DNA from: an uncultured Ruegeria sp. | GTDB taxonomy: Bacteria > Pseudomonadota > Alphaproteobacteria > Rhodobacterales > Rhodobacteraceae | Length of the DNA: 64,000 nt | NCBI RefSeq assembly: GCF_947504215.1 | Contig: NZ_CANNGO010000006.1 | Location: forward strand, 186,001 to 250,000 | Reading direction: 5' to 3' | In this document: positions 1 through 64,000 of the stretch, one piece after another | Layout: every line of letters starts with the position of its first letter | Position numbering within the stretch: position 1 is the stretch's first letter | Program-made: the position numbers and the translations under genes | The notes under the pieces: generated by a model | Databases searched by the model: none | Told to the model about the DNA's origin: nothing | Seen by the model: the letters and a program-made list of their open reading frames with translations, nothing else

Positions 1-649
1 CGCGGCGCAGGCGGCGATCAGAATAAGCGCGGTTGCCCACAAAACTAACACGCTCAACCTCAATGGTTGTGCCTTCGGCCACTTCGAAAACCAGATCCAC
101 GCGATTGTCGCTGCGTCGGATGATGCGCGGGATAACGGTTGCCGATACGCGGCCCTGCGCCGAATAGACCTCGGCAATCAAATCGGCATCCGCTTCGGCA
201 ACCTGGGGTGTAAACACGCGACGAGGCTGAGACGAGATGACTTCAATCAAAACGTCATCTTTTACGCGGCGGTTCCCCTCGATGCTGATCTGGTTGATCG
301 TCGGGTATTCCTGAACTTCGATCACAAGCGTGCTGCCGCGTGGTGTCAGATCGACTGTTTCAAAAACACCACTGTCAAGCAAACGCTGATAGGCGTCGTT
401 CAACTGTCCGGCTGTCACAGTCTGTCCGGGCTCAATACCGGTTCGCGCTATGATTGTTCCGGTTTCGATGCGGCGGTTGCCGTCAACATCAAAAGAATTG
501 ATGGTGAAGTTCTGCGCCCGCGCCTCTTGCGGCAAAGCCAGTAAACTTGCTGCTGCAAACAGGAAAAAAAACGTTAGCGTTCGCCACAAAATCTTGTTTG
601 TTGGCTTTTGCCCCCCGCAGGATGTTCCCGCGCCACGCCCTTTGGTCAT
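1..649 (-). CDS. bamA: Outer membrane assembly factor BamA, N-terminal part (runs off the left edge)
   Basis: This is the first 216 codons of the beta-barrel assembly protein that inserts outer-membrane proteins. An N-terminal signal peptide is visible: a basic start, then a hydrophobic stretch TLTFFFLFAAASLLAL, with likely cleavage after AQEARA or just before QNFTI. POTRA repeats follow: the first near INSFDVDGNRRIETG, a second near ISIEGNRRVKDDVL and a third near VSFVGNRAYSDRRL. The frame stays open to base 1, so the remaining POTRA repeats and the barrel lie outside the window. It follows rseP and a tiny membrane ORF on the same strand, the usual alphaproteobacterial order. The identification is sure; only the 3' end is missing. 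Confidence 0.95.
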   Translation of the reverse strand, partial: MTKGRGAGTSCGGQKPTNKILWRTLTFFFLFAAASLLALPQEARAQNFTINSFDVDGNRRIETGTIIARTGIEPGQTVTAGQLNDAYQRLLDSGVFETVDLTPRGSTLVIEVQEYPTINQISIEGNRRVKDDVLIEVISSQPRRVFTPQVAEADADLIAEVYSAQGRVSATVIPRIIRRSDNRVDLVFEVAEGTTIEVERVSFVGNRAYSDRRLRR

Positions 650-685
650 TTTTGTTCTCTACCCAGCAATTCAAGAATTTAATGC

Positions 686-714
686 TGAGTAGCGGGAATA
701 GTTGGTCTTGTCAA
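686..714 (-). promoter_or_regulatory. Candidate sigma-70 promoter of bamA
   Basis: On the minus strand TTGACA (709-714) is followed, after 17 bases, by TACTCA (686-691). It sits 37 bases before the bamA start codon and after the stop of the 42-residue ORF, so bamA can be transcribed on its own as well as with rseP. The -35 box is perfect and the -10 box is moderate. This is read by eye only. Confidence 0.5.
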
Positions 715-777
715 AAGGCCAAAATGCGCATCGAGTTATTGGTCAGCTCGGCATTCTATCGAGACGAGAGTGAAGAA

Positions 778-906
778 TCACATCCCAGCCAGGTATGCGC
801 CACAAACCAAAGCCAATGCAGTGACGGCGAAGCTCAAAAGCATGTCCCAGTTCAGCATGAACAGGAAACTCAGGCTCTGATAGGATTTATGCATCGTATT
901 TGTCAT
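778..906 (-). CDS. Small hypothetical membrane protein, 42 aa, between rseP and bamA
   Basis: A short open frame begins with MTNTMHKSYQ and ends with GAYLAGM. The C-terminal half (about residues 22-42) is one hydrophobic segment, LLSFAVTALALVCGAYLAGM, which looks like a single membrane span. A GAGG ribosome binding site lies 8 bases before the ATG at 906; a second ATG at codon 5 could also start it. It lies in the same direction as its neighbours in the 337-base gap between rseP and bamA. I recognise no family. Its position beside an envelope protease and the barrel assembly factor suggests an envelope role, but that is inference. Confidence 0.6.
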   Translation of the reverse strand: MTNTMHKSYQSLSFLFMLNWDMLLSFAVTALALVCGAYLAGM

Positions 907-986
907 AGTAGGCCCTCAACCAGCGGAGTTTCGATAGCCGAGGAATGCGGCAATAGTGCGGCATTTATGTGCCGCACGCGCCTCAA

Positions 987-2339
987 TCAGCAAAACAAGT
1001 CGTTGGTCAAAGAAAACAACATCAGGCTAAGAATCAGCGTGATGCCGACACCCATAAGCACCCGCAGCGCCTTGTCGCTGGGTGGTTTACCGGCAACGGC
1101 CTCGTACGCGTAAAACACCAAATGGCCGCCGTCCAAGGCGGGGATCGGAAACAGATTCAACAGACCGACGGCCGTCGACAACACGGCAATGAAGAAGATG
1201 AAGTTCTGTGCGCCCTGACTGGCCATTGCACCTGATGTTTCGGCGATACCAATCGGGCCGGATATGTTGCAGGTGCTGATCGCCCCTGTCACCATATGCC
1301 ATATCCCCGATAGCGACCCTTCGATGATCCTTATCGTCTGTTGTACGCCGCCCGACAGCGACTCCAACACTCCCGCAGGCTCGGTCGCAGCCTCCAGCAT
1401 CATGCCGCCTACAATCCCGATGCGCCAATGCGTTACGAACCCACCATCTGGCTGCGGCTCATCCGTCCGGCGCGGTGCAAGCGCAAACTCTAGATCAGCC
1501 CCGTCTCGCCAAACGTTCAGTAACAAAACCCGTCCGTCCGAGCCTTCGACAAATTCTTTGAGCTGCTCAAAAGCAAAGATTGGCTCTCCGTTTACAGAGG
1601 TAATCACATCCCCTTGCGCCAACTGGATATCCATGGCCGCGCTGCGGGGGGTCACTTGACGGATCAAGGGTGGGAACAACCAGGGAGCGGCGACGTCAAT
1701 CGTCTGGCCGTCGCGGATAACGGTGTACTCCAGAATGGGCTCCACTGGCAGCGAATCCGTGAAATCGCCCCATGCGCCCTCTTCGTCAAAATCCGGTGTC
1801 GGAATGCCAGCGATCGCAACGATTTCATCGCCTTCCTGTAACCCTTGCTCTGTTCCTGGCAAGGGCTGAAGACTGCCGACGGTCAACGGTTCACGCGACA
1901 CGCCCTGCGACCAGAAAATCATCCCAAACACAAGGATCGACATGACGAAGTTAAACACCGGCCCTGCTGCGACTGTCGCCGTACGGGCCCAAAGGGGCGC
2001 GCCATGCATCGTGCGGCGCAGCTCTTCCGGGCTTTGTTCGGTGATCTCTTCCATCGCCTCTTCGTCTTTGCCCGAAGCGGCATTGGCATCCCCAAGAAAT
2101 TTGACATATCCGCCGAAGGGTAACAGAGCGATCTGCCATCGCGTACCGCGCTTATCCATGCGGCTCCATAGGACGGGACCAAACCCAATGGAAAACACCT
2201 CGGCATGGATGCCAGACCACCGTCCAACGATGTAGTGGCCGTATTCATGAACAGCGACAATCACCGACAAAGCGATCACGAAGGCCACAATGGTCCAAAG
2301 CAAGTTGCCAAACTGTGGGATCAGAGAAAGTACGTCCAA
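987..2339 (-). CDS. rseP: Site-2 intramembrane zinc metalloprotease RseP
   Basis: RseP (M50 family) cuts membrane-anchored anti-sigma factors and leftover signal peptides within the inner membrane. The zinc-binding HEYGH motif is near residue 31 in the first membrane helix. Two PDZ-like regions occupy about residues 120-280 (with GLQEGDEIVAIAG and AQGDVITSVNGE). The second conserved catalytic site, NLFPIPALDGGH, is near residue 395, followed by a last membrane helix. The 450-residue length is normal. The start is a TTG preceded by AGGA at 7 bases; no ATG is available before the HEYGH motif. It begins 4 bases after the dxr stop, so the two are probably translated from one message. Confidence 0.95.
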   Translation of the reverse strand: MDVLSLIPQFGNLLWTIVAFVIALSVIVAVHEYGHYIVGRWSGIHAEVFSIGFGPVLWSRMDKRGTRWQIALLPFGGYVKFLGDANAASGKDEEAMEEITEQSPEELRRTMHGAPLWARTATVAAGPVFNFVMSILVFGMIFWSQGVSREPLTVGSLQPLPGTEQGLQEGDEIVAIAGIPTPDFDEEGAWGDFTDSLPVEPILEYTVIRDGQTIDVAAPWLFPPLIRQVTPRSAAMDIQLAQGDVITSVNGEPIFAFEQLKEFVEGSDGRVLLLNVWRDGADLEFALAPRRTDEPQPDGGFVTHWRIGIVGGMMLEAATEPAGVLESLSGGVQQTIRIIEGSLSGIWHMVTGAISTCNISGPIGIAETSGAMASQGAQNFIFFIAVLSTAVGLLNLFPIPALDGGHLVFYAYEAVAGKPPSDKALRVLMGVGITLILSLMLFSLTNDLFC

Positions 2340-2343
2340 AATT

Positions 2344-3516
2344 TTATCCTGCTCGTTTTATCACGGCATCATCAACCCATTGACGTGCCAGATGGTCTGT
2401 TTTCCACACGTTATCAAGTGTCATAGGGGCATCAATAAGGCCATCCGTTGCCTCGAACCGCTCTAGAACCGCGTCCACGACCTCGGCCATATTCAGGAAT
2501 CCGATCCGGTGTGCGATGAAAAGGTCCAGGGCGCGTTCTTTGGCGGCGTTGAACACGGCGCCGGACAACCCGCCGCGCGCCATGACGTCGCGCGCCAGTT
2601 TCAGCGCCGGATACCGCGCCAGATCCGGATCGCTAAAGCGCAACTGCCCCAGCTTTGCCAGATCCAGCCGTTGCACCGGCAGAGCCTGTCGTTCCGGCCA
2701 ATGCAATGCATATCCGATGGCATGGCGCATATCCGGCGCGCCCAAATGGGCCATCACCGCCCCATCGTGAAACCCCACCATCGCGTGCACAATGGACTCC
2801 GGATGCACCAGGACTTCGATCTGATCCGGTTCAATGCCAAAGAACTCTCGGGTCTCTATGACCTCCAAGGCCTTGTTGAACATAGATGCACTGTCGATCG
2901 TGATGCGCTGACCCATATTCCAATTTGGATGGTTGGACGCCTGCGCGACAGTGGCTTTGGCCAGTTCCGGCAGCGGCCAGTCCCGAAAGGCACCACCACT
3001 GGCGGTGATAATCACCCGCTCAACTGCGTCCATATCTTCGCCAGCTAAAGCCTGAAACACAGCCGAATGCTCGCTGTCTACCGGCAGGATACGCGCGTCA
3101 TGCGCGCGCGCCGTGTCCAAGACCAACGCACCAGCACAAACAAGCGTTTCTTTGTTTGCCAGCGCCAGCGCTGCCCCTTGCTTCAACGCCTGGAGCCCCG
3201 GTGCCAGGCCAGCCGCACCCACGATGGCCGACATTACCCAATCGGCCGGCCGTGCTGCGGCCTCGGCAATGGCAGTCTCACCTGCTGCAACCTCGACCCC
3301 GCTACCTTGCAGCGCATCTTTCAGGTCTTGCAAGCGGTCTTCATGGGCCGTAACCGCGAGATCAGCGCCCAACTTGCGGGCATCTGTCGCCAGCTGCGCG
3401 ATATTCGCCCCGCCTGTCAGGGCGACGACATCATAGGCGTCTGGGTTTCGCGCAATCAGGTCAATCGTGTTCTGACCGATCGAGCCGGTTGCACCAAAGA
3501 TCGAAACTTTCCGCAT
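2344..3516 (-). CDS. dxr: 1-deoxy-D-xylulose 5-phosphate reductoisomerase
   Basis: Dxr converts DXP to methylerythritol 4-phosphate with NADPH, the first committed step of the MEP isoprenoid pathway in the cytoplasm. The NADPH-binding loop GATGSIGQNT is at the N terminus; the metal and substrate residues sit in LPVDSEHSA and around HPESIVHAMVG. The 390 residues match the family. The start is the ATG whose first base is shared with the cdsA stop (TGATG); a GTG one codon upstream is less likely. It shares an operon with uppS, which uses the same isoprenoid pathway to make the lipid carrier for cell wall synthesis. Confidence 0.96.
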   Translation of the reverse strand: MRKVSIFGATGSIGQNTIDLIARNPDAYDVVALTGGANIAQLATDARKLGADLAVTAHEDRLQDLKDALQGSGVEVAAGETAIAEAAARPADWVMSAIVGAAGLAPGLQALKQGAALALANKETLVCAGALVLDTARAHDARILPVDSEHSAVFQALAGEDMDAVERVIITASGGAFRDWPLPELAKATVAQASNHPNWNMGQRITIDSASMFNKALEVIETREFFGIEPDQIEVLVHPESIVHAMVGFHDGAVMAHLGAPDMRHAIGYALHWPERQALPVQRLDLAKLGQLRFSDPDLARYPALKLARDVMARGGLSGAVFNAAKERALDLFIAHRIGFLNMAEVVDAVLERFEATDGLIDAPMTLDNVWKTDHLARQWVDDAVIKRAG

Positions 3517-4298
3517 CACATGGCTCCGGGTGCGTAGATCAATCCAGCAATGAGAACAAACAAGGACGCCCCCATCATACCGTCGAAACGATCCAGAAAC
3601 CCGCCATGACCTGGGATCAGGTTGGAACTGTCCTTGACCCCGAATTTCCGCTTCGCAGCGCTTTCGACAATGTCACCCGCCTGGCTGGCCATCGACGCCA
3701 GAACCGAGATCAGGACGAAGGCCACACCAAACCCGCCATATTGGGCGAATACTATCCCGACAATTGCCGCCGCAACCCATCCTCCGGCAGTGCCGGACCA
3801 GGTTTTCTTCGGACTGACCTTGGGCCAGAATTTAGGGCCACCAATGGCTTTGCCAACGAAATAGCCGGCAACATCCGTGGCCACGACAACTGTGATCAAC
3901 CATATCATCCAGCCAAAGCCCATGTTTTCGCGAATGGATATGAACCCCAAGCCTGCGGCAGCTATCCAGATGGCAAACACCGCGTACAATCCGCGGGACT
4001 GGCTGACCTGCCCTGCCCCAACCAGCGCCGGAGCCAGCAGAAACGGCACTTTGTACAAGGGCGGCAAGTGATAGCTTAGAATGACCGCAATCCCGGTCAG
4101 AATGCCCAATTGCACAGCCATGCCTGCCCGCTGTGGCTCGATCATGCGAACCAGTTCCCAGGTCATAAGACCACATGCGGCGGCGATGAATGTCTCGAAC
4201 CAGATGCCACCCAGCCAAACCTCGACCGAGCCAATCGCAACCAAAACGATCGCAGACAGAACCCGCGTGGTCAGATCAGACCATCGGCCGTCACTCAT
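3516..4298 (-). CDS. cdsA: Phosphatidate cytidylyltransferase (CDP-diacylglycerol synthase)
   Basis: CdsA makes CDP-diacylglycerol from CTP and phosphatidic acid, the branch point of phospholipid synthesis, in the inner membrane. Several hydrophobic helices are visible, and the C-terminal family signature reads AAKRKFGVKDSSNLIPGHGG followed by FLDRFD. The chosen ATG at 4298 overlaps the uppS stop by four bases (ATGA) and gives 260 residues, typical for the family. An in-frame start 16 codons upstream would run into uppS and is unlikely. The tight overlaps on both sides show translational coupling within the frr-uppS-cdsA-dxr-rseP operon. Confidence 0.95.
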   Translation of the reverse strand: MSDGRWSDLTTRVLSAIVLVAIGSVEVWLGGIWFETFIAAACGLMTWELVRMIEPQRAGMAVQLGILTGIAVILSYHLPPLYKVPFLLAPALVGAGQVSQSRGLYAVFAIWIAAAGLGFISIRENMGFGWMIWLITVVVATDVAGYFVGKAIGGPKFWPKVSPKKTWSGTAGGWVAAAIVGIVFAQYGGFGVAFVLISVLASMASQAGDIVESAAKRKFGVKDSSNLIPGHGGFLDRFDGMMGASLFVLIAGLIYAPGAM

Positions 4299-5026
4299 GC
4301 CGGAACCGCTCCAAACCGCCGTTCGCGCGACCCGTAATTGCGGCACAGGCGTTCCAACTCATCCGCAGAGAAATCGGGCCAGAGCGTGTCGATGAATTCG
4401 TATTCCGAATACGCCGATTGCCAAAGCAGAAAGTTGGAAATCCGGGCTTCACCACTGGTCCGGATCACCAGGTCCGGGTCCGGCAGAACACGAGTATCCA
4501 GGTATTTCGGCAGCGTTTCCTGATCTACATCCTCGGGCCGCAACCGGCCTTCGGCCACGTCCAGGGCCAGACGCTTGGTCGCCCGCGCCACTTCATCCCG
4601 GCCGCCATAGTTCAACGCTACGGTCAGATGAACCAGATCGTTACCTTTTGTTTCCTCTTCCAGCGTATCCATCAAATCGGTCAGCTTGGCATCCAGCCGC
4701 ACCCGATCCCCAATGAAACGCACGCGAATGCCGTTTTCCGCCAGCGTAGTGGTTTCCTTGATGATGTAACGCCGAAACAGGCTCATCAATCCGGCGACTT
4801 CGACCTGCGTCCGCTTCCAGTTTTCTGTCGAAAAGGCAAACACTGTCAGATATTTGATGCCCAATCCCGGGCAGGCTTCGACGACTTCGCGCACGCGCCG
4901 CGCACCTGCATGGTGACCAAACAGCCTTGGCCGTCCGCGTGCCTGTGCCCAACGGCCGTTGCCATCCATGATGATGGCGACATGGCGCGGGCCGGCACAC
5001 AGTTCGGGTTGGGGATCTTTAGGCAT
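4295..5026 (-). CDS. uppS: Isoprenyl transferase (undecaprenyl diphosphate synthase)
   Basis: UppS condenses isopentenyl diphosphate onto farnesyl diphosphate to make undecaprenyl diphosphate, the carrier lipid for peptidoglycan. The catalytic signature HVAIIMDGNGRWAQARG with its essential Asp is at residues 15-31, and the C-terminal signature RTSGEARISNFLLWQSAYSE, which holds the Arg and Ser residues binding the second substrate, is near residue 190. The length of 243 residues is normal. It starts 9 bases after the frr stop and overlaps cdsA by 4 bases. Its product is consistent with the envelope theme of this operon. Confidence 0.96.
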   Translation of the reverse strand: MPKDPQPELCAGPRHVAIIMDGNGRWAQARGRPRLFGHHAGARRVREVVEACPGLGIKYLTVFAFSTENWKRTQVEVAGLMSLFRRYIIKETTTLAENGIRVRFIGDRVRLDAKLTDLMDTLEEETKGNDLVHLTVALNYGGRDEVARATKRLALDVAEGRLRPEDVDQETLPKYLDTRVLPDPDLVIRTSGEARISNFLLWQSAYSEYEFIDTLWPDFSADELERLCRNYGSRERRFGAVPA

Positions 5027-5035
5027 TTTGTCGGT

Positions 5036-5599
5036 TCAGACCTGCATGATTTCGGACTGCTTGTTCTCAAGCGCAGCGTCGACGGCCTTGATCATCTCGT
5101 CCGTCAGGTCCTGAACTTCGCTTTCCCAGAACTTCTGATCATCCTCGGACATGCCGTCGGCTTTGGCCTTCTTGATCTGATCCATGCCGTCACGGCGGAC
5201 GTTGCGGACGGAGACACGCGCGCTTTCTGCATATTGCCCGGCCACCTTGGTCAACTCGCGGCGGCGTTCTTCGTTCAATTCGGGGATCGGCAGCATGATG
5301 ATCGTGCCATTCAGCTGAGGATTGATCCCTAACCCGCTTTCGCGGATCGCTTTTTCCACTTTGCCGACAAGGCCCTTGTCCCAGACATTTACCGTGACCA
5401 TGCGCGGTTCAGGAACGTTCACTGTGCCCACTTGGTTGATCGGTGTCATCGCGCCATAAGCGTCCACCATCACAGGTTCGAGCATCGAGGCCGACGCCCG
5501 ACCTGTCCGCAGCGACGCAAATTCGGTTCTGAGGTTCGCCATAGCGCCGTCCATGCGGCGTTTCAAATCATCGGTGTCCAGTTCAAAGTCGTCAGACAT
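5036..5599 (-). CDS. frr: Ribosome recycling factor
   Basis: RRF, with EF-G, splits the post-termination ribosome. The 187-residue protein shows the classic family features: an N-terminal helix [26 protein letters not shown], the central GMTPINQVG-like segment (here [18 protein letters not shown]), and the C-terminal helices ending in [13 protein letters not shown] 5599 is preceded by GGGGAG at a good distance; a GTG three codons upstream is the alternative. In many relatives pyrH lies directly upstream of frr. Here pyrH is absent and acuI, ended by its own terminator, precedes it, so frr must carry its own promoter within 5609-5734. Confidence 0.95.
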
Positions 5600-5734
5600 G
5601 CTGCTCACTCCCCGTCTTCAGGTGATGTTTGGATGGGTCTTAAGCCATCACAATTGGGATGTATAGCAATCATGATCAGGAATTGTACCAATGGCCAGAG
5701 TCGTTTCGGCCATTTTTCATCAACATCTCAATCA

Positions 5735-5763
5735 GAAAACCGGCCAACCTGTGGGTCAGCCGG
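5735..5763 (-). terminator. Intrinsic terminator of the dmdA-acuI operon
   Basis: On the minus strand, 20 bases after the acuI stop, CCGGCTGACC (5754-5763) and GGTTGGCCGG (5740-5749) form a 10-base-pair stem with two G-T pairs and a CACA loop. TTTTCTG follows. This separates the DMSP operon from frr, which is read in the same direction. Confidence 0.7.
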
Positions 5764-5783
5764 CTTGGAAATGTCTTTTGCCG

Positions 5784-6779
5784 TCAGGCGTTCACATCAA
5801 CAACCACACGGCCCTTGACCTGACCTTTCAGAATGTCTGCGCCCAGTTGGGGAAGATCGGACAAAGCGGCCGGGTGAACCATTGCTTCCAGCTTGTCCAT
5901 GGGCAAATCCGTGGCAACCCGCTGCCAGGCCCGGACGCGGTTGTCATAAGGCTGCATAACGCTGTCGATGCCCAGCAGGTTCACCCCTCGCAACAGGAAC
6001 GGAATCACGGTTGCAGGCAATGCCGCGCCACCCGCCAGACCAACCGCGGCAACAGAGGCACCGTATTTCATTTGCCCCAACACACGCGCCAGCATTTCGC
6101 CACCAACCGCATCAACGCAGCCCGCCCAGTTTTCGCTTTCAAGCGGGCGTTTGGTGGTCTCATTCAGCTCATTACGCGGAACAATAGTCGTAGCCCCCAG
6201 GGATCTCAGGTAATCTCCGGTTTCCGGACGGCCAGTCACGGCCGCAACCTCATAGCCCAGATGACCCAGAATGGCCGTCGCAACCGATCCAACGCCACCT
6301 GCGGCACCAGTCACCAGCACGGGTCCGTGCTCCGGTGTCATGCCATGATCTTCCAAGGCCATCACGGCCAGCATCGCGGTGAAACCAGCGGTTCCCACGG
6401 CCATAGCCTGTCGCGTATCCAGGCCATCGGGCAAGGGCACCAGCCAGTCCGCCAATGCGTTGGCTCTCTGAGAATAGCCACCCCAATGCGCCTCGCCCAC
6501 GCGCCAACCGGTCAGAACAACCTTGTCACCCGGCTTGTAGCGATCATCCGAGGACGCCTCGACCTTACCGGCATAATCGATGCCGGGCACATGCGGATAA
6601 GATCGCACCAACCCGCCGCCCTTGGGCGACATGCACAAACCGTCTTTGTAGTTCACAGTGGAATACTCGACGGCCACAGTCACGTCGCCATGTGGCAGCG
6701 CATCCAAAGAAAGCTGCTGGACCGACGCGCTCGCCAGGCCGCTTTCCTCATCCTTTTCCATCACCAATGCATTGAACAT
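5784..6779 (-). CDS. acuI: Acrylyl-CoA reductase (NADPH) AcuI
   Basis: AcuI reduces acryloyl-CoA to propionyl-CoA, which removes a toxic product of DMSP breakdown. It belongs to the zinc-free medium-chain reductases (YhdH/AcuI). Visible features are the substrate segment EYSTVNYKDGL, the segment VPGIDYAGKVEAS, and the nucleotide-binding loop VTGAAGGVGSVATAILGHLG near residue 150. The 331-residue length fits. It lies 102 bases after dmdA, the standard Roseobacter pairing, which strongly supports AcuI over a generic quinone oxidoreductase. The intergenic space carries a GC-rich repeat that could lower read-through from dmdA. Confidence 0.92.
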   Translation of the reverse strand: MFNALVMEKDEESGLASASVQQLSLDALPHGDVTVAVEYSTVNYKDGLCMSPKGGGLVRSYPHVPGIDYAGKVEASSDDRYKPGDKVVLTGWRVGEAHWGGYSQRANALADWLVPLPDGLDTRQAMAVGTAGFTAMLAVMALEDHGMTPEHGPVLVTGAAGGVGSVATAILGHLGYEVAAVTGRPETGDYLRSLGATTIVPRNELNETTKRPLESENWAGCVDAVGGEMLARVLGQMKYGASVAAVGLAGGAALPATVIPFLLRGVNLLGIDSVMQPYDNRVRAWQRVATDLPMDKLEAMVHPAALSDLPQLGADILKGQVKGRVVVDVNA

Positions 6780-6818
6780 CCAAAGCTTCCTTTCGTTGTT
6801 TCGCGACCGGATTCACAC

Positions 6819-6876
6819 TTCATCTGGCCAAAAATATCCCGGGGGAGTTGCGCTGCAACGGGGGCAGAGCCCCAAC
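6819..6876 (-). repeat. Intergenic GC-rich repeat element with two hairpins
   Basis: On the minus strand the element holds a stem GGGGC-TCT-GCCCC, then GTTGC-AGC-GCAAC, then CCCCCGGGATATTTTTGGCC and AGATGAA. I remember this combination (GCCCC, CCCGGGATATTTTTGGCC, AGATGAA) as a frequent intergenic element in Rhodobacterales genomes; only one copy is in this window, so that cannot be checked here. The first hairpin lies directly after the dmdA stop and could act as an attenuator between dmdA and acuI. Confidence 0.45.
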
Positions 6877-6881
6877 ACCCG

Positions 6882-7985
6882 TTAAATCCAGAACCTCTCT
6901 TGCACCGTTGCGCGGCGCATGCCGTCAGGTGTCTCGACCTCCACACCTGTTCCAGCGTCCCAGTGGCTCAACCTCAGCATACCAATCGAAACGTTTGTTT
7001 CGAAATCTGGGGACCAGGCCGAAGAGGTCACCTGCCCCACCCGTTTGCCACTTGCATATACCGGCCAGGGGCCATCACATGGCGGCACCACATCCCCTTC
7101 AATCGCGATCGGCCGAATTTGCTGAACTGGTCCCTCCTTGGCCACGCGCAGCAAGGCGTCCCGTCCGATGCAACCAATCGCCGTATGGGTGTTGCAGAAC
7201 TTGCCTAACCCACATTCATGCGGAGTGTTATCGTCGGTCATATCGTTGCCGTAAGACAACAAGCCACCTTCGATCCGCTCGATCAAATTCGGACATCCGG
7301 CGCGCACTTGCAGGTCCCCACCCGCAGCAAACAGCGCATTCCACAAAGGCATGCCGATATCTCTGCCTTCGACATAGATCTCAAAACCGCCCTGCTTTGA
7401 ATAGCCTGAGCGTGCAACCGCCAGATCCCTGCCTTCGAACTGGAACATGTCAAATTTGAAGAACCGAATGTCCCGCACCCGGTCGCCAAAGATCCGTGCC
7501 ATGAGTTCGTCGGCCTTTGGTCCTTGAATTGCCAGAGGTGAAACGTCCGGCTCATCCACCAGCACGTCCAGACGATACCCGTTGGCCAAGCCCTTGACCC
7601 ACAGCAACAAATCGCTGTCGGCAATAGAAACCCACCAGCGATCTTCGGACAGTTTCACAGCCACCGGATCGTTCAACATGCCGCCGGTTTCATCGACAAT
7701 AGGCACGTAAAAGCACTGGCCCGGCAGCATGCCGCGCAAATCCCGGGGCGTCAGCATCTGCATCAACCGTGCCGCGTCGGGCCCTCGCAGTTCGACCTGA
7801 CGTTCGCAGGAAACATCCCAAACCTGAACATGTTCCTTCAGGTGCCGATAATCAGCCTGCACGCTTTCGAAAACCGTGGGCAATAACATGTGGTTATAAA
7901 CCGTATACGCCTTCACGCCCGCAGCTTCGACGCCATCTGAAAATGGTGTTCGCCGCAAGCGGCGGGACAAGGAAATTTGCGGCAT
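6882..7985 (-). CDS. dmdA: Dimethylsulfoniopropionate demethylase DmdA
   Basis: DmdA transfers a methyl group from DMSP to tetrahydrofolate, giving methylmercaptopropionate; it is a cytoplasmic protein of the GcvT fold. The sequence carries hallmarks I know from Roseobacter DmdA: the N-terminal RRTPFSDGVEAAGVKAYTVYNHMLLPT-type opening (written here in part: VKAYTVYNHMLLP), HVQVWDVSCERQV, GGMLNDPVAVKL, SGYSKQGGFEIYVEG, RAGCPNLIERIEGGLLSYGN, and HECGLGKFCN. At 367 residues it is the usual size. Its start follows the DinB stop without a gap, so it is cotranscribed with the three genes before it and with acuI. Confusion with an ordinary aminomethyltransferase is very unlikely. Confidence 0.95.
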   Translation of the reverse strand: MPQISLSRRLRRTPFSDGVEAAGVKAYTVYNHMLLPTVFESVQADYRHLKEHVQVWDVSCERQVELRGPDAARLMQMLTPRDLRGMLPGQCFYVPIVDETGGMLNDPVAVKLSEDRWWVSIADSDLLLWVKGLANGYRLDVLVDEPDVSPLAIQGPKADELMARIFGDRVRDIRFFKFDMFQFEGRDLAVARSGYSKQGGFEIYVEGRDIGMPLWNALFAAGGDLQVRAGCPNLIERIEGGLLSYGNDMTDDNTPHECGLGKFCNTHTAIGCIGRDALLRVAKEGPVQQIRPIAIEGDVVPPCDGPWPVYASGKRVGQVTSSAWSPDFETNVSIGMLRLSHWDAGTGVEVETPDGMRRATVQERFWI

Positions 7986-8492
7986 TCACACCTCCTGTGG
8001 CATAAAGACAAGATCGCTGACAGGCGCGGCCGAGCCGGTTTCAGTCAGCATTTTGTGGATTTGTCCCCGGTGATGGGTCTGGTGATTGAAGAAATGGATG
8101 ATGCTTCGGGCGTAAGGCACCGTAACATCGTCTTGTTTCGCGGCTGAAAACCACGTGAACTCACCCGTTAAAGAGCCATCTCCCAGGCTCTTGGCCCAGT
8201 CTGTTATGCGCGCGTCCATGCTATTCCGAAGGGGCAGCCATTCGCTCAGATCCGCGCAGATCGCGGTGCTTTCCGGTATTCCGCAATTCGGGCCTTCGCC
8301 CTTGTCAAAGCGCGACATCCAGATCCAGTCGCCCCAGAGCAGGTGGTTTGCCGTTCCCAGGATCGACCCGAAAAAAGCCCCACGTTCGCGCGTCAATTCT
8401 TCTTGGGTCAAACCTTCAAAGAACTCTGCCAACTGATTGCTCTGCCACGTATTATAGCGCGCCATTTCACGGGCATAGGCACCGGTGATCAT
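7986..8492 (-). CDS. DinB family protein
   Basis: This 168-residue protein has the four-helix DinB/YfiT fold, whose members bind a metal by three histidines and often act as thiol-dependent transferases with unknown substrates. The likely ligands are His in ANHLLWGDWIWMSRF and the pair in FNHQTHHRGQIHKML. The start is the ATG sharing one base with the stop of the DUF1326 gene (TGATG). It is translationally coupled to its upstream gene and abuts dmdA. A role in the DMSP operon is not known to me. Because DinB-like proteins use thiol cofactors, a link to methylated sulfur compounds is possible but is only inference. Confidence 0.88.
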   Translation of the reverse strand: MITGAYAREMARYNTWQSNQLAEFFEGLTQEELTRERGAFFGSILGTANHLLWGDWIWMSRFDKGEGPNCGIPESTAICADLSEWLPLRNSMDARITDWAKSLGDGSLTGEFTWFSAAKQDDVTVPYARSIIHFFNHQTHHRGQIHKMLTETGSAAPVSDLVFMPQEV

Positions 8493-9196
8493 CACTTTGG
8501 ACCATGCCAGTCGATGGGGCAAATTTCGGCGGATTTGCCGCCAAAGTCCCAAATGCGGCCATAGTCGCGTACCCGCGACTTGGTTCCACGAGCCACGATA
8601 ATGTCCGGACCCATCCAATATTTTGAGTTCGACACCATGACCGGGTGCTCCGGGTCCTGGCCCGCCAGCATCTCGATCTCGCCTTGAATCTTGCGCCCAA
8701 TGGCGATCCGACGCTTGTTACCGTCTCGCTCAATCTGAACCGGGGCACGTTCGGCTCCGATGATCTCGCTGACCAGCATGGTGAACAGACCCGTGGTTCC
8801 CCCCGCCTGACCACTGAAGATTTGCAGCAGACCATTGTACGCTTTGCCGCTGGCGCGTTCGTCCACATAGGCCGCAACTTTCCACTGCCCCTCACCCATG
8901 CGCCCGGGAATATCGACCAACAGACCGACGTTCAGACCCGACAGATCCTCACCCTCGAAATGGCCTTCATCGATGATCACACCCATCCAGGCGTGGCAAT
9001 GCCCTTCGGTTGGGGGATGCGCGCCTAGAGACACAACACAGGGACAAAACACATCGCAGGAACAGTTCAGGATCAGCTCACCTTTGATGGCCCATTCCGT
9101 CGGGCTCATCTCGCGCCGCTTGGGGTTGGGCATGCGGCTGTCGATCCGCTGACTGATAGGCAACCTGTCGGCTTCTGGTTTTCTGTTTTTGGCCAT
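8492..9196 (-). CDS. DUF1326 domain protein with a Cys-rich metal-binding motif
   Basis: This 234-residue protein matches the DUF1326 family. Near the start of the domain is NCSCDVFCPC with Cys45, Cys47, Cys51 and Cys53, followed by an HCHAWMGVIIDEGHFEG-like segment (here GHCHAW) that adds histidines; together they look like a metal site. The rest is a predicted beta-rich fold with VSEIIGAERAPVQIERDG. ATG 9196 has a perfect GGAGG at 7 bases. It lies 4 bases after DUF2182, a pairing seen in other genomes as far as I recall. It precedes DinB and dmdA in the same operon. Function is unknown; metal delivery is an inference. Confidence 0.85.
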   Translation of the reverse strand: MAKNRKPEADRLPISQRIDSRMPNPKRREMSPTEWAIKGELILNCSCDVFCPCVVSLGAHPPTEGHCHAWMGVIIDEGHFEGEDLSGLNVGLLVDIPGRMGEGQWKVAAYVDERASGKAYNGLLQIFSGQAGGTTGLFTMLVSEIIGAERAPVQIERDGNKRRIAIGRKIQGEIEMLAGQDPEHPVMVSNSKYWMGPDIIVARGTKSRVRDYGRIWDFGGKSAEICPIDWHGPK

Positions 9197-9200
9197 AGGC

Positions 9201-9992
9201 TTATCCTCCGTATACAATGGGATAGATCAGCAGTGCGGCGCCGCCTGCTATTAGTAGAAACCCCATCGGTCGGGTCACGACATGACCGATTTGGGGAAGT
9301 TTTTCCAAAACCATGAACAAGGTCGCCAGCCCCATCCACAACAGGCTCATGACACCGCCGACGAAGCCAAGCGCCATAAAGCCCCAGCAACAGCCGAGAC
9401 AGAAAGCGCCCAATCCAAGACCCATGCGCAGGCCGCCTGTAAAGCCGGGTTTCCAGTGGCCCAGGAAATAGGTCATCGGGGCGTGGCACACGCCATGACA
9501 AACCTCTTTCGCACGGGTGAACTGGAAAGCGCCAACAGCAATCAGCAATCCGCCTGCGATCCAGTTGGATTTAGCTATGCCAAGCATGTCCACAACGCCG
9601 CCAAACAGCAATACAAGCTGAATACCTGTGATCAGGGCGGCAAATCCAACCCACACCACGAAATAGCCGGTCAATACGCCCAACCACCCGCTGCGCGACC
9701 CGTCAGCGCTGCGGATCAGGTCTTCATAGCTGCGCAAGGTGGGTACCAGCGTCGGCAACATCATCGCTGCCATCATGATCGCCCACATCCAGAACAACGG
9801 GCCAAACTCGGCCATGGGCATGTACATGTCCATGCGTGGGTCCATGGCACGCATCGCCTCGCCCATCGGGCCCGGGCGCCCGATCCAATCCAGATCCATG
9901 TCCCGGTTCATCGAGAACATGATCCACCATGACCACAGGATCATGGCGTAAAAGCCCAGCCATAAACCGCTGCGAAGCATTGCGCGACTCAC
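9201..9992 (-). CDS. DUF2182 integral membrane protein, Met/Cys/His-rich
   Basis: This is a 263-residue inner-membrane protein with about six hydrophobic helices, of the DUF2182 family annotated as putative metal-binding. Between the first two helices, residues 41-60 hold seven methionines. Residues 165-170 read CHGVCH and residues 198-202 read CLGCC; such Met, Cys and His groups often bind copper. The GTG at 9992 is preceded by GGGAGG at 5 bases; an ATG at 10010 with a weaker site is the alternative. It is the first gene of the operon leading to dmdA and acuI and lies divergent from the GntR regulator. Metal transport or handling is inferred. Confidence 0.82.
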   Translation of the reverse strand: MSRAMLRSGLWLGFYAMILWSWWIMFSMNRDMDLDWIGRPGPMGEAMRAMDPRMDMYMPMAEFGPLFWMWAIMMAAMMLPTLVPTLRSYEDLIRSADGSRSGWLGVLTGYFVVWVGFAALITGIQLVLLFGGVVDMLGIAKSNWIAGGLLIAVGAFQFTRAKEVCHGVCHAPMTYFLGHWKPGFTGGLRMGLGLGAFCLGCCWGFMALGFVGGVMSLLWMGLATLFMVLEKLPQIGHVVTRPMGFLLIAGGAALLIYPIVYGG

Positions 9993-10022
9993 GTGTCCCT
10001 CCCGACTCATCTCTTGCTTTTC

Positions 10023-10049
10023 AAATGTCAGACTTTTAAATGTCAGACA
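10023..10049. promoter_or_regulatory. Two GntR-type operator-like repeats between the divergent DMSP arms
   Basis: The word AAATGTCAGAC occurs twice (10023-10033 and 10038-10048), 15 bases apart. The second copy continues to TGTCAGACA (10041-10049), a palindrome with one central base, the usual shape of FadR-subfamily GntR operators. The sites lie 30 bases before the gntR start and 31 bases before the DUF2182 start, so binding could control both directions. Confidence 0.6.
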
Positions 10050-10078
10050 AATAAAAATTGATCCACGGTTGCCGAAAC

Positions 10079-10810
10079 ATGAAAATCGACCCTCAAAAAC
10101 CTGCTGACCTGTCTGCCCAGATTGCACAGGCCATCCGTGATGCCATTGTGTCCGGAGAGTTGATCGTTGATGAGCGGTTGCCGTCTGAGACCGAATTGTC
10201 GGATCAGTTTCAGGTCTCGCGCCCTACTGTACGCGAAGCCTTGAAGCGGCTGGCAGCGCAATCATTGATACGGACGCAACGCGGCGCTTCCGGGGGTGCG
10301 TTTGTCAATCGCCTCAGCTTTCAGGACGCGTATTCGCAGCAAATCACAACCTCGACGCTGTTGTTGTCGATGAATGCGGTGACCTTCGACACGGCTTGCG
10401 AGGCGCGGTATGCGCTGGAGCGGGCCTGCGCGCCGATGTCGGCGGAACGACGGACGGCGGATCAACTGGCCACTATGCGCGCCGAGATTTTTCGCCAATC
10501 TCAACCCGGGCTGACGGATGAGGCTTTCTGCGCATCAGATGTGGCCTTTCATCGCGCGTTAGTCGATGGCGCAGGCAACCCGGTTTTGTCCTACCAACTG
10601 GCCGGCGCCGTCGAAGCGATGCAGCCCTTGATGAACATGATCACCTTCACTGCGCGTTCCCGCGAAGAAATCATTCTGTTCCATGAGAAAATCGCTGACG
10701 CGCTTGAGGCGCGGGACGCCGAGACTGTAGACAGTACTTTGGTCGATCTTGAATCCTACACGCGTCTGCTAGCCCATGATGTGGCCGAACGGCGACGCAA
10801 ACCCGCCTGA
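10079..10810 (+). CDS. GntR-family regulator (FadR subfamily), likely controls dmdA
   Basis: The 243-residue protein has an N-terminal winged helix-turn-helix (LPSETELSDQFQVSRPTVRE near residues 40-60) and a C-terminal all-helical FCD ligand domain with the metal-type residues in FCASDVAFHRALVDGAGNP and the late His in ILFHEKIADALEARD. A GntR gene beside dmdA-acuI is known in Roseobacters, where such a regulator responds to DMSP catabolites (family knowledge). Here it is separated from dmdA by three genes but lies divergent from that operon with shared operator-like repeats. The ATG at 10079 gives the normal N terminus. Autoregulation and control of the mtoX arm are inferred. Confidence 0.88.
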   Translation: MKIDPQKPADLSAQIAQAIRDAIVSGELIVDERLPSETELSDQFQVSRPTVREALKRLAAQSLIRTQRGASGGAFVNRLSFQDAYSQQITTSTLLLSMNAVTFDTACEARYALERACAPMSAERRTADQLATMRAEIFRQSQPGLTDEAFCASDVAFHRALVDGAGNPVLSYQLAGAVEAMQPLMNMITFTARSREEIILFHEKIADALEARDAETVDSTLVDLESYTRLLAHDVAERRRKPA

Positions 10811-10941
10811 TCCCACATCAGGCCCGAATACGAGGCAAAGAGACAGGCACAAGGACACACGAGCAGCTAGAAGGATGTCATCCGGCATCAAGACCGGAAC
10901 TCTCAATAAAATTGAATATCAATTGCTTACGGGAGGACGTT

Positions 10942-12342
10942 ATGAACCAAAGACCGGACCCTACCTTTTATCCATCAGCCAAACTGGCAATGGAGGGCCC
11001 GACTGAGACGCTTGCTTTCACGCTGATGCTCAGTCCTGATTTTTCGCAACCTGATGGGCTGGCGGTTGTGAATGTCGATCCGACATCGGACGACTTTGGC
11101 AAAATCGTGCATCAGGTGATCATGCCGGAAAAGGGCGATGAGTTTCACCATTTCGGATGGAATGCCTGTTCGTCTTCCCTGTCGCCGCTTAGTGGCCATG
11201 CCTTCCTCGAGCGTCGGTATTTGATCATTCCGGGCATTCGATCCAGCCGGATCTATATCATCGATGTGAAGAACCCGCTGGAAGCGAAGATTCACAAGAT
11301 TATCGAACCCGAAGAAGTCTTTGCAAAGACAGGGTATTCCCGCCCCCATACGATCCATTGCGGCCCCGAAGGCATCTATGTCAGCACCTTGGGCGGTGCG
11401 GGTGAAGACGGTACAGACGGCCCTCCGGGCATCTTCATCATGGACTGCGAGACCTTCGATATCATCGGACGCTATGAAATCGAACGCGGGGTGCAGGACA
11501 AACACTATGATTTCTGGTGGAATCTGCCGCGCGATTACATGGTCAGTTCCGAATGGGGTCTGCCCCCGCAATTCGAAAACGGGATCGTGGCCGAGGATTT
11601 GCTGTCGAACAAATACGGACACAGCATCCATTTCTGGAACCTGCGCAACCGGACCAACATCCAGACCATTGATTTGGGGGAAAACCACCAGATGGCGCTG
11701 GAAATTCGCCCTGCGCATGATCCGGTCAAGCAATACGGGTTCTGTGGCGTGGTTGTGGACACGACCAACCTGCAAGGCGCGATTTTTACATGGTGGCGCA
11801 ACGACGATGGCACGTTCGAGGCCAAGAAAACCATCACGATCGACCCGCAACCGGCAGACCCGGACGACCTGCCCGAGTTGCTTAAAGGGTTCTCGGCCGT
11901 GCCACCACTGGTCACGGATATCGACCTCAGCCTGGATGACAAATATCTGTACGTTGCCTGCTGGGGCACGGGTGAGATGCACCAATACGATGTTTCGGAC
12001 CCGATGAACCCGAAATTGGCCGGTAAGGTCGAGGTCGGCGGGATTGTCAAAAAGACCAAACACCCGAACGGCCAGGACTTTGGCTATGGTCCCCAAATGG
12101 TTGAAATCAGCCGTGACGGCAAACGTGTCTACTGGACCAATTCGCTGTATTCCACCTGGGATGATCAATTCTATCCCGGTGAACGCGGCGCCGCCATGGT
12201 CAAGGCGGATGTCGGTGAGAACGGAGGCCTGACACTGGATCCGAAATTCTGGGTCGATTTCCCTGCCGGGTATCGCGCCCATCAGATCCGTCTGGAAGGT
12301 GGCGACTGTTCAACGGACAGCTTCTGCTACCCCTCCGTCTAA
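10942..12342 (+). CDS. mtoX: Methanethiol oxidase (selenium-binding protein 56 family)
   Basis: MtoX oxidises methanethiol to formaldehyde, hydrogen sulfide and hydrogen peroxide; bacterial enzymes contain copper. The 466-residue protein shows the SBP56 signature segments: FHHFGWNACSS, ERRYLIIPGIRSSRIYIID, YSRPHTIHCGPEGIY, DFWWNLPRDYMVSSEWG, GHSIHFWNL, VTDIDLSLDDKYLYVACWGT, and GYRAHQIRLEGGDCSTD at the end. The ATG at 10942 has GGGAGG at 5 bases. I see no signal peptide. The usual CxxC after GWNA is here C76-S-S-S79. It lies after the GntR gene in the DMSP region, where methanethiol is produced, which favours this function over a generic selenium-binding protein. Confidence 0.88.
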   Translation: MNQRPDPTFYPSAKLAMEGPTETLAFTLMLSPDFSQPDGLAVVNVDPTSDDFGKIVHQVIMPEKGDEFHHFGWNACSSSLSPLSGHAFLERRYLIIPGIRSSRIYIIDVKNPLEAKIHKIIEPEEVFAKTGYSRPHTIHCGPEGIYVSTLGGAGEDGTDGPPGIFIMDCETFDIIGRYEIERGVQDKHYDFWWNLPRDYMVSSEWGLPPQFENGIVAEDLLSNKYGHSIHFWNLRNRTNIQTIDLGENHQMALEIRPAHDPVKQYGFCGVVVDTTNLQGAIFTWWRNDDGTFEAKKTITIDPQPADPDDLPELLKGFSAVPPLVTDIDLSLDDKYLYVACWGTGEMHQYDVSDPMNPKLAGKVEVGGIVKKTKHPNGQDFGYGPQMVEISRDGKRVYWTNSLYSTWDDQFYPGERGAAMVKADVGENGGLTLDPKFWVDFPAGYRAHQIRLEGGDCSTDSFCYPSV

Positions 12343-12355
12343 TTTGGAGTGGTTG

Positions 12356-13009
12356 ATGACATCAACGGCTGGCCTTTGGCTGGCCGTTGTACTCAGCGGT
12401 GCTTATCACGGGTTGAACCCCGGTATGGGATGGCCGCTGGCGGTATCTTCCGCATTGATGGAGCAACGGCAATCGGCGCTGTGGCGCGCGCTGGCGGCTT
12501 TGGCGGGCGGGCATTTCGTGGCCATGCTGGGAGTGCTCTTACCCTTCGCGCTGATGGCGGTATTGGTCGATTACCAAAAAGAAATCCGGATTGGTGCCGC
12601 GCTAATTGTCATTGCCATGGGTCTCTACATCGCTATTACACGCCGCCATCCGCGGATGTTGTCGCGTATTCCACCCAGCAAGCTGGCCTTGTGGTCTTTT
12701 CTGGTGGCATTGGCGCACGGGGCCGCCCTGATGCTGGTGCCGATCTACCTTGGGCTCTGTGGGCTGGATGAGCTTGATGCGGGCCATCGCGCCGTATCCG
12801 AGATTATGGCCACAAATGGCCTGCTGGTACTGGCGGTTGCGGCAATCCATACAGCCGCGATGATCTTGGGCGGGGGTCTTCTCGCCTATGCCGTTTATCG
12901 CTGGTTGGGCCTGCAGTTTCTATCGCGCACCTGGTTCAATCTCGAACTGATCTGGGCGTTCAGCCTAATTTTGGTTGGTGCGTTGGGGCTCTGGTCTACG
13001 CTCGGGTGA
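12356..13009 (+). CDS. NicO/RcnA-like integral membrane protein
   Basis: A 217-residue protein with about six membrane helices and no soluble domain. Helix 1 contains GAYHGLNPGMGW, close to the HxxxPGH-type metal signature of NicO/RcnA nickel-cobalt transporters, and further histidines lie in helices (GGHFVAM, ALAHGAALM, AIHTAAM). I recognise no exact family and call it by this motif only. The ATG at 12356 has GGAG at 6 bases and lies 13 bases after the mtoX stop, so it is probably cotranscribed with mtoX. A role in metal supply or export for MtoX is inferred; a transporter of a sulfur compound is the alternative. Confidence 0.6.
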   Translation: MTSTAGLWLAVVLSGAYHGLNPGMGWPLAVSSALMEQRQSALWRALAALAGGHFVAMLGVLLPFALMAVLVDYQKEIRIGAALIVIAMGLYIAITRRHPRMLSRIPPSKLALWSFLVALAHGAALMLVPIYLGLCGLDELDAGHRAVSEIMATNGLLVLAVAAIHTAAMILGGGLLAYAVYRWLGLQFLSRTWFNLELIWAFSLILVGALGLWSTLG

Positions 13010-13068
13010 TCTTGCACTTGGAATTCAAACACGCTTTGTCTGCGGCGGACATTTCATGGAGCTTCCAT

Positions 13069-13719
13069 ATGCAAGACAGCACGCGCCCGACAGATATGCT
13101 GCGTCAGGGCAAATCCGCCGATTGGCAGGCCGCAACCACGCACGCCTTCACGCGTGAATTGGCCGACGGCACCCTGCCCGAACATAAGATGCGCTGGTAT
13201 CTGGAGCAGGATTATCAATTCGTGGACGGCTTTGTGCGCCTGCTGGCCAGCGCCATCGCCCATGCCCCGAGTTTGGCCGACAGTGTCCCTGCAGCGCAAT
13301 TTCTGGCGGTCATCACCGGCCCCGAAAATACCTATTTCCTGCGCGCGATGGAGGCCTTGGACACCGAACCCAGCAATGATGCCGCCCCGGCCACCCGCGC
13401 ATTTCAAGACTTGATGGCCGAGGCCGCAACATCAGGTCGATATGAGAACATGCTGGCTGTCCTTGTGGTGGCCGAATGGGTGTATCTGACCTGGGCCAGC
13501 CCGGAAAACCCTCCGAAAGATGAACTTCCTTTCTGGTTCGCCGAATGGATCACGCTACATGCGGGCGACGGGTTCGAGAGCGTTGTGGACTACCTTCGAA
13601 TTCAGCTCGACAAGGTCTGGCCCACGCTGAATACCAGCGCTCAGGCCGAGGTCACACAGCTGTTCCACCGCGCGATCGAGCTTGAGCGTGAATTCTTCGA
13701 CGCCGCATACGCGGCCTGA
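13069..13719 (+). CDS. TenA family protein (TenA-E type)
   Basis: This 216-residue all-helical protein matches TenA/thiaminase II, whose members hydrolyse aminopyrimidines for thiamin salvage. The segment HKMRWYLEQDYQFVDGFVRL near residue 40 and WPTLNTSAQAEVTQLFHRAIELE-type C terminus (seen as LFHRAIELEREFF) fit. Where classical TenA has its catalytic Cys, this protein reads VVAEWVYLTWA with Glu136, so it belongs to the TenA-E subgroup, whose substrates are less certain. The chosen ATG has GGAG at 7 bases; a GTG overlapping the preceding stop is the alternative. It is the third gene of the mtoX arm. Confidence 0.85.
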   Translation: MQDSTRPTDMLRQGKSADWQAATTHAFTRELADGTLPEHKMRWYLEQDYQFVDGFVRLLASAIAHAPSLADSVPAAQFLAVITGPENTYFLRAMEALDTEPSNDAAPATRAFQDLMAEAATSGRYENMLAVLVVAEWVYLTWASPENPPKDELPFWFAEWITLHAGDGFESVVDYLRIQLDKVWPTLNTSAQAEVTQLFHRAIELEREFFDAAYAA

Positions 13720-13737
13720 TACGGGAAAGGTCCGTTT

Positions 13738-14100
13738 ATGGTCACAACACTGAATGTCATCGCCGCCGTACTGACCATCGGTTTTGGATTGTTTGGATTT
13801 CTAGCGCCCGCCTGGACGGCGGCGTCGCTAGATCTAGCACCCACCAATAGTACAATGGGTCTAAGCGAGATGCGCGCCTCGGTCGGTGGGTTGTTTGTCG
13901 TCACGGGCATAGCTGTCCTGTGGCTGAACGCTCCGATGGCCTATGCCATGCTTGGTGTGGTCTATGCCGGGGCGGCGTTGGGGCGGTTCGTGTCTGTGTT
14001 TGTCGACCATCCCCCCTTGGCCAAGGCCGTAACATTTGGTGGAATCGAACTGGTCCTGGCTGTTTGGCTGATTGCAGCGAACATCAATAAAACACCGTAA
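13738..14100 (+). CDS. DUF4345 family small membrane protein
   Basis: A 120-residue protein with four hydrophobic helices. The pattern fits DUF4345: a first helix IAAVLTIGFGLFGFLAPAWT, then SEMRASVGGLFVVTGIAVLW with the conserved Arg and paired Gly, then a GRFVSVFVD segment before the last helix. The function is unknown. The ATG has AAAGG at 7 bases and lies 18 bases after the tenA-like gene, so it probably ends the mtoX transcription unit. No terminator is visible between it and the tmRNA promoter. Confidence 0.75.
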   Translation: MVTTLNVIAAVLTIGFGLFGFLAPAWTAASLDLAPTNSTMGLSEMRASVGGLFVVTGIAVLWLNAPMAYAMLGVVYAGAALGRFVSVFVDHPPLAKAVTFGGIELVLAVWLIAANINKTP

Positions 14101-14140
14101 CATATTGTAACTGCTAAGATCGAGCAGATGTAATCTGAGT

Positions 14141-14169
14141 TTGCATCCGGTCGGAACCTCACCTATATA
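14141..14169 (+). promoter_or_regulatory. Promoter of the tmRNA gene
   Basis: TTGCAT (14141-14146) and TATATA (14164-14169) are 17 bases apart, close to the sigma-70 consensus. Transcription would start near 14176, just before the acceptor piece of the tmRNA. Confidence 0.6.
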
Positions 14170-14175
14170 AGTCTT

Positions 14176-14506
14176 GTCCTTCGGGACTATGGACATAAAC
14201 GCGCTCGTAATAAGCGGATCGGACCCGGGGGCGGTACCCGGCGGCTCCACCATATATCTTCTGGAGATATCCTTCATTTGGGGATTTCGTCAGAATCGGG
14301 GGGCCGAAATAGGATCGACGAACGTCTAAAGGGGTTAGCTTTGTCTCGGCTGTCTGCCACCGTTACCGGCGAAAACAGTACAATTGCAAATGACAATCGT
14401 GCTCCGGTTGCAGTTGCTGCGTAAGCAGTAGCAAGACCGAAACTTAAGCCCTTGCGCCTAGCCGTGTAAGGCGGGGTTCGCAGGTACCTGGCAACAGAAA
14501 CCTGCA
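14176..14506 (+). ncRNA. ssrA: Two-piece (permuted) transfer-messenger RNA
   Basis: The alphaproteobacterial tmRNA gene is circularly permuted, and that order is seen here. The acceptor piece comes first and ends with GGCGGCTCCACCA at 14252. The coding piece starts about 14300 with GGGGCC, which pairs with GGCTCC of the acceptor arm. The tag frame (14386-14424) starts at the resume codon GCA and encodes ANDNRAPVAVAA, then TAA. The coding piece ends near the hairpin GCAGGT...ACCTGC at 14480-14506. The intervening piece 14253-14299 should be removed during maturation. tmRNA with SmpB frees stalled ribosomes and tags the product for ClpXP. Outer ends are estimates. Confidence 0.93.
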
Positions 14507-14608
14507 TTTTCCTGCAATTTTGTCTGCGTTTTTAGCGTTCCCTGTACATATTCAGGGTTTGTTCATCCCTTTTTGCCAACGTCTGACCGGACAGACAGGA
14601 GAGCCGGG

Positions 14609-15040
14609 ATGGCAAATTCAGACATACTCAAAACATGGTATTCCGAGGTTTGGGAAAACGGGAATACTGACGCAATCGATCAGTTCTTCGCGCCCGAAAC
14701 AATGGCCGAGGGGTTGATCCCAGAAATGCAGGTTGGTGCGGATGACTTCCGCGATCTAGTCATGGCATTCCGACACGTGCTGGGCGAAATCAAGGTTGAT
14801 TTGCCCAAGATCATCGAGAATGACGATTGGGTATCGGCCATTCTGCATGTCAAAACCTTTCGTGCAGACAATGGCGCGCCGCTTGAAGTGACAGGTCAGG
14901 TCATGGCGCGGTTCAAAGACAACAGGATGGTCGAGGCTTATAACCAGTTTGATTTTGTGTCTTTGTTTGAACAACTTGGTCAGTTTCCGCAGGACACACT
15001 GCCGGTTTGCATGACTGGACAAAGGCTCGAATGGGCTTGA
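14609..15040 (+). CDS. SnoaL-like / NTF2-fold polyketide cyclase family protein
   Basis: A 143-residue single-domain protein of the SnoaL-like type. The opening MANSDILKTWYSEVWENGNTDAIDQFFAP-like pattern (WYSEVWENGNTDAIDQFFA) and the end FKDNRMVEAYNQFDFVSLFEQL are typical of this fold, which forms an open cone-shaped pocket. AGGAG lies 7 bases before the ATG. The substrate cannot be told from the sequence. Many relatives are not enzymes of polyketide pathways, and no such pathway is nearby. Confidence 0.75.
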   Translation: MANSDILKTWYSEVWENGNTDAIDQFFAPETMAEGLIPEMQVGADDFRDLVMAFRHVLGEIKVDLPKIIENDDWVSAILHVKTFRADNGAPLEVTGQVMARFKDNRMVEAYNQFDFVSLFEQLGQFPQDTLPVCMTGQRLEWA

Positions 15041-15169
15041 TCAGGCGCAAACCAATCTTGACCCCCAAGGCGCTTGCGCGGTAGCAAGTGCCATGGGGTA
15101 AGATTGCGAACGCCCCGTGAGGCGACAGCCCAAGTTTCGCATGTATCCGACAGTATAAGGAAACATGCC

Positions 15170-15985
15170 ATGGCATCGCCAAACTCAATTGCCCCCAGAC
15201 AACTGCTGCGTTTGATCGGCACGCCGCAAGCACCAGTGCTGGTCGATATTTGTATCGATGAAGATTTCGAAGCCGATCCGTTTCTGATCCCAGGGTCGAT
15301 CCGGCACCCGGCAACCGACATACCTGGGCTGGTTCGGCTGCTTTCGGGGCGCCCGAGTGTCATCATTTGTCAAAAAGGCAAAAAGCTGAGTCAGGGAATG
15401 GTCTCGTGGCTGCGCAGTGAAGGCCATTCAGCCGAATATCTAGAAGGCGGGACGTATGCGTGGCGCGACCTGCCAGAGGCGTTGCGCATCCCTGTTGCCC
15501 CCCTACCCGCACTGGCGGGCGGCGGAACAGTCTGGGTGACCCGTCATCGGCCAAAGATCGATCGGATTGCGTGCCCTTGGCTGATCCGGCGGTTCATTGA
15601 TCCCAACGCCCGTTTCTTGTTCGTTGCGCCGGACGAGGTTGAAAGCGTAGCTGAGAAATTTGATGCCATCCCCTTTGACGTCGAAAACACCTTTTGGACC
15701 CATCGTGGCGACAAATGTACGTTTGATACATTGCTGGAGGAATTCAGCCTCTCGTCTGCCGCTTTGGACCGACTTGCACGTGTGATCAGGGCTGCGGACA
15801 CCAACAGACATGATCTGGCGCCCGAAGCGGCTGGATTGCTCGCCGTTTCCGTTGGACTGTCACGCCAATTCCGTGACGATCACGAAAACCTCGACGCGGG
15901 CATGAACCTGTACGATGCGCTGTATCGTTGGGCGCGCGATGGGTTTGATGAAGGTCACGACTGGCCCACAGGTCGCAAGCCATGA
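15170..15985 (+). CDS. Rhodanese-ChrB fusion protein (chromate resistance)
   Basis: The 271-residue protein joins an N-terminal rhodanese-like domain (about residues 1-110, with Cys67 in IICQKGKKLSQGMVSWL) to a C-terminal ChrB domain (about 125-271, with WVTRHRPKIDRIACPWLIRR and FWTHRGDKCTFDTLLEEF). ChrB proteins accompany the chromate exporter ChrA and are thought to sense or reduce chromate. The ATG at 15170 has AAGG upstream. It overlaps chrA by four bases (ATGA), so the two are coupled. The rhodanese domain suggests a sulfur or thiol-linked function, which is inferred. Confidence 0.85.
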   Translation: MASPNSIAPRQLLRLIGTPQAPVLVDICIDEDFEADPFLIPGSIRHPATDIPGLVRLLSGRPSVIICQKGKKLSQGMVSWLRSEGHSAEYLEGGTYAWRDLPEALRIPVAPLPALAGGGTVWVTRHRPKIDRIACPWLIRRFIDPNARFLFVAPDEVESVAEKFDAIPFDVENTFWTHRGDKCTFDTLLEEFSLSSAALDRLARVIRAADTNRHDLAPEAAGLLAVSVGLSRQFRDDHENLDAGMNLYDALYRWARDGFDEGHDWPTGRKP

Positions 15986-17235
15986 CGCCAACATTGAAAG
16001 AACTTATCCAAGTGTTTGGGCGCATCGGTCTGCTGTCTTTTGGCGGGCCAGCGGCGCAAATCTCGCTTATGCATCAAGAGCTTGTCGAACGCCGACCCTG
16101 GCTGGACGAACAATCATATCTGCGGGCCTTGTCGCTGTGCATGTTGTTGCCGGGCCCCGAGGCTATGCAGCTGGCGACCTATGCGGGTTGGAAAATGCGC
16201 GGTGTGAGCGGTGGCCTGATTGCCGGCAGTCTCTTTGTCCTGCCCGGGGCCATCGTGATCACCGTCTTGGTCTCGCTTTATGCAGCATTTGGCGATCTTC
16301 CACCTGTTCAGTCCGCATTCCTGGGGATCAAAGCGACAGTCATCGTGATTGTCCTACAGGCCCTACGCAACCTGTCACGCAAGGCATTGACAGATGTCGA
16401 GCATCGGATGATTGCAGGGCTGGGATTTATTGCGATCTTTCTGCTGAACCTCCCCTTCCCGCTTATCATTCTTGTTGCTGCAGTGTGGGGGTATGTGTCC
16501 TTCAAGGGCACGGTTCCCGTGATCGAAACACCTGCAACCCCAAGCTTGGCGCGACCCGTGCGGACAACCGCCATTTGGTTGACGCTGTGGCTGGGCCCAT
16601 TGTTTTTGCTCAGCATCACCGGGCAACAGCTGCTCAGTGATTTGGGCTGGTTCTTTGCACGGTTGGCTGTTGTAACCTTTGGCGGAGCCTATGCGGTTCT
16701 CGCCTACATGACGCAAACTGTGGTCGATCAGTATCACTGGATCAGCACCAATCAGATGATCGACGCGCTTGGGCTGGCGGAAACCACACCCGGCCCCCTT
16801 ATTCTGGTCACCCAATTTGTGGCGATGCTGACCGGACAGATGAATGGCGGTCTCTCGCTGGGGCTCGCAGCCGGAGCCGTAGCGCTTTGGGCGACTTTTG
16901 TTCCCTGTTTCCTTTGGATTTTTCTGGCGGCCCCATATCTTGACCGCTTGGCCACCCGCCCCCGGCTGTCTGCAGCATTGCATGGAATCACCGCGGCCGT
17001 CGTGGGCGTGATTCTCAACCTTTCATTGTGGTTTGCCCTGAACGTTCTGTTCGGATCCGTTCCGCGAATGTCATGGGGCCCGGTGGCACTTCCTGTCCCA
17101 GATGTCGGCAGCCTGGACTTTACGGCACTGGCCTTGACGCTTGTCGCCGGTGTGTTGATTTTCCGAATGAAACTCGGGATGGCGACTGTGTTGACGCTGA
17201 TGGCAGCTGCTGGATTGGCTGCACATTTTATCTGA
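15982..17235 (+). CDS. chrA: Chromate efflux transporter ChrA
   Basis: ChrA is an inner-membrane exporter of the CHR superfamily, driven by the proton gradient. The 417-residue protein has the expected two homologous halves. Each begins with a family motif: FGRIGLLSFGGPAAQISLMH with ALSLCMLLPGPEAMQLATYA in the first, and FARLAVVTFGGAYAVLAYM with ALGLAETTPGPLILVTQFVA in the second. Ten or more hydrophobic helices are present. Some CHR relatives move sulfate or unknown anions, so the substrate is inferred from the ChrB partner with which it overlaps. Confidence 0.9.
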   Translation: MTPTLKELIQVFGRIGLLSFGGPAAQISLMHQELVERRPWLDEQSYLRALSLCMLLPGPEAMQLATYAGWKMRGVSGGLIAGSLFVLPGAIVITVLVSLYAAFGDLPPVQSAFLGIKATVIVIVLQALRNLSRKALTDVEHRMIAGLGFIAIFLLNLPFPLIILVAAVWGYVSFKGTVPVIETPATPSLARPVRTTAIWLTLWLGPLFLLSITGQQLLSDLGWFFARLAVVTFGGAYAVLAYMTQTVVDQYHWISTNQMIDALGLAETTPGPLILVTQFVAMLTGQMNGGLSLGLAAGAVALWATFVPCFLWIFLAAPYLDRLATRPRLSAALHGITAAVVGVILNLSLWFALNVLFGSVPRMSWGPVALPVPDVGSLDFTALALTLVAGVLIFRMKLGMATVLTLMAAAGLAAHFI

Positions 17236-17311
17236 TCAATCCGATCATACCCGCCCTTTCGTTTCCGAACAAAACCCCTATGCTGAGGCCAACCACTTTC
17301 GAGGATGACAC

Positions 17312-17770
17312 ATGTCGCAAGACATCGACTATGGAAACCTGATGCACACCGCCATGCGCGGGTTGATCAAGACTGTTCTGACCGGGGTTTCTGAGACCGG
17401 CTTGCCCGGGTCTCATCATTTCTTCATCACTTTCGACACGCGAGAAGAAGGCGTGGATATCGCAGACTGGCTGCGCGAGCGATATCCAGAAGAGATGACA
17501 ATTGTTGTCCAGCATTGGTTCGACAACCTTGACGTTGGAGATGACGGCTTTGCGATCACGCTGAACTTCGGTGACAAGCCAGAACCTCTTTATATCCCGT
17601 ATGAAGCAATAAAGACCTTCGTGGACCCGTCCGTAGAATTCGGCCTACGATTTGAAAGCCCTGAAGACGAAGCAGACGAAGACCCCGTTGTCGAGGAAAT
17701 GATTGAGGTCGAGGAAGAGGACGAGCATCACGACGCAGACGTGGTGTCACTGGACAGCTTCCGAAAGTAA
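17312..17770 (+). CDS. sspB: SspB family ClpXP adaptor protein
   Basis: SspB brings ssrA-tagged proteins to the ClpXP protease. The 152-residue protein has the tag-binding domain of the alphaproteobacterial SspB type (about residues 8-115, with SHHFFITFDTREEGVDIADW and EEMTIVVQHWFDNLDVGDDG). A disordered acidic linker follows, and a short C-terminal tail DVVSLDSFRK should dock on ClpX. It lies 2.8 kb from the tmRNA gene, whose tag it would recognise; the two are not cotranscribed. Confidence 0.9.
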   Translation: MSQDIDYGNLMHTAMRGLIKTVLTGVSETGLPGSHHFFITFDTREEGVDIADWLRERYPEEMTIVVQHWFDNLDVGDDGFAITLNFGDKPEPLYIPYEAIKTFVDPSVEFGLRFESPEDEADEDPVVEEMIEVEEEDEHHDADVVSLDSFRK

Positions 17771-17778
17771 GACCAACT

Positions 17779-17806
17779 AAGCCCTGCGCAACGCAGGGCT
17801 TATTGT
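17779..17806 (+). terminator. Intrinsic terminator after sspB
   Basis: AAGCCCTGCG (17779-17788) and CGCAGGGCTT (17792-17801) form a perfect 10-base-pair stem with a CAA loop, followed by ATTGTTT. It touches the stop codon of the convergent gene and may serve both strands. Confidence 0.8.
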
Positions 17807-18363
17807 TTCATCAGGAAGGTTTCGACGGATCGAGACTTTTCGCCGTTGATAAAACGCGTAAAGGCAAGGTTCAGACCGCCATCCGTTAGGGTGCGGTCGA
17901 ATTGTTGCAACTCGTAGCCGCCCTGCTCGTTTATAAACAACGAAAACACAGTCAGTGTTTGCCCATCAATCCGACCCCAAACAAATGGCTCGCCTTTGAT
18001 CGGGTCAAGCGGGACCTCGTGCCCAAACACGTTTCTTTTCATGGCCGCCGAGAACACGTCGGGGCGATCAGATTGCTGAAAATCAACCGAGAACTTTTGC
18101 TCTTTCACCCTGCCATCCGACTTATACGTCGTTGTTTTCCAACTGACGTTGAATCCTTTTGCAGTTTCATGAATGGATACGCTCATATCCCGGGGAGTGG
18201 CGGTTCCATCAACATCAACAACATCAGCCGAGCCGATATAGCTGCCGATAAAGGGGGTGATTTCAGCGGCCCGCACGGTACTGCCCAGCACGACGACCCA
18301 AAGCAGAAGTCCAGCAGTAAATGCGGCAACTTTCATGGATGAAATCCGTTGAGATACGAGCAT
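17800..18363 (-). CDS. Hypothetical secreted protein
   Basis: I do not recognise this 187-residue protein. It has an N-terminal signal peptide (basic start, then AAFTAGLLLWVVVLGSTVRA, with cleavage likely after VRA-AEI). The mature part is predicted beta-rich and looks like a small lipocalin-type or barrel fold: ITPFIGSYIGSADV, GFNVSWKTTTYKSDGRV, FVWGRIDGQTLTVFSLFI. The ATG at 18363 has GGAG at 6 bases; a second ATG nine codons later is possible. It stands alone between convergent sspB and divergent fumC. A periplasmic location is inferred. Confidence 0.75.
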   Translation of the reverse strand: MLVSQRISSMKVAAFTAGLLLWVVVLGSTVRAAEITPFIGSYIGSADVVDVDGTATPRDMSVSIHETAKGFNVSWKTTTYKSDGRVKEQKFSVDFQQSDRPDVFSAAMKRNVFGHEVPLDPIKGEPFVWGRIDGQTLTVFSLFINEQGGYELQQFDRTLTDGGLNLAFTRFINGEKSRSVETFLMKQ

Positions 18364-18570
18364 TTAGTTCTCCAAATCGGCTGTCCTGACATTGTAGCCA
18401 AGCGGGTACGGTTAACAATGGCGCATTCTGAAGCTGGGACAATAAAAATGACGCACCCACGTGCCTATACCTTTGACGTCCCTGTGTTTATGGTGCGCGC
18501 AACTTGCCGATTGCGTCGCAGATTTACTGGGGCTAAACGGCATATGATTGCATACCAGACGGAGTGACCG

Positions 18571-19965
18571 ATGTCTCAAACCCGCACCGAATCCGACAGC
18601 TTTGGCCCGCTGGAGGTTCCCGCCGACAAATACTGGGGCGCGCAGACACAGCGTTCGATCATGAACTTCCCGATCGGTTGGGAAAAACAACCGGTCGCCA
18701 TCGTGCGCGCGCTGGGCGTGATCAAGAAAGCCTGTGCCATGCAGAACAAGGCAACAGGCAACCTGGACGCTACCATCGCAGATGCGGTCATTGCCGCCGC
18801 AGGTGAGGTGATTGAGGGCAAGTTTGACGACAACTTCCCTCTGGTCGTGTGGCAAACCGGGTCGGGCACCCAATCGAACATGAACTCGAACGAAGTAATC
18901 GCCAATCGTGCGATCGAGATTCTCGGCGGCGTGATCGGCTCAAAAGACCCGGTTCACCCTAATGATCACTGCAATATGGGCCAATCGTCGAACGATACTT
19001 TCCCCACCGCCATGCATATCGCCACAGCGATGAGCGTGCGCGATGTGCTGCTGCCCGGCCTTGAAAAACTTGCGTCTGGGTTGGAGCAGAAGGCAGACGA
19101 GTTCAAAGACATCATCAAGATCGGCCGTACGCATACACAAGATGCAACGCCGCTGACGTTGGGGCAGGAATTTGGCGGATACGCTCATCAGATCCGTCAG
19201 GGCATCGCCCGGGTTCAGGCCACCATGCCGGGAATATATGAGCTGGCCCAGGGCGGCACCGCGGTGGGCACCGGCCTGAACACTCAAAAAGGATGGAGCG
19301 AGTCTGTCGCAGGCCACATGGCCGACATCACCGGCCTGCCCTTCGTCACCGCGCCGAACAAGTTCGAAGCGCTGGCCGCCCATGACGCCATGGTCTTCCT
19401 GTCAGGCGCTTTGGCCACGATTGCAGGCAGTTGCTACAAGATCGCCAATGACATCCGCTTCCTGGGTTCGGGCCCACGTTCGGGTCTGGGTGAGTTGGTT
19501 CTGCCGGAAAACGAGCCCGGCTCGTCCATAATGCCCGGCAAGGTAAACCCGACGCAGGCCGAAGCGCTGACTCAGGTTGCGGCCCACGTGATGGGCAATG
19601 ACGCTGCCATTAAGTTTGCCGGCAGCCAGGGGCATTTCGAGCTCAATGTCTATAACCCGATGATGTCTTACAACCTGTTGCAGTCCATCCAGCTACTGGG
19701 TGACGCGGCTGACAGCTTTACTGAGCGGATGTTGCTGGGCATTCAGGCCAATGAGCCGCGCATCGAAAAGCTGATGAAGGAATCGCTGATGCTGGTCACA
19801 GCGCTAGCCCCAACCATCGGCTACGACAACGCCACCACCGTCGCCAAAACCGCGCACAAGAACGGCACGACCCTGAAGGAAGAGGCCATCGCGCTGGGTT
19901 TTGTCGATGAAGCAACCTTTGATGCGGTTGTCCGTCCTGAACAGATGATCGGTCCGAAAGACTGA
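18571..19965 (+). CDS. fumC: Class II fumarate hydratase
   Basis: FumC interconverts fumarate and malate in the citric acid cycle without iron-sulfur clusters. The 464-residue protein shows the superfamily signature [20 protein letters not shown] near residue 316, the segment [19 protein letters not shown] near residue 97 and [17 protein letters not shown] near residue 185. Length and start (ATG with GGAG-like ACGGAG upstream) are normal. Two small genes overlap its end in a chain (TGATG, then ATGA), which suggests that they are cotranscribed. Confidence 0.96.
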
Positions 19966-20141
19966 TGGGCAAGCCGGTCAACTTGAACCGGTATCGAAAA
20001 GAAAAGGCACGGGCCGAGAAAAAGGCCCGTGCAGGCGAAAACGCTGTGAAATTCGGCCAATCACAGGCCGAGAAAGACGCTGTGAAGCAGCGAGACGGCA
20101 AGACACGCCGCGACCTGGATAATCACGAGTTGGAAGAATGA
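19965..20141 (+). CDS. DUF4169 family small basic protein, 58 aa
   Basis: This short gene begins at the ATG that shares its first base with the fumC stop and ends by overlapping the next gene by four bases. The product opens [20 protein letters not shown] and ends RRDLDNHELEE. It is highly charged, Lys/Arg/Glu-rich and probably helical, and fits the DUF4169 pattern. Function is unknown. The two-sided overlap and clean coding pattern support expression. Confidence 0.8.
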   Translation: MGKPVNLNRYRKEKARAEKKARAGENAVKFGQSQAEKDAVKQRDGKTRRDLDNHELEE

Positions 20142-20359
20142 GCGGTCGTCCGATCAAACGTTCTTTGACACTCAAAGGTCACCGGACCTCGGTCTCGCTA
20201 GAGGATGAATTCTGGCAGGCATTTCGGAATATCGCCAAGCAGAAAAATATTCCAATCAATGTGTTGGCTGCGGAAATTGATGTGGCGCGCGATCCAGAAA
20301 CCGGTCTGGCGTCGGCCATTCGCGTGTTCATCCTAAACTGGTATAGCGAACGGCAATGA
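20138..20359 (+). CDS. Ribbon-helix-helix domain protein, 73 aa
   Basis: The 73-residue protein carries a ribbon-helix-helix fold: a beta strand RSLTLKGHRTSVSLEDEFWQ followed by two helices (FRNIAKQKNIPINVLAAEID and SAIRVFILNWYSER). Such proteins bind DNA as dimers, but no target is evident. It overlaps the DUF4169 gene by four bases and so belongs to the fumC transcription unit. A small regulator encoded with its operon is plausible; an antitoxin role is less likely because no toxin gene lies beside it. Confidence 0.82.
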   Translation: MSGRPIKRSLTLKGHRTSVSLEDEFWQAFRNIAKQKNIPINVLAAEIDVARDPETGLASAIRVFILNWYSERQ

Positions 20360-20417
20360 CCCCTTGCGTTGGTCCAGATCCTGAGTTTAGGATACTGAGA
20401 ACAAAAAGGGTACATTC

Positions 20418-21020
20418 ATGAGCGAGACTATAGTTGGCCCGGATGGGCAACCCCGCTGCGCTTGGTGCCAATCTGCGCCGGAATTCTTCGAATACCATGA
20501 CAACGAGTGGGGTTATCCGGTGGCCGATGATCAGCGGCTGTTCGAAAAGCTGTGCCTTGAGAGTTTTCAGTCCGGCCTCAGCTGGCGCACGATCCTGTCC
20601 AAGCGCGAGAATTTTAGAAACGCGTTTTATGGCTTTGATTTCAACAAAATGGCCGCGTTTTCTGATGCGGATGTAGAACGCCTGTTACAAGACAAAGGCA
20701 TCATACGTCATCGCGGCAAGATCGAAGCTGTGATCAACAATGCCCGCCGCGCGCAGGAGCTGATCGCATCAGAAGGATCTTTGGCGGCTTATGTCTGGCA
20801 ATACGAATCCAAGACACCGCCAGACCCACAAACCGCATCAACCTCGCCAGAATCCGTGGCGATGTCGAAAGACCTGAAGAAACGCGGTTGGAAATTTGTT
20901 GGCCCCACCACCGTATTCGCCTTCATGCAGGCGATGGGGTTGGTCAATGATCACGCCACGGGCTGTGTCATGCGCGAAAAGGCATCAAAACTGCGCCGCG
21001 AATTCATCAAACCGGAGTAA
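20418..21020 (+). CDS. tag: DNA-3-methyladenine glycosylase I
   Basis: Tag removes 3-methyladenine from alkylated DNA in base excision repair. The 200-residue protein has the family's zinc-binding residues (RCAWC near residue 14 and, at the C terminus, the His of LVNDHATGCVMR). Other conserved segments are YHDNEWGYPVADDQRLFE, FQSGLSWRTILSKRENFR and FVGPTTVFAFMQAMGLVNDH. It is a single gene, preceded by a TTGAG-type leader of 58 bases after the small RHH gene, and converges on the aldolase gene. Confidence 0.95.
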   Translation: MSETIVGPDGQPRCAWCQSAPEFFEYHDNEWGYPVADDQRLFEKLCLESFQSGLSWRTILSKRENFRNAFYGFDFNKMAAFSDADVERLLQDKGIIRHRGKIEAVINNARRAQELIASEGSLAAYVWQYESKTPPDPQTASTSPESVAMSKDLKKRGWKFVGPTTVFAFMQAMGLVNDHATGCVMREKASKLRREFIKPE

Positions 21021-21023
21021 ACA

Positions 21024-21041
21024 GGCGCCCCGAAGGGCGCC
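21024..21041. terminator. Hairpin between convergent tag and fba
   Basis: GGCGCCC (21024-21030), loop CGAA, GGGCGCC (21035-21041) form a perfect 7-base-pair GC stem. On the minus strand TGTTTAC follows, so it best serves fba; on the plus strand there is no T run. Confidence 0.6.
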
Positions 21042-21046
21042 AGAGA

Positions 21047-21928
21047 TCACGCGGACGCGCTAAAGATCTTGTTAATGTTTCCACCCAGCGCCGCGTTGAA
21101 TTCCGCATCGGATTGCTGTTTAGCCAAGCCTTCGGTCAACGCACGCGAGAAGGATGCAATCATCTTACCGTTCTGCCCCAAAAGATCACAGGCCTGTTCC
21201 GTCGAATATCCCCCAGAAAGGGCCACAACGCGCAGCACGCGCGGGTGATCGGCGACCTCGTCATACAGGTTCGCCTGATTGGGGATCGTCAGTTTCAACA
21301 TGACATCCTGATTGTCATTCAACTGATCGAGGTTCTTCAGAAGTTCTACCTTCAGAATGTCTTCTGCCGCGGCCTTTGTTTCTGAATGAATGTTCACTTC
21401 GGGCTCGATGATTGGAATCATGCCCGCCTTGACCACCTCACGCCCAACATCGAACTGTTGTGACACGACGGCGGCGATGCCTTCGGCATTGGCTTCGTGA
21501 ATGACAGACCGTTCCTTGGTGCCAAAAACGCCGTCTGCTTTGGCCAAGGTCTCGGCCAACCCCGGGATCGGTTTCATCACTTGAACACCATTGGCCTTTT
21601 CTTCCAGACCTTTGTCGATTTTCAGGAACGGAACGATACCTTTCACCGACCAAAGATAGTCAGCCACTTTGCGGCCATCGATCTCTTCGCCCAATGTGCG
21701 TTCGAACAGGATTGCCCCGATGACTTTATCCTTGGTGAAATCATCCGCCAGAATGATCCGCGCCCGCATCTTTTGGATTTCGCCGAACATTTCTTCGTCC
21801 GAGCTATAGTCGGACGCTTCTACCCCATAGAGCGCCAGCGCTTTGGGTGTCGATCCGCCGCTTTGATCCAGTGCTGCGATAAAACCTGCTCCGTTGGACA
21901 TCTGCGCGCGCTGTTCTGCTTTGGACAT
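21047..21928 (-). CDS. Class I fructose-bisphosphate aldolase
   Basis: The enzyme splits fructose 1,6-bisphosphate to two triose phosphates, or runs in reverse in gluconeogenesis, by a Schiff base on lysine. The 293-residue protein opens with AGFIAALDQSGGSTPKALALYG, has the phosphate and lysine segments GIVPFLKIDKGLEEKANGVQ and MLKLTIPNQANLYDEV, and ends with ALGGNINKIFSASA. It resembles the bacterial class I type of about 295 residues. The ATG at 21928 has a GGGAAAG upstream. A GTTAGCGCT operator-like site lies about 75 bases upstream, shared with the gap genes at the other end of the window. Confidence 0.92.
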   Translation of the reverse strand: MSKAEQRAQMSNGAGFIAALDQSGGSTPKALALYGVEASDYSSDEEMFGEIQKMRARIILADDFTKDKVIGAILFERTLGEEIDGRKVADYLWSVKGIVPFLKIDKGLEEKANGVQVMKPIPGLAETLAKADGVFGTKERSVIHEANAEGIAAVVSQQFDVGREVVKAGMIPIIEPEVNIHSETKAAAEDILKVELLKNLDQLNDNQDVMLKLTIPNQANLYDEVADHPRVLRVVALSGGYSTEQACDLLGQNGKMIASFSRALTEGLAKQQSDAEFNAALGGNINKIFSASA

Positions 21929-22000
21929 AATGCTTTCCCGTTTAATACTGATTCCGATTTCCTCACCCGCATACAGCACGTGGATCGACGATGGTAGATT

Positions 22001-22013
22001 GTTAGCGCTCAAC
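22001..22013. promoter_or_regulatory. LacI-type operator-like site upstream of the aldolase gene
   Basis: GTTAGCGCTCAAC matches 10 of 12 positions of the palindrome GTTAGCGCTAAC found before gap2. It lies 73 bases before the aldolase start and overlaps the last codons of the P450 gene. The match may be a regulator site shared with gap1 and gap2. Confidence 0.4.
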
Positions 22014-23351
22014 CAGCCGCAACCAAATTCCATCCTTGGACCGAACCGTCAAATGAGCGACCGGAATCGGCGTTTTACCGCTGATTGTTTCGAATTTGAA
22101 ATGGCGCAGTAGCATCGACAGGATCAACGGCCCTTCGACCATGGCAAATCCGACGCCAGTACAGACGCGGGGACCAGTAGAAAACGGGATGTAAGCCTCT
22201 CGTTGGCAGGTCTTGCCATTCTCGGTGGCCCAGCGGAACGGATCAAAGCCGTCCGGGTTGTCCCACAGCCGCTCTTGCCGGTGTAGATGCCACGGGCTGA
22301 TGACAATCTGCGATCCCTTTGGCACGTCCCGGTTTCGGAACTTTTCCGGGCACCCGGCCTCACGCACCATCATCGGAACCGGTGGGTATAGCCGCAGCGC
22401 CTCACGAAACACATCGCGGCTGATTTTTAGCTTGGACATGGTCGCGAATGTGGGATCGTCCAGCGCCTGCGCCTCGGCTGCGACCTTGTTCTGCCAGTCA
22501 GGATACAGCGCCATCAGATACAGCGTCCAGGCAAGGGCCGACGCGCTGGTTTCATGCCCGGCCAAAAAGAAAATCGCAACCTGATCAATCATCTCATGGG
22601 TTTCAAAGCACTGACCTGTCATCGGATCAGGAGTAGTCATGATCTTGGTCGCTAGGTCATCCGGTGCTGTTCCATCCGCAATTGCATCGGCACGTTTTGA
22701 GGTGAGCTTTGCGATCAGCTTTCGAATTTCTTGTGCATTTCTACGCGTTTTGCGTGAATGAAACCGAGGCAACCACCGTGGCACCGGCACAAACGCCGCA
22801 AGATTCAGCAGAGGCTGTTCGCGTTGATAGGCCCGAAACTTCTCGAAAACTTGCGCCGCGACCTCATGTTCGATCGGAACCGAAAACAAAGTGCGAAATA
22901 TCACATCTGCGGCCACATGGCTGGTGATCCCCTCGCATTCGATCTGCGTTCCAACATGCGGACGCAAACGTTCGACACAGGACTCAGCGGCTGAAAGCAT
23001 GGCGGGGAACGTGTCTTTGAGGCGTCCACCCTCAAAAGCAGGATCAATGATCCTGCGCTGGCGTTTCCATACCGCACCATTGGTCAAAAATACGGAGTCG
23101 CCCAACAACGGGCGCAAACCTTCGCTGATCCGGCCAGATTTGGGAAAGTCGTCCGGGCGCTTTTTCAGAACGGTTTCAATTAGGTCCGGTTGGTTGACCA
23201 TGTAAGATCGGAAGAACGGCGTGCGGAATTCAGCCATCCAGGCACGATACAGGCGTTGGGGCTGCGCTGACAGTAGATCCTGCCTAAACAGCCTCAGATA
23301 CCGCCAGAGCGAGACCTTATCGGGGCGTGGCTGCGGTTTGGGTGGGTTCAT
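22002..23351 (-). CDS. Cytochrome P450
   Basis: A 449-residue P450 monooxygenase with all hallmarks: the I-helix AGHETSASALAWTLYL near residue 264, the ExxR motif EALRLYPP near residue 328, and the heme loop FSTGPRVCTGVGFA near residue 396 with the axial Cys. There is no N-terminal membrane anchor, so it is soluble. The substrate is unknown; the sequence looks closer to fatty-acid-hydroxylase-like P450s than to camphor types, which is only an impression. It overlaps the upstream hydrolase by 4 bases (ATGA), so the two are coupled and probably act in one pathway. No ferredoxin gene is nearby. Confidence 0.93.
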   Translation of the reverse strand: MNPPKPQPRPDKVSLWRYLRLFRQDLLSAQPQRLYRAWMAEFRTPFFRSYMVNQPDLIETVLKKRPDDFPKSGRISEGLRPLLGDSVFLTNGAVWKRQRRIIDPAFEGGRLKDTFPAMLSAAESCVERLRPHVGTQIECEGITSHVAADVIFRTLFSVPIEHEVAAQVFEKFRAYQREQPLLNLAAFVPVPRWLPRFHSRKTRRNAQEIRKLIAKLTSKRADAIADGTAPDDLATKIMTTPDPMTGQCFETHEMIDQVAIFFLAGHETSASALAWTLYLMALYPDWQNKVAAEAQALDDPTFATMSKLKISRDVFREALRLYPPVPMMVREAGCPEKFRNRDVPKGSQIVISPWHLHRQERLWDNPDGFDPFRWATENGKTCQREAYIPFSTGPRVCTGVGFAMVEGPLILSMLLRHFKFETISGKTPIPVAHLTVRSKDGIWLRLVER

Positions 23352-24562
23352 GCGTCCACCGAGGTGTATTTCGAAACGGGCGCCTCGATGCGGGACTTGG
23401 ACGGTGCGCGCCCTTTGAAACGTTCGCCTAATGTTTGCGGGCCAGCTGTGATACGAAAGTAATCATATGTGCCTGGCTGGTCGAAGGCGCAGAGATACTG
23501 GAAATGAAGCCTGAAAAACCGCCAACGCAACGCATTCCAGCGCTCGAGTGAAAGGGTTTTGGTGAAAGCCGCTGACAGGACCAGTGGCCATTTTTTGCCC
23601 GTCCCGGCCACGCCGCTGACGGACACCGGATCGCATAACGCAAAAGCGCAACCATCACCTGGTGCAGAAACATCGACCCAGGTTAGGTTATCGCTGTTTG
23701 AGAGAAACTGAAGATCGGCCCGCAAGCGGTGCGCCTTGGGCAGGAACGAGACCATGGGCACCACCTGCCCCAGGGTCAGGAAGGACAGAACCGGACCGTT
23801 CTCCGGCACGCGGTGGTCGCGGATCAGGTCAGACAAGACCGACACACCCAGATGTGCGCCCGAGCTGTGCCCCACAACCAGCACTTCGTCCACCTCTGTT
23901 TGCAGTGCCTGTTGCACCAAACCAGCGAAGCTATCCAGACGCTTCTGCAACTCTGCCGAGGTTTCGCCTTTCGACTGGGCCGAATAGGCGTAGTCATGCA
24001 TCAGATAATAGGCAAACAGGCGGTTATCGATCTTTCGGAACCACCGTAACAATCCATAGGCCGCAGCAAGCGCAGGCACCAAGGCCAACCATCCAACCAA
24101 GGACCACATCAAAGTTGTGATGCCCCACGCCACCAAAAGCGCAGCCAAAAGTTGCGTCAACAACATCCCCACGGGATACAGCGCCGCGATCACGGGCCCC
24201 TTGCGCAAACGCACTAACCGCCCCAACGCACCGGTCGACAGGTAGATCCACGCAGTATGCGCCAATTGCAGGTAGGTCGCGGGAATCGATCCAGACATAC
24301 TGTCCTGAACGATATCGGACCAGACCAGGACGTCGACATCCGTTTGGACCTGTATCCCGTCCTGAAAGGACACCACCCGCCAACCGAAAGGACCGTCGCC
24401 GGACTTTGGCGAAATCGAAATATCGTAGCCGGAAATTGCCGCCTGCAGGACAGACTCAGTTCGATACAACTCGCGATATCGCCGCGGAGGCATCGGGTCA
24501 TATCCGGGTATATAGAACACTCGGCGCCTATGCACCTGAGGGGGATTTGTCTGACTGCTCAT
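23348..24562 (-). CDS. Hypothetical alpha/beta-hydrolase-like membrane protein
   Basis: This 404-residue protein is not of a family that I can name. It opens with RRRVFYIPGYDPMPPRRYRE, an oxyanion-loop-like start. A central pair of membrane helices follows (VIAALYPVGMLLTQLLAALL and TTLMWSLVGWLALVPALAAA, about residues 130-175). A nucleophile elbow VLVVGHSSGAHLGVSVL with Ser is near residue 230; late His is in LRLHFQYL-like and FRITAGP segments. A membrane-bound esterase or lipase is likely. Its ribosome binding site is inside a strong hairpin. It overlaps the P450 gene by four bases, suggesting that both process one hydrophobic substrate. Confidence 0.7.
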   Translation of the reverse strand: MSSQTNPPQVHRRRVFYIPGYDPMPPRRYRELYRTESVLQAAISGYDISISPKSGDGPFGWRVVSFQDGIQVQTDVDVLVWSDIVQDSMSGSIPATYLQLAHTAWIYLSTGALGRLVRLRKGPVIAALYPVGMLLTQLLAALLVAWGITTLMWSLVGWLALVPALAAAYGLLRWFRKIDNRLFAYYLMHDYAYSAQSKGETSAELQKRLDSFAGLVQQALQTEVDEVLVVGHSSGAHLGVSVLSDLIRDHRVPENGPVLSFLTLGQVVPMVSFLPKAHRLRADLQFLSNSDNLTWVDVSAPGDGCAFALCDPVSVSGVAGTGKKWPLVLSAAFTKTLSLERWNALRWRFFRLHFQYLCAFDQPGTYDYFRITAGPQTLGERFKGRAPSKSRIEAPVSKYTSVDA

Positions 24563-24564
24563 GG

Positions 24565-24613
24565 CCTTACCTTCTACCGCACAGGTTAACGCAGCATTGC
24601 GGCCAAGGTAAGG
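24565..24613 (-). promoter_or_regulatory. Long hairpin enclosing the ribosome binding site of the hydrolase-P450 operon
   Basis: On the minus strand CCTTACCTT (24605-24613) pairs with AAGGTAAGG (24565-24573), and inside this CCGCA (24598-24602) pairs with TGCGG (24577-24581). The 3' arm holds the AAGG that lies 7 bases before the hydrolase ATG. If formed in RNA it would hide the ribosome binding site. There is no T run, so it is not a normal terminator of ccdA. Confidence 0.5.
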
Positions 24614-24625
24614 TGGCTTCGCGAT

Positions 24626-25378
24626 TTAACCCAGAACTGCCAGCGCGGGGAAGGTTTCTAGCAGCCACCAGCTGAACTCGGTGAACAGCCCCGTGACCAG
24701 CATGATGCCCACAAACAGCAACAGCGCACCCATCACCTTTTCGATCGTGCCCATATAGGGTTTGATCCGGTTCATGACGGTCATCGAACGGTTCAAGAAC
24801 ATCGCCGCTAGCAGGAACGGAATCCCCAGCCCTGCAGCGTAGACACCAAGTAACAGTGTGCCCCGCGCGACTGACGCCTCGGATGCGGCCAAGGAGAGGA
24901 TCGCGCCTAGCTGCGGGCCGATACACGGCGTCCAGCCAAAGGCAAAGGCAAGCCCCAGAATATATGCGCCAAACACAGATCCACCGGAATCGCCGGTCTC
25001 AACACGGGCTTCCCGGTCCAACAGCGGAATTCGGAAGACATTCAGAAAATGCAGGCCAAAGACAATCACCACGGCGCCCGATATCTTGGCAAACAGCACC
25101 TGGTTTTGCAGCACAAATGCCCCGAAAGCCGACGCCGTAAAGCCCAACAACAAAAAGACTGTGGACAGACCCAGAACAAAGAACAGCGCTGACAAGGTTG
25201 CCTTGCGACGCGCGCGGGCTTCATCCTGCATTTCGTTGATCGTCACACCGCTCATATAGGCCAGATAGGGCGGCACAATGGGCAGCACGCAAGGCGACAA
25301 AAAGCTGATGAGCCCGCCAATCAAGGCGACGAACATGGCAGGAAGCAGACCCGCATCGATGATTTCTATTCCGAACAT
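24626..25378 (-). CDS. ccdA: Cytochrome c biogenesis protein CcdA
   Basis: CcdA moves reducing power across the inner membrane to periplasmic thiol proteins that keep apocytochrome c reduced. The 250-residue protein has six membrane helices and the two catalytic cysteines in the family segments ISFLSPCVLPIVPPYLAYMSG (split across residues 26-45) and FAFGWTPCIGPQLGAIL. Length and topology match CcdA and not DsbD, since there are no soluble domains. The remaining maturation genes (ccmE, ccmF, ccmH) lie 13-17 kb away. It is divergent from tusA. Confidence 0.93.
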   Translation of the reverse strand: MFGIEIIDAGLLPAMFVALIGGLISFLSPCVLPIVPPYLAYMSGVTINEMQDEARARRKATLSALFFVLGLSTVFLLLGFTASAFGAFVLQNQVLFAKISGAVVIVFGLHFLNVFRIPLLDREARVETGDSGGSVFGAYILGLAFAFGWTPCIGPQLGAILSLAASEASVARGTLLLGVYAAGLGIPFLLAAMFLNRSMTVMNRIKPYMGTIEKVMGALLLFVGIMLVTGLFTEFSWWLLETFPALAVLG

Positions 25379-25483
25379 AGATCAGCACATATGGTATCGA
25401 TGCGTCGCCGTCACGGGGCCAATCGGTCACATCATCGTGGTTGCACGCTGGACACCATGGCAAAGTGGAAATATCTGATCCCC

Positions 25484-25717
25484 ATGTCAAACCCGACCGA
25501 AACGCTGGACGCCCTTGGCCTGCTGTGCCCACTGCCCGTCCTGAAGGCTCGCAAACGCCTGAAATCCATGCCTGCTGGGGCTGTTTTACGCGTATTGGCT
25601 GACGATCCTGCCGCGATCGTCGATGTCCCGCATTTTTGCGTCGAAAGCGGTCATCAGCTGGTGTCTCAGGAAGATGCCGACGGGCATCAGATCTATCTCA
25701 TTCAAAAATCAGGCTGA
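25484..25717 (+). CDS. TusA family sulfurtransferase
   Basis: A 77-residue protein of the TusA/YeeD family, which passes persulfide sulfur between proteins. The family core LDALGLLCPLPVLKARKRL with the reactive Cys of CPLPVLKA is near residue 15, and a second Cys lies in VPHFCVESGH. The ATG at 25484 gives the typical N terminus; one nine codons upstream is possible, and neither has a strong ribosome binding site. It may serve tRNA thiolation or general sulfur transfer. No sulfur oxidation genes are adjacent, so its partner is unclear. Confidence 0.88.
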   Translation: MSNPTETLDALGLLCPLPVLKARKRLKSMPAGAVLRVLADDPAAIVDVPHFCVESGHQLVSQEDADGHQIYLIQKSG

Positions 25718-25740
25718 CAGGTTGCCGGGGCGTGCAAAAG

Positions 25741-25769
25741 AAAAGGCGGACACGCTGGCCCGCCTTTTT
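25741..25769. terminator. Bidirectional terminator between tusA and rne
   Basis: AAAAGGCGG (25741-25749) and CCGCCTTTT (25760-25768) form a 9-base-pair stem around a 10-base loop, with T runs on both strands. It ends both the tusA and the convergent rne messages. Confidence 0.8.
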
Positions 25770-25775
25770 GTTTGA

Positions 25776-28520
25776 CTACTGGCCCAAGGACCACCAGCCT
25801 CGCCGTTTAGGCTTGGCGGGTTCGCTGGGTTTTTCGGGTTCGGGAGCGGTCGTTGCAAGCAGGGGCTCGGCAGGTGTTTCTTCTACGCTTTCTTCGTTCG
25901 AAACTTCAGCCACGTCCGCAACTTCGACAGGTTCGGGCGTCGCTTCGGCAACCAATGGCGCCTCTTCCGCAGGCTCGGCCGCTGTTTCCGGTTCAGGCGC
26001 AGGCTGCTCATCCAGAGGCTGTTGTACGGGTTCACGGGCCTGCTCTGGCGCGACCTCTTGCGTGGCCGTGGCGTCCGCCTCGGTCACAGCGTCAGCCGCA
26101 ACGGGCTCGACCTCTTTTTTCTTGCGACGCGGCGCTCGGCGTTTTTTCGGCTTGGCTGGGGCCTCGTCTTCACTCTGCGGTTCCGCGGGAGCATCCGTCT
26201 CGGCCGCCTCTGCGGGTTCAGCCGCGGTTTCGCCGTCTTCAGCCGGCGCATCGCCGGTTTCGGATCCAGCGTCCTGAGCGTCTGCTCCTCCGCCGTTCTT
26301 TTTCCGACGGCGACGACGGCGCTTGCGCTTGGGCTTTGCTTCGTCTTCGGCCTGAACGGCCTCGTCAGCGACTTCGGCCTCTTCCTCGTCGGATGAATCC
26401 ACCAGATCCATCAGTGATGCATCCACCGAGACGACAGGTGCCGTTGCCTCGGGTACGATCCGGCTCGCCGTCTTGAACTTCTCCATCGAGAAATCCGGGC
26501 TAACCAGATGCAGATCGCCCTCAACACGCACAGACAGGCCGTAACGGGATTCGATCTGAGCGATATGTTCGCGTTTCTGATTCATCAAGAAGTTGGCGAT
26601 GCTGACCGGGCAGCGCACCAAAACCTCGCGCGAACGACGACGGGTGCCTTCTTCTTCGATCTGGCGCAAGATCGACAGCGCCATGTTGTCGTCGGACCGG
26701 ATCAGACCTGTCCCATGACACGCTGGGCATGGCTGAGTTGTCGCTTCCAACATACCGGGACGCAGACGCTGACGGCTCATCTCCATCAGACCAAAGCCCG
26801 AGATACGGCCCATCTGGATGCGCGCGCGGTCGGTCTTCAGCTTGTCCTTCATGCGCTTTTCGACGGCTGAGTTGTTCTTGCGCTCGTCCATATCGATAAA
26901 GTCGATGACGATCAGACCAGCCAAGTCACGCAGCCGCAATTGGCGCGCCACTTCCTCAGCCGCCTCAAGGTTGGTTTTAAGCGCCGTTTCTTCGATTGAA
27001 CCTTCTTTGGTCGCCCGGCCCGAGTTCACATCGATGGCCACCAGCGCTTCGGTCACGCCGATCACGATATACCCACCGGATTTCAGCTGTACGGTCGGGT
27101 TGAACATGCCCGCCAAATAGCTTTCCACTTGGTAGCGCGCGAACAAGGGCAGCGCGTCCTCGTACCGTTTCACGTTCTTGGCGTGGGACGGCATGATCAT
27201 CTTCATGAAGTCCTTGGCAATGCGGTACCCGCCTTCGCCTTCGACCAGAACTTCGTCTATATCGCGGTTGTACAGATCCCGGATCGACCGTTTGATCAGG
27301 TCGCCTTCCTCATAGATCTTTGCAGGCGCAATGGACTGCAGGGTCAGTTCACGGATTTGTTCCCACAAACGCTGCAGATACTCGTAGTCGCGCTTGATTT
27401 CGGATTTGGTCCGCTTCGCGCCAGCCGTGCGAATAATCAAACCCGCACCCGTCGGTACATCAATTTCCGAGGCGATTTCCTTGAGTTTCTTGCGGTCCGG
27501 AGCGTTGGTGATCTTGCGGCTGATACCGCCGCCACGTGCCGTGTTTGGCATCAGCACACAATAGCGACCGGCCAGCGACAGGTAGGTGGTCAGCGCTGCG
27601 CCTTTATTGCCGCGCTCTTCCTTGACCACTTGAACCAACAGCACCTGACGGACTTTGACGACTTCCTGGATTTTATACCGGCGCGGGCGCGGCTTGCGCG
27701 GCGGACGGATATCTTCGCTGTCGTCTTCATCGGCAACGGATTCGATGGAATCGTCCTTGCTGGTCGCGTCCGAGCGCGCGTCGCCCTCGTCAGCATCCTC
27801 TGCGTCGGCTTTTTTGCCGTTTGTATCCGAAGTCTGTTCTACTTCTTCCGAAGTGGCGTCTGTCGCATCCGCTTCAGCAGCTTTCGCACCGTCGCCACCC
27901 TCAGTCGCATCTGCTTCAGGGGCTGCTGCAATCTCATCTGACGGCGTGTCGTCAGATTTTTCAGCCTCTGCTTCATCGACCGGTTCTTCAACAGGTGTAT
28001 CCGCGACCAGCTCCACCGGTGAGCTGCCTTCGGGCACGTCCATTTCAACCGTATCGTCGGTGTTCTCGCCATCTTCCAGATCGATGGTTTCCATGCCAGA
28101 TGGTTCCGAAGACACTTCGATTGACTCGACTGCATCGTCAGATTTTACATCCGCCGCTTTAATCCGGGATCGCGAACGGCGTCTTTTGGGCTTGGACTCT
28201 TCCGCCTCATCCCGAGCCTTCATGGCCTCGGCATAAGCGCGTTCTTCCTCCATCAGCGCCTCGCGGTCGGCGACCGGGATTTGGTAATAATCCGGATGGA
28301 TCTCGGAAAACGCGAGGAACCCGTGGCGATTGCCGCCATAGTCCACAAAGGCCGCCTGCAGTGACGGCTCGACCCTGGTTACTTTTGCGAGATAGATGTT
28401 GCCAGCAAGCTGGCGTTTGTTTTCGGATTCAAAATCAAATTCCTCGACCTTGTTTCCGTCGACCACCACAACGCGAGTTTCCTCTGCGTGGGTGGCATCG
28501 ATAAGCATTTTCTTAGCCAT
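25776..28520 (-). CDS. rne: Ribonuclease E
   Basis: RNase E starts mRNA decay and processes stable RNAs. The 914-residue protein begins MAKKMLIDATHAEETRVVVV. Its S1 domain (residues 36-345) is split by an acidic, low-complexity insert of about 200 residues (roughly 100-310), typical of alphaproteobacteria. The catalytic DNase I-like region holds VALVAIDVNSGRA-type metal residues (here ALVAIDVNSGRATKEG) and VIDFIDMDERKN; the zinc link is PCPACHGTG. The C-terminal third alternates acidic and Lys/Arg-rich segments (KRKRRRRRRKKNGG, KKRRAPRRKKKEVE) for RNA and degradosome binding. The start is the ATG with the conserved N terminus. Confidence 0.95.
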   Translation of the reverse strand: MAKKMLIDATHAEETRVVVVDGNKVEEFDFESENKRQLAGNIYLAKVTRVEPSLQAAFVDYGGNRHGFLAFSEIHPDYYQIPVADREALMEEERAYAEAMKARDEAEESKPKRRRSRSRIKAADVKSDDAVESIEVSSEPSGMETIDLEDGENTDDTVEMDVPEGSSPVELVADTPVEEPVDEAEAEKSDDTPSDEIAAAPEADATEGGDGAKAAEADATDATSEEVEQTSDTNGKKADAEDADEGDARSDATSKDDSIESVADEDDSEDIRPPRKPRPRRYKIQEVVKVRQVLLVQVVKEERGNKGAALTTYLSLAGRYCVLMPNTARGGGISRKITNAPDRKKLKEIASEIDVPTGAGLIIRTAGAKRTKSEIKRDYEYLQRLWEQIRELTLQSIAPAKIYEEGDLIKRSIRDLYNRDIDEVLVEGEGGYRIAKDFMKMIMPSHAKNVKRYEDALPLFARYQVESYLAGMFNPTVQLKSGGYIVIGVTEALVAIDVNSGRATKEGSIEETALKTNLEAAEEVARQLRLRDLAGLIVIDFIDMDERKNNSAVEKRMKDKLKTDRARIQMGRISGFGLMEMSRQRLRPGMLEATTQPCPACHGTGLIRSDDNMALSILRQIEEEGTRRRSREVLVRCPVSIANFLMNQKREHIAQIESRYGLSVRVEGDLHLVSPDFSMEKFKTASRIVPEATAPVVSVDASLMDLVDSSDEEEAEVADEAVQAEDEAKPKRKRRRRRRKKNGGGADAQDAGSETGDAPAEDGETAAEPAEAAETDAPAEPQSEDEAPAKPKKRRAPRRKKKEVEPVAADAVTEADATATQEVAPEQAREPVQQPLDEQPAPEPETAAEPAEEAPLVAEATPEPVEVADVAEVSNEESVEETPAEPLLATTAPEPEKPSEPAKPKRRGWWSLGQ

Positions 28521-28996
28521 GTGTCCTTGGTGCACCGCGCCAAACGCGTTGTCCTGACCCGTCCGGGCGGACAGGCGCTTTTGGGGTGGTGTCTTGTCAG
28601 GGCGATATCGGACGGCGCGCGGCAGGGTCTGGCGCTCTGGCCCCCTGCCCGTTCTCTCAATCGTTGCGCGCGCGTCATCGCGGTTCTTCTCCGACAGGCG
28701 CGATACAAGCCGCCTCCTGCCCATTTATTCCTTTCGCCCAACGCGTCGGGCTCAGGCACTCCACTGCCCCATGCGGGGCACAATCGGTCTGCTTTGCGGT
28801 GAAAGATCGATCATCACTTGGGGCAAAGCAGCGAAACTCATTGATTCGGGACTTAAAGACGCAAAAAAGGATCAGGCCCGTCCGCCCACATTAAAAGCAG
28901 TCCTGTGGAAAACACAATGGGCAAACTGCATCGCCGGCAATCAGTTAAGACCGCCGGCGTTCCAAATGTTGCAGCTGTTAAGGTGGCACTTGCCCG
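28521..28996 (-). other. Long leader and promoter region of rne
   Basis: This 476-base gap between the dctD stop and the rne start has no convincing gene on either strand. Long leaders that mediate autoregulation are known for rne in other bacteria, so part of this is probably 5' untranslated RNA. One inverted repeat, CGCCGGC (28932-28938) and GCCGGCG (28953-28959) with a 14-base loop, sits shortly after dctD and might end its message, but has no T run. I could not place a promoter. Confidence 0.4.
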
Positions 28997-30331
28997 TTAG
29001 AGATAGTCCGACCGCTGCAGGCTGTACTTGGCCATCTTTTCGTTCAACGTCCGACGCGGCAGGCACAATTCATCCATCACGGACGCGATCGAGCCTTTGT
29101 GGCGGCGCATTGTGTTGTCGATAAGCATCCGCTCGAACGCTTCGACATATTCCTTCAGCGGCTTGCCTTCGGTTGTCATCACCGGCTGCATTTCTTCGTG
29201 ATCAGACATCAGCAAGGATGCAATCGTACCCGAACCACGCCGCGATTGCAGCACGGCGCGTTCCGCGATGTTGATCAGCTGACGCACATTGCCGGGCCAC
29301 GGCGCCTGCAACAGTTGCGCTGCTTCCTGAGCGCTGACCTGTGGGGCGTCACAGCCATATTCCTCGGCAAATTGCTCGCTCAGACGCGTAAACAGCGTCA
29401 GAATGTCTTCGCCGCGCTGGCGCAGCGGCGGCATCGTGATGCGCAGCGCCGCCAGTCGGTAGAACAGATCAGGGCGCAGAACATCCTCGCTGGTTTTTCC
29501 CGCTTCCTGAAGGTTTGAAATTGCGACGATCCGGGTTTCCGCCGGGGTGCCCTGATCGTTCATAACGCTCAGCAGCTTGGCCTGAAGCGTATCGCTTAGG
29601 GCCTCAACATCCTCCAGCACCAATGTACCCCCGCGGGCCTCTTCGATGGCTGGCAGTTGGGCATCTTCAGGCATCATTGGGCCAAACAGACGCTTTGATA
29701 GCGCCTCTTCTTCCAAGGCCGCACAGGACACTAACACGAATTTCTTGCCCGCTCGGCTGCCAACGGCATGCAAGGCATGGGCGACCAGAGTTTTGCCTGT
29801 CCCGGTCTCTCCGTCGATCAGAACGTGACCATCGGCCTGGCCCAGATCCAAAATGTCCTCGCGCAACCTTTCCATAACCGGGCTGGCACCGATCAATTTG
29901 TTCATGATCTGAGTGCCGCCGGACAGCTCGCGCCGCAGTGCTCGGTTGTCCAGGGTCAGCCGTCTGGCGTTGCTGGCGCGCTTCGCCAATTCCGACATGC
30001 GGTCCGGGTTGAACGGTTTTTCGAGAAAATCAAACGCCCCGACCCGCATCGCCTCGACCGCCATGGGCACGTCACCATGACCGGTGATCATAATGACCGG
30101 CAGTGTACTGTCGGCGCCCATCAGCTTTTTCAGCAGTTGGATGCCATCCATTCCCGGCATCTTGATGTCTGAAATTACAATGCCCGGGTAGTCCGGCCCC
30201 AAAACCTTGAGTGCATCTTCTGCACTGCCAAAGGTTTCAGTGTCATAGCCTGACAGCGCCAGCCATTGGCTGATCGACTGCCGCATGTCCTGTTCGTCGT
30301 CTACGATGGCGATTTTCATGGCTTGTGCCAT
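28997..30331 (-). CDS. dctD: DctD-type response regulator with degenerate sigma-54 interaction motif
   Basis: The 444-residue protein has a receiver domain (residues 6-120, phosphate acceptor Asp55 in VISDIKMPGMDG), an AAA+ domain (about 140-375, Walker A GETGTGKT at 174-181) and a C-terminal helix-turn-helix of the Fis type (SVMDELCLPRRTLNEKMAKY). DctD activates dicarboxylate transport with sigma-54 RNA polymerase. However, the GAFTGA loop that touches sigma-54 is missing: after KRLFG the sequence reads PMMPEDAQLP. Walker B is LVLEDVE instead of the usual DE order. This suggests action without sigma-54. It lies 12 bases after dctB. No dctPQM transport genes are in the window. Confidence 0.88.
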   Translation of the reverse strand: MAQAMKIAIVDDEQDMRQSISQWLALSGYDTETFGSAEDALKVLGPDYPGIVISDIKMPGMDGIQLLKKLMGADSTLPVIMITGHGDVPMAVEAMRVGAFDFLEKPFNPDRMSELAKRASNARRLTLDNRALRRELSGGTQIMNKLIGASPVMERLREDILDLGQADGHVLIDGETGTGKTLVAHALHAVGSRAGKKFVLVSCAALEEEALSKRLFGPMMPEDAQLPAIEEARGGTLVLEDVEALSDTLQAKLLSVMNDQGTPAETRIVAISNLQEAGKTSEDVLRPDLFYRLAALRITMPPLRQRGEDILTLFTRLSEQFAEEYGCDAPQVSAQEAAQLLQAPWPGNVRQLINIAERAVLQSRRGSGTIASLLMSDHEEMQPVMTTEGKPLKEYVEAFERMLIDNTMRRHKGSIASVMDELCLPRRTLNEKMAKYSLQRSDYL

Positions 30332-30343
30332 ATGTCTTCCCCG

Positions 30344-32122
30344 TTATTCAGCGGCCTCAAGGCCGTCGCTTCCTAGTATCGGCAGTTGCATCTCGAACAC
30401 CGCGCCACCTGATTGGCCGTTCCGAGCTGTCAGCCGTCCGCCATGGTCGTTCACGATCCCGGACGAGATGGCAAGCCCCAGCCCGACCCCATCGCCGGGC
30501 TGTTTGGTGGTGTAGAAGGGTTCGAACAGGTTCTCGATGTTTTCGATCCCGTGACCATTGTCGCGCACTGTCAGCACCGCCATTTCGCCCGCCGCCAGAA
30601 TGATTTCCAGATCTGGCTCGGGTACTGACTTGGTGGCGTCCAGCGCGTTTCGCAAGAGGTTCACCATCACCTGTTCGATCCGCATGCGGTCGCCCATTAC
30701 GACAACCGAGTCCTCGGGCAGGATCTGTGTGATCTTGACCTCCCGTTGGCGCAGCTGCGGCTCCATCATTGACAGGGAAGAGGCCAGCGCCTCCCCAAGG
30801 TTTACTGGTGAAAACGCATCTGCACCCTTGCGCGCGTATGATTTCAGCTGTCGTGTGATCGCGCCCATACGCTCGATCAGCCCATCAATGCGACCAAAGC
30901 TGGCGAGCGCCTCTTCGGGACGGTTTCGACGCAGTAGCAGACGCGCGCCAGCCAAGTAGGTTTTCATTGCAGCCAGCGGTTGATTCAGCTCGTGGCTGAC
31001 GGCCGCGGACATTTCACCCAACGCCGCAAGTTTCGAGCTTTGCGCGAGGGTCTGTTCCGCCAGATCCAACGTCTTTTCAACCCGTTCCCGCTCAGCAATT
31101 TCCCGCTGCAGCCTTGCGTTCAATGCGCGAAGCTCTGCCGACTCGCGCTGGAACAGCGCCATCCGAAGCGTCGCGCGGCGGCTGAGTGCATAGAAGGTCA
31201 GCGCCAGAAGAATCGCAAATCCCATGATTTCCAGCGCCAGCACGCTGTTCACCTTTTCCCGGATCGACGCATAGGTGGTGAACGACGTCATCTGCCAGCC
31301 GCGGAACGGAATCCGCGTTTTCATCCGCATCACTGCCTCACCCTGAAGATAGGCATCCGGCGGCAGAGCCGTCCAATCGGTGGTGGCCCGAATGGCGCGT
31401 TGGATCGCGTTTTGTGGCGGTTGGCGCAGCATGGCAGCGTTTTCATCCACCCCACGCCATTGTGGTTCGGTCGACAGAATGATGTTGCCGGTGCTGTCGG
31501 TCACCATTACGGCATCTGAAATCCCCGCCCAGGCGCGTTCGAACTTCTGCAGATCGACCTCTACGACGATAACACCCAGAATCTCCGATCCGGCCTGAAT
31601 GCGTCGTGAATAGACAAAGCTATAGCCGCCGGATTCCTTTGGTATGACGGTAAAGATGGTCGAATTTGATCTGATGGCATCCACAAAATAGGCAGAATTC
31701 CGATGTGCCTCGCCCAGACGGTTCCTGTCGGTGGCAGCAACAGACCGCCCATCCCCGTCCAGCAGCATCAGCGAGGCAGCGCCAATTTCTTCGACAAAAG
31801 AAATCAGGCGCTGTGTCGATAGCGTATAATCGCTGGAGCGCAGCGCCGAGATCAGCGTTGGATCGCGCGCCAGCAATTGCGGTACAATCGCGTTACGGCG
31901 CAATTCGCTCAGCAGGTTGCCGGAATACAGCGCCAGGCGCAGCTCTGCGCGGTTTCGCGTAGATTCAGTGAACCGATCCGTCAGCAGCCGGTTGGTGATC
32001 CAAACGGTCGAAACAGTGGCCACCAAAAGAATAATGATCGCAACGCGCAACCGCCACCCTAGTGGAGCACCCCGGAATGGGTTTTTCAGTTTGGACCAGC
32101 CAGAGCTAACTTCGGTACTCAT
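30344..32122 (-). CDS. dctB: DctB-type sensor histidine kinase
   Basis: A 592-residue inner-membrane kinase. A first membrane helix lies at about residues 27-44. The periplasmic sensor of about 250 residues shows PAS-like tandem sensing features of DctB (IGAASLMLLDGDGRSVAATD, SYFVYSRRI-like, DAVMVTDSTGNIILST). After the second helix at about 305-322 comes a coiled coil with LRALNARLQREIAERERVEK. The phosphorylated His is in SAAVSHELNQPLAAMKTYLA. The ATPase boxes are QVMVNLLRNALDATKS, VRDNGHGI and GDGVGLGLAISSGI. It should sense C4-dicarboxylates and phosphorylate the adjacent DctD. The ligand is inferred from the family. Confidence 0.9.
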   Translation of the reverse strand: MSTEVSSGWSKLKNPFRGAPLGWRLRVAIIILLVATVSTVWITNRLLTDRFTESTRNRAELRLALYSGNLLSELRRNAIVPQLLARDPTLISALRSSDYTLSTQRLISFVEEIGAASLMLLDGDGRSVAATDRNRLGEAHRNSAYFVDAIRSNSTIFTVIPKESGGYSFVYSRRIQAGSEILGVIVVEVDLQKFERAWAGISDAVMVTDSTGNIILSTEPQWRGVDENAAMLRQPPQNAIQRAIRATTDWTALPPDAYLQGEAVMRMKTRIPFRGWQMTSFTTYASIREKVNSVLALEIMGFAILLALTFYALSRRATLRMALFQRESAELRALNARLQREIAERERVEKTLDLAEQTLAQSSKLAALGEMSAAVSHELNQPLAAMKTYLAGARLLLRRNRPEEALASFGRIDGLIERMGAITRQLKSYARKGADAFSPVNLGEALASSLSMMEPQLRQREVKITQILPEDSVVVMGDRMRIEQVMVNLLRNALDATKSVPEPDLEIILAAGEMAVLTVRDNGHGIENIENLFEPFYTTKQPGDGVGLGLAISSGIVNDHGGRLTARNGQSGGAVFEMQLPILGSDGLEAAE

Positions 32123-32158
32123 CCCCAGAAGTTACGCTTGGATCAGTCCGATCTCAAG

Positions 32159-32827
32159 TCACGCCGGTGCCAGAACACCTGACAATGCGCGGAACAGCGC
32201 CACCCCGTCGGTCCCGCCATGGCCTTCATCTGCCGCGCGCTCGGGATGGGGCATCATCCCGAGAACACGACGGTTTTCCGATAAAATGCCTGCGATATCC
32301 CCGGCCGAGCCGTTCGGATTCTCGGTATAGGTGAACGCGATCCGGTCTTGATCCTTCAGCGCGGACAACGTTGTGTCATCGGCGAAATAGTTTCCATCGT
32401 GATGAGCGATGGGAATACCGATCACGTCGCCGGCATTGTAGCCTTCGGTAAAGGCCGAGTTGCTGGTTTCCACTTTCAGACCAACAGTCTTGCAGATGTA
32501 TTTCAGACCCGCATTGCGCAGTAGCGCGCCAGGCAGAATCCCGGTTTCGGTCAATATCTGAAACCCGTTGCAGACCCCAACCGCGTATCCACCGCGCTCG
32601 GTATGATCGACCACAGCCTTGCAAATCGGCGATTGTGCGGCAATTGCACCGCAGCGCAGATAGTCGCCATACGAGAATCCGCCGGGCACTCCTACAATGT
32701 CGATGCCTTCCGGCAATGCCGCGTCCTTGTGCCAGACCATATCGACCTGGAACCCAGCCTGTTCGAAGGCAACGGCAAGATCCCGGTCACAGTTCGAACC
32801 GGGGAATACGATGACGGCTGCGCGCAT
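32159..32827 (-). CDS. purQ: Phosphoribosylformylglycinamidine synthase, glutaminase subunit PurQ
   Basis: PurQ releases ammonia from glutamine for PurL in step four of purine synthesis. It is a 222-residue class I glutamine amidotransferase with the nucleophile Cys in [16 protein letters not shown] near residue 88 and the His-Glu pair in [11 protein letters not shown] near residue 197. The N terminus [21 protein letters not shown] is typical. It works with PurS (6 kb-scale neighbour at 33887) and PurL (52689). It is separated from purS by an alcohol dehydrogenase gene, which is unusual. Confidence 0.95.
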
Positions 32828-32838
32828 AGCGGACCCTC

Positions 32839-33882
32839 CTAAGAGACAAAATCAGTGACAACCGCGACGCCCGGAGGTGTCGGAGTATCAAAAGCGGCAA
32901 GCTCATCGCTCACCTGGTTCAGTGATATCTTTCGTGTCACCAGCGGGCTAAGGTCAACACCCCCACCCGAGATCAGTGACAAAAGTGATGGGTAACGCCA
33001 ACTTGGCATTCCTCGTGTTCCATAAATGGACAGTTGTCCTGAATACAGAACATCCATCGGCAGTGACATCTGGGCGTGTTCTCCCGTTGGCATGCCGATC
33101 TGGACAAGACGCCCAAGTTTGCGCAAAGACCGCAGGGCCGACACGGTGGTGGTCTCAACCCCCAGGGCCTCGATTGCCACATGCGCGCCGCCGCCAGTGA
33201 GGTCTTTTATTGCCTCAGGTGCATTACACATGGCCGCATTAAGGACAGCGTCCGCACCAAGTGTTTTGGCATAGATCAGCTTGTCATCGTCGATATCGAC
33301 GACGGCAACACGCGCGCCCAACGCCTTTCCGAGTAAGAGTGCCGAAACGCCAACACCGCCGCCACCAAAAACTGCCAGCCATTCGCCGCCTTGCAACTGC
33401 GCCCGCCCCACCAAAGCCTGCCAGGCTGTCGTCACGCGACATCCCAAGGCCGCCCCGATTTCCGGGGCCAGGGTTTCGGGCAAAACCGACAGGTTTGCGT
33501 CGGCATGAGCAACAGCGATGTATTCGGCGAATGCGCCGTCGCAGGTGAAACCGGGTACGATCTGATCCGCGCAAACGGTCTGATGACCCTGCGCACAATC
33601 GCCACACTGACCGCATGCCAGAATGAAGGGGGCAATCACCCTGTCCCCGACGCGCCACCGGGCAACCTGTGCTCCGACGGAAACAACCTCACCGCAATAC
33701 TCGTGCCCCGGTGTAATGGGTAACGCTACATCAGGGTCCGAGCCTGACCAGGCATGCCAGTCCGACCGGCAAACACCGCACGCCAACACCCGAACAACAA
33801 CGCCATGTGCGGCAGGTTCAGGGTCGGGAACGGTGCTTACCTCAAGTGGCTGGCGAAAGCTGGTGAGGCGCGCTGCCCGCAT
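32839..33882 (-). CDS. Zinc-dependent alcohol dehydrogenase family protein
   Basis: A 347-residue medium-chain dehydrogenase. Catalytic zinc ligands are Cys in [12 protein letters not shown] and His/Glu in [11 protein letters not shown]; the structural zinc site has the four cysteines of [17 protein letters not shown]. The cofactor loop is [27 protein letters not shown], where the Asp suggests NAD. Its substrate is unknown. It starts 4 bases after purS and ends 11 bases before purQ, so it is translated from the purine message although it has no evident purine role. An insertion of a housekeeping dehydrogenase into an operon is the simplest view. Confidence 0.88.
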
Positions 33883-33886
33883 TGCT

Positions 33887-34117
33887 TCAGACCAGTTCGA
33901 TTTCGTAGCGTTCGATTACGGTGTTGGCCAAAAGCTTTTCGCACATTTCGGTCACGTCTGCCTCGGTCGCGCCTTCGGTAAGCTCCAGGTCGATCACTTT
34001 GCCTTGCCGTACACCTTCGACCTGATCAAAGCCCATGGCGCCCAATGCGTGCCGCACCGCTTCGCCCTGCGGGTCCAACACCCCGTTCTTGAGCATCACA
34101 TGCACCCGTGCTTTCAT
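33887..34117 (-). CDS. purS: Phosphoribosylformylglycinamidine synthase subunit PurS
   Basis: PurS is the small structural subunit that joins PurQ and PurL in the three-part FGAM synthase. The 76-residue protein shows the family sequence: MKARVHVMLKNGVLDPQGEA, then GFDQVEGVRQGKVIDLELTE and EMCEKLLANTVIERYEIEL. The start has GGTGGAG 8 bases upstream. It lies downstream of marC in the same direction. Confidence 0.94.
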   Translation of the reverse strand: MKARVHVMLKNGVLDPQGEAVRHALGAMGFDQVEGVRQGKVIDLELTEGATEADVTEMCEKLLANTVIERYEIELV

Positions 34118-34234
34118 ATTCGCAACTCCACCTGCGGGCCGCGCGTTTGGGCCCATTTCGTTGCGCGGGGGATAGCGCGCCTGATGCCATTGGACAACCC
34201 TGTTTACCGTGCGGTTTGCCGCAGCGGCCGAGCG

Positions 34235-34909
34235 CTACCCTTGCGCGCCCTGCCCGGTCGTCAAACCCGGATAGTGCGTGTCAATTGCGTTGAACACGCC
34301 GGTCAGAACCATTTCGACAGCAACAGCCACCAGCAAGATCGCCATGATACGGGTCAGAACATTGATCATCGTATCGCCAAGGAACCGCGAAATCTGATCT
34401 GCAAACAACAATCCCAGACCGACAATCGAGCACGCAATGACGACCGCTGAACCCAATGTCACAATTTCCGTACCGGGCGTTGCCTGATGTGAAAAGACAA
34501 TGGTGATAGCGATTGTTCCCGGACCGATCGTCAGCGGTATGGCCAAAGGCACCACAGCAAAATTGAACTTACGTTCATGCCCATCCGCGACGGCCGCCTG
34601 ATCTCCGAGAGGGCGATCCTCAGCATTCAGCATCGACATGCCAATCCCGAAGATAATGATCCCGCCCGCGATGCGAAACGACGGAACATCTATACCAAAA
34701 ACAGCAAGAATTTCTTCTCCAATTAAAACGGCCGTCAACGCAATAACCGTGACAGAGGTCATGACAATCAGGGCAACGCGCCTTCGCTCGGGCGCCGAGC
34801 ACCCCCGCGTCATACTCAGGAAAATCGGCATGTTGTAGAGCGGGTTGAAGATCGCAAGAACAGCGGCCAGGAATTTCAGAAAAACGGCCTGATCAAAGAA
34901 TTCAGCCAT
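34235..34909 (-). CDS. MarC family integral membrane protein
   Basis: A 224-residue protein with six membrane helices of the MarC/UPF0056 family, whose function is not settled. Recognisable segments are LAAVLAIFNPLYNMPIFLSM at the N terminus, AGGIIIFGIGMSMLNAE, and VVPLAIPLTIGPGTIAITIV. The start at 34909 has AAGGTG upstream and gives the standard N terminus; a GTG 17 codons before it is less likely. It lies between purC and purS, after the purC terminator. Confidence 0.9.
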   Translation of the reverse strand: MAEFFDQAVFLKFLAAVLAIFNPLYNMPIFLSMTRGCSAPERRRVALIVMTSVTVIALTAVLIGEEILAVFGIDVPSFRIAGGIIIFGIGMSMLNAEDRPLGDQAAVADGHERKFNFAVVPLAIPLTIGPGTIAITIVFSHQATPGTEIVTLGSAVVIACSIVGLGLLFADQISRFLGDTMINVLTRIMAILLVAVAVEMVLTGVFNAIDTHYPGLTTGQGAQG

Positions 34910-34994
34910 GTATTGCGTCACCTTTTTTGCCAATCTTATCGGGCAAATGTCCCCTTGCACGTACTGATTACCAAATTAAGTGATCACGCGAACA

Positions 34995-35023
34995 CAAAAA
35001 ACGCCGCTTCTTTGGAAACGGCG
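34995..35023 (-). terminator. Intrinsic terminator after purC
   Basis: On the minus strand CGCCGTTTC (35015-35023) and GAAGCGGCG (35002-35010) form a 9-base-pair stem with one T-G pair and a CAAA loop, followed by TTTTTT. It lies 32 bases after the purC stop and separates purC from marC-purS. Confidence 0.8.
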
Positions 35024-35054
35024 CTTTTGAATTTGGGTCAGGTCTGCAATCGGA

Positions 35055-35810
35055 TCAATTGATTAGTGTTGGCTTGGTCACGTTGCTTTTGGGCAAAACA
35101 CCCAACCGGCGCGCGACCTCGGAATAGGCATCGGTCAGATTGCCCAAATCGCGGCGGAACACATCCTTGTCCAGCTTTTGGCCGGTTTCGATATCCCACA
35201 AACGGCAGCTATCGGGGCTGATTTCGTCGGCCACGATCAGGCGCTGGAAATCACCGTCATAGACGCGTCCGATTTCGATTTTAAAATCGACCAGGCGAAT
35301 GCCAACTGCCAGCATCACACCGCTCATGAAATCATTCACGCGCAGCGCCAGGCTTAGGATATCGTCCATATCCTGCTGGCTGGCCCAGCCAAAGGCCGCG
35401 ATATGCTCTTCCGAAACCAGCGGATCACCCAGGGAATCGTCTTTGTAGCAATACTCGATGATCGGGCGCGGCAGCTGCGTGCCTTCGGCAATACCCAAAC
35501 GCTTGGACATCGATCCGGCAGCATAGTTGCGCACGATGATTTCCAACGGGATAATCTCGCAATTGCGCACCAACTGCTCTCGCATGTTCAAACGGCGGAT
35601 AAAATGGGTCGGCACACCGATCTGGGTCAAGCCGGTCATGAAAAACTCGCTCAGACGGTTGTTCAGAACACCTTTGCCGTCGATCACGTCTTTCTTTTCG
35701 GCGTTGAACGCTGTGGCATCGTCCTTGAAGTACTGCACAATCGTGCCCGGTTCAGGGCCCTCATACAGAATCTTGGCTTTGCCTTCATAGATCTTCTTGC
35801 GACGCGCCAT
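35055..35810 (-). CDS. purC: Phosphoribosylaminoimidazole-succinocarboxamide synthase
   Basis: PurC (SAICAR synthetase) joins aspartate to CAIR with ATP in purine synthesis. The 251-residue protein opens [20 protein letters not shown] and has the family segments [40 protein letters not shown] and [20 protein letters not shown], with the metal-binding Asp. The ATG at 35810 gives this conserved start. It heads the purC-marC-purS-purQ cluster but is followed by its own terminator. Confidence 0.96.
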
Positions 35811-35996
35811 AAGCGACCTTTCCAGTCCTGGGTGAGTGAATGAGTCCCTCTCCGGTGGCGCCCTCATAGTCCAAGCCCCCCTTTCCCGCAAGTTCGCAAG
35901 ACCGAGAGGCTTTGACTCAGCGCAAATACCTTGCACCTGCGGTCTCGTATAGTCATATCATCAGGAAAGAAGTTTAACCCAAGGGGTCCCCAACCA

Positions 35997-36317
35997 ATGA
36001 CCACATTTGACGAACGTGAAGCCGCGTTTGAAAACAAATTCGCACATGATGAAAAAATGCAGTTTATTGCCCGCATGCGCCGCAACCGATTTATGGCGGT
36101 TTGGGCTTCGGCGCTGAAGGGCGAAACCGTGGAACAAGCGCGTGCATACGGGCAGGTACTCGTTCACGCTGACCTTCAAAATGTCAGCGAAGACGATGTT
36201 GTCGAGGCTGTCAAAGGCTACTTGGGCGATCTGGCGGATGAAGCAAAAATTCGCGAAAAGATGCTCGAACTGCTGGTTGAAGCCAAAGAGCAAGTGATGG
36301 CAGAGGCCGAAGCCTGA
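35997..36317 (+). CDS. F1-ATPase inhibitor zeta subunit (DUF1476)
   Basis: The zeta subunit is the natural inhibitor of ATP hydrolysis by the F1Fo-ATP synthase in alphaproteobacteria such as Paracoccus. The 106-residue, all-helical, charged protein opens MTTFDEREAAFENKFAHDEK, the inhibitory N terminus, followed by MQFIARMRRNRFMAVWASAL and a C-terminal helix rich in Glu and Lys. It is a single gene divergent from purC, with its own terminator. The family assignment is firm; the inhibitor function is family knowledge. Confidence 0.93.
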   Translation: MTTFDEREAAFENKFAHDEKMQFIARMRRNRFMAVWASALKGETVEQARAYGQVLVHADLQNVSEDDVVEAVKGYLGDLADEAKIREKMLELLVEAKEQVMAEAEA

Positions 36318-36331
36318 GTCCTTAATTCTGG

Positions 36332-36356
36332 AACTCATGATCTTCATGAGTTTTAT
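36332..36356 (+). terminator. Intrinsic terminator after the zeta subunit gene
   Basis: AACTCATGA (36332-36340) and TCATGAGTT (36344-36352) form a perfect 9-base-pair stem with a TCT loop, followed by TTATG. It is weak in GC but well placed. Confidence 0.6.
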
Positions 36357-36367
36357 GAAATTGATTT

Positions 36368-36430
36368 GACGTCCCGGTCATGAGACACGGGGCGTCTCTG
36401 ATTTAAAACGGCGTTTTGCGCCTATTTTTT
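36368..36430 (+). promoter_or_regulatory. Candidate structured leader with attenuator before the betaine-homocysteine methyltransferase gene
   Basis: GACGTCCC (36368-36375) and GGGGCGTC (36389-36396) form an 8-base-pair stem with a 13-base loop. Next comes CTGATTTAAAA and then a short terminator-like hairpin, GGCG-TTTTG-CGCC (36410-36422), followed by TATTTTTT, ten bases before the start codon. The GGCG of the first stem can pair with the same CGCC, so two exclusive folds exist. S-adenosylmethionine or homocysteine sensing would make sense but is unproven. Confidence 0.35.
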
Positions 36431-36440
36431 GGAACATCCC

Positions 36441-37454
36441 ATGACAAACGCCCTGAGCAAACTTCTGGAAACTGCGGACTCTATTTTGGCTGACGGTGCG
36501 ACCGGGACCAATCTGTTTAATATGGGCTTACAATCCGGCGATGCGCCTGAACTTTGGAACGTGGACGCCCCCGACAAAATCCGGTCCTTGTACAAAGGAT
36601 CCGTCGATGCGGGCAGCGATCTGTTTTTGACCAACACGTTTGGCGGCACCTCAGCCCGATTAAAACTGCATGACGCTCAGAACCGCGTCGCTGAACTGAA
36701 TCGTGCCGGCGCCGAGCTTGGTCGCGACATCGCGGACAAGGCCGGTCGCCCGGTTGTGGTTGCCGGATCCGTCGGCCCAACCGGCGAGATCATGCAGCCC
36801 GTTGGCAGCCTGTCTCATGCCGAGGCTGTCGAGATGTTTCATGAACAAGCCGAGGCGCTGAAAGATGGCGGCGTCGATGTTCTTTGGGTTGAGACCATCA
36901 GCGCACCCGAAGAATTCCGCGCCGCAGCCGAGGCTTTTGCTCTTGCCGACATGCCATGGTGCGGCACGATGAGCTTTGATACCGCCGGGCGCACCATGAT
37001 GGGTGTGACCTCGGCCGACCTGGCATTGCTGGTGGAAACGCTGCCCAACCCGCCGATCGCCTTTGGCGCCAACTGCGGCACCGGAGCGTCGGACATCTTG
37101 CGCACAGTGCTGGGCTTTGCCGCTCAGGGCACTGAACGCCCACTGATTTCAAAGGGCAATGCAGGCATTCCGAAATATGTCGATGGCCACATCCATTACG
37201 ACGGCACCCCTGAACTTATGGCGCAATACGCGGCGATGGCCCGGGATTCCGGAGCCAAGATCATCGGCGGATGCTGCGGCACCATGCCTGCACATCTTGA
37301 GAAGATGCGCGAAGCCCTCGATTCAGTGCCGCGCGCAGATCGCCCAACTCTAGATCAGATCACCGATGCTTTGGGGCCATTTTCGTCGGCGTCCGACGGC
37401 ACCGGTGACGATGCCGCCCCCGAGCGGCGCACGCGCCGCCGCCGTCGCGCTTAA
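36441..37454 (+). CDS. Betaine-homocysteine S-methyltransferase family protein
   Basis: This zinc enzyme moves a methyl group from betaine (or DMSP-like or methylated donors in some bacteria) to homocysteine, giving methionine. The 337-residue protein has the Pfam homocysteine-methyltransferase barrel: ILADGATGTNLFNMGL, DLFLTNTFGGTSARL, and the zinc cysteines in AFGANCGTGASD and KIIGGCCGTMPAHLEKM. The C-terminal tail ends in RRTRRRRRA, an unusual basic end. The ATG at 36441 follows GGAAC. It converges with an enoyl-CoA hydratase gene, seven bases apart. A putative attenuator precedes it. Confidence 0.88.
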   Translation: MTNALSKLLETADSILADGATGTNLFNMGLQSGDAPELWNVDAPDKIRSLYKGSVDAGSDLFLTNTFGGTSARLKLHDAQNRVAELNRAGAELGRDIADKAGRPVVVAGSVGPTGEIMQPVGSLSHAEAVEMFHEQAEALKDGGVDVLWVETISAPEEFRAAAEAFALADMPWCGTMSFDTAGRTMMGVTSADLALLVETLPNPPIAFGANCGTGASDILRTVLGFAAQGTERPLISKGNAGIPKYVDGHIHYDGTPELMAQYAAMARDSGAKIIGGCCGTMPAHLEKMREALDSVPRADRPTLDQITDALGPFSSASDGTGDDAAPERRTRRRRRA

Positions 37455-37460
37455 ACCGTA

Positions 37461-38237
37461 TCAGCGCCCTTCAAATTTTGCGGGGCGCTTTTCCAAAAAG
37501 GCGACAACACCTTCCGAGAAATCGCGCGTGCGTCCGCAATTTCCCTGTAAGTGAGCTTCAGTCGCCAATTGCTGCGGCAACGTCTTTTCATAGGTCCCGC
37601 GCAACGCCTGTTTGATGGCACCAAAGCCTGCAGTCGGACCGCTGGCCAGATACGCGGCCCGCTTGCGCCAATGGGCGTCAAACGCATCATCTGCAATCGC
37701 CTCCCAGATCAGGCCCCATTCATCTGCCTGACGGGCGCTGATCTTGTCGGCAAACAGGGCCGCACCCATCGCTTTGGCCAGCCCCATCTGACGCGGCATG
37801 AACCAGGTGCCACCGGCGTCTGGCAGCAAGCCAATGCGCGCAAAAGCCTGAAGGAAATAGGCGCTTTCCGTCGCAATCACTACATCGGCACACAGCGCCA
37901 GATTGGCCCCGGCCCCTGCAGCAGGTCCGTTTACGGCGGCAATCGTTGGAACCGGGCAGTTGTGAATGGTCTCTAGCATCGGCTCATATTCGTCACGCAG
38001 CGACCGTTCCAGATCGATTTTGCCGGTGCTGGATGCATCCCCAAGGTCCTGACCTGAACAAAAGGCAGGACCCGCCCCTGTCAGCACAACGCACCGGGCG
38101 TCTTTGGCGGCTTGTTTCATCGCATGGGTGATCTCGGCCCGCATCTGAGTGGTCAGCGCGTTCATCTTGTCAGGACGGTTCAATGTCAGAACTGCCAACC
38201 CATCCGTGATGTCCAACAGGATCGTTTCGTATTCCAT
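37461..38237 (-). CDS. Enoyl-CoA hydratase/isomerase family protein
   Basis: A 258-residue crotonase-fold protein. The oxyanion hole is formed by GPAFCSGQDLGDAS (near residue 65) and AAVNGPAAGAGANLALCADV (near residue 105). The catalytic acidic position falls in FARIGLLPDAGGTWFMPRQM, where the pattern with Asp after LLP resembles PaaG-type isomerases (epoxyphenylacetyl-CoA isomerase) more than FadB-type hydratases with Glu. It opens MEYETILLDITDGLAVLTLN. No phenylacetate genes are nearby, so the substrate is uncertain. It is a single gene after ccmH in the same direction. Confidence 0.88.
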   Translation of the reverse strand: MEYETILLDITDGLAVLTLNRPDKMNALTTQMRAEITHAMKQAAKDARCVVLTGAGPAFCSGQDLGDASSTGKIDLERSLRDEYEPMLETIHNCPVPTIAAVNGPAAGAGANLALCADVVIATESAYFLQAFARIGLLPDAGGTWFMPRQMGLAKAMGAALFADKISARQADEWGLIWEAIADDAFDAHWRKRAAYLASGPTAGFGAIKQALRGTYEKTLPQQLATEAHLQGNCGRTRDFSEGVVAFLEKRPAKFEGR

Positions 38238-38310
38238 GGAAAGCCTCCCTCGCGCCGTGTTTTGCCGAACCCTGACGCATTCGCGCGTCAAGGAAAAGCG
38301 GAACCACGCG

Positions 38311-38766
38311 TCAGTCTTCGAGAATTTGGCGCAGGTGCTCTTTTTCCTCGTCACTCAGCGCGTCGTTATCACCAAGCTCATGGGCTTTGGATCGATTGCG
38401 CAGGAAGGTCCACCCCACGCCTGCCGCGATGAACAACATGATTGGCCCTGCCAGCCACAAAAACACGTTCGATCCGGACGTTGTTGGCTTCAACAACACA
38501 TACTCACCGTAGCGGTCCACGATGAATGCAATCGCTTCCTCATCCGAGTCACCAGCCACCAGGCGTTCGCGCACCAACAGCCGCAGGTCTCGGGCAAGAT
38601 CGGCGTTGCTTTCGTCGATGCTCTCGTTCCGGCACACAAGACACCGCAATCCGGTGCTCAGGTCGCGGGCCCGCTGCTCCAACACCGGGTCCTCAAGAAC
38701 TTCGTCGGGCTGCACGGCAAAAAGTGGCGAGGCCATCAGCAGAAAGATCAGGACAAGACGCTTCAT
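38311..38766 (-). CDS. ccmH: Cytochrome c-type biogenesis protein CcmH
   Basis: CcmH reduces or hands on apocytochrome c during heme attachment in the periplasm. The 151-residue protein has a signal sequence (LVLIFLLMASPLFA), the thiol pair LRCLVCRNESIDESNADLAR (LRCxxC) near residue 42, and a C-terminal membrane helix (NVFLWLAGPIMLFIAAGVGW). The short single-domain form (CycL) is the alphaproteobacterial type. It overlaps ccmF by four bases (ATGA). Confidence 0.95.
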   Translation of the reverse strand: MKRLVLIFLLMASPLFAVQPDEVLEDPVLEQRARDLSTGLRCLVCRNESIDESNADLARDLRLLVRERLVAGDSDEEAIAFIVDRYGEYVLLKPTTSGSNVFLWLAGPIMLFIAAGVGWTFLRNRSKAHELGDNDALSDEEKEHLRQILED

Positions 38767-40727
38767 TCGGCAGGCACTCCGCCTGGCGCGGTTTTACGCG
38801 CCCCGGCTGCCACGCGGAAACGGCGGTCACACAAGCTGAAGACACCACCCAGTGCCATCATCAAGCACCCCGCCCATATCCAGTTGGCGAACGGTTTGAT
38901 ATAGGTGCGCATAACCCAGCCGCCATCCTGTTGCTGATCCCCGATCACCACATACAAATCCCGCGTAAACCGGTAGTCGATCGCTGCCTCGGTTGTCGGC
39001 ATGCGCGCAACCGGATAATCGCGCTTCTCGGGCTGCAAGGTCGTCACCGGACGTCCGTTCCTTTCGACAAGCACATCGGCCATAGTCGAGAAGTAGTTCG
39101 GTCCCTGAACGCGGCGGACATCCTGCAATGTCAGAGTAAACTGCCCGACATCAAAAGGTTGATTGGGCTGCGCCACGCGAATGTCTTCGACCTCCCACGC
39201 CGTCAGGCCCGCAATGGCGAATATTGTGACGCCAAGACCGGTATGGGCGACAGCCTTACCCCAATCAGCGCCCGGCAGCCGCAACAACCGTTTTAGGTTG
39301 CCATTGCGCCCTGTGCGGCTCCAGAGATCGAAGATCGCACCGAAGGTGATCCAAGACCCCAGGAACACGCCAGCCGGTCCCAAAGCACTACGTCCGGTCT
39401 GCATAGCCCAAACCAGCAACGCCAGTGCCAGAGCCAGCCCAAAGATATACCGCAACGACCAGACGGCCCGTCTCAGGCGCCCTCGTTTCCAGGGCAACAT
39501 CGCACCAATTGGCAGGACAAGGCCCAGCAGAACCATGAACGGGGTGAAGGCCGCGTTGAAAAACGGCGCTCCGACCGAAAGCTTCCGATCGAACGCCATC
39601 TCGGCCACCATTGGCCACATCGTGCCCACGAACACCACGAAACAGCTGACCGCAAGCAGCACATTGTTCACAATCAGTGCGCTTTCGCGGCTCACCATGC
39701 CAAACACGCCTTTGGCCTCCATCGCTTGGGCGCGCGCAGCAAACAACGTCAGCGCCCCGCCGATGAACACCACCAAGATCAGCAGGATAAAGATACCGCG
39801 TTCAGGGTCGGTCGCGAAGGCATGAACGGATGTCAGCAGGCCTGAACGCACAATGAATGTGCCGATCAGCGAAAACCCGAATGCGATTATGGCCAGCAAA
39901 ATGGTCCAGCTTTTCAGCGACTCGCGTTTTTCCACTACGATAGCGGAATGCAGCAAAGCCGCCGCCAGCAACCACGGCATGAACGAGGCGTTCTCGACCG
40001 GGTCCCAGAACCAGAACCCGCCCCAACCCAGCTCATAGTAGGCCCACCACGATCCCAATGCGATTCCAATCGTGAGGAAGATCCAAGCCGCAAGGGTCCA
40101 TGGTCGTACCCAACGACCCCACGCTGCGTCGACCCGGCCTTCGATCAGCGCGGCAACGGCAAAGCTGAACGCCATGCTCAGGCCCACATAGCCCAGATAC
40201 AGAAACGGCGGATGGAAGGCCAAACCCGGGTCTTGCAACAATGGGTTCAGATCGCGCCCGTCAAACGGGGCAATGGCCAGCCGGTCAAACGGGTTCGAGG
40301 TGAACAGGATGAAGGCAAAGAACGCCACCGCTACCGAGGATTGCACCGCCAGAACGCGCGCCTTGAGCGTGGGTGGTAAACCGCCACCAAAGAATGCCGC
40401 CATAGCGCCGAACAAGGTCACGATCAGCACCCACAACAGCATCGAGCCTTCGTGGTTCCCCCATGTTCCACTGATCTTATAGAGCATTGGTTTCGCCGAG
40501 TGACTGTTTTCCACCACGATCCGCAGCGAGAAGTCCGAGGTGGTAAACGCCCAGACCAGTGCGCCAAAGGAAAATGCCGTCAGCAGGAACTGCGTGATTG
40601 CCGCCGGTTCCGCAAACAGCATCCAGCCATTCCAGCGCTTCGAGGCACCAATCAGCGGCACCACACTTTGCACGATGGCTACAAAAAAGGCGAGGATAAG
40701 GGCGAAGTGGCCAAACTCTGTGATCAT
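38763..40727 (-). CDS. ccmF: Heme lyase subunit CcmF
   Basis: CcmF joins heme from holo-CcmE to apocytochrome c at the outer face of the inner membrane. The 654-residue protein has about 15 membrane helices and the tryptophan-rich WWD domain GIALGSWWAYYELGWGGFWF (followed by WDPVENASFMPW) near residue 230. The start at 40727 gives MITEFGHFALILAF, the standard N terminus; a non-ATG start 12 codons earlier is possible. It overlaps ccmH. It is separated from ccmE by a holin and a muramidase gene, although ccmE and ccmF usually sit together. Confidence 0.95.
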   Translation of the reverse strand: MITEFGHFALILAFFVAIVQSVVPLIGASKRWNGWMLFAEPAAITQFLLTAFSFGALVWAFTTSDFSLRIVVENSHSAKPMLYKISGTWGNHEGSMLLWVLIVTLFGAMAAFFGGGLPPTLKARVLAVQSSVAVAFFAFILFTSNPFDRLAIAPFDGRDLNPLLQDPGLAFHPPFLYLGYVGLSMAFSFAVAALIEGRVDAAWGRWVRPWTLAAWIFLTIGIALGSWWAYYELGWGGFWFWDPVENASFMPWLLAAALLHSAIVVEKRESLKSWTILLAIIAFGFSLIGTFIVRSGLLTSVHAFATDPERGIFILLILVVFIGGALTLFAARAQAMEAKGVFGMVSRESALIVNNVLLAVSCFVVFVGTMWPMVAEMAFDRKLSVGAPFFNAAFTPFMVLLGLVLPIGAMLPWKRGRLRRAVWSLRYIFGLALALALLVWAMQTGRSALGPAGVFLGSWITFGAIFDLWSRTGRNGNLKRLLRLPGADWGKAVAHTGLGVTIFAIAGLTAWEVEDIRVAQPNQPFDVGQFTLTLQDVRRVQGPNYFSTMADVLVERNGRPVTTLQPEKRDYPVARMPTTEAAIDYRFTRDLYVVIGDQQQDGGWVMRTYIKPFANWIWAGCLMMALGGVFSLCDRRFRVAAGARKTAPGGVPAE

Positions 40728-40801
40728 GCGAAAGATATACTCCTGAGCGGACCCAAGCACCAATAACTTTCGCCTTATTCAGAGGCACATAGTGTCGCGG
40801 C

Positions 40802-41380
40802 TCATGCCTTGCGCAAGCGCCGCCAGTCCTCCAACGCGGGATTGGCGTCCGATTGACTGACCGCTATCGATAACCCGGCATCAGGGCCAGGATCTGCCAC
40901 ACCCGGACTGTCTGCCCGTAGTTTTCGCAAGGCTTCCAGATTGGCCATCACCGTCGGCGCGCGCAGCATCGTTGCCGAGATATCCCTTTGTAGATTCTGT
41001 ATTTTAGCCTGATGGCGGGCACCAAAGTAGAAGGACACGATCACCCCTAGAAGCCACCACAGGGGCTCGGGCACCAGGGCTAGCCCCTGCATCCGCGCGG
41101 CAAACCATAAAGGATCGACCATGGCGGTGACAAACAAACCCAACGTGCCCAATGCAAGCGCAGGACGGGGCAAGCGGTTCAACCCATCCATGAAACGATC
41201 AAAGCCACCTTTGCGCGGGACCTGAAACTCGGCCCCGAACTGTGTCATGGCCTGAGTCTGAACCGCCAGCGCACGGTTACCCCCTGCCTCAGAGTTTTCC
41301 CGAAAGATTTCAGCAGTTTCCTGAACGACATTGCGCCCGCCGCCAAACAACAAAGCCAACACGCCCGAGATCAAGCCCAT
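40802..41380 (-). CDS. Holin family protein
   Basis: A 192-residue protein with two central membrane helices (LALGTLGLFVTAMVDPLWFA and PLWWLLGVIVSFYFGARHQA, about residues 75-135) and charged ends, matching the holin family found beside N-acetylmuramidases in alphaproteobacteria. Its start overlaps the muramidase stop by ten bases, so the pair is coupled. Holins make lesions in the inner membrane that release the lytic enzyme. No other phage genes are near. Release of gene transfer agent particles is a possible role, inferred from Rhodobacter, where such a pair lies away from the particle genes. Confidence 0.82.
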   Translation of the reverse strand: MGLISGVLALLFGGGRNVVQETAEIFRENSEAGGNRALAVQTQAMTQFGAEFQVPRKGGFDRFMDGLNRLPRPALALGTLGLFVTAMVDPLWFAARMQGLALVPEPLWWLLGVIVSFYFGARHQAKIQNLQRDISATMLRAPTVMANLEALRKLRADSPGVADPGPDAGLSIAVSQSDANPALEDWRRLRKA

Positions 41381-41982
41381 CCTGCGACCCTCCTTTGAAA
41401 TTCGGCAGCTGTCATGTGGTATCGTGGCGACAAAAACTCCTCGGCGCGTTTGATCCAGCCACCTTTGCCCCCGGCCCGTGTGCGTGCGTATTTGCGTGAC
41501 GCCGCCCGTCGATCCGCCAGCAGGAAATAGTAGTTCCTGCGCGCCACGCCATACGCATCGCGCAATGTTTTCGGATCCGGCTGCGCTGCGCGGTTACACG
41601 CCTGCACAGTTTGCGGGCCGATCATCCCATCCACCGAAATGTCGAACCGCATATCCCGCAGAAGGTTTTGGAGGATTCTGACGGCCTGCGCACCGGCATT
41701 TACATACATGTCGAACACCGACGCATGCAGCACCACAGGCAGGCGCGAGATATTTGGTTTCTCAAAGTAGTGTTGAACAAATATATCAACGGCTTGCCGG
41801 CGGGTTAGCGATCTGACATCAGCCTTCGTCACAACCCCGTCCCCGGTCAGATCCAGCCCCAGCCGTCGCATCGTATGGATTGTGACGCCAAACTTGGTCG
41901 CACCGCCCGGATCATCCGGATCATCCACAAACCCGCCTTCCCGCGCCACAATATCATTGGCGATCTGTCGAACTGCCTGCAT
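41371..41982 (-). CDS. Holin-associated N-acetylmuramidase (GH108)
   Basis: A 203-residue peptidoglycan hydrolase. The catalytic N-terminal domain has the GH108 signature IVAREGGFVDDPDDPGGATK (EGG with the catalytic Glu) and FGVTIHTMR, and ends with LHASVFDMYVNAGAQAVRIL. A C-terminal peptidoglycan-binding helical domain includes SVDGMIGPQTVQACNRA. There is no signal peptide, so export needs the holin. It is transcribed alone with the holin: a strong terminator after ccmE lies just upstream, and its promoter must be within 41983-42040. Confidence 0.88.
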   Translation of the reverse strand: MQAVRQIANDIVAREGGFVDDPDDPGGATKFGVTIHTMRRLGLDLTGDGVVTKADVRSLTRRQAVDIFVQHYFEKPNISRLPVVLHASVFDMYVNAGAQAVRILQNLLRDMRFDISVDGMIGPQTVQACNRAAQPDPKTLRDAYGVARRNYYFLLADRRAASRKYARTRAGGKGGWIKRAEEFLSPRYHMTAAEFQRRVAGWA

Positions 41983-42039
41983 GTCACACCCCTAAATCCC
42001 GATGCGTCAGACCATCCCGAACAGCAGTTAAGACCAGCA

Positions 42040-42080
42040 CAAAACAAAGGGCGCTGCATGTCCAGAACACGCAACGCCCT
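42040..42080 (-). terminator. Strong intrinsic terminator after ccmE
   Basis: On the minus strand AGGGCGTTGCGTG (42068-42080) and CATGCAGCGCCCT (42048-42060) form a 13-base-pair stem with two G-T pairs and a 7-base loop, followed by TTGTTTTG. It lies 21 bases after the ccmE stop and insulates the muramidase-holin pair. Confidence 0.85.
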
Positions 42081-42100
42081 AAAACCAATTGTATTGAACC

Positions 42101-42547
42101 TCAGCTCTCGCCGGGTTCTTTGTAGACGCCCTGCTCCTTCAGGGCATCCATCACCTCTTTCGGCATGTATGTTTCATCATGTTTGGCAAGTATTTCAGTA
42201 GCTTCAAAGATACCGTTCACGTAGCTTCCAGTGCCAACCATGCCTTGGTTTTCCGTGAACAGATCCGGCAGAACGCCAGTGAAGGCTACGGGAACGCTTT
42301 CCCCACCATCGGTCACGACAAACCGAACGGTTTCACCCTGACCCCGAACGATCGAGCCATCTTCGACCAGCCCACCGATACGAAACACCTCGGTTGGTGA
42401 CGGTGGCTCTGCAATCACCTGACTGGGCGAGCGGAAAAAGTTGATCCCATCCCGCATCGCATAGCCAATCAACGCCGTCGACACCGTCAGGGCGACAACG
42501 GCCACCAGAATGACTTGTATACGGCGACGTTTCTTTAGCGTTTTCAT
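42101..42547 (-). CDS. ccmE: Cytochrome c maturation heme chaperone CcmE
   Basis: CcmE carries heme, bound to a histidine, to CcmF in the periplasm. The 148-residue protein has a short basic cytoplasmic start MKTLKKRRRIQVILVAVVAL with one membrane helix, an OB-fold domain, and the heme-binding motif ILAKHDETYMP (HxxxY) near residue 126. The length is normal. It lies 7 bases after argC, so it is probably read from the same message. Confidence 0.95.
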   Translation of the reverse strand: MKTLKKRRRIQVILVAVVALTVSTALIGYAMRDGINFFRSPSQVIAEPPSPTEVFRIGGLVEDGSIVRGQGETVRFVVTDGGESVPVAFTGVLPDLFTENQGMVGTGSYVNGIFEATEILAKHDETYMPKEVMDALKEQGVYKEPGES

Positions 42548-42554
42548 ACCGTCC

Positions 42555-43583
42555 TCATGGGAACAAAGGGGCCATCATCAGACCCTCGGTTTCATCCTCA
42601 CCTAACATTAGGTTGGCGTTCTGCAAGGCTTGTCCACTGCTACCTTTTGTCAGATTATCCAGTGCCGCGACCACAATCGCGCGACGTTCGATCCGATCAG
42701 CAACAACCCCGATATGGCAGAAATTCGAGCCACGCACATGGTGCGTCGACGGCGTCTCACCCATCGGCAACATCTGGATGAAGGGTTCATCCTGATATGC
42801 CTTGGCCAGTGTTTCATAAACACTTTGTGGATCACCTTTGACGTAAGTCGTGGCCAAAATCCCCCGGTTGGCCGGAATCAGATGCGGCGTGAACTGTATG
42901 TGAACAGCCCGCCCTGCCAGTTTCGAAAATTCCTGATCGAACTCGCCCAAGTGCCTGTGGGTGCCCCCAAGCGCATAAGCGTTCGCGCCTTCGCTCATCT
43001 CGGCATGCAGCAGGTTTTCCTTCAATGACCGCCCGGCCCCGGACACGGCACATTTCAGGTCCAGAATGATGTCGTCCAGATCGATGACACCTGCCGTGAT
43101 CAGCGGTCGCAGAACAAATTGCCCCGTTGCCGCGTTGCAACCCGTGCCAGCCACCAGACGCGTAACGCGGATTTCATCCCGGTAGAACTCGGTCAGGCCA
43201 TAAACGGCCTCTTCTTGATGCTCGAGCGCGGTGTGTGGATTGCCATACCACTTTTCGTACTCGTCCGCCTCTTGCAGCCGGAAATCAGCCGACAGATCAA
43301 CGATTTTCAAGGTCTTAGGCAGATCCCTGATCACTTCTTGGCTGGTTTTATGCGGCAATGCGCAAAAGCAAAGGTCGATCTGGGCAAAATCAATCTCGGA
43401 AATCTTGCATAGGTCCGGCAGGTCCATGTGGCGCAGATGCGGGAAAACCTGTGCCATCGTTAGGCCCGCCTTACGCTCAGCGGCCAACGCGACGATTTCC
43501 ATGTTCGGGTGCTCGGCGATCAGCCGCACCAGTTCTGCCCCAGTGTAACCGGATGCGCCCAGAATTGCGATTTTATGGGTCAT
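42555..43583 (-). CDS. argC: N-acetyl-gamma-glutamyl-phosphate reductase
   Basis: ArgC reduces N-acetylglutamyl phosphate with NADPH in arginine synthesis. The 342-residue protein has the nucleotide loop [20 protein letters not shown] at the N terminus and the active-site Cys in [19 protein letters not shown] near residue 150, with the His in [12 protein letters not shown] and [15 protein letters not shown]. This is the longer type 1 form. It is followed closely by ccmE. No other arg genes are in the window. Confidence 0.95.
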
Positions 43584-43677
43584 GTCAGACCTCTTACTTC
43601 AGTGTGTCACATATCACGACCGACGATGCGACGGTCTTCGACTTAAGGAAAGTTTCAGGCGCAGTCCTTGACCTAAG

Positions 43678-44487
43678 TCAGGCCGCCTCGAACGCGATTT
43701 GTCGTCGGAGAAACTGGGTTGCCCGGTCACTGACAAAGCTCGGCTTGCCCGTGGTTACAAAACCACCCGCGCCATCGCCCAGCATGTTGGGGTGCCGTTG
43801 CAAGTAGTCACCCAGGCTTTCGGCGACCAGATCGCCCTGGCTGAACACCTGAACATCTTGGCCAAGCGCCTTCTGGAACGCATCAGCCATCAACGGATAA
43901 TGGGTACAGCCCAGAATGGCGGCCTGAGGCTCGGGCATTTTCCGTTTCAGCGCATCCACATGGCTCCGTACCAGCGCTTCGGCCAGGATCATGTCACCCT
44001 CTTCGATCGCGTCGACGACGCCCCCACAGGCCTGCGCCTCGACGTCCACACCTATGGCCCGAAACGCCAATTCACGCTGAAAAGCCCGGCTGGAAACGGT
44101 GGCAGGTGTCGCGAACAGAGCGACGTGTTTGACCGCAACCTCGCGCGGCGGGCTGTTGTCGCCCCATTGCCGCTCGGTCAGGGCCTCGATCAGGGGTACA
44201 AAGACACCCAAAACGCGCTTGCCCTCGGGCACGCCTTCTTCCTGCATCCGTCGTAGTGCCGCAGCGCTGGCGGTGTTGCACGCCAGAATCACCAGATTGC
44301 AGCCCCGCGCCCACAAATCCTGAACGGCTTTGCGGGTCAGCTGGTAAATATCATCTGCGTTGCGCACACCGTAGGGTGCGTGCGCATTGTCCGCATAATA
44401 TAGAAAATCCACGTCCGGCAGATGTTTCTGCGCGGCGTTCAGGACGGTCAAACCGCCCAAACCGGAATCAAAGATGCCTACTGCCAT
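43678..44487 (-). CDS. murI: Glutamate racemase
   Basis: MurI makes D-glutamate for peptidoglycan. The 269-residue protein has the first catalytic Cys region [20 protein letters not shown] near residue 78 and the second in [16 protein letters not shown] near residue 193, with the N-terminal signature [14 protein letters not shown] and Asp and Ser of that loop. It starts 8 bases after the acyltransferase gene in the same direction. The 94-base gap to argC shows no clear signal. Confidence 0.94.
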
Positions 44488-44495
44488 TTGCCCCT

Positions 44496-45374
44496 TTAGG
44501 CGCGATGCCGTTCCTCGAATTCATAGCCGTAGTCATAGGACTTCAACGGCTTCGGAGACAGCTCATACGTGGCTTTGCGCAGGAAATCCATCATCTTGCG
44601 CGTATCCTTGCCCATAGGGTCCAGAACATCACGCTGTATGGGTTCGCCGATGACCACTTTGACGGGCGTATCGACGCGTTTTTTGAACTCTTTGATCAAC
44701 AGACCCATCCGCAGAGTATTGTGCAAATGACTGGCAATCTGGAACAGGCGCGATGTGTGGCCGTCAAAAAACACAGGCACTACAGCTGCATCAGATTTGG
44801 CCACCATCCGCGCCGTAAACCCGCGCCAACCGGGATCCATCGGTTGCGAAAACGGCTTGACCGCGGTGCTGACCGTGCCACCGGGGAATACCCCCATCGC
44901 CCCGCCTTCGCCCAGATAGTTCAACGCAGTTTTCCGCGTCTCCAGGTTCAGCTTCATCGCCTCTTTTGTTTCGTCGAACGAGATCGGAAGGATAATGCGG
45001 TTCAGGTCCTCGGCTTTGCGGAACACACGGTTGGCTAAAATCCGGAAATCACCCCGCGTCTGAGACAGGATATGCCCCATCATCAAACCGTCCAGAATAC
45101 CATAAGGGTGGTTGGCAATCAGGATCAGCGGACCATCCTTGGGAATATTGGACAATGACCCGCCGACCACGTCCAGCGTCAGCCCATAGCGTTCGACCAT
45201 AACGGCCCAAAAATCCCGGCCCTTGGCGACCTCTCTCTCGTACCCATCCGCGCGCTTGATCAGACGCAGGCGACCGGTGGTGTTTTCCATCAGTTTGATG
45301 ACCATCCGCCCGCCTTTGGTCGCGGCCGAATAAGAATAAGAAATGTCACGAACGACATGGCGGCGCGAGGGCAT
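44496..45374 (-). CDS. Lysophospholipid acyltransferase family protein
   Basis: A 292-residue PlsC-like acyltransferase. The catalytic motif is [20 protein letters not shown] near residue 93, where five residues lie between His and Asp, not the four of classical PlsC (HX4D). This spacing is found in the hemolysin-like branch linked to ornithine lipids and other acyl lipids. The acceptor motif is [12 protein letters not shown] and a later [14 protein letters not shown]. The ATG at 45374 has GGAG at 7 bases. A perfect 10-base inverted repeat lies just before it. The acyl acceptor cannot be told. Confidence 0.85.
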
Positions 45375-45389
45375 GCGGGTCTCCGGTTT

Positions 45390-45416
45390 GCTGCCTGCAG
45401 TATAAATGCAGGCAGC
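45390..45416 (-). repeat. Perfect inverted repeat before the acyltransferase gene
   Basis: GCTGCCTGCA (45390-45399) and TGCAGGCAGC (45407-45416) form a perfect 10-base-pair stem with a 7-base loop. It lies between the indolepyruvate oxidoreductase stop and the acyltransferase start. On the minus strand no T run follows; on the plus strand AATTTTG follows. It could be an operator, a processing site or a weak terminator. Confidence 0.5.
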
Positions 45417-45452
45417 AATTTTGCCTAGATAACGTGACAAACTTGTGACGCG

Positions 45453-48400
45453 CTACTCGGCCGCCGCTCGTACTTCCGGGCCTCCACTGCGGATGGTCGC
45501 CAGCAATTCTTCGCGTCGTTTGGCCGCTTTTTCTTCATTCGCCATCAGAACCGGCCCGAAACCACGAATGTCCAATGGCAACCGGGCCAGAGCCACGACA
45601 GCATCATGTGTGTTCTGCGACAGCAAAGCCAGAACCTCTGTCATGTCTTTTTCGTATTGCCGGATCAAAGCGCGTTCCATTTTCCGCTCTGCTGAATATC
45701 CAAAGACATCAAGCGGCGTGCCACGCAAAGACTTCATCTTTGCCAAAAGCTTCAACGGGCCAAGCATCCATTCCCCAAACGCCCGTTTGCGCGGACGGCC
45801 ATTTCCGCTGGTGCCACCAAAGATCGGTGGGGCCAGATGGAAGGTCATCTTGAAGTCACCATCAAACTCGGACGCGGCTTTGTCACGGCTTGTCAGCAAC
45901 AGCCGGGCAACCTCGTATTCGTCCTTGTAGGACAGCAGCTTGTGATACCCTTTGGCCACGGCTTCGCGCACCGTCTCATCCGTCACCGAGTCCACCAGTT
46001 TGCGATACCTTTTCGCCAGTCGGGCGCTTTGATACGCGCTTAGGTGCTGTTCCCGGAACGCGATGATCTGGTCCAGCGTTTTGGGCAATTCGGTCACGGA
46101 CGGCGACAGAATGGTCTTGACCTCATCTGGATGCAAAAGCGCCCAACGCCCAAGATCAAAAGCGCGTTTATTGCGCTCAACAGCAGTGCCGTTCAACTCC
46201 AGCGCGTGCAGAATGGCCTCGTGGCTAACCGGCAGGATGCCGCGCTGCCAGGCAGCGCCAAACACCATCATGTTCGAATAAATCGAATCCCCCATCAAAG
46301 CACGGGCCAGATCGGTCGCATCGAATACTGAAACCCCATCCTTCAACCGCGCCTGCAAAGCCAGTTCAAGCTGATCACTTGGGATGCGGAATTCGGTATC
46401 CCGGGTGAAATCGCCCGTCACTGTCTCGTGGTTGTTCACGACTGCGCCTGTTTGGCCCGTTCGCGTCAGACCCAGAGTCTTTGCCCCGGCCGAAACCACC
46501 AGATCGCCCCCGATCAGCGCATGCGCTTCGCCAGTTGCAACCCGAATGGCACTGATGTCTTCCGGGCGGTTGGCAATGCGGCAATGGATATGCACGGCGC
46601 CACCCTTCTGGGCCAACCCGGCCATCTCCATCATGCCTGCGCCCTTGCCATCAATCTGTGCGGCCTGCGCTAAGACGGCACCAAGTGTCACGACACCCGT
46701 ACCGCCGACTCCAGTGATCACCACGTTATGCGTGCCCTTGATCTCGGGCAGCACTGGCATCGGCAGATCCGGTAGGTCGATTTCGGTGGTCGCCTCTTTG
46801 CGGATCTTCGCGCCTTCCAATGTCACAAAGGACGGGCAGAACCCGTTCACACAGGAAAAGTCCTTGTTGCAACTGGATTGGTCAATCGCCCGTTTGCGGC
46901 CCAGTTCCGTCTCCTTGGGAACGATCGAGACACAGTTCGACTGCACGCCACAATCGCCGCAACCCTCGCAAATCTCCGAGTTGATAAAGACGCGTTTGTC
47001 CGGGTCGGGGAATGTTCCTCGCTTGCGGCGACGACGCTTTTCGGCGGCACAGGTCTGAACATAAACAATGACCGAGGTGCCCTCGATCTCGCGAAACCGT
47101 TCCTGCACTTGCATCAATTCGGCGCGCTCAAAAGTTTCAACACTCGCTGGCAGCGCGGTGAAATTCACGTCTTCCTTTTCGTCATAGACCAATGCGACAT
47201 CCTTGACGCCCATCGCCTTGACCTCGGCCACGATGCGCTCAGCGGTCAGGTCCCCTTCGTTATCCTGCCCCCCGGTCATTGCGACCGCGTCATTGAACAG
47301 GATCTTGAAAGTGATATTTGTGCCCGCCGATAATGCCGCCCGAATGGCCTGCACACCGGAATGGTTATAGGTTCCGTCGCCCAGATTCTGAAAAACGTGC
47401 TTGGTGGTCGAAAACGGCTCTTCCCCGATCCAGTTCGCACCTTCACCGCCCATCTGGGTAAAGCCTGTGGTGTTCCGGTCCATCCACTGCACCATGTAGT
47501 GGCAGCCGATCCCCGCGTAAGCCCGACTACCTTCCGGCACCTTGGTCGAGCTATTATGCGGACATCCCGAACAGAAATAGGGCAAACGGGTCGCGATCTC
47601 TTGGGCGTTATCCGCCCGGCGCGCCTCGGACAGTTTGGACAGCCCTGCCCTCACACCGTCTGTATCGCGCCCCTCTTCGATAAGGATGTCGCCCAGTTTC
47701 TCGGCAATCATAATCGGATCAAGTGCGCCCCGTGTCGGGAAAAGTTCTTCGCGGTGCAACGTCCCAGCACCGCCTTTGTACCAGCCATAAACCCGGCGGC
47801 CGCGCCGGTCATCAAATATCGCTTCTTTGACCTGAACTTCAATCAATTTGCGCTTTTCTTCCACGATAACAATAAGGTCCAGCCCCTCGGCCCAATCGTG
47901 GAACCCGGTCATATCCAACGGGAAGGTTTGACCAACCTTGTAAGTGGTGATCCCCAGCCGCTCGGCCTCGGCCTCATCAATATTGAGCAGAGACAAAGCA
48001 TGGGTCAGGTCCAACCAGTTCTTGCCTGCCGCAACCAGACCGATTTTGGCGCCGGGTTCGCCCCAGACCCGCTTGTCCAGCTTGTTGGCGCGGGAAAATG
48101 TCTCGGCGGCGAACCGTTTGTAATCGATGATCCGCGCTTCTTGCAGATGCGGCGTGTCGCCCAGACGAATGTTCAGCCCACCCTCGGGCATGTCAAAATC
48201 TGGAACGGCAAGCTGCATCCGATCAGGGCTGCCATCCACGACCGAGGTCACCTCGATCGTGTCTTTCATCGTCTTGAGACCCACCCAAACCCCGGCAAAC
48301 CGGCTGAGCGCGAAGCCGTAAATGCCGTAATCCAGAATTTCCTGCACACCAGCAGGGCTGACCACTGGCATATACATATCAACCAGTGACCATTCGGATT

Positions 48401-48872
48401 GATGCAACACGGTCGAGCTTTCGCCGGTATGGTCATCGCCCATCGCCATCAGCACACCACCATGTTGTGCCGTTCCAGCCATATTGGCGTGACGCATGAC
48501 ATCGCCGGACCGGTCGACGCCAGGGCCTTTGCCGTACCACAGGCCAAAGACGCCATCGAACCGGCCATCGCCACGCAAACCGGCCTGCTGGCTGCCCCAA
48601 AGGGCGGTCGCGGCCAAGTCTTCATTCAAACCGTATTGAAAGGTAACGTCGCTTTCCGCCAGTTGCTTCTGCGCGCGGGTCATTTGTAGATCCACCGCAC
48701 CCAAAGGCGATCCGCGATACCCCGTCACCAGCCCCGCCGTGTTTAGCCCGGCCTGCCGGTCGCGCTCTTTCTGCATCAGCATCAAGCGTACCAGTGCCTG
48801 AGTACCGTTCAGAAGAACGGGGTTTTTAGTAAGATCGAACCGGTCGTTTAGCGAAATTTGTGGCTGACTCAT
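45453..48872 (-). CDS. Indolepyruvate ferredoxin oxidoreductase, fused alpha-beta-gamma form
   Basis: This 1139-residue enzyme oxidatively decarboxylates aryl pyruvates (or other 2-oxo acids) to acyl-CoA with ferredoxin as acceptor. It is a single-chain form: a thiamin diphosphate-binding N-terminal part (RGSPLGAVDLQM, then a C-terminal half of that module with FSTTKHVFQNLGDGTYNHSG), a ferredoxin-like cluster CEGCGDCGVQSNC near residue 650, and a gamma domain with NVVITGVGGTGVVTLGAVLA near residue 730. The ATG at 48872 has GGGGAG upstream. A LysR regulator is divergent. Which 2-oxo acid is used cannot be seen; aromatic amino acid breakdown is likely. Confidence 0.93.
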   Translation of the reverse strand: MSQPQISLNDRFDLTKNPVLLNGTQALVRLMLMQKERDRQAGLNTAGLVTGYRGSPLGAVDLQMTRAQKQLAESDVTFQYGLNEDLAATALWGSQQAGLRGDGRFDGVFGLWYGKGPGVDRSGDVMRHANMAGTAQHGGVLMAMGDDHTGESSTVLHQSEWSLVDMYMPVVSPAGVQEILDYGIYGFALSRFAGVWVGLKTMKDTIEVTSVVDGSPDRMQLAVPDFDMPEGGLNIRLGDTPHLQEARIIDYKRFAAETFSRANKLDKRVWGEPGAKIGLVAAGKNWLDLTHALSLLNIDEAEAERLGITTYKVGQTFPLDMTGFHDWAEGLDLIVIVEEKRKLIEVQVKEAIFDDRRGRRVYGWYKGGAGTLHREELFPTRGALDPIMIAEKLGDILIEEGRDTDGVRAGLSKLSEARRADNAQEIATRLPYFCSGCPHNSSTKVPEGSRAYAGIGCHYMVQWMDRNTTGFTQMGGEGANWIGEEPFSTTKHVFQNLGDGTYNHSGVQAIRAALSAGTNITFKILFNDAVAMTGGQDNEGDLTAERIVAEVKAMGVKDVALVYDEKEDVNFTALPASVETFERAELMQVQERFREIEGTSVIVYVQTCAAEKRRRRKRGTFPDPDKRVFINSEICEGCGDCGVQSNCVSIVPKETELGRKRAIDQSSCNKDFSCVNGFCPSFVTLEGAKIRKEATTEIDLPDLPMPVLPEIKGTHNVVITGVGGTGVVTLGAVLAQAAQIDGKGAGMMEMAGLAQKGGAVHIHCRIANRPEDISAIRVATGEAHALIGGDLVVSAGAKTLGLTRTGQTGAVVNNHETVTGDFTRDTEFRIPSDQLELALQARLKDGVSVFDATDLARALMGDSIYSNMMVFGAAWQRGILPVSHEAILHALELNGTAVERNKRAFDLGRWALLHPDEVKTILSPSVTELPKTLDQIIAFREQHLSAYQSARLAKRYRKLVDSVTDETVREAVAKGYHKLLSYKDEYEVARLLLTSRDKAASEFDGDFKMTFHLAPPIFGGTSGNGRPRKRAFGEWMLGPLKLLAKMKSLRGTPLDVFGYSAERKMERALIRQYEKDMTEVLALLSQNTHDAVVALARLPLDIRGFGPVLMANEEKAAKRREELLATIRSGGPEVRAAAE

Positions 48873-48920
48873 CAAACGTCTCCCCTCGTCAGATCAGTGT
48901 GCTTCATCTTCGGGCATTTT

Positions 48921-49000
48921 AGGTCATATATTCTGACCTGCATAGAGGTTATCCCCTGAAAGGTAACGATTTCACTGTTTGAATGTGGAACTTGTTACCT
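48921..49000. promoter_or_regulatory. LysR-type operator-like repeats between the oxidoreductase and lysR
   Basis: Two inverted repeats lie in the divergent promoter region: AGGTCA (48921-48926) with TGACCT (48934-48939), 7 bases apart, and AGGTAAC (48961-48967) with GTTACCT (48994-49000), 26 bases apart. Interrupted dyads of this type are usual binding sites of LysR regulators. Confidence 0.45.
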
Positions 49001-49041
49001 ATTTCATATAGGCCTTCCCGAGGATAACGAAAGTTGCGGCG

Positions 49042-49950
49042 ATGGATTGGGACAAGCTTAGAATATTTCACGCGGTTGCAGACGCTGGCAGCCTGACGCA
49101 CGCAGGCGACAAACTGAATCTGTCGCAATCCGCTGTCAGTCGTCAAATCCGCGCACTGGAAGAATCACTCGACGCGACCCTGTTTCACCGGCACGCGCGC
49201 GGCCTGATCCTGACTGAACAGGGCGAGCTATTATTCGATGCCACCTCTGCCATGTCCAAACGTTTGGACGCGGCAGCGGCCCGTATCCGCGACAGCGAGG
49301 AAGAGGTCTTTGGCGTTCTGCGCGTAACAACAACCTTCGGCTTTGGCACCCTGTGGCTGGCCCCTCGTCTGCCGAAACTTTATGAACAATATCCCGACCT
49401 CAACATTGATTTGATGCTGGAAGAGCGTGTGCTGGACCTGCCCATGCGCGAGGCGGACGTCGCCATTCGCATGAAAGAACCCAGCCAAGCCGATCTTGTC
49501 CGCAAGCGCCTGATGACGGTGCAGATGATGCTTTATGCCACGCAGGAATACATCGAAACCCACGGCGGTATGCTGGAAAACCTAGAAGACATCAAAAACC
49601 ACCGTTTGATTTGTCAAACACCCGCCGCGCCGCAAGTCGGGGCCAGTGCATCGATGGTGGGGCACCTGATGACCTACAACCCCAGGTCACTATTGACCGT
49701 CAATAACTACTTCGGCGTTCTGCAAGGGGTTCTGCACAATCTGGGCATCGGCGTTCTGCCCGATTACGTAACCCAGGACTTCCCCCATCTTGTTCCCGTG
49801 CTGTCGGATATCGAAACTGCGGATGTGCCAGTTTATCTCGCCTATCCCGAGGAATTGCGCCAATCTCAGCGGGTTGCCGCGTTCCGGGATTTCGTTCAGG
49901 ATGAAATCATCGCGCAGCGCAAGCAACTGAAGCAAATGGGAAAACTCTAG
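49042..49950 (+). CDS. LysR-family transcriptional regulator
   Basis: A 302-residue regulator with the LysR helix-turn-helix (FHAVADAGSLTHAGDKLNLS followed by QSAVSRQIRALEE, residues 10-40) and a C-terminal periplasmic-binding-like domain (PRLPKLYEQYPDLNIDLMLE, YFGVLQGVLHNLGIGVLPDY). It is divergent from the indolepyruvate oxidoreductase gene and shares the dyad-containing gap with it, so it probably controls that gene in response to an aromatic amino acid product. It ends before a small-RNA-like element. Confidence 0.9.
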   Translation: MDWDKLRIFHAVADAGSLTHAGDKLNLSQSAVSRQIRALEESLDATLFHRHARGLILTEQGELLFDATSAMSKRLDAAAARIRDSEEEVFGVLRVTTTFGFGTLWLAPRLPKLYEQYPDLNIDLMLEERVLDLPMREADVAIRMKEPSQADLVRKRLMTVQMMLYATQEYIETHGGMLENLEDIKNHRLICQTPAAPQVGASASMVGHLMTYNPRSLLTVNNYFGVLQGVLHNLGIGVLPDYVTQDFPHLVPVLSDIETADVPVYLAYPEELRQSQRVAAFRDFVQDEIIAQRKQLKQMGKL

Positions 49951-50000
49951 GTATGCAGCGATCGCATATCGGACATGCCTTAAAGTAAGGTTAAAACATC

Positions 50001-50029
50001 TTGAACGTTCACAAACTGACACCTAAATG
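50001..50029 (+). promoter_or_regulatory. Candidate promoter of a small RNA
   Basis: TTGAAC (50001-50006) and TAAATG (50024-50029) are 17 bases apart. Transcription would begin near 50037, just before a structured region that ends with a strong terminator at 50118. Confidence 0.5.
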
Positions 50030-50036
50030 AGCATTC

Positions 50037-50118
50037 GAAGGCGGTGATGCTGTAACGCTCATCATCTTCATACCTCCCTGTTGGACTACGGCCGAGCTTA
50101 GTGCTCGGCCTTTTTTTT
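50037..50118 (+). ncRNA. Candidate small RNA with anti-Shine-Dalgarno motif
   Basis: The predicted 82-base RNA has a first hairpin between GAAGGCGGTGA (50037-50047) and TCATCATCTTC (50059-50069) with one mismatch, then a single-stranded stretch with CCTCCC (50073-50078), and a terminator GGCCGAGC-TTAGT-GCTCGGCC followed by eight T. A CUCC-rich loop is the targeting element of several alphaproteobacterial small RNA families. There is no open frame of note within it. It could alternatively be a long 3' tail of lysR. Confidence 0.5.
50090..50118 (+). terminator. Strong intrinsic terminator
   Basis: GGCCGAGC (50090-50097) and GCTCGGCC (50103-50110) form a perfect 8-base-pair stem with a TTAGT loop, followed by eight T. 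It ends lysR and the candidate small RNA. Confidence 0.9.
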
Positions 50119-50185
50119 GGCCTATCGCCTATTGCGTATCAATAGGCCGCTGAATCTTCTGGGAAAAACGCAGGCGCCCGCCTAT

Positions 50186-50215
50186 GATCACGAAAAAAAC
50201 CAATTTTTCGTGATC
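50186..50215. repeat. Perfect 12-base inverted repeat just upstream of the MscS-family gene
   Basis: GATCACGAAAAA (50186-50197) and TTTTTCGTGATC (50204-50215) are perfect complements with a 6-base spacer, 13 bases before the start codon of the channel gene. In RNA the stem would stand directly upstream of the ribosome binding site; in DNA it could be an operator. Confidence 0.6.
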
Positions 50216-50228
50216 GAGGACAAAACCG

Positions 50229-52493
50229 ATGTTCCACCCATTTCGCATGCTGATGGCGTTGCTGTCAGTGTTACTGCTTTCAGGGCCGCTACACGCGCAA
50301 GTGACCGGCACAACAGATTCAACCTCGAGTGTCAGTATCCCCGAGGACCTAACACCTGACCAAGTCGATGGTCTGGTGGCCCGGATGTCGGACGATCAGG
50401 TTCGTGCTATTCTGCTGGAACGCCTAGATGCCGTTGCCAAAACACAAGCAGCCGCACAGGAAGATCACGAAGATCCGCTGACCGAGATTAGTGAGATTTG
50501 GGCCGAGATGGTCACATCCTGGACCCAGGTCCTAAAGACTTTGCCAAATATCGTGAGCGCACAGCTTACTGCATTTGACAATTTCGCAACGACATTTGGA
50601 TCAAGCGGTGTGTTTACACTCTTTGGGCTTATCCTGATGGTTCTGGTGGCCGGGTTCATCGCCGAAAAGCTGTTTGGCCTGCTCACCCGAAAGTGGCACG
50701 AACAGTCCGACGGTGAAGACGATGCCGATCTCTGGGGCGCAGTCCGATATCTGTTTCGTCGGTTCTGCCGTGAGATCGCCGGGCTGGTTGTTTTCTATGT
50801 CGTGATACGTGCACTTGGGCGTGGCCTGCTGACGACGGAACAAATTACTTACGCCGCGCCATTCGTATTCTACCTGATCTGGGTTCCGCGTTTGGGCGCC
50901 GCAGCTTCACGTTTCATACTTGCGCCTAACAAGCCACATTATCGGTTGGTGAATATTGACGATCACTGGGCAAAATACCTACACCGGAACCTGATCGGCC
51001 TGCTTCTTCTGATCGGTGTCACCTTGTTTGTCGTCCGGTTCAACGCGCTTAACGGCGTCACACCGGCGGACACCCGGATCGGTTTCTGGCTCAATGCTGC
51101 GATACACATCTATATTGGTGTGATCGCCTGGACGGCCCGAGAGGGCCTCTCTCAGATGATGCTGGGCACTGATCCTGACCACACCAAGTTCGATGAAGAT
51201 GTGGCTCATTACTATCCCTACTTCGCGATCGGTGTTTCAGCGGTAATCTGGCTGCTTGTCGAGTTCCTGGTTGCTCAGCGTGATCCGTCGACCCGCGCCC
51301 TGCTGTCGAAGGGGCCGCACTTTACCACCATGTTCTGGCTGCTGATTGCGCCTGCGCTGGATACGCTCATTCGGGGTCTGGTACGTCACCTTCAGCCGCC
51401 CATGGCCGGTGAAGGTCCGCTGGCCGAACAAGCCTATCGGTCGACCAAACGTAGCTATATCCGAATTGGCCGGGTTCTGGCCGGGTTGTTTGTCGTCTTT
51501 ATGATTTCACGAACCTGGGAGCTGGATCTGCGTCACGTCGCGTCGGCAGGTATCGGTGCCGAAGTTGGCGGAGCCGTCATCGAGTTCCTCCTGATCATAG
51601 CGGTCGGCTACATCATGAACGAAGTTGTTTCGCTGTGGATCAACCGCCGCCTTGCCAGAGAGCAAACGGCTGCTGAGGCACTTGATGAGGAAGCTGGCGG
51701 CGAAGGCGGCGGGGCTGGCGGATCGCGTCTGGCCACTGTTCTGCCGCTGCTACGCATTACCGCTCAGGTTACGATTGCCGTGATCTTTGGCCTATTAGCG
51801 TTGGGAGCCTTGGGCATCAACATTACGCCCCTGCTGGCCGGTGCCGGTGTTCTGGGTCTTGCTATCGGCTTCGGCGCACAGAAACTGGTGGCAGACATCG
51901 TTGGCGGCGTCTTCTTCCTGGTCGACGATGCATTTCGGGTTGGTGAATATGTTGATGTTGGCGGCACAATGGGTACGGTTGAAAAGATCTCGATCCGCTC
52001 GATGCAATTGCGACACCATCGCGGTGCGGTTCACACGATCCCCTATGGCGAGATTCAGAAGCTGACCAATTTCAGCCGCGACTGGGTGATTATGAAGCTC
52101 AAGTTCACCGTGCCGTTCGACACTGATCCAAACAAGGTCAAGAAGATCTTCAAGAAGATTGGCGCCGAGATGATGGCGGATGAAACCCACAAGGATGGCT
52201 TTCTGCAGCCCTTCAAATCGCAAGGTGTGTTCGACTTTGATGATGTAGGCATGATTATCCGCGGCAAGTTCATGGCCAAGCCCGGCAAACAATTCACGCT
52301 GCGCAAGGAGATCTTCAATCGGGTCAAGGCCGAGTTCAACGCCAACGGTATCGATTTTGCACGCCGCGAGGTCCGCGTTGCGATTCCAGGTCAGGAAGAG
52401 GCCGAGGAATTGACGCATGAACAAAAGTCCGCACTCGCCGCCGCAGCGGGTGACGCGGTTGCCCAACAGGTGCAAAAGGACCAGCAGAAATAG
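50229..52493 (+). CDS. Large MscS-family mechanosensitive channel protein
   Basis: The 754-residue protein has a signal peptide (MALLSVLLLSGPLHA), a periplasmic helical region of about 90 residues, and eight or more membrane helices. The channel core follows near residue 530: LLAGAGVLGLAIGFGAQKLV lines the pore, and the beta domain continues with VFFLVDDAFRVGEYVDVGGT and GTVEKISIRSMQLRHHRGAV. A C-terminal cytoplasmic domain ends in a Gln/Lys-rich tail. Such proteins open under membrane tension to release solutes, useful for a marine bacterium under osmotic downshift. A perfect inverted repeat lies directly before its start. Confidence 0.9.
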   Translation: MFHPFRMLMALLSVLLLSGPLHAQVTGTTDSTSSVSIPEDLTPDQVDGLVARMSDDQVRAILLERLDAVAKTQAAAQEDHEDPLTEISEIWAEMVTSWTQVLKTLPNIVSAQLTAFDNFATTFGSSGVFTLFGLILMVLVAGFIAEKLFGLLTRKWHEQSDGEDDADLWGAVRYLFRRFCREIAGLVVFYVVIRALGRGLLTTEQITYAAPFVFYLIWVPRLGAAASRFILAPNKPHYRLVNIDDHWAKYLHRNLIGLLLLIGVTLFVVRFNALNGVTPADTRIGFWLNAAIHIYIGVIAWTAREGLSQMMLGTDPDHTKFDEDVAHYYPYFAIGVSAVIWLLVEFLVAQRDPSTRALLSKGPHFTTMFWLLIAPALDTLIRGLVRHLQPPMAGEGPLAEQAYRSTKRSYIRIGRVLAGLFVVFMISRTWELDLRHVASAGIGAEVGGAVIEFLLIIAVGYIMNEVVSLWINRRLAREQTAAEALDEEAGGEGGGAGGSRLATVLPLLRITAQVTIAVIFGLLALGALGINITPLLAGAGVLGLAIGFGAQKLVADIVGGVFFLVDDAFRVGEYVDVGGTMGTVEKISIRSMQLRHHRGAVHTIPYGEIQKLTNFSRDWVIMKLKFTVPFDTDPNKVKKIFKKIGAEMMADETHKDGFLQPFKSQGVFDFDDVGMIIRGKFMAKPGKQFTLRKEIFNRVKAEFNANGIDFARREVRVAIPGQEEAEELTHEQKSALAAAAGDAVAQQVQKDQQK

Positions 52494-52535
52494 CGCGTCC
52501 AAAACCACTCTGAAACCGCACTTAGGGTGTAGACG

Positions 52536-52558
52536 AAGAGGCGCTATTGCGCCTCTTT
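52536..52558 (+). terminator. Intrinsic terminator after the MscS-family gene
   Basis: AAGAGGCGC (52536-52544) and GCGCCTCTT (52549-52557) form a perfect 9-base-pair stem with a TATT loop, followed by TGCGTTT. Confidence 0.75.
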
Positions 52559-52688
52559 GCGTTTGTGCAACACGGAAGATGACCCGCGAAAAACGGGTAC
52601 AAATCGAACAAAACGCCTTTACCCTTTCCCCCGGCGGCCCCTTCCCCTAAAAGGCGCCAACAATTGCCATCTCGGGGACTGATACAGG

Positions 52689-54848
52689 ATGCAAGAGCCA
52701 GCCATCACACCGGATCTGATTGCCGCCCACGGGTTGAAACCCGACGAATACGACATGATCCTCGAGATCATCGGGCGCGAGCCGAGCTTTACCGAGCTGG
52801 GCATTTTCTCGGCCATGTGGAATGAGCACTGTTCTTACAAATCCTCCAAGAAATGGCTGCGCACGCTGCCGACATCCGGCCCACAAGTGATCTGCGGACC
52901 CGGTGAAAACGCAGGTGTCGTGGATATCGGCGACGGTCAAGCCGTCGTTTTCAAGATGGAAAGCCACAACCATCCGTCATACATCGAACCCTACCAAGGC
53001 GCCGCAACCGGAGTTGGTGGCATCCTGCGGGACGTCTTCACCATGGGCGCGCGCCCGATCGCGTCGATGAATGCGCTGTCTTTCGGTGAACCCGGCCACC
53101 ACAAAACCCGCCAGCTAGTGAACGGTGTCGTTGAAGGCATCGGCGGCTACGGCAACTGTTTTGGCGTGCCATGTGTTGGTGGCGAAGTTCGTTTCCACCC
53201 CGCATATAATGGCAATTGCCTTGTGAACGCTTTTGCGGCCGGCCTCGCCGACAGTGACAAGATATTCTACTCCGCCGCCTCGGGTGTTGGCATGCCCGTC
53301 GTTTACCTCGGTGCCAAAACAGGCCGGGATGGCGTCGGCGGTGCCACCATGGCGTCAGCAGAATTTGACGACACGATCGAAGAAAAACGCCCCACTGTTC
53401 AGGTTGGCGATCCTTTCACCGAAAAGCGCCTGATGGAAGCGACGCTGGAGTTGATGCAAACCGGCGCCGTGATCTCGATCCAGGATATGGGCGCGGCTGG
53501 CCTGACCTGTTCCGCTGTGGAAATGGGCGACAAGGGTGGTTTGGGCGTGCGCCTCGATCTCGAAAACGTACCCCAGCGCGAAGAAAACATGACCGCCTAT
53601 GAGATGATGTTGTCTGAATCTCAGGAACGCATGCTGATGGTCCTCAAGCCCGAACTTGAGGCCGAAGCCCGCGCCGTGTTCGAGAAATGGGACCTCGATT
53701 TCGCAATCGTCGGCGAAACCATTGCAGAAGATCGCTTTCTGATCGTCCACAATGGCGAGGTGAAGGCCGATCTGGTTCTGTCAAAGCTGTCCTCGACCGC
53801 ACCGGAATACGACCGCCCGTGGGAACCGACCCCGGCAGCGGAAGAGTTAGCCGAAGTGCCTCAGATCGACCCAATCGACGGTTTGCGCGCCTTGCTCGCC
53901 TCGCCTAACTACGCGGGGAAGCAGTGGGTATATGAACAATACGACACGATGGTCATGGCCGACATTTCCCGCACGCCCGGGCTGGGCGCTGGCATGGTGC
54001 GTGTACATGGCACCGACAAGGTGTTGGCCTTCACATCCGACGTGACGCCCCGCTATGTGCGTGCCAATCCGGAAGAAGGCGGCAAACAGGCGGTGGCCGA
54101 GGCCTATCGCAACCTGACAGCTGTTGGCGCCAGGCCCTTGGCAACAACCGACAACCTGAACTTCGGCAATCCCGAAAAACCCGAGATTATGGGTCAGTTC
54201 GTCGGCGCGATCAAAGGCATCGGCGCTGCCGTGGCCGCGCTGGATATGCCGATCGTATCGGGCAACGTGTCGCTGTATAATGAAACCGACGGTCAGGGGA
54301 TCTTACCCACCCCAACCATCGGCGCAGTTGGCTTGCTGAGCCACACGGATGAGATCATCGGAAACGAGGTTCGCGATGGCCATGTGGCGCTTGTCATCGG
54401 TGAAACAACCGGTCATCTGGGCCAATCCGCGCTGCTGGCCGAGGTCTTCAACCGCGAAGACGGCGACGCCCCGCATGTGGATCTGGAGGCCGAACAGCGC
54501 AATGGCGATTTCATCCGCGCCAATCGCGAGATGATCAAGGCCTGCACCGATCTGAGTGACGGCGGCTTGGCACTTGCTGCGTTTGAACTGGCCGAAGCAG
54601 CTGGCGTCGGGGTCTGCCTTGACGACGCCTCGACCGAGTTCCTGTTCGGCGAAGATCAGGCTCGCTATCTGGTCGCCTGCAATTTTGATCAAGCCGAGGC
54701 ATTGATGATTGCCGCCGGTCAGGCGGGCGTTCCATTGGTATCGGTCGGGCGGTTTACCGGCGATAGCGTCCGCATCGGTACATCCGAGGCTCCGCTTGAT
54801 GAGCTGACTACCACTTTCCGCAATAGTTTTGCCGAAGCCGTTGCCTGA
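52689..54848 (+). CDS. purL: Phosphoribosylformylglycinamidine synthase, synthetase subunit PurL
   Basis: PurL uses ATP and the ammonia from PurQ to make FGAM in purine synthesis. The 719-residue protein is the short form that needs PurS and PurQ. Visible are [20 protein letters not shown] near residue 40, [20 protein letters not shown] near residue 90, and [20 protein letters not shown] in the first half; the second half repeats the fold with [20 protein letters not shown] and [20 protein letters not shown]. It lies alone, 17 kb from purS and purQ. The ATG has GGGGAC-type upstream bases. Confidence 0.96.
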
Positions 54849-54868
54849 TTCAGGCACCAGCACATCAG

Positions 54869-54905
54869 AAAACCTGCGCCTTCTTCGATGCAGGTTTTGT
54901 CTTTT
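54869..54905 (+). terminator. Intrinsic terminator after purL
   Basis: AAAACCTGC (54869-54877) and GCAGGTTTT (54890-54898) form a perfect 9-base-pair stem with a 12-base loop, followed by GTCTTTTC. Confidence 0.75.
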
Positions 54906-54981
54906 CAAGGCGTCTATCTGACCCTTGCACGCCCCGCCCCGGCGCTCTACATCTTGGGAAAGACCTTCAGGAGAAACCTAA

Positions 54982-55218
54982 ATGCCGATGAGTGCCAACG
55001 ATATCGAACACCTGCTGCGCGACGCTTTTCCCGATGCGGAGATTCAGGTTGGCGGCAACGACGGGGTACATATGTCGGCCATGGTCATAGACGAGAGTTT
55101 TCGCGGCAAAAACCGGGTGCAACAGCAGCGCGCTGTTTATGCAGCCTTGAAAGGTAAGATGGACGGCCCAGATGGTGAATTGCACGCGCTGGCGCTGACC
55201 ACAAAAGTGCCAGAGTAA
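54982..55218 (+). CDS. BolA family protein
   Basis: A 78-residue BolA/IbaG-type protein, a partner of monothiol glutaredoxins in iron-sulfur cluster handling. Conserved parts are NDIEHLLRDAFPDAEIQVGG and SFRGKNRVQQQRAVYAALKG, with the His of GVHMSAMVID and HALALTTKVP. AGGAG lies 8 bases before the ATG. It heads a tight three-gene unit with a small membrane protein and grxD, and the BolA-Grx pairing supports a joint cluster-sensing role. Confidence 0.92.
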   Translation: MPMSANDIEHLLRDAFPDAEIQVGGNDGVHMSAMVIDESFRGKNRVQQQRAVYAALKGKMDGPDGELHALALTTKVPE

Positions 55219-55219
55219 T

Positions 55220-55474
55220 ATGGATCTTGGGTTTGGCATTGTCATCGGTATCGCAATAGCTGTTACGCTGACTGCACTTTTGGCATGGAGCCGATCCCAA
55301 AACGATCCCAAATCAAAGCGAGGATCCCTTCCTGGAAGAGGGCATCACACAATCCACGCAAACTACGAGTCGGGCGGAGCCGGAGGTGGGCATACCACTC
55401 AATACCGCGTCCCTAAGGACCCACAAGATTACGCCAAGGCGATGATGCCGAAGAGCAAAGGAAACGCAAAATGA
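55220..55474 (+). CDS. Hypothetical small membrane protein between bolA and grxD, 84 aa
   Basis: I do not recognise this protein. It has one N-terminal membrane helix ([20 protein letters not shown]) and a polar, Gly- and His-containing tail ([20 protein letters not shown]) that ends in [18 protein letters not shown]. It begins 1 base after the bolA stop and overlaps grxD by four bases (ATGA), so it is certainly cotranslated with them. Its place suggests a role near iron-sulfur or redox metabolism at the membrane; this is inference. Confidence 0.75.
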
Positions 55475-55833
55475 GCGACGTAAAAACCCTGATCGACGAA
55501 ACCGTCAAAGCCAATACCGTTGTGCTTTATATGAAAGGCACCAAAGAGATGCCCCAATGCGGGTTCTCTTCACGCGTGGCCGGCGTTTTGAACTACATGG
55601 GTGTCGAATACACCGATGTGAATGTTCTTGCCGATGAGGGCGTTCGGCAAGGCATCAAGGATTATTCCGACTGGCCGACGGTTCCTCAGCTTTACGTCAA
55701 AGGCGAGTTCGTGGGCGGTTGCGACATCATCACCGAAATGACCTTGTCGGGTGAGTTGGACACGCTGTTTGAAGAGAATAGCGTCGAATATAATAAAGAA
55801 GCGGCCGACAAAATTCGCGAAGCAAACGCCTGA
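55471..55833 (+). CDS. grxD: Monothiol glutaredoxin (Grx4/GrxD type)
   Basis: A 120-residue monothiol glutaredoxin that carries a 2Fe-2S cluster with glutathione, often together with BolA. The active site is [20 protein letters not shown] (CGFS, near residue 28), followed by the glutathione-binding segments [20 protein letters not shown]. Length and N-terminal helix ([19 protein letters not shown]) match GrxD. It overlaps the small membrane gene and is the last gene of the bolA unit. Confidence 0.95.
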
Positions 55834-55839
55834 CCAAGG

Positions 55840-56190
55840 TTAACGGCTGGAGCAATCCTGATAAATGACCTGCTCGCTGGTGGCATCACCTGCCGCCTGA
55901 TAGCTGATCGATGCGTTCCATCCCTTGGAACGTAGGATGTAGGTTCCCTCACCTTCGGTGGATTCGTACCGAATGCCAGATCCGCTTGCGACCTGGCGCA
56001 TTGGGACCAGTTTGTTGTCCACTAGCGTCGCTGCTGCGCCCGGCCCGTCAGAGACATTGAAATACGTCACCGGCAACGGTACCCCGTTCTCGCAGGTGAA
56101 AGTTACCGACAAAATGTCGATTTCGGCCAGTGCCACCGAAGCGGGTATTGCCATCAACGCACCGCCAGCGATGCTGCGCAGACTGCTCAT
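55840..56190 (-). CDS. MliC-like lysozyme inhibitor domain protein
   Basis: A 116-residue exported protein with a signal peptide (SIAGGALMAIPASVALA). The mature part fits MliC (membrane-bound C-type lysozyme inhibitor): a first strand with VTFTCENGVPLPVTYFN, the segment VASGSGIRYESTEGEGTYIL and SKGWNASISYQ, and paired cysteines near the start and end. There is no lipobox Cys, so it would be periplasmic and soluble. It overlaps zapA by four bases and ends 6 bases from convergent grxD. The name is by motif only. Confidence 0.72.
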   Translation of the reverse strand: MSSLRSIAGGALMAIPASVALAEIDILSVTFTCENGVPLPVTYFNVSDGPGAAATLVDNKLVPMRQVASGSGIRYESTEGEGTYILRSKGWNASISYQAAGDATSEQVIYQDCSSR

Positions 56191-56585
56191 GGTGCCTTTT
56201 TCTCCTCGACGACCGAGGCCAGCGCCTCGGCGCGCGCGGCCAGTTCGGCCAGCGTGTCCGTAACGGACGGAGGAACGACTGCAACCTCGATCCGTTCGGG
56301 TTCTGGCAAGGGTGCAGAGCGCAATTCGTTCAGTTTGGCTTCGACTTCGACCAGCTTGGCCTCAAGCGCCTGCACTTTCTCTTCGGTGGCCGCCGTTTTG
56401 TCTGCCAGCATCAGGCCAGCCATCAGCAGCATCCGTGATTCCGGCATCCGCCCAATCTGATCTGAAAGAACCTGCGCCTCGTCATCCAGCATCTTGGCGG
56501 CTGCTTGCAAAAACGTCTCTTCACCTTCCTGACAGGACACTTCAAAGCCGCGCCCACCGATATGAATGGTCAATTCGGGCATCAC
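56187..56585 (-). CDS. zapA: Cell division protein ZapA
   Basis: ZapA cross-links FtsZ filaments at midcell. The 132-residue protein has the N-terminal beta domain (LTIHIGGRGFEVSCQEGEET) and the typical helix LLMAGLMLADKTAATEEKVQ leading into a long coiled coil. It overlaps the upstream coiled-coil gene and the downstream MliC-like gene by four bases each (ATGA), so the three are coupled. Confidence 0.93.
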   Translation of the reverse strand: MMPELTIHIGGRGFEVSCQEGEETFLQAAAKMLDDEAQVLSDQIGRMPESRMLLMAGLMLADKTAATEEKVQALEAKLVEVEAKLNELRSAPLPEPERIEVAVVPPSVTDTLAELAARAEALASVVEEKKAP

Positions 56586-57439
56586 TCCACCTCACCTTCT
56601 GCCAGTTTCGCCTGCGACAGCAGTGGTTCCAGGCGCGCCAGTACAGCATGTGCCTCGGCCGCATCTGTCGCCTGCGCAGCCCGCGTTGCTTCAAGCTCGG
56701 CCACGGTGGCCCGGTTTAGCAATTCAGCATCTGGCACACCGTCTTCAGCCGCAGCTCTTAGTTCGTCAACCGAGCTACGCAATTGCTCATTGGCCTTGCG
56801 CATCCTCTGAAGATCATCATCCAGCCGCGACATGGCGGCACCATGGCTGGTACGTTCGGCGCGCAACATCTCTAACTCTGCACTCAGATCGCCAACCCGT
56901 TCCGTGTCGGCCAGTTCTGACCGCAACCGGGCGTTTTCCGCTTCGATCTGTTTCGCCTGGGACATCAGCGCCTGAAGTTGTTCCAATTCAGCCCGCAATG
57001 GTGCGGGGTCTTCGCGAGCATCCAATTCTGAGCGCAACTTCTCGTTCTCGGCTTTCAAAGCGTCCAGTTCTTCACTGTTTTCAAGCGCAGCTTTGGCATC
57101 TGCCAGCTCTGCCCTTGCCGCCTCGACCGATACAAGTTTCGCAGTTGCTTGCGCCAGTTCTTCCCGTAGAGAGTCACTTTCGCTGTCTTCGTCGGATGTT
57201 GACCGCAGTTCCTCAAGCTCGTTGCGCAGCTCGTCCGCTTCCTGTTCGTGCTGGTCCTTCAGCACTTTCAACCGCTCTTGAAGTTGAGCATTGGCAACAC
57301 GCTCTTCTTCCAGCGCCGCCTGCAAAGCTTCGTCCGGAACACCACTGCCCGGGGCTGTGTGTTGCAAGGCCTCAACGCCACTGCCGATACGTTCCATCGC
57401 AGCGATGATGCGGTGCTGTAGTTCCTCGATCTGGCTCAT
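56582..57439 (-). CDS. Coiled-coil protein encoded with zapA
   Basis: A 285-residue, acidic, almost fully coiled-coil protein without signal or membrane helix. It begins MSQIEELQHRIIAAMERIGS and contains repeated heptads rich in Glu, Leu and Ala (for example LRAELEQLQALMSQAKQIEA). I recognise no named family. It lies directly upstream of zapA with a 4-base overlap. Proteins such as ZapB are coiled coils that work with ZapA in the division ring, so a similar partner role is suggested by position and shape; this remains inference. Confidence 0.8.
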   Translation of the reverse strand: MSQIEELQHRIIAAMERIGSGVEALQHTAPGSGVPDEALQAALEEERVANAQLQERLKVLKDQHEQEADELRNELEELRSTSDEDSESDSLREELAQATAKLVSVEAARAELADAKAALENSEELDALKAENEKLRSELDAREDPAPLRAELEQLQALMSQAKQIEAENARLRSELADTERVGDLSAELEMLRAERTSHGAAMSRLDDDLQRMRKANEQLRSSVDELRAAAEDGVPDAELLNRATVAELEATRAAQATDAAEAHAVLARLEPLLSQAKLAEGEVE

Positions 57440-57674
57440 GCCCCTGTCACCTCTTTATCAAGGTTCATTCTATTGCGGGATGATCCGAATCAAAACCCGG
57501 CCCGCCTGTCCCTAGTCTAACGGAATGCGACAGAAAATACCCACTGTTTGGTTTCAATCACTTGGGCAACACTCTTCAAGCTGGTCAAGCCTGCAACGCC
57601 CGGTTCCGCTTGCACTTTGAGGGGTGGATGGTATTGAGCCCGCAATCTGCTTGTAACCCGAAGGAACAACGCCC

Positions 57675-59696
57675 GTGGACCTGACTGCGCTGCGCAATGC
57701 CAACCCCGAACACTGGGACAAAGCTGCGGCCATCCGCACCCTGACCCTTGATGCCGTCGCCGCTGCCAATTCCGGCCATTCCGGTATGCCCATGGGCATG
57801 GCTGATGTCGCAACAGTATTGTTCGAAAAGCATCTGAAATTCGACGCTTCAGCCCCAAATTGGCCAGACCGCGACCGGTTTATTCTGTCCGCAGGCCATG
57901 GTTCGATGCTGGTTTATTCGCTGCTGTACCTCACGGGTAACGCGGATGTAACACTGGAAGAAATCAAGAACTTCCGCCAGATGGGAGCCAAAACCGCTGG
58001 CCACCCGGAAAACTTCCTGATCAACGGTGTCGAAACCACCACGGGCCCATTGGGTCAGGGCATTTCCAACGCTGTGGGCTTTGCCATGGCAGAAGAAATC
58101 CAGCGCGCGCACTACGGCAAGAAGGTTGTCGATCATTATACCTATGTGATCGCAGGCGACGGTTGTTTGATGGAAGGTGTCAGCCAGGAAGCGATCACCC
58201 TTGCGGGCCGTCACGAGCTGAGCAAGCTGATTGTTTTCTGGGATAACAACAACATCACCATCGACGGCACCGTCGACATGGCCGATCGCACAGATCAGGT
58301 GCGCCGCTTTGCAGCCTCGGGCTGGCACGTCATCGAGATTGATGGCCATGATCCCAAAGCAATCGACGCGGCCATTGTCCGGGCGAAAAAGTCGAATAAG
58401 CCGACCATGATCGCCTGCGAAAGCCACATCGCCTTGGGCCACGCCGCTCAGGACACCTCCAAGGGGCATGGCGCGCTGACCGATCAGGATCAGTTGAAAG
58501 CTGCGAAACAGGCCTATGACTGGCCTCACGACGCATTCGAGGTTCCCGCCAACGTCAAAGCGGCATGGGAAGCCATTGGTGCCCGTGGTGCGGATGAACG
58601 TGCCGCCTGGGAAGAGCGTTTCTCGCAATTGTCCGAGCGCAAGCAGGGTGAGTTCAACCGCGCTTATGCGTTTGACGCACCCAGAAAGCTGGCCGGTGCC
58701 ATCCGCGCGTTCAAAAAGCAGATGTCGGAAGATCAGCCGAAACTGGCCACCCGTGCGTCTTCGGAAAAGGTTCTGAACGTCGTCAACCCGATCATGACCG
58801 AAACAGTTGGCGGCTCAGCAGACCTGACCGGGTCGAACAACACCAAATCGGCCGATATGAGCGTGTTCCTGCCGGAAAATCGCAAGGGTCGTTACATTCA
58901 CTACGGGATTCGCGAACACGGTATGGCTGCAGCGATGAACGGCATGGCTCTGCATGGTGGTATCCGCCCCTATGGCGGGACATTCATGGCGTTTACCGAC
59001 TATGCCCGCCCGTCCATGCGGCTGGCTGCGTTGATGAAGGTGCCCAGCGTGTTCGTGATGACACACGATTCAATCGGTTTGGGTGAAGACGGCCCAACAC
59101 ACCAGCCAGTCGAACATCTGGCGATCTCGCGGGCAACGCCGAACACCTATGTGTTCCGCCCCGCTGATACGATCGAGACCGCCGAAGCCTGGGAACTGGC
59201 GCTGACGTTCAAGGACAGCCCCTCGGTCCTGTCGCTGACACGCCAAGGCGTGCCGACCGTGCGCACAGAACACAAAACCAAGAACCTGACCGCCCAGGGT
59301 GCCTATGTTCTTGCCGAGGCCGATAACAAGCGTCAGGCCATCCTGATCGCAACCGGTTCAGAAGTGTCGCTGGCCATGGAAGCCAAAGCAATGCTCGAGG
59401 CCGAAGGCATCGGCACGCGTGTCGTTTCCATGCCATGTATGGAATTGTTCGCCGAACAAGATGACGCCTACCGCAAGCGCATTCTGCCGGGCGGTGCCGT
59501 CCGTGTTGGTATCGAGGCCGCGGTGCGCGCTGGCGGATGGGATCGCTGGCTGCTGGGTGAGCGGGGCCGCGAGACCAAGTCGGATTTCGTCGGCATGTCG
59601 AGCTTTGGCGCATCCGCGCCGGCCGGTGAGCTGTATAAGCATTTCGGTATCACCGCAGAGGCGACAGTTGCCAAGGTCAAAGACTTGTTGGGCTAG
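57675..59696 (+). CDS. tkt: Transketolase
   Basis: Transketolase moves two-carbon units between sugar phosphates with thiamin diphosphate, serving the pentose phosphate pathway. The 673-residue protein has the N-terminal signature [20 protein letters not shown] near residue 33, [20 protein letters not shown] near residue 155 with the cofactor residues, and the second signature [38 protein letters not shown] and TRQGVPTVR in the pyrimidine domain. The start is GTG, with AAGGAA upstream, at the conserved N terminus. It is divergent from the zapA unit and 1.6 kb before the gap genes. Confidence 0.96.
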
Positions 59697-59721
59697 TTGC
59701 CTACCTGGTGCGACTAATCGG

Positions 59722-59748
59722 AAGGGCGGCACTTGCCGCCCTTTTCTA
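59722..59748. terminator. Bidirectional terminator after tkt
   Basis: AAGGGCGGC (59722-59730) and GCCGCCCTT (59735-59743) form a perfect 9-base-pair stem with an ACTT loop and a T-rich tail. It touches the end of the convergent hypothetical gene. Confidence 0.85.
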
Positions 59749-60159
59749 TTTTGCCGCCGCTCCCGCTTGCCCCTTCAGTGCATCATAGGCACGCTGGGCG
59801 TAGTCAACCCGCAGCTCATATTGGCCACGTGCGACAATAAACTCGGGTGCTTCGATCCCTGCCGCCGAAAACACCTGTCTCAGATGCGCGCCTGATAGCA
59901 GGATGTAGTCTGCTGATTGACCACTGAACCTGTTGAACATCCGCCCGCCAAACCATATTCGGCGTTTTCGGGCCTGTCCGGCTGAGTGCAAACGAAAATG
60001 CAAAACGCCAAAGAGAGCTTCAGAGTCGAATGGCAACAAGTCAGCAGCGGCGCTTATGCTTGAGACGGCTAGGGCGAAACCGTCGGCGGCGGCGTTATGC
60101 ATCCCCTTTTGTGTTGGGCTTGGCCCAGAGACGATCCGAATAATTGGGCGGTCAGCCAT
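59746..60159 (-). CDS. Hypothetical protein, 137 aa
   Basis: I do not recognise this protein. From the ATG at 60159 it reads MADRPIIRIVSGPSPTQKGM and has a compact, Arg-rich middle (ALFGVLHFRLHSAGQARKRR) and an Ala-rich end (LKGQAGAAAK). No signal or membrane helix is seen. Its upstream boundary is set by the DUF808 stop at 60180; an ATG six codons earlier lies right after that stop, and neither has a strong ribosome binding site. It is probably the second gene of a DUF808 unit. Confidence in the reading frame is moderate. Confidence 0.6.
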   Translation of the reverse strand: MADRPIIRIVSGPSPTQKGMHNAAADGFALAVSSISAAADLLPFDSEALFGVLHFRLHSAGQARKRRIWFGGRMFNRFSGQSADYILLSGAHLRQVFSAAGIEAPEFIVARGQYELRVDYAQRAYDALKGQAGAAAK

Positions 60160-60179
60160 GCCGGACTGGTTCCGCATTG

Positions 60180-61142
60180 CTAGTGCGAGTCGGATTTGCG
60201 GGACATCATCGGAGCGACGATCTTCGTCGCGACTGGAATCAGCGCCAGTCCCCATGCCAGCCCGAAAATACCATCCATCGTGGCCTTGGCTGTCCATTCG
60301 ACAAACCCTTCCCATTGGGCGGAAACCGAATGGCCAACGGCGTAAGCCAGGTCATGGATATGATGCCCCAGCCAACCAAAGCCTAGAACTTCCATTCCGT
60401 GAATGATGATGGAGCCACCGACCCATAGCATCGCGGCCGTACCGACGATTGACAGCGTCTTCATGACGCCAGGCATTGCCTTGACCAACCCACGTCCCAA
60501 CCCGCGCCCAATTGGAGTTGGCGCGTTATTGGCCAGATAGAGCCCGACATCGTCCATTTTCACGATCAGGGCGACCGAACCATAGACGGCCAGTGTCACG
60601 CCAAGACCTACAACCGCAAGCGTGGCGGCCTGCATCCATATATTCGGCGCCTCAATTGCCGCCAGCGCGATCGTCATGATTTCGGCTGACAGAATAAAGT
60701 CCGTTTTGATCGCGCCTTTGACCTTCTGTTCCTCCAGATGTCCCGGGTCGGGGTTTTTTAAGTCTTCCTCGATCACGTGACTGCCATGTGGGAACAACAC
60801 ATGGAAAATCTTCTCGGCCCCCTCAAAACACAGATACGATCCCCCGATCATCAACAAAGGCGTAATGAGCCAGGGCGCAAAATTGGCCAGCAACAACGCA
60901 ACCGGCAAAAGCAGAACAATCTTGTTGAACACGGAACCACGAGCGATGCGCCAGATGATCGGCAACTCCCGTGCTGGCGCGAATCCCTGAACGTATTTCG
61001 GTGTCACCGCTGCATCATCGATAATGACACCCGCAGTCTTGGCCCCCGCCTTTCCTGCTGCTGCAACAACATCGTCGACAGAAGACGCCGCAACCTTGGC
61101 GATTCCCGCCACATCGTCCAAAAGGGCCAACAGACCACTCAT
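60180..61142 (-). CDS. DUF808 family inner membrane protein
   Basis: A 320-residue membrane protein matching DUF808 (YedI family), with about seven helices. The characteristic opening MSGLLALLDDVAGIAKVAAS is followed by DDAAVTPKYVQGFAPARELP and IGGSYLCFEGAEKIFHVLFP, then DFILSAEIMTIALA. Its function is not known. It is divergent from gap1, and the gap between holds LacI-type operator-like words. Confidence 0.9.
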   Translation of the reverse strand: MSGLLALLDDVAGIAKVAASSVDDVVAAAGKAGAKTAGVIIDDAAVTPKYVQGFAPARELPIIWRIARGSVFNKIVLLLPVALLLANFAPWLITPLLMIGGSYLCFEGAEKIFHVLFPHGSHVIEEDLKNPDPGHLEEQKVKGAIKTDFILSAEIMTIALAAIEAPNIWMQAATLAVVGLGVTLAVYGSVALIVKMDDVGLYLANNAPTPIGRGLGRGLVKAMPGVMKTLSIVGTAAMLWVGGSIIIHGMEVLGFGWLGHHIHDLAYAVGHSVSAQWEGFVEWTAKATMDGIFGLAWGLALIPVATKIVAPMMSRKSDSH

Positions 61143-61193
61143 CGCGCGTCCTTTCCTGTCACCTGTCGCATCTGGAACCTACCTGATCCCACG

Positions 61194-61236
61194 GCTAGCG
61201 CAAGCGTTAGCGCAACCGGGGTAGGTTTGCGCTAAC
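61194..61236. promoter_or_regulatory. Cluster of LacI-type operator-like words upstream of gap1
   Basis: Three copies or half-copies of one word stand in a row: GCTAGCGCAAGC (61194-61205), GTTAGCGCAA (61206-61215) and TTGCGCTAAC (61227-61236). The last two are inverted relative to each other. They match the palindrome GTTAGCGCTAAC before gap2 and lie 90-130 bases before the gap1 start. Confidence 0.5.
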
Positions 61237-61323
61237 ACCTTAAAAATATGCCATTTTTGCCCTTTTGAGATTCCCCATTCGCCGTTATATGGCGTGAAAA
61301 GCAAGCGCATTTGGAGACGTCAG

Positions 61324-62325
61324 ATGACCATCAAGGTCGGTATTAATGGTTTTGGTCGGATTGGCCGCTGTACCCTGTCGCACATCGCCGCATCGGCGCG
61401 AAACGACATTGAAGTGATCAAGGTGAACGCGACCGGACCTTTGGAAACCTCGGCGCACTTGCTGAAATACGACAGTATCCATGGGCGTTTTCCACGCGAC
61501 GTATCCATCAACGGCAACACCATGGACCTGGGCCGCGGCCCGATGGAGATGTTTTCGACCTATGACATGAATGAGTTGGACTGGGATGGCTGCGATGTCG
61601 TTCTGGAATGCACCGGCAAGTTCAACGATGGGCGCAAAGCCAAAACCCACATGGAGCGTGGCGCACGAAAAGTTCTACTGTCGGCACCGGGCATCAACGT
61701 CGACAAGACCATCGTCTTTGGCGTGAACCACAACAGCTTGACCGCCAATGACAACATGGTGTCCAACGGCTCTTGCACCACGAACTGCCTTGCACCGCTT
61801 GCCAAGGTTCTTGACGAAGGTATTGGCATCGAACACGGCATCATGACCACGATCCACGCCTATACCGGCGACCAGCCGACATTGGACCGTCGCCACAGCG
61901 ACCTGTACCGCGCCCGCGCGGCTGCAATGTCAATGATCCCCACCACTACAGGCGCTGCCGCCGCGCTGGGAGAAGTGTTGCCGAATCTTAAAGGTCGTCT
62001 GGACGGATCTGCAATCCGTGTACCGACGCCAAATGTATCCGCTGTTGATCTGAGTTTCCGCGCTGCGCGCGACGTGACCGTCGAGGAAGTGAACGCGATT
62101 GCACAGAAAGCCGCTCAAGGTCCGATGCAACGCGTTCTGGGCTACGAGCCCGCACCGCTGGTGTCGACAGATTTCAATCACACCGAAGAAAGCTCAATCT
62201 TCGCACCCGACCAGACCCGCGTCGTCGATGGCCGCATGGTGCGCGTTCTGGCCTGGTACGATAACGAATGGGGCTTCTCGGTCCGTATGGCCGATGTGGC
62301 CGTTGCCATGGGTCGTCTTAACTGA
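61324..62325 (+). CDS. gap: Type I glyceraldehyde-3-phosphate dehydrogenase, first paralogue
   Basis: GAPDH oxidises glyceraldehyde 3-phosphate to 1,3-bisphosphoglycerate, or the reverse. The 333-residue protein has the nucleotide loop INGFGRIGRCT, the active-site SNGSCTTNCLAPLAK near residue 155, and RVPTPNVSAVDL and YDNEWGFSVRMADV. At the end of the second strand the usual Asp that binds the NAD ribose is Ala36 (VNATGP), while the neighbour has Asp, so this paralogue may prefer NADP. The ATG at 61324 has GGAG at 7 bases. It is followed by a terminator. Confidence 0.95.
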   Translation: MTIKVGINGFGRIGRCTLSHIAASARNDIEVIKVNATGPLETSAHLLKYDSIHGRFPRDVSINGNTMDLGRGPMEMFSTYDMNELDWDGCDVVLECTGKFNDGRKAKTHMERGARKVLLSAPGINVDKTIVFGVNHNSLTANDNMVSNGSCTTNCLAPLAKVLDEGIGIEHGIMTTIHAYTGDQPTLDRRHSDLYRARAAAMSMIPTTTGAAAALGEVLPNLKGRLDGSAIRVPTPNVSAVDLSFRAARDVTVEEVNAIAQKAAQGPMQRVLGYEPAPLVSTDFNHTEESSIFAPDQTRVVDGRMVRVLAWYDNEWGFSVRMADVAVAMGRLN

Positions 62326-62351
62326 CTTTCCCGTGATCGCTTGAACAGCTT

Positions 62352-62383
62352 CGCCCGCTCAGGTTATCTGGGCGGGCGTTTTC
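62352..62383 (+). terminator. Intrinsic terminator after gap1
   Basis: CGCCCGCTCAG (62352-62362) and CTGGGCGGGCG (62368-62378) form an 11-base-pair stem with one T-G pair and a GTTAT loop, followed by TTTTCG. Confidence 0.85.
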
Positions 62384-62396
62384 GTTCGGGGACAGG

Positions 62397-62540
62397 ATGA
62401 CAAATCAAATCGCCATCTGGCTCGGAATACTGCTTATTGGTGGTATGATGATTGACTACGCAATGTTCGGACCCGAGCATTTGTTGTTTCTTAGCAAAAA
62501 ACTTTACGCCTTTCTGGACTGGCTTGCGTTCTGGCGATGA
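62397..62540 (+). CDS. Small hypothetical membrane protein between the gap genes, 47 aa
   Basis: A short open frame reads MTNQIAIWLGILLIGGMMID and ends FLDWLAFWR. An N-terminal hydrophobic helix (about residues 5-20) is followed by an amphipathic end rich in aromatic residues. Upstream is GGGGACAGG, partly Shine-Dalgarno-like. It lies after the gap1 terminator, 56 bases before the gap2 promoter region. I recall similar tiny genes between gap genes of related bacteria, without a known function. Confidence 0.6.
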   Translation: MTNQIAIWLGILLIGGMMIDYAMFGPEHLLFLSKKLYAFLDWLAFWR

Positions 62541-62552
62541 CAGAGGTTTCGC

Positions 62553-62589
62553 TTGACTTTTCCGCTTATCTGATCTTGTTAGCGCTAAC
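62553..62589 (+). promoter_or_regulatory. gap2 promoter with a perfect palindromic LacI-type operator
   Basis: TTGACT (62553-62558) and TTGTTA (62576-62581) are 17 bases apart and can serve as promoter. The perfect 12-base palindrome GTTAGCGCTAAC (62578-62589), with a central CG as in LacI-family operators, overlaps the -10 box, so bound protein would block transcription. Confidence 0.6.
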
Positions 62590-62633
62590 TACACTTTAAC
62601 CGATGCCAACAGGCTATTCAGACGGAGCGCACC

Positions 62634-63638
62634 ATGACACTCAAACTGGCAATCAACGGCTTTGGACGGATCGGGCGTGGTGTTTTGCGCGCGGTCATGG
62701 AATCGGACCGCACAGATGTGGAAATCGTCGCGATCAACGATCTGGCGAAGCCCGAGATGAACGCTCATCTGTTTGAATTCGACAGTGTGCACGGGCGTTA
62801 CAGCAAGCCGGTCACCCTGACCGAGGCCGGTCTGGACGTGGGCGCAGGTCCGATCCGCCTGACCAGCGAGCGGGACCCTGAAGCGCTGAATTGGTCCGAT
62901 GTGGACGTGGTTCTGGAATGTACCGGCGTTTTCCGCACGCGCGAAGCGGCCGAGCGTCACTTTGAAAACGGATCAAAGAAAGTTCTGATTTCGGCGCCAG
63001 CGCGGGGCGATGGCGGCGTTAAGACGGTGGTCTTCGGCGTTAACGATCACGAGCTGACTGCAGCAGACACCGTTGTGTCGAACGCATCTTGCACAACAAA
63101 CTGCCTATCGCCTGTTGCAGCGGCACTGGATGCCGGTTTGGGCATCCTGCACGGCAATATGACAACGGTTCACGCCTACACGGCAAGTCAGCCGGTGCAC
63201 GACACTGCAGGCAAAGACCCCTATTTGTCGCGCGCGGCAGCCCTGTCCATGATCCCGACCACCACCGGTGCGGCCTCGGCTGTTGGTTTGGTTCTGCCGC
63301 AGCTGGCCGGCAAGCTGACCGGTCAGGCCATTCGTGTGCCAACGCCAAATGTCTCAGTCGTCGATCTGGTCGCTGAGGTCTCGCGCCCCACCACCGAAGA
63401 CGAAGTAAACGCGCTGTTTGTCGAAGCCGCTGCAAAGATTCCAGGTATCCTGGCGGCGGAAAAGCGACCGCTTGTGTCCATGGACTTCAACCACGACGCG
63501 CACAGCTCCACCGTTTCGCTGGCCGAAACCAAAGTCACGGATGGCACGCTTGTGCGCGTTCTAGCGTGGTATGACAATGAATGGGGCTTTTCGAACCGGA
63601 TGCTGGACACAGCCGCCGCGATGGGCGCCCTAACCTAA
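62634..63638 (+). CDS. gap: Type I glyceraldehyde-3-phosphate dehydrogenase, second paralogue
   Basis: The 334-residue protein is a full GAPDH: INGFGRIGRGVLRAV loop, the classical Asp36 in AINDLAKPEMNAHL for NAD, active-site SNASCTTNCLSPVAA near residue 150, and RVPTPNVSVVDL and WYDNEWGFSNRM. It is clearly divergent from gap1 in sequence, so the pair is an old duplication or separate origin and not a recent copy. An operator-overlapped promoter lies before it. Its stop overlaps the convergent coaD stop by nine bases. Confidence 0.95.
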   Translation: MTLKLAINGFGRIGRGVLRAVMESDRTDVEIVAINDLAKPEMNAHLFEFDSVHGRYSKPVTLTEAGLDVGAGPIRLTSERDPEALNWSDVDVVLECTGVFRTREAAERHFENGSKKVLISAPARGDGGVKTVVFGVNDHELTAADTVVSNASCTTNCLSPVAAALDAGLGILHGNMTTVHAYTASQPVHDTAGKDPYLSRAAALSMIPTTTGAASAVGLVLPQLAGKLTGQAIRVPTPNVSVVDLVAEVSRPTTEDEVNALFVEAAAKIPGILAAEKRPLVSMDFNHDAHSSTVSLAETKVTDGTLVRVLAWYDNEWGFSNRMLDTAAAMGALT

Positions 63639-64000
63639 CCTCTCGCGCAATGCTATATTGACGCGGGGCGTGACGAATTTCGACACGTCCCCGTCCAGCC
63701 GCGCGATTTCCTTGACCAGTTTCGAAGCGATGGCCTGATGCCGCGCCTCGGCCATCAGGAATACCGTCTCGATCGAGTCGTCCAAAGCCCGGTTCATGCC
63801 AACCATCTGAAATTCGTATTCAAAATCTGCCACAGCCCGCAGGCCACGCACGATGATCTGCGCACCGACGTCTCGGGCACAGTTAATCAGCAGGTTCTCG
63901 AATGGATGGGCGACAATTTCCGTTTGTGTCTGCTCAGACAGATGCGCGCATTCCGCCTCAATCATGGCCACGCGTTCTTCCAGCGCAAACAGCGGGCCCT
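63630..64000 (-). CDS. coaD: Phosphopantetheine adenylyltransferase, C-terminal part (runs off the right edge)
   Basis: CoaD makes dephospho-CoA in coenzyme A synthesis. The 123 visible codons contain the family's second half: GAQIIVRGLRAVADFEYEFQ, MVGMNRALDDSIETVFLMAE, and SSxxVKEIARLGGDVS-like SKLVKEIARLDGDVSKFV, ending in VNIALRERLG. The N-terminal HIGH-type nucleotide site lies outside the window; the frame is open to base 64000. It converges on gap2 with a 9-base overlap of the stops. Confidence 0.93.
   Translation of the reverse strand, partial: GPLFALEERVAMIEAECAHLSEQTQTEIVAHPFENLLINCARDVGAQIIVRGLRAVADFEYEFQMVGMNRALDDSIETVFLMAEARHQAIASKLVKEIARLDGDVSKFVTPRVNIALRERLG

Follow-up and report, generated by a model that had tools for sequence, protein, structure and literature searches.

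A probable GntR-governed regulon for DMSP demethylation and methanethiol oxidation in an uncultured Ruegeria

Gene content of the locus

The window, a stretch of 64,000 nucleotides from an uncultured Ruegeria sp., carries two divergently transcribed gene sets. One strand specifies DUF2182, DUF1326, DinB, dmdA and acuI, and the opposite strand gntR, an SBP56-type mtoX, a membrane protein, TenA and DUF4345. The sequence and profile scores confirm the gene content and coordinates given in a preliminary description of the same DNA; the start codons in the window are those we chose from the open reading frames:

5784..6779, minus strand: acuI, acrylyl-CoA reductase (TIGR02823, 447.8 bits, cut-off 297)
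6882..7985, minus strand: dmdA, DMSP demethylase (NF009133, 696 bits, cut-off 410)
7986..8492, minus strand: DinB-family protein (PF05163)
8492..9109 (start uncertain, up to 9217), minus strand: DUF1326 protein (PF07040, 180 bits)
9201..10010, minus strand: DUF2182/PpoB2-family membrane protein (PF09948, 201.5 bits, cut-off 28.7)
10021..10054, no strand assigned: predicted double GntR-type operator in the divergent promoter region, two 19-bp sites at 10021-10039 and 10036-10054 (position weight matrix, PWM)
10079..10810, plus strand: gntR, FCD-type GntR regulator (PF00392, 67 bits; PF07729, 68.5 bits)
10942..12342, plus strand: mtoX, SBP56 methanethiol oxidase of "cluster 1" (PF05694, 580 bits; cluster-1 motifs)
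about 12356..13009, plus strand: unnamed polytopic membrane protein, earlier called "NicO-like" (constant adjacency to SBP56 class A)
13006..13719, plus strand: TenA/THI-4-family protein (PF03070)
13738..14100, plus strand: DUF4345 protein (PF14248)

With the equivalog model NF051456 the acuI product reaches 424.1 bits, under the cut-off of 440, and its assignment comes from the subfamily model TIGR02823, which it passes. The ATG of the DinB gene and the stop codon of DUF1326 share one base (TGATG). The residue motifs earlier ascribed to the first two genes of this strand are likewise present, namely seven methionines within MGEAMRAMDPRMDMYMPMAE plus CHGVCH and CLGCC in DUF2182, and CSCDVFCPC in DUF1326. 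The "NicO-like" label of the membrane protein is backed by no family model: Pfam gives the window protein no match below E 0.15, its best match at that value belongs to another family, and for three members no NicO match is listed at E up to 10. We therefore reject membership in that family.

The DUF2182–DUF1326 pair and its association with dmdA

Neighborhoods and co-occurrence were surveyed in an order-level sample of 196 genomes, those listed being members of the window's own family only, and in named loci that partly overlap it (e.g., L152 and L227). Genome counts were taken from profile or tblastn searches, as gene maps from a simple open-frame picker miss genes, dmdA in the window among them. 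A dmdA match had to reach 385 bits to be counted, lower ones (at most 305 bits among the matches listed) being dropped. For SBP56, fragments in two genomes (G050, G133) and a weak second match in G031 were likewise excluded, as were a fragment of the membrane protein in G050, the weak DUF2182 matches G027:C5 and the second of G052, and a DUF1326 fragment in G067. In the order sample, Pfam scores separated SBP56 classes A, B and C; in the phylum-wide sample, where four loci score between A and B, at least 53% identity to the window protein was taken as A-like.

DUF2182 passes the profile cut-off of PF09948, which Pfam describes as PpoB2, "Copper chaperone", and the PpoB2 protein of Marinomonas mediterranea is involved in copper transfer to tyrosinase, as far as the available text of that report goes (PMC2855505); the copper link earlier proposed for DUF2182 thus holds in general terms. 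Residues C214, C243, C246, C247, M118, M123 and E275 (numbered from the open reading frame 10127-9201) are invariant in all 76 aligned sequences and C210 is kept in 75 of them, while five cysteines of DUF1326 are invariant in 75/75. A comparison with solved structures gave no convincing relative for either protein, and the literature collection searched held no paper on DUF2182/DUF1326 by those names and one under the family identifiers COG5486, COG5588, PF09948 or PF07040.

The two genes occur in the identical 123 genomes of the sample and lie within 6 kb of dmdA in 101 of the 113 dmdA genomes (39 of 44 dmdA genera). The preliminary description had this pair, together with the membrane protein, loading or guarding copper for MtoX, and several observations speak for it: besides the PpoB2 relationship and the conserved cysteines of both proteins, the pair and mtoX stand together in Ruegeria and Tateyamaria, and over all 196 genomes the pair is present in 59/66 with class-A mtoX vs 64/130 without (Fisher p 1e-8; the genomes are related, so that such values are not independent tests, and genus counts are given). 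However, once dmdA is held present the association with mtoX vanishes (54/59 with class-A mtoX vs 52/54 without, p = 0.44), no SBP56 of any class is found in 42 of the 101 genomes having dmdA with the adjacent pair, and only seven genomes of the sample have the pair within 10 kb of a class-A mtoX. Outside the order, none of 20 pair loci shows an SBP56 gene, and MtoX has a constant partner of its own (see below). The small dmdA-less set points the opposite way (5/7 with class-A mtoX vs 12/76 without, p = 0.003). Co-occurrence within dmdA genomes leads us to reject the pair as MtoX helper as the main reading, and we regard it as unlikely. Of the co-occurrence proposed earlier, the part concerning dmdA stands and the part concerning mtoX is lost only once dmdA is held present. 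Instead, we suspect with less confidence that the pair handles copper, or another soft metal, on the demethylation/acrylate side.

MtoX and its membrane partner

The window SBP56 protein displays GWNACS, HTIHC and GGDCS, as do the assayed "cluster 1" methanethiol oxidases (MTOs) of Rhodobacteraceae, for which the consensus GWNACS, HTV/IHC and GGDCS/T and enzymatic activity have been published in the part of the source available (PMC10936201). A label as a Hyphomicrobium-type MtoX was rejected on the score with NF052453 (108.4 bits, cut-off 650), so that of the mtoX assignment the SBP56 family and the cluster-1 motifs stand and that type does not. Hydropathy reveals no hydrophobic N-terminal segment in the window protein, and a scan of the acuI-to-DUF4345 proteins and of the flanking frames finds no SCO1/senC or mauG family member. 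R. lacuscaerulensis ITI-1157 (L184) has the same locus and one SBP56 gene was found there, whence its enzyme RlMTO is probably the orthologue of the window mtoX; PMC7157515, in the text available, counts two SBP-family genes in this organism. On motifs and family, the window gene probably specifies a methanethiol oxidase that, paired with the membrane protein, destroys methanethiol. Among the 66 genomes with class-A mtoX, seven are without dmdA and seven without a GntR relative, which tells against the regulon proposed below.

The membrane protein proposed earlier as a partner of MtoX is upheld as such by its neighborhoods. Its gene directly follows SBP56 class A in 67/67 places of the 196-genome sample and mtoX in 80/80 named loci, taken as the 80 best among 558 confirmed relatives, and it likewise comes directly after SBP56 in all 18 related loci of the phylum-wide sample, 13 of which are outside the window's family. 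The adjacency recurs in Azospirillum, Sinorhizobium, Cupriavidus and Nonomuraea and, by eye, in Deinococcus plasmid records; next to SBP56 genes of 41-44% identity (Rubrobacter, Haloterrigena) the partner is not adjacent. Simple hydropathy indicates five membrane segments, and H19, H54, H99, H122 and H166 (numbered from 12353) are invariant in 43 aligned sequences. The membrane protein is a better candidate than DUF2182-DUF1326 for the maturation of MtoX: with less confidence, it may mature or supply the enzyme with copper or another cofactor, in the place held by SCO1/MauG in the Hyphomicrobium-type systems.

It is also possible, though short of probable, that the partner is a transporter, with sulfane sulfur, formaldehyde or methanethiol as the substrate or product moved, rather than a factor acting in maturation. 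The membrane segments and the failure to recognize a metal-chaperone domain in the protein are consistent with this, as is the production of sulfane sulfur by MTOs of this group reported in the available part of PMC10936201. According to the same text, which does not mention a partner protein where it deals with this, recombinant RlMTO degraded methanethiol in E. coli, so that the membrane partner is not strictly needed there. However, the five invariant histidines are at least as compatible with a metal or redox role, and other SBP56 classes have SCO1/MauG-like or 2Fe-2S neighbors.

The GntR operator, a predicted regulon and related systems

The region between gntR and DUF2182 contains a conserved operator motif. 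A PWM built from gntR-divergent regions scores the two overlapping sites at 31.0 and 33.1, the next best score in the 64-kb window being 6.6, and 10021-10054 is the only site for the pattern AWWTGTCWGACAWWT in the 4.5-Mb genome. With up to two mismatches to TTGTCTGACAA, sites occur in 38 of 39 gntR-divergent regions. The strict FadR-type pattern (TNGTN3-4ACNA), which has sites in only 6/39 intergenic regions, was set aside for one of the TGTCNGACA type. Within the window alone, an 11-bp pattern with two mismatches matches at chance level (14 vs 13.75 expected); hence, the operator claim is founded on the PWM of 19 bp and the comparison between genomes. A GntR relative (E <= 1e-55) is present in 127 of the 196 genomes, 103 of which have sites for the exact operator pattern vs 3/69 of those without GntR; a reversed control pattern was found in one genome, and of the exact-pattern sites those 90 whose coordinates were listed were classed. 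A point against the regulon is that the motif occurs often in genus g36, close to genes of unrelated appearance (trkA-like by eye).

The operator also marks mtoX genes elsewhere. At a threshold of 12 bits, 19 unlinked mtoX loci hold 10 PWM matches in 253,815 positions, all upstream of mtoX, and 52 unlinked named loci, which share one locus with the former set, hold 16 matches in the 21,890 bp upstream of mtoX, spread over 15 loci, and two in the remainder of the 904,813 positions. One hundred shuffled PWMs gave a mean of 0.21 upstream matches, one of them reaching five loci. No operator of at least 12 bits precedes mtoX in 9/19 and 37/52 of these loci, where other regulators must therefore act. 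Taken with its placement in cis, this makes it probable that both units answer to GntR, in cis as well as in trans. The available portions of PMC3338564 and PMC7157515 name no regulator for the dmdA-acuI operon, and the literature collection searched gave nothing on DmdR together with dmdA.

The tie between dmdA and mtoX takes several forms: in Ruegeria and Tateyamaria mtoX follows gntR, Pacificoceanicola and Primorskyibacter have it after acuI, and G165 shows a further dmdA-mtoX linkage. Could the co-location be a Ruegeria-specific happenstance, mtoX and its partner having come to lie, with no functional tie, between gntR and a pre-existing tenA-DUF4345-chrB-chrA-sspB-fumC stretch? DUF4345 is indeed an older neighbor of gntR, which it directly adjoins without an intervening mtoX in same-genus loci L047-L049; the TenA/THI-4 gene, adjoining gntR without mtoX in L040 and L065, is probably another, outside the mtoX pair; and linkage within 10 kb is seen in only 3 of the 26 genera of the 196-genome sample having both genes. 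Nevertheless, the operator shared by part of the unlinked genomes and the other arrangements of dmdA with mtoX make a mere accident of location very unlikely. The same two lines of evidence, with the operator in cis, favor the single module for DMSP demethylation and methanethiol oxidation envisaged in the preliminary description.

Hence, on linkage, co-occurrence and the conservation and placement of the operator, we favor, with a probability of roughly two in three, a DMSP-demethylation and methanethiol-oxidation regulon of two units under one GntR/FCD regulator. Unit 1 would be the operon DUF2182-DUF1326-DinB-dmdA-acuI, and unit 2 mtoX with its membrane partner, just downstream of gntR in Ruegeria and Tateyamaria. 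Bound to the double operator at the divergent promoter, GntR would control unit 1 and its own transcript, and where mtoX sits elsewhere the same operator would serve it in those genomes in which it precedes the gene. GntR might be a repressor released by a catabolite of DMSP or acrylate, in line with the induction of R. pomeroyi dmdA-acuI by both compounds (PMC3338564, in the part available), and on its release the methanethiol made through DmdA would be removed by MtoX. A broader proposal, more tentative still, is that the histidine-bearing partner serves SELENBP1-like methanethiol oxidases as their dedicated maturation factor, loading copper or another cofactor, from Proteobacteria to single Actinomycetota and Deinococcota records, each SBP56 class having its own partner set, and that in marine Rhodobacterales one GntR operator wires the enzyme and its partner to a demethylation operon itself bearing a second, separate copper-handling pair.

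Demethylation versus cleavage of DMSP, an algal sulfur compound, decides the share of marine sulfur that reaches the air, and methanethiol is its smelly by-product; in this marine Ruegeria-type bacterium both gene sets appear to be under one genetic switch. A GntR protein whose sharp operator is found at methanethiol oxidase genes as well would make regulation and the routing of carbon and sulfur directly testable, and a constant partner of SELENBP1-like enzymes would offer a handle on the assembly of a copper-dependent enzyme family.

The closest known systems can be compared on the available parts of their accounts. The mtoX-SCO1(senC)-mauG operon of Hyphomicrobium and R. pomeroyi, induced in the latter on DMSP, MMPA and methanethiol, likewise links an SBP56-type methanethiol oxidase to dedicated partners of its own (PMC5739008). 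However, the window enzyme is far off in sequence (108 bits against the cut-off of 650) and shows no N-terminal hydrophobic segment, its partner is a different one, the nearby genes scanned include no SCO1/MauG family, and it is linked to GntR rather than to an IclR regulator (PMC5739008). The cluster-1 enzymes RdMTO and RlMTO share the three motifs with the window MtoX, whereas the membrane partner, GntR and the link to the dmdA operon go unmentioned in the available account (PMC10936201). In R. pomeroyi acuI directly follows dmdA as in the window, while the text at hand names neither an operator nor an upstream DUF2182-DUF1326 (PMC3338564). Finally, PpoB2 of Marinomonas mediterranea and the window DUF2182 both belong to PF09948, the former being paired with tyrosinase and the latter with DUF1326 and a DMSP operon (PMC2855505, in part).

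Divergent dmdA and mtoX units

Two divergent transcription units flank a 68-bp gap in the window, its length depending on the starts chosen, and a double GntR-type operator lies between them:

9201-10010, (-): DUF2182, heading the leftward unit, followed on the same strand by DUF1326, DinB, dmdA and acuI (ending at 5784)
10021-10054: double GntR-type site
10079-10810, (+): gntR, heading the rightward unit
10942-12342, (+): mtoX, for the SBP56-type methanethiol oxidase
about 12356-13009, (+): polytopic membrane protein, followed by TenA and DUF4345

DUF1326 overlaps DinB by one base in the motif TGATG, and dmdA abuts DinB. Further along, at 15074-17235, are genes for a ChrB-like protein with a rhodanese part and a chromate transporter; many relatives have them too, in company with sspB and fumC. 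The placement of mtoX with its membrane-protein gene varies: the two follow gntR in Ruegeria and Tateyamaria, acuI in the gene order of Pacificoceanicola and Primorskyibacter sedentarius, and dmdA directly in one genome (G165) that has neither the DUF2182-DUF1326 pair nor a GntR relative. In same-genus genomes without mtoX at the locus (loci L047-L049), DUF4345 adjoins gntR.

The DUF2182-DUF1326 pair

DUF2182 belongs to the family of the previously published PpoB2 (PMC2855505). It is present in 123 of 196 genomes sampled across the order, DUF1326 in the identical 123, and DUF1326 lies within 3 kb of 137 of the 139 DUF2182 places. Four cysteines are invariant in DUF2182 (76/76 sequences) and five in DUF1326 (75/75). 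With dmdA counted at 385 bits or more, 113 genomes have the gene, and 101 of these, from 39 of 44 genera, carry the pair no more than 6 kb away (12 exceptions). Sixteen genomes lacking dmdA supplied 18 loci of the pair: 12 of these have acuI within 5 kb, and six have a gntR relative within that distance. Because the pair keeps near dmdA in most dmdA genomes and near acuI in most of these dmdA-less loci, it belongs with the dmdA-acuI operon. Outside the order, DUF1326 adjoins DUF2182 in 18 of 20 fetched DUF2182 loci with otherwise varied neighbours; none of the 20 was seen to hold an SBP56, and one (L127) has a weak dmdA-like match of 32% identity.

The preliminary description had proposed that the pair, with the membrane protein, supplies or guards copper for MtoX. 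SBP56 proteins of the order sample can be split by score: class A, which includes that of the window, has 549-597 bits (67 places in 66 genomes), class B 676-692 bits (12 places) and class C 127-150 bits (5 places). Over all 196 genomes the pair correlates with class A, being present in 59 of the 66. Within dmdA genomes there is no correlation (54/59 with class A vs 52/54 without; p 0.44, the genomes being related and p values not independent), and among the 101 genomes in which dmdA and the pair are neighbors, 42 lack SBP56 altogether, which argues against an MtoX helper. The expected co-occurrence thus held for dmdA and failed for mtoX among dmdA genomes, and an association with class A persists in dmdA-less ones (5/7 vs 12/76; p 0.003, similarly not independent). 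What is new here is that this copper-chaperone-like pair would be assigned to the dmdA side.

In L184 (R. lacuscaerulensis), L177 and L199, DUF2182 is only 37-47% and DUF1326 64% identical to those of the window, and gntR, mtoX and acuI stay at 87-93% identity, which suggests that the pair was swapped at the same position. In L175, L176, L179, L181 and L199, dmdA is 60-63% identical vs 89-92% for acuI and 87-89% for gntR, as if a distant type had replaced it inside the operon. Six loci (L011, L012, L015, L021, L024, L028) hold an additional pair whose two genes stand in reverse order at a distance from dmdA; in L011 a GYD-domain protein follows it.

A putative GntR operator upstream of both units

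A site with at most two mismatches to TTGTCTGACAA occurs in 38 of 39 gntR-divergent regions, and a second, often weaker copy lies 15 bp off in 29 of the 39 (counted from the listing). A matrix was built from these regions, keeping out 19 loci in which mtoX is unlinked. Across the 253,815 positions of those loci it gave 10 matches of at least 12 bits, all upstream of mtoX. In 52 unlinked named loci (one common to the 19), 16 matches in 15 loci lie upstream of mtoX and two elsewhere; 100 shuffled matrices gave a mean of 0.21 upstream matches. No operator of at least 12 bits was found upstream of mtoX in 9 of the 19 and 37 of the 52.

The exact pattern is present in 106 of the 196 genomes, 103 of them within the 127 having a GntR relative, and the reversed control in one. 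Of 90 sites listed, 49 are at gntR, 10 at mtoX and 31 elsewhere, 20 of the last in a single genus (g36). Five of the other 11 lie by acyl-CoA synthetases (three assigned by family match, two by grouping with those), two by an acyl-CoA dehydrogenase-like gene, and one each by a crotonase, by an OppA-like gene whose genome has no GntR relative, and by a further gene in G026; the eleventh is in G025. Since g36 sites are found near trkA-like (by eye) and other genes, a narrow regulon is disfavored in that genus. For its members G058, G065, G080 and G154, along with loci L293-L303, the count is 5-11 exact sites of the operator type in each genome; several of these are close to trkA-like genes (by eye), and the GntR is more distant (56-58%).

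Induction of dmdA-acuI by DMSP and acrylate is already published (PMC3338564). Our literature search, with most subscription journals outside its reach, found DUF2182 or DUF1326 named nowhere, no DmdR with dmdA, and only salinity work for dmdA, acuI, GntR and operon together. An operator common to the dmdA operon and mtoX, as the sites suggest, is new here.

SBP56 classes and their neighbors

Activity of cluster-1 MTO has been published (PMC10936201). The membrane protein, for which a Pfam search returned no fitting family, has its best named relative among the matches listed in Ruegeria sp. EL01 (97% identical), which makes Ruegeria the probable genus of the window. It is matched at full length in 67 of the 196 genomes, lies directly downstream of all 67 class-A mtoX genes and stands without mtoX once (G162). 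In a genome scan, mtoX is just upstream of it in 80 of 80 named loci, the best 80 of 558 confirmed relatives and so favoring close ones; Mesorhizobium, Stappia, Labrenzia and a Granulosicoccaceae MAG are represented. Within a phylum-wide sample, with three weak SBP56 matches left unclassed, it is present at 18 of 18 SBP56 loci at least 53% identical to the window protein, 13 of them outside the window's family, and was not found at three class-B and four class-C loci. It also adjoins SBP56 in Azospirillum, Sinorhizobium, Cupriavidus, Nonomuraea and, recognized by eye from motifs, Deinococcus; on an Agrobacterium plasmid it adjoins a mere 99-residue SBP56 remnant. The SBP56 genes of Rubrobacter and Haloterrigena, at 41-44% identity, were not seen to have it as a neighbor. 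These neighborhoods point to a constant membrane-protein partner of class-A SBP56, again new here.

The other classes have neighbors of their own. In Phaeobacter inhibens, a 2Fe-2S protein and a CoA-binding protein adjoin the class-B SBP56; the plasmid run (L339, 3140-9347) also holds genes for rhodanese, MBL-fold, enoyl-CoA hydratase and acyl-CoA synthetase proteins and adjoins an IclR-type regulator. Next to class-C SBP56, a SCO1- or MauG-like sequence (by eye) occurs in three of four loci, as in the published R. pomeroyi arrangement, where SCO1 and MauG neighbor SBP56 (PMC5739008).
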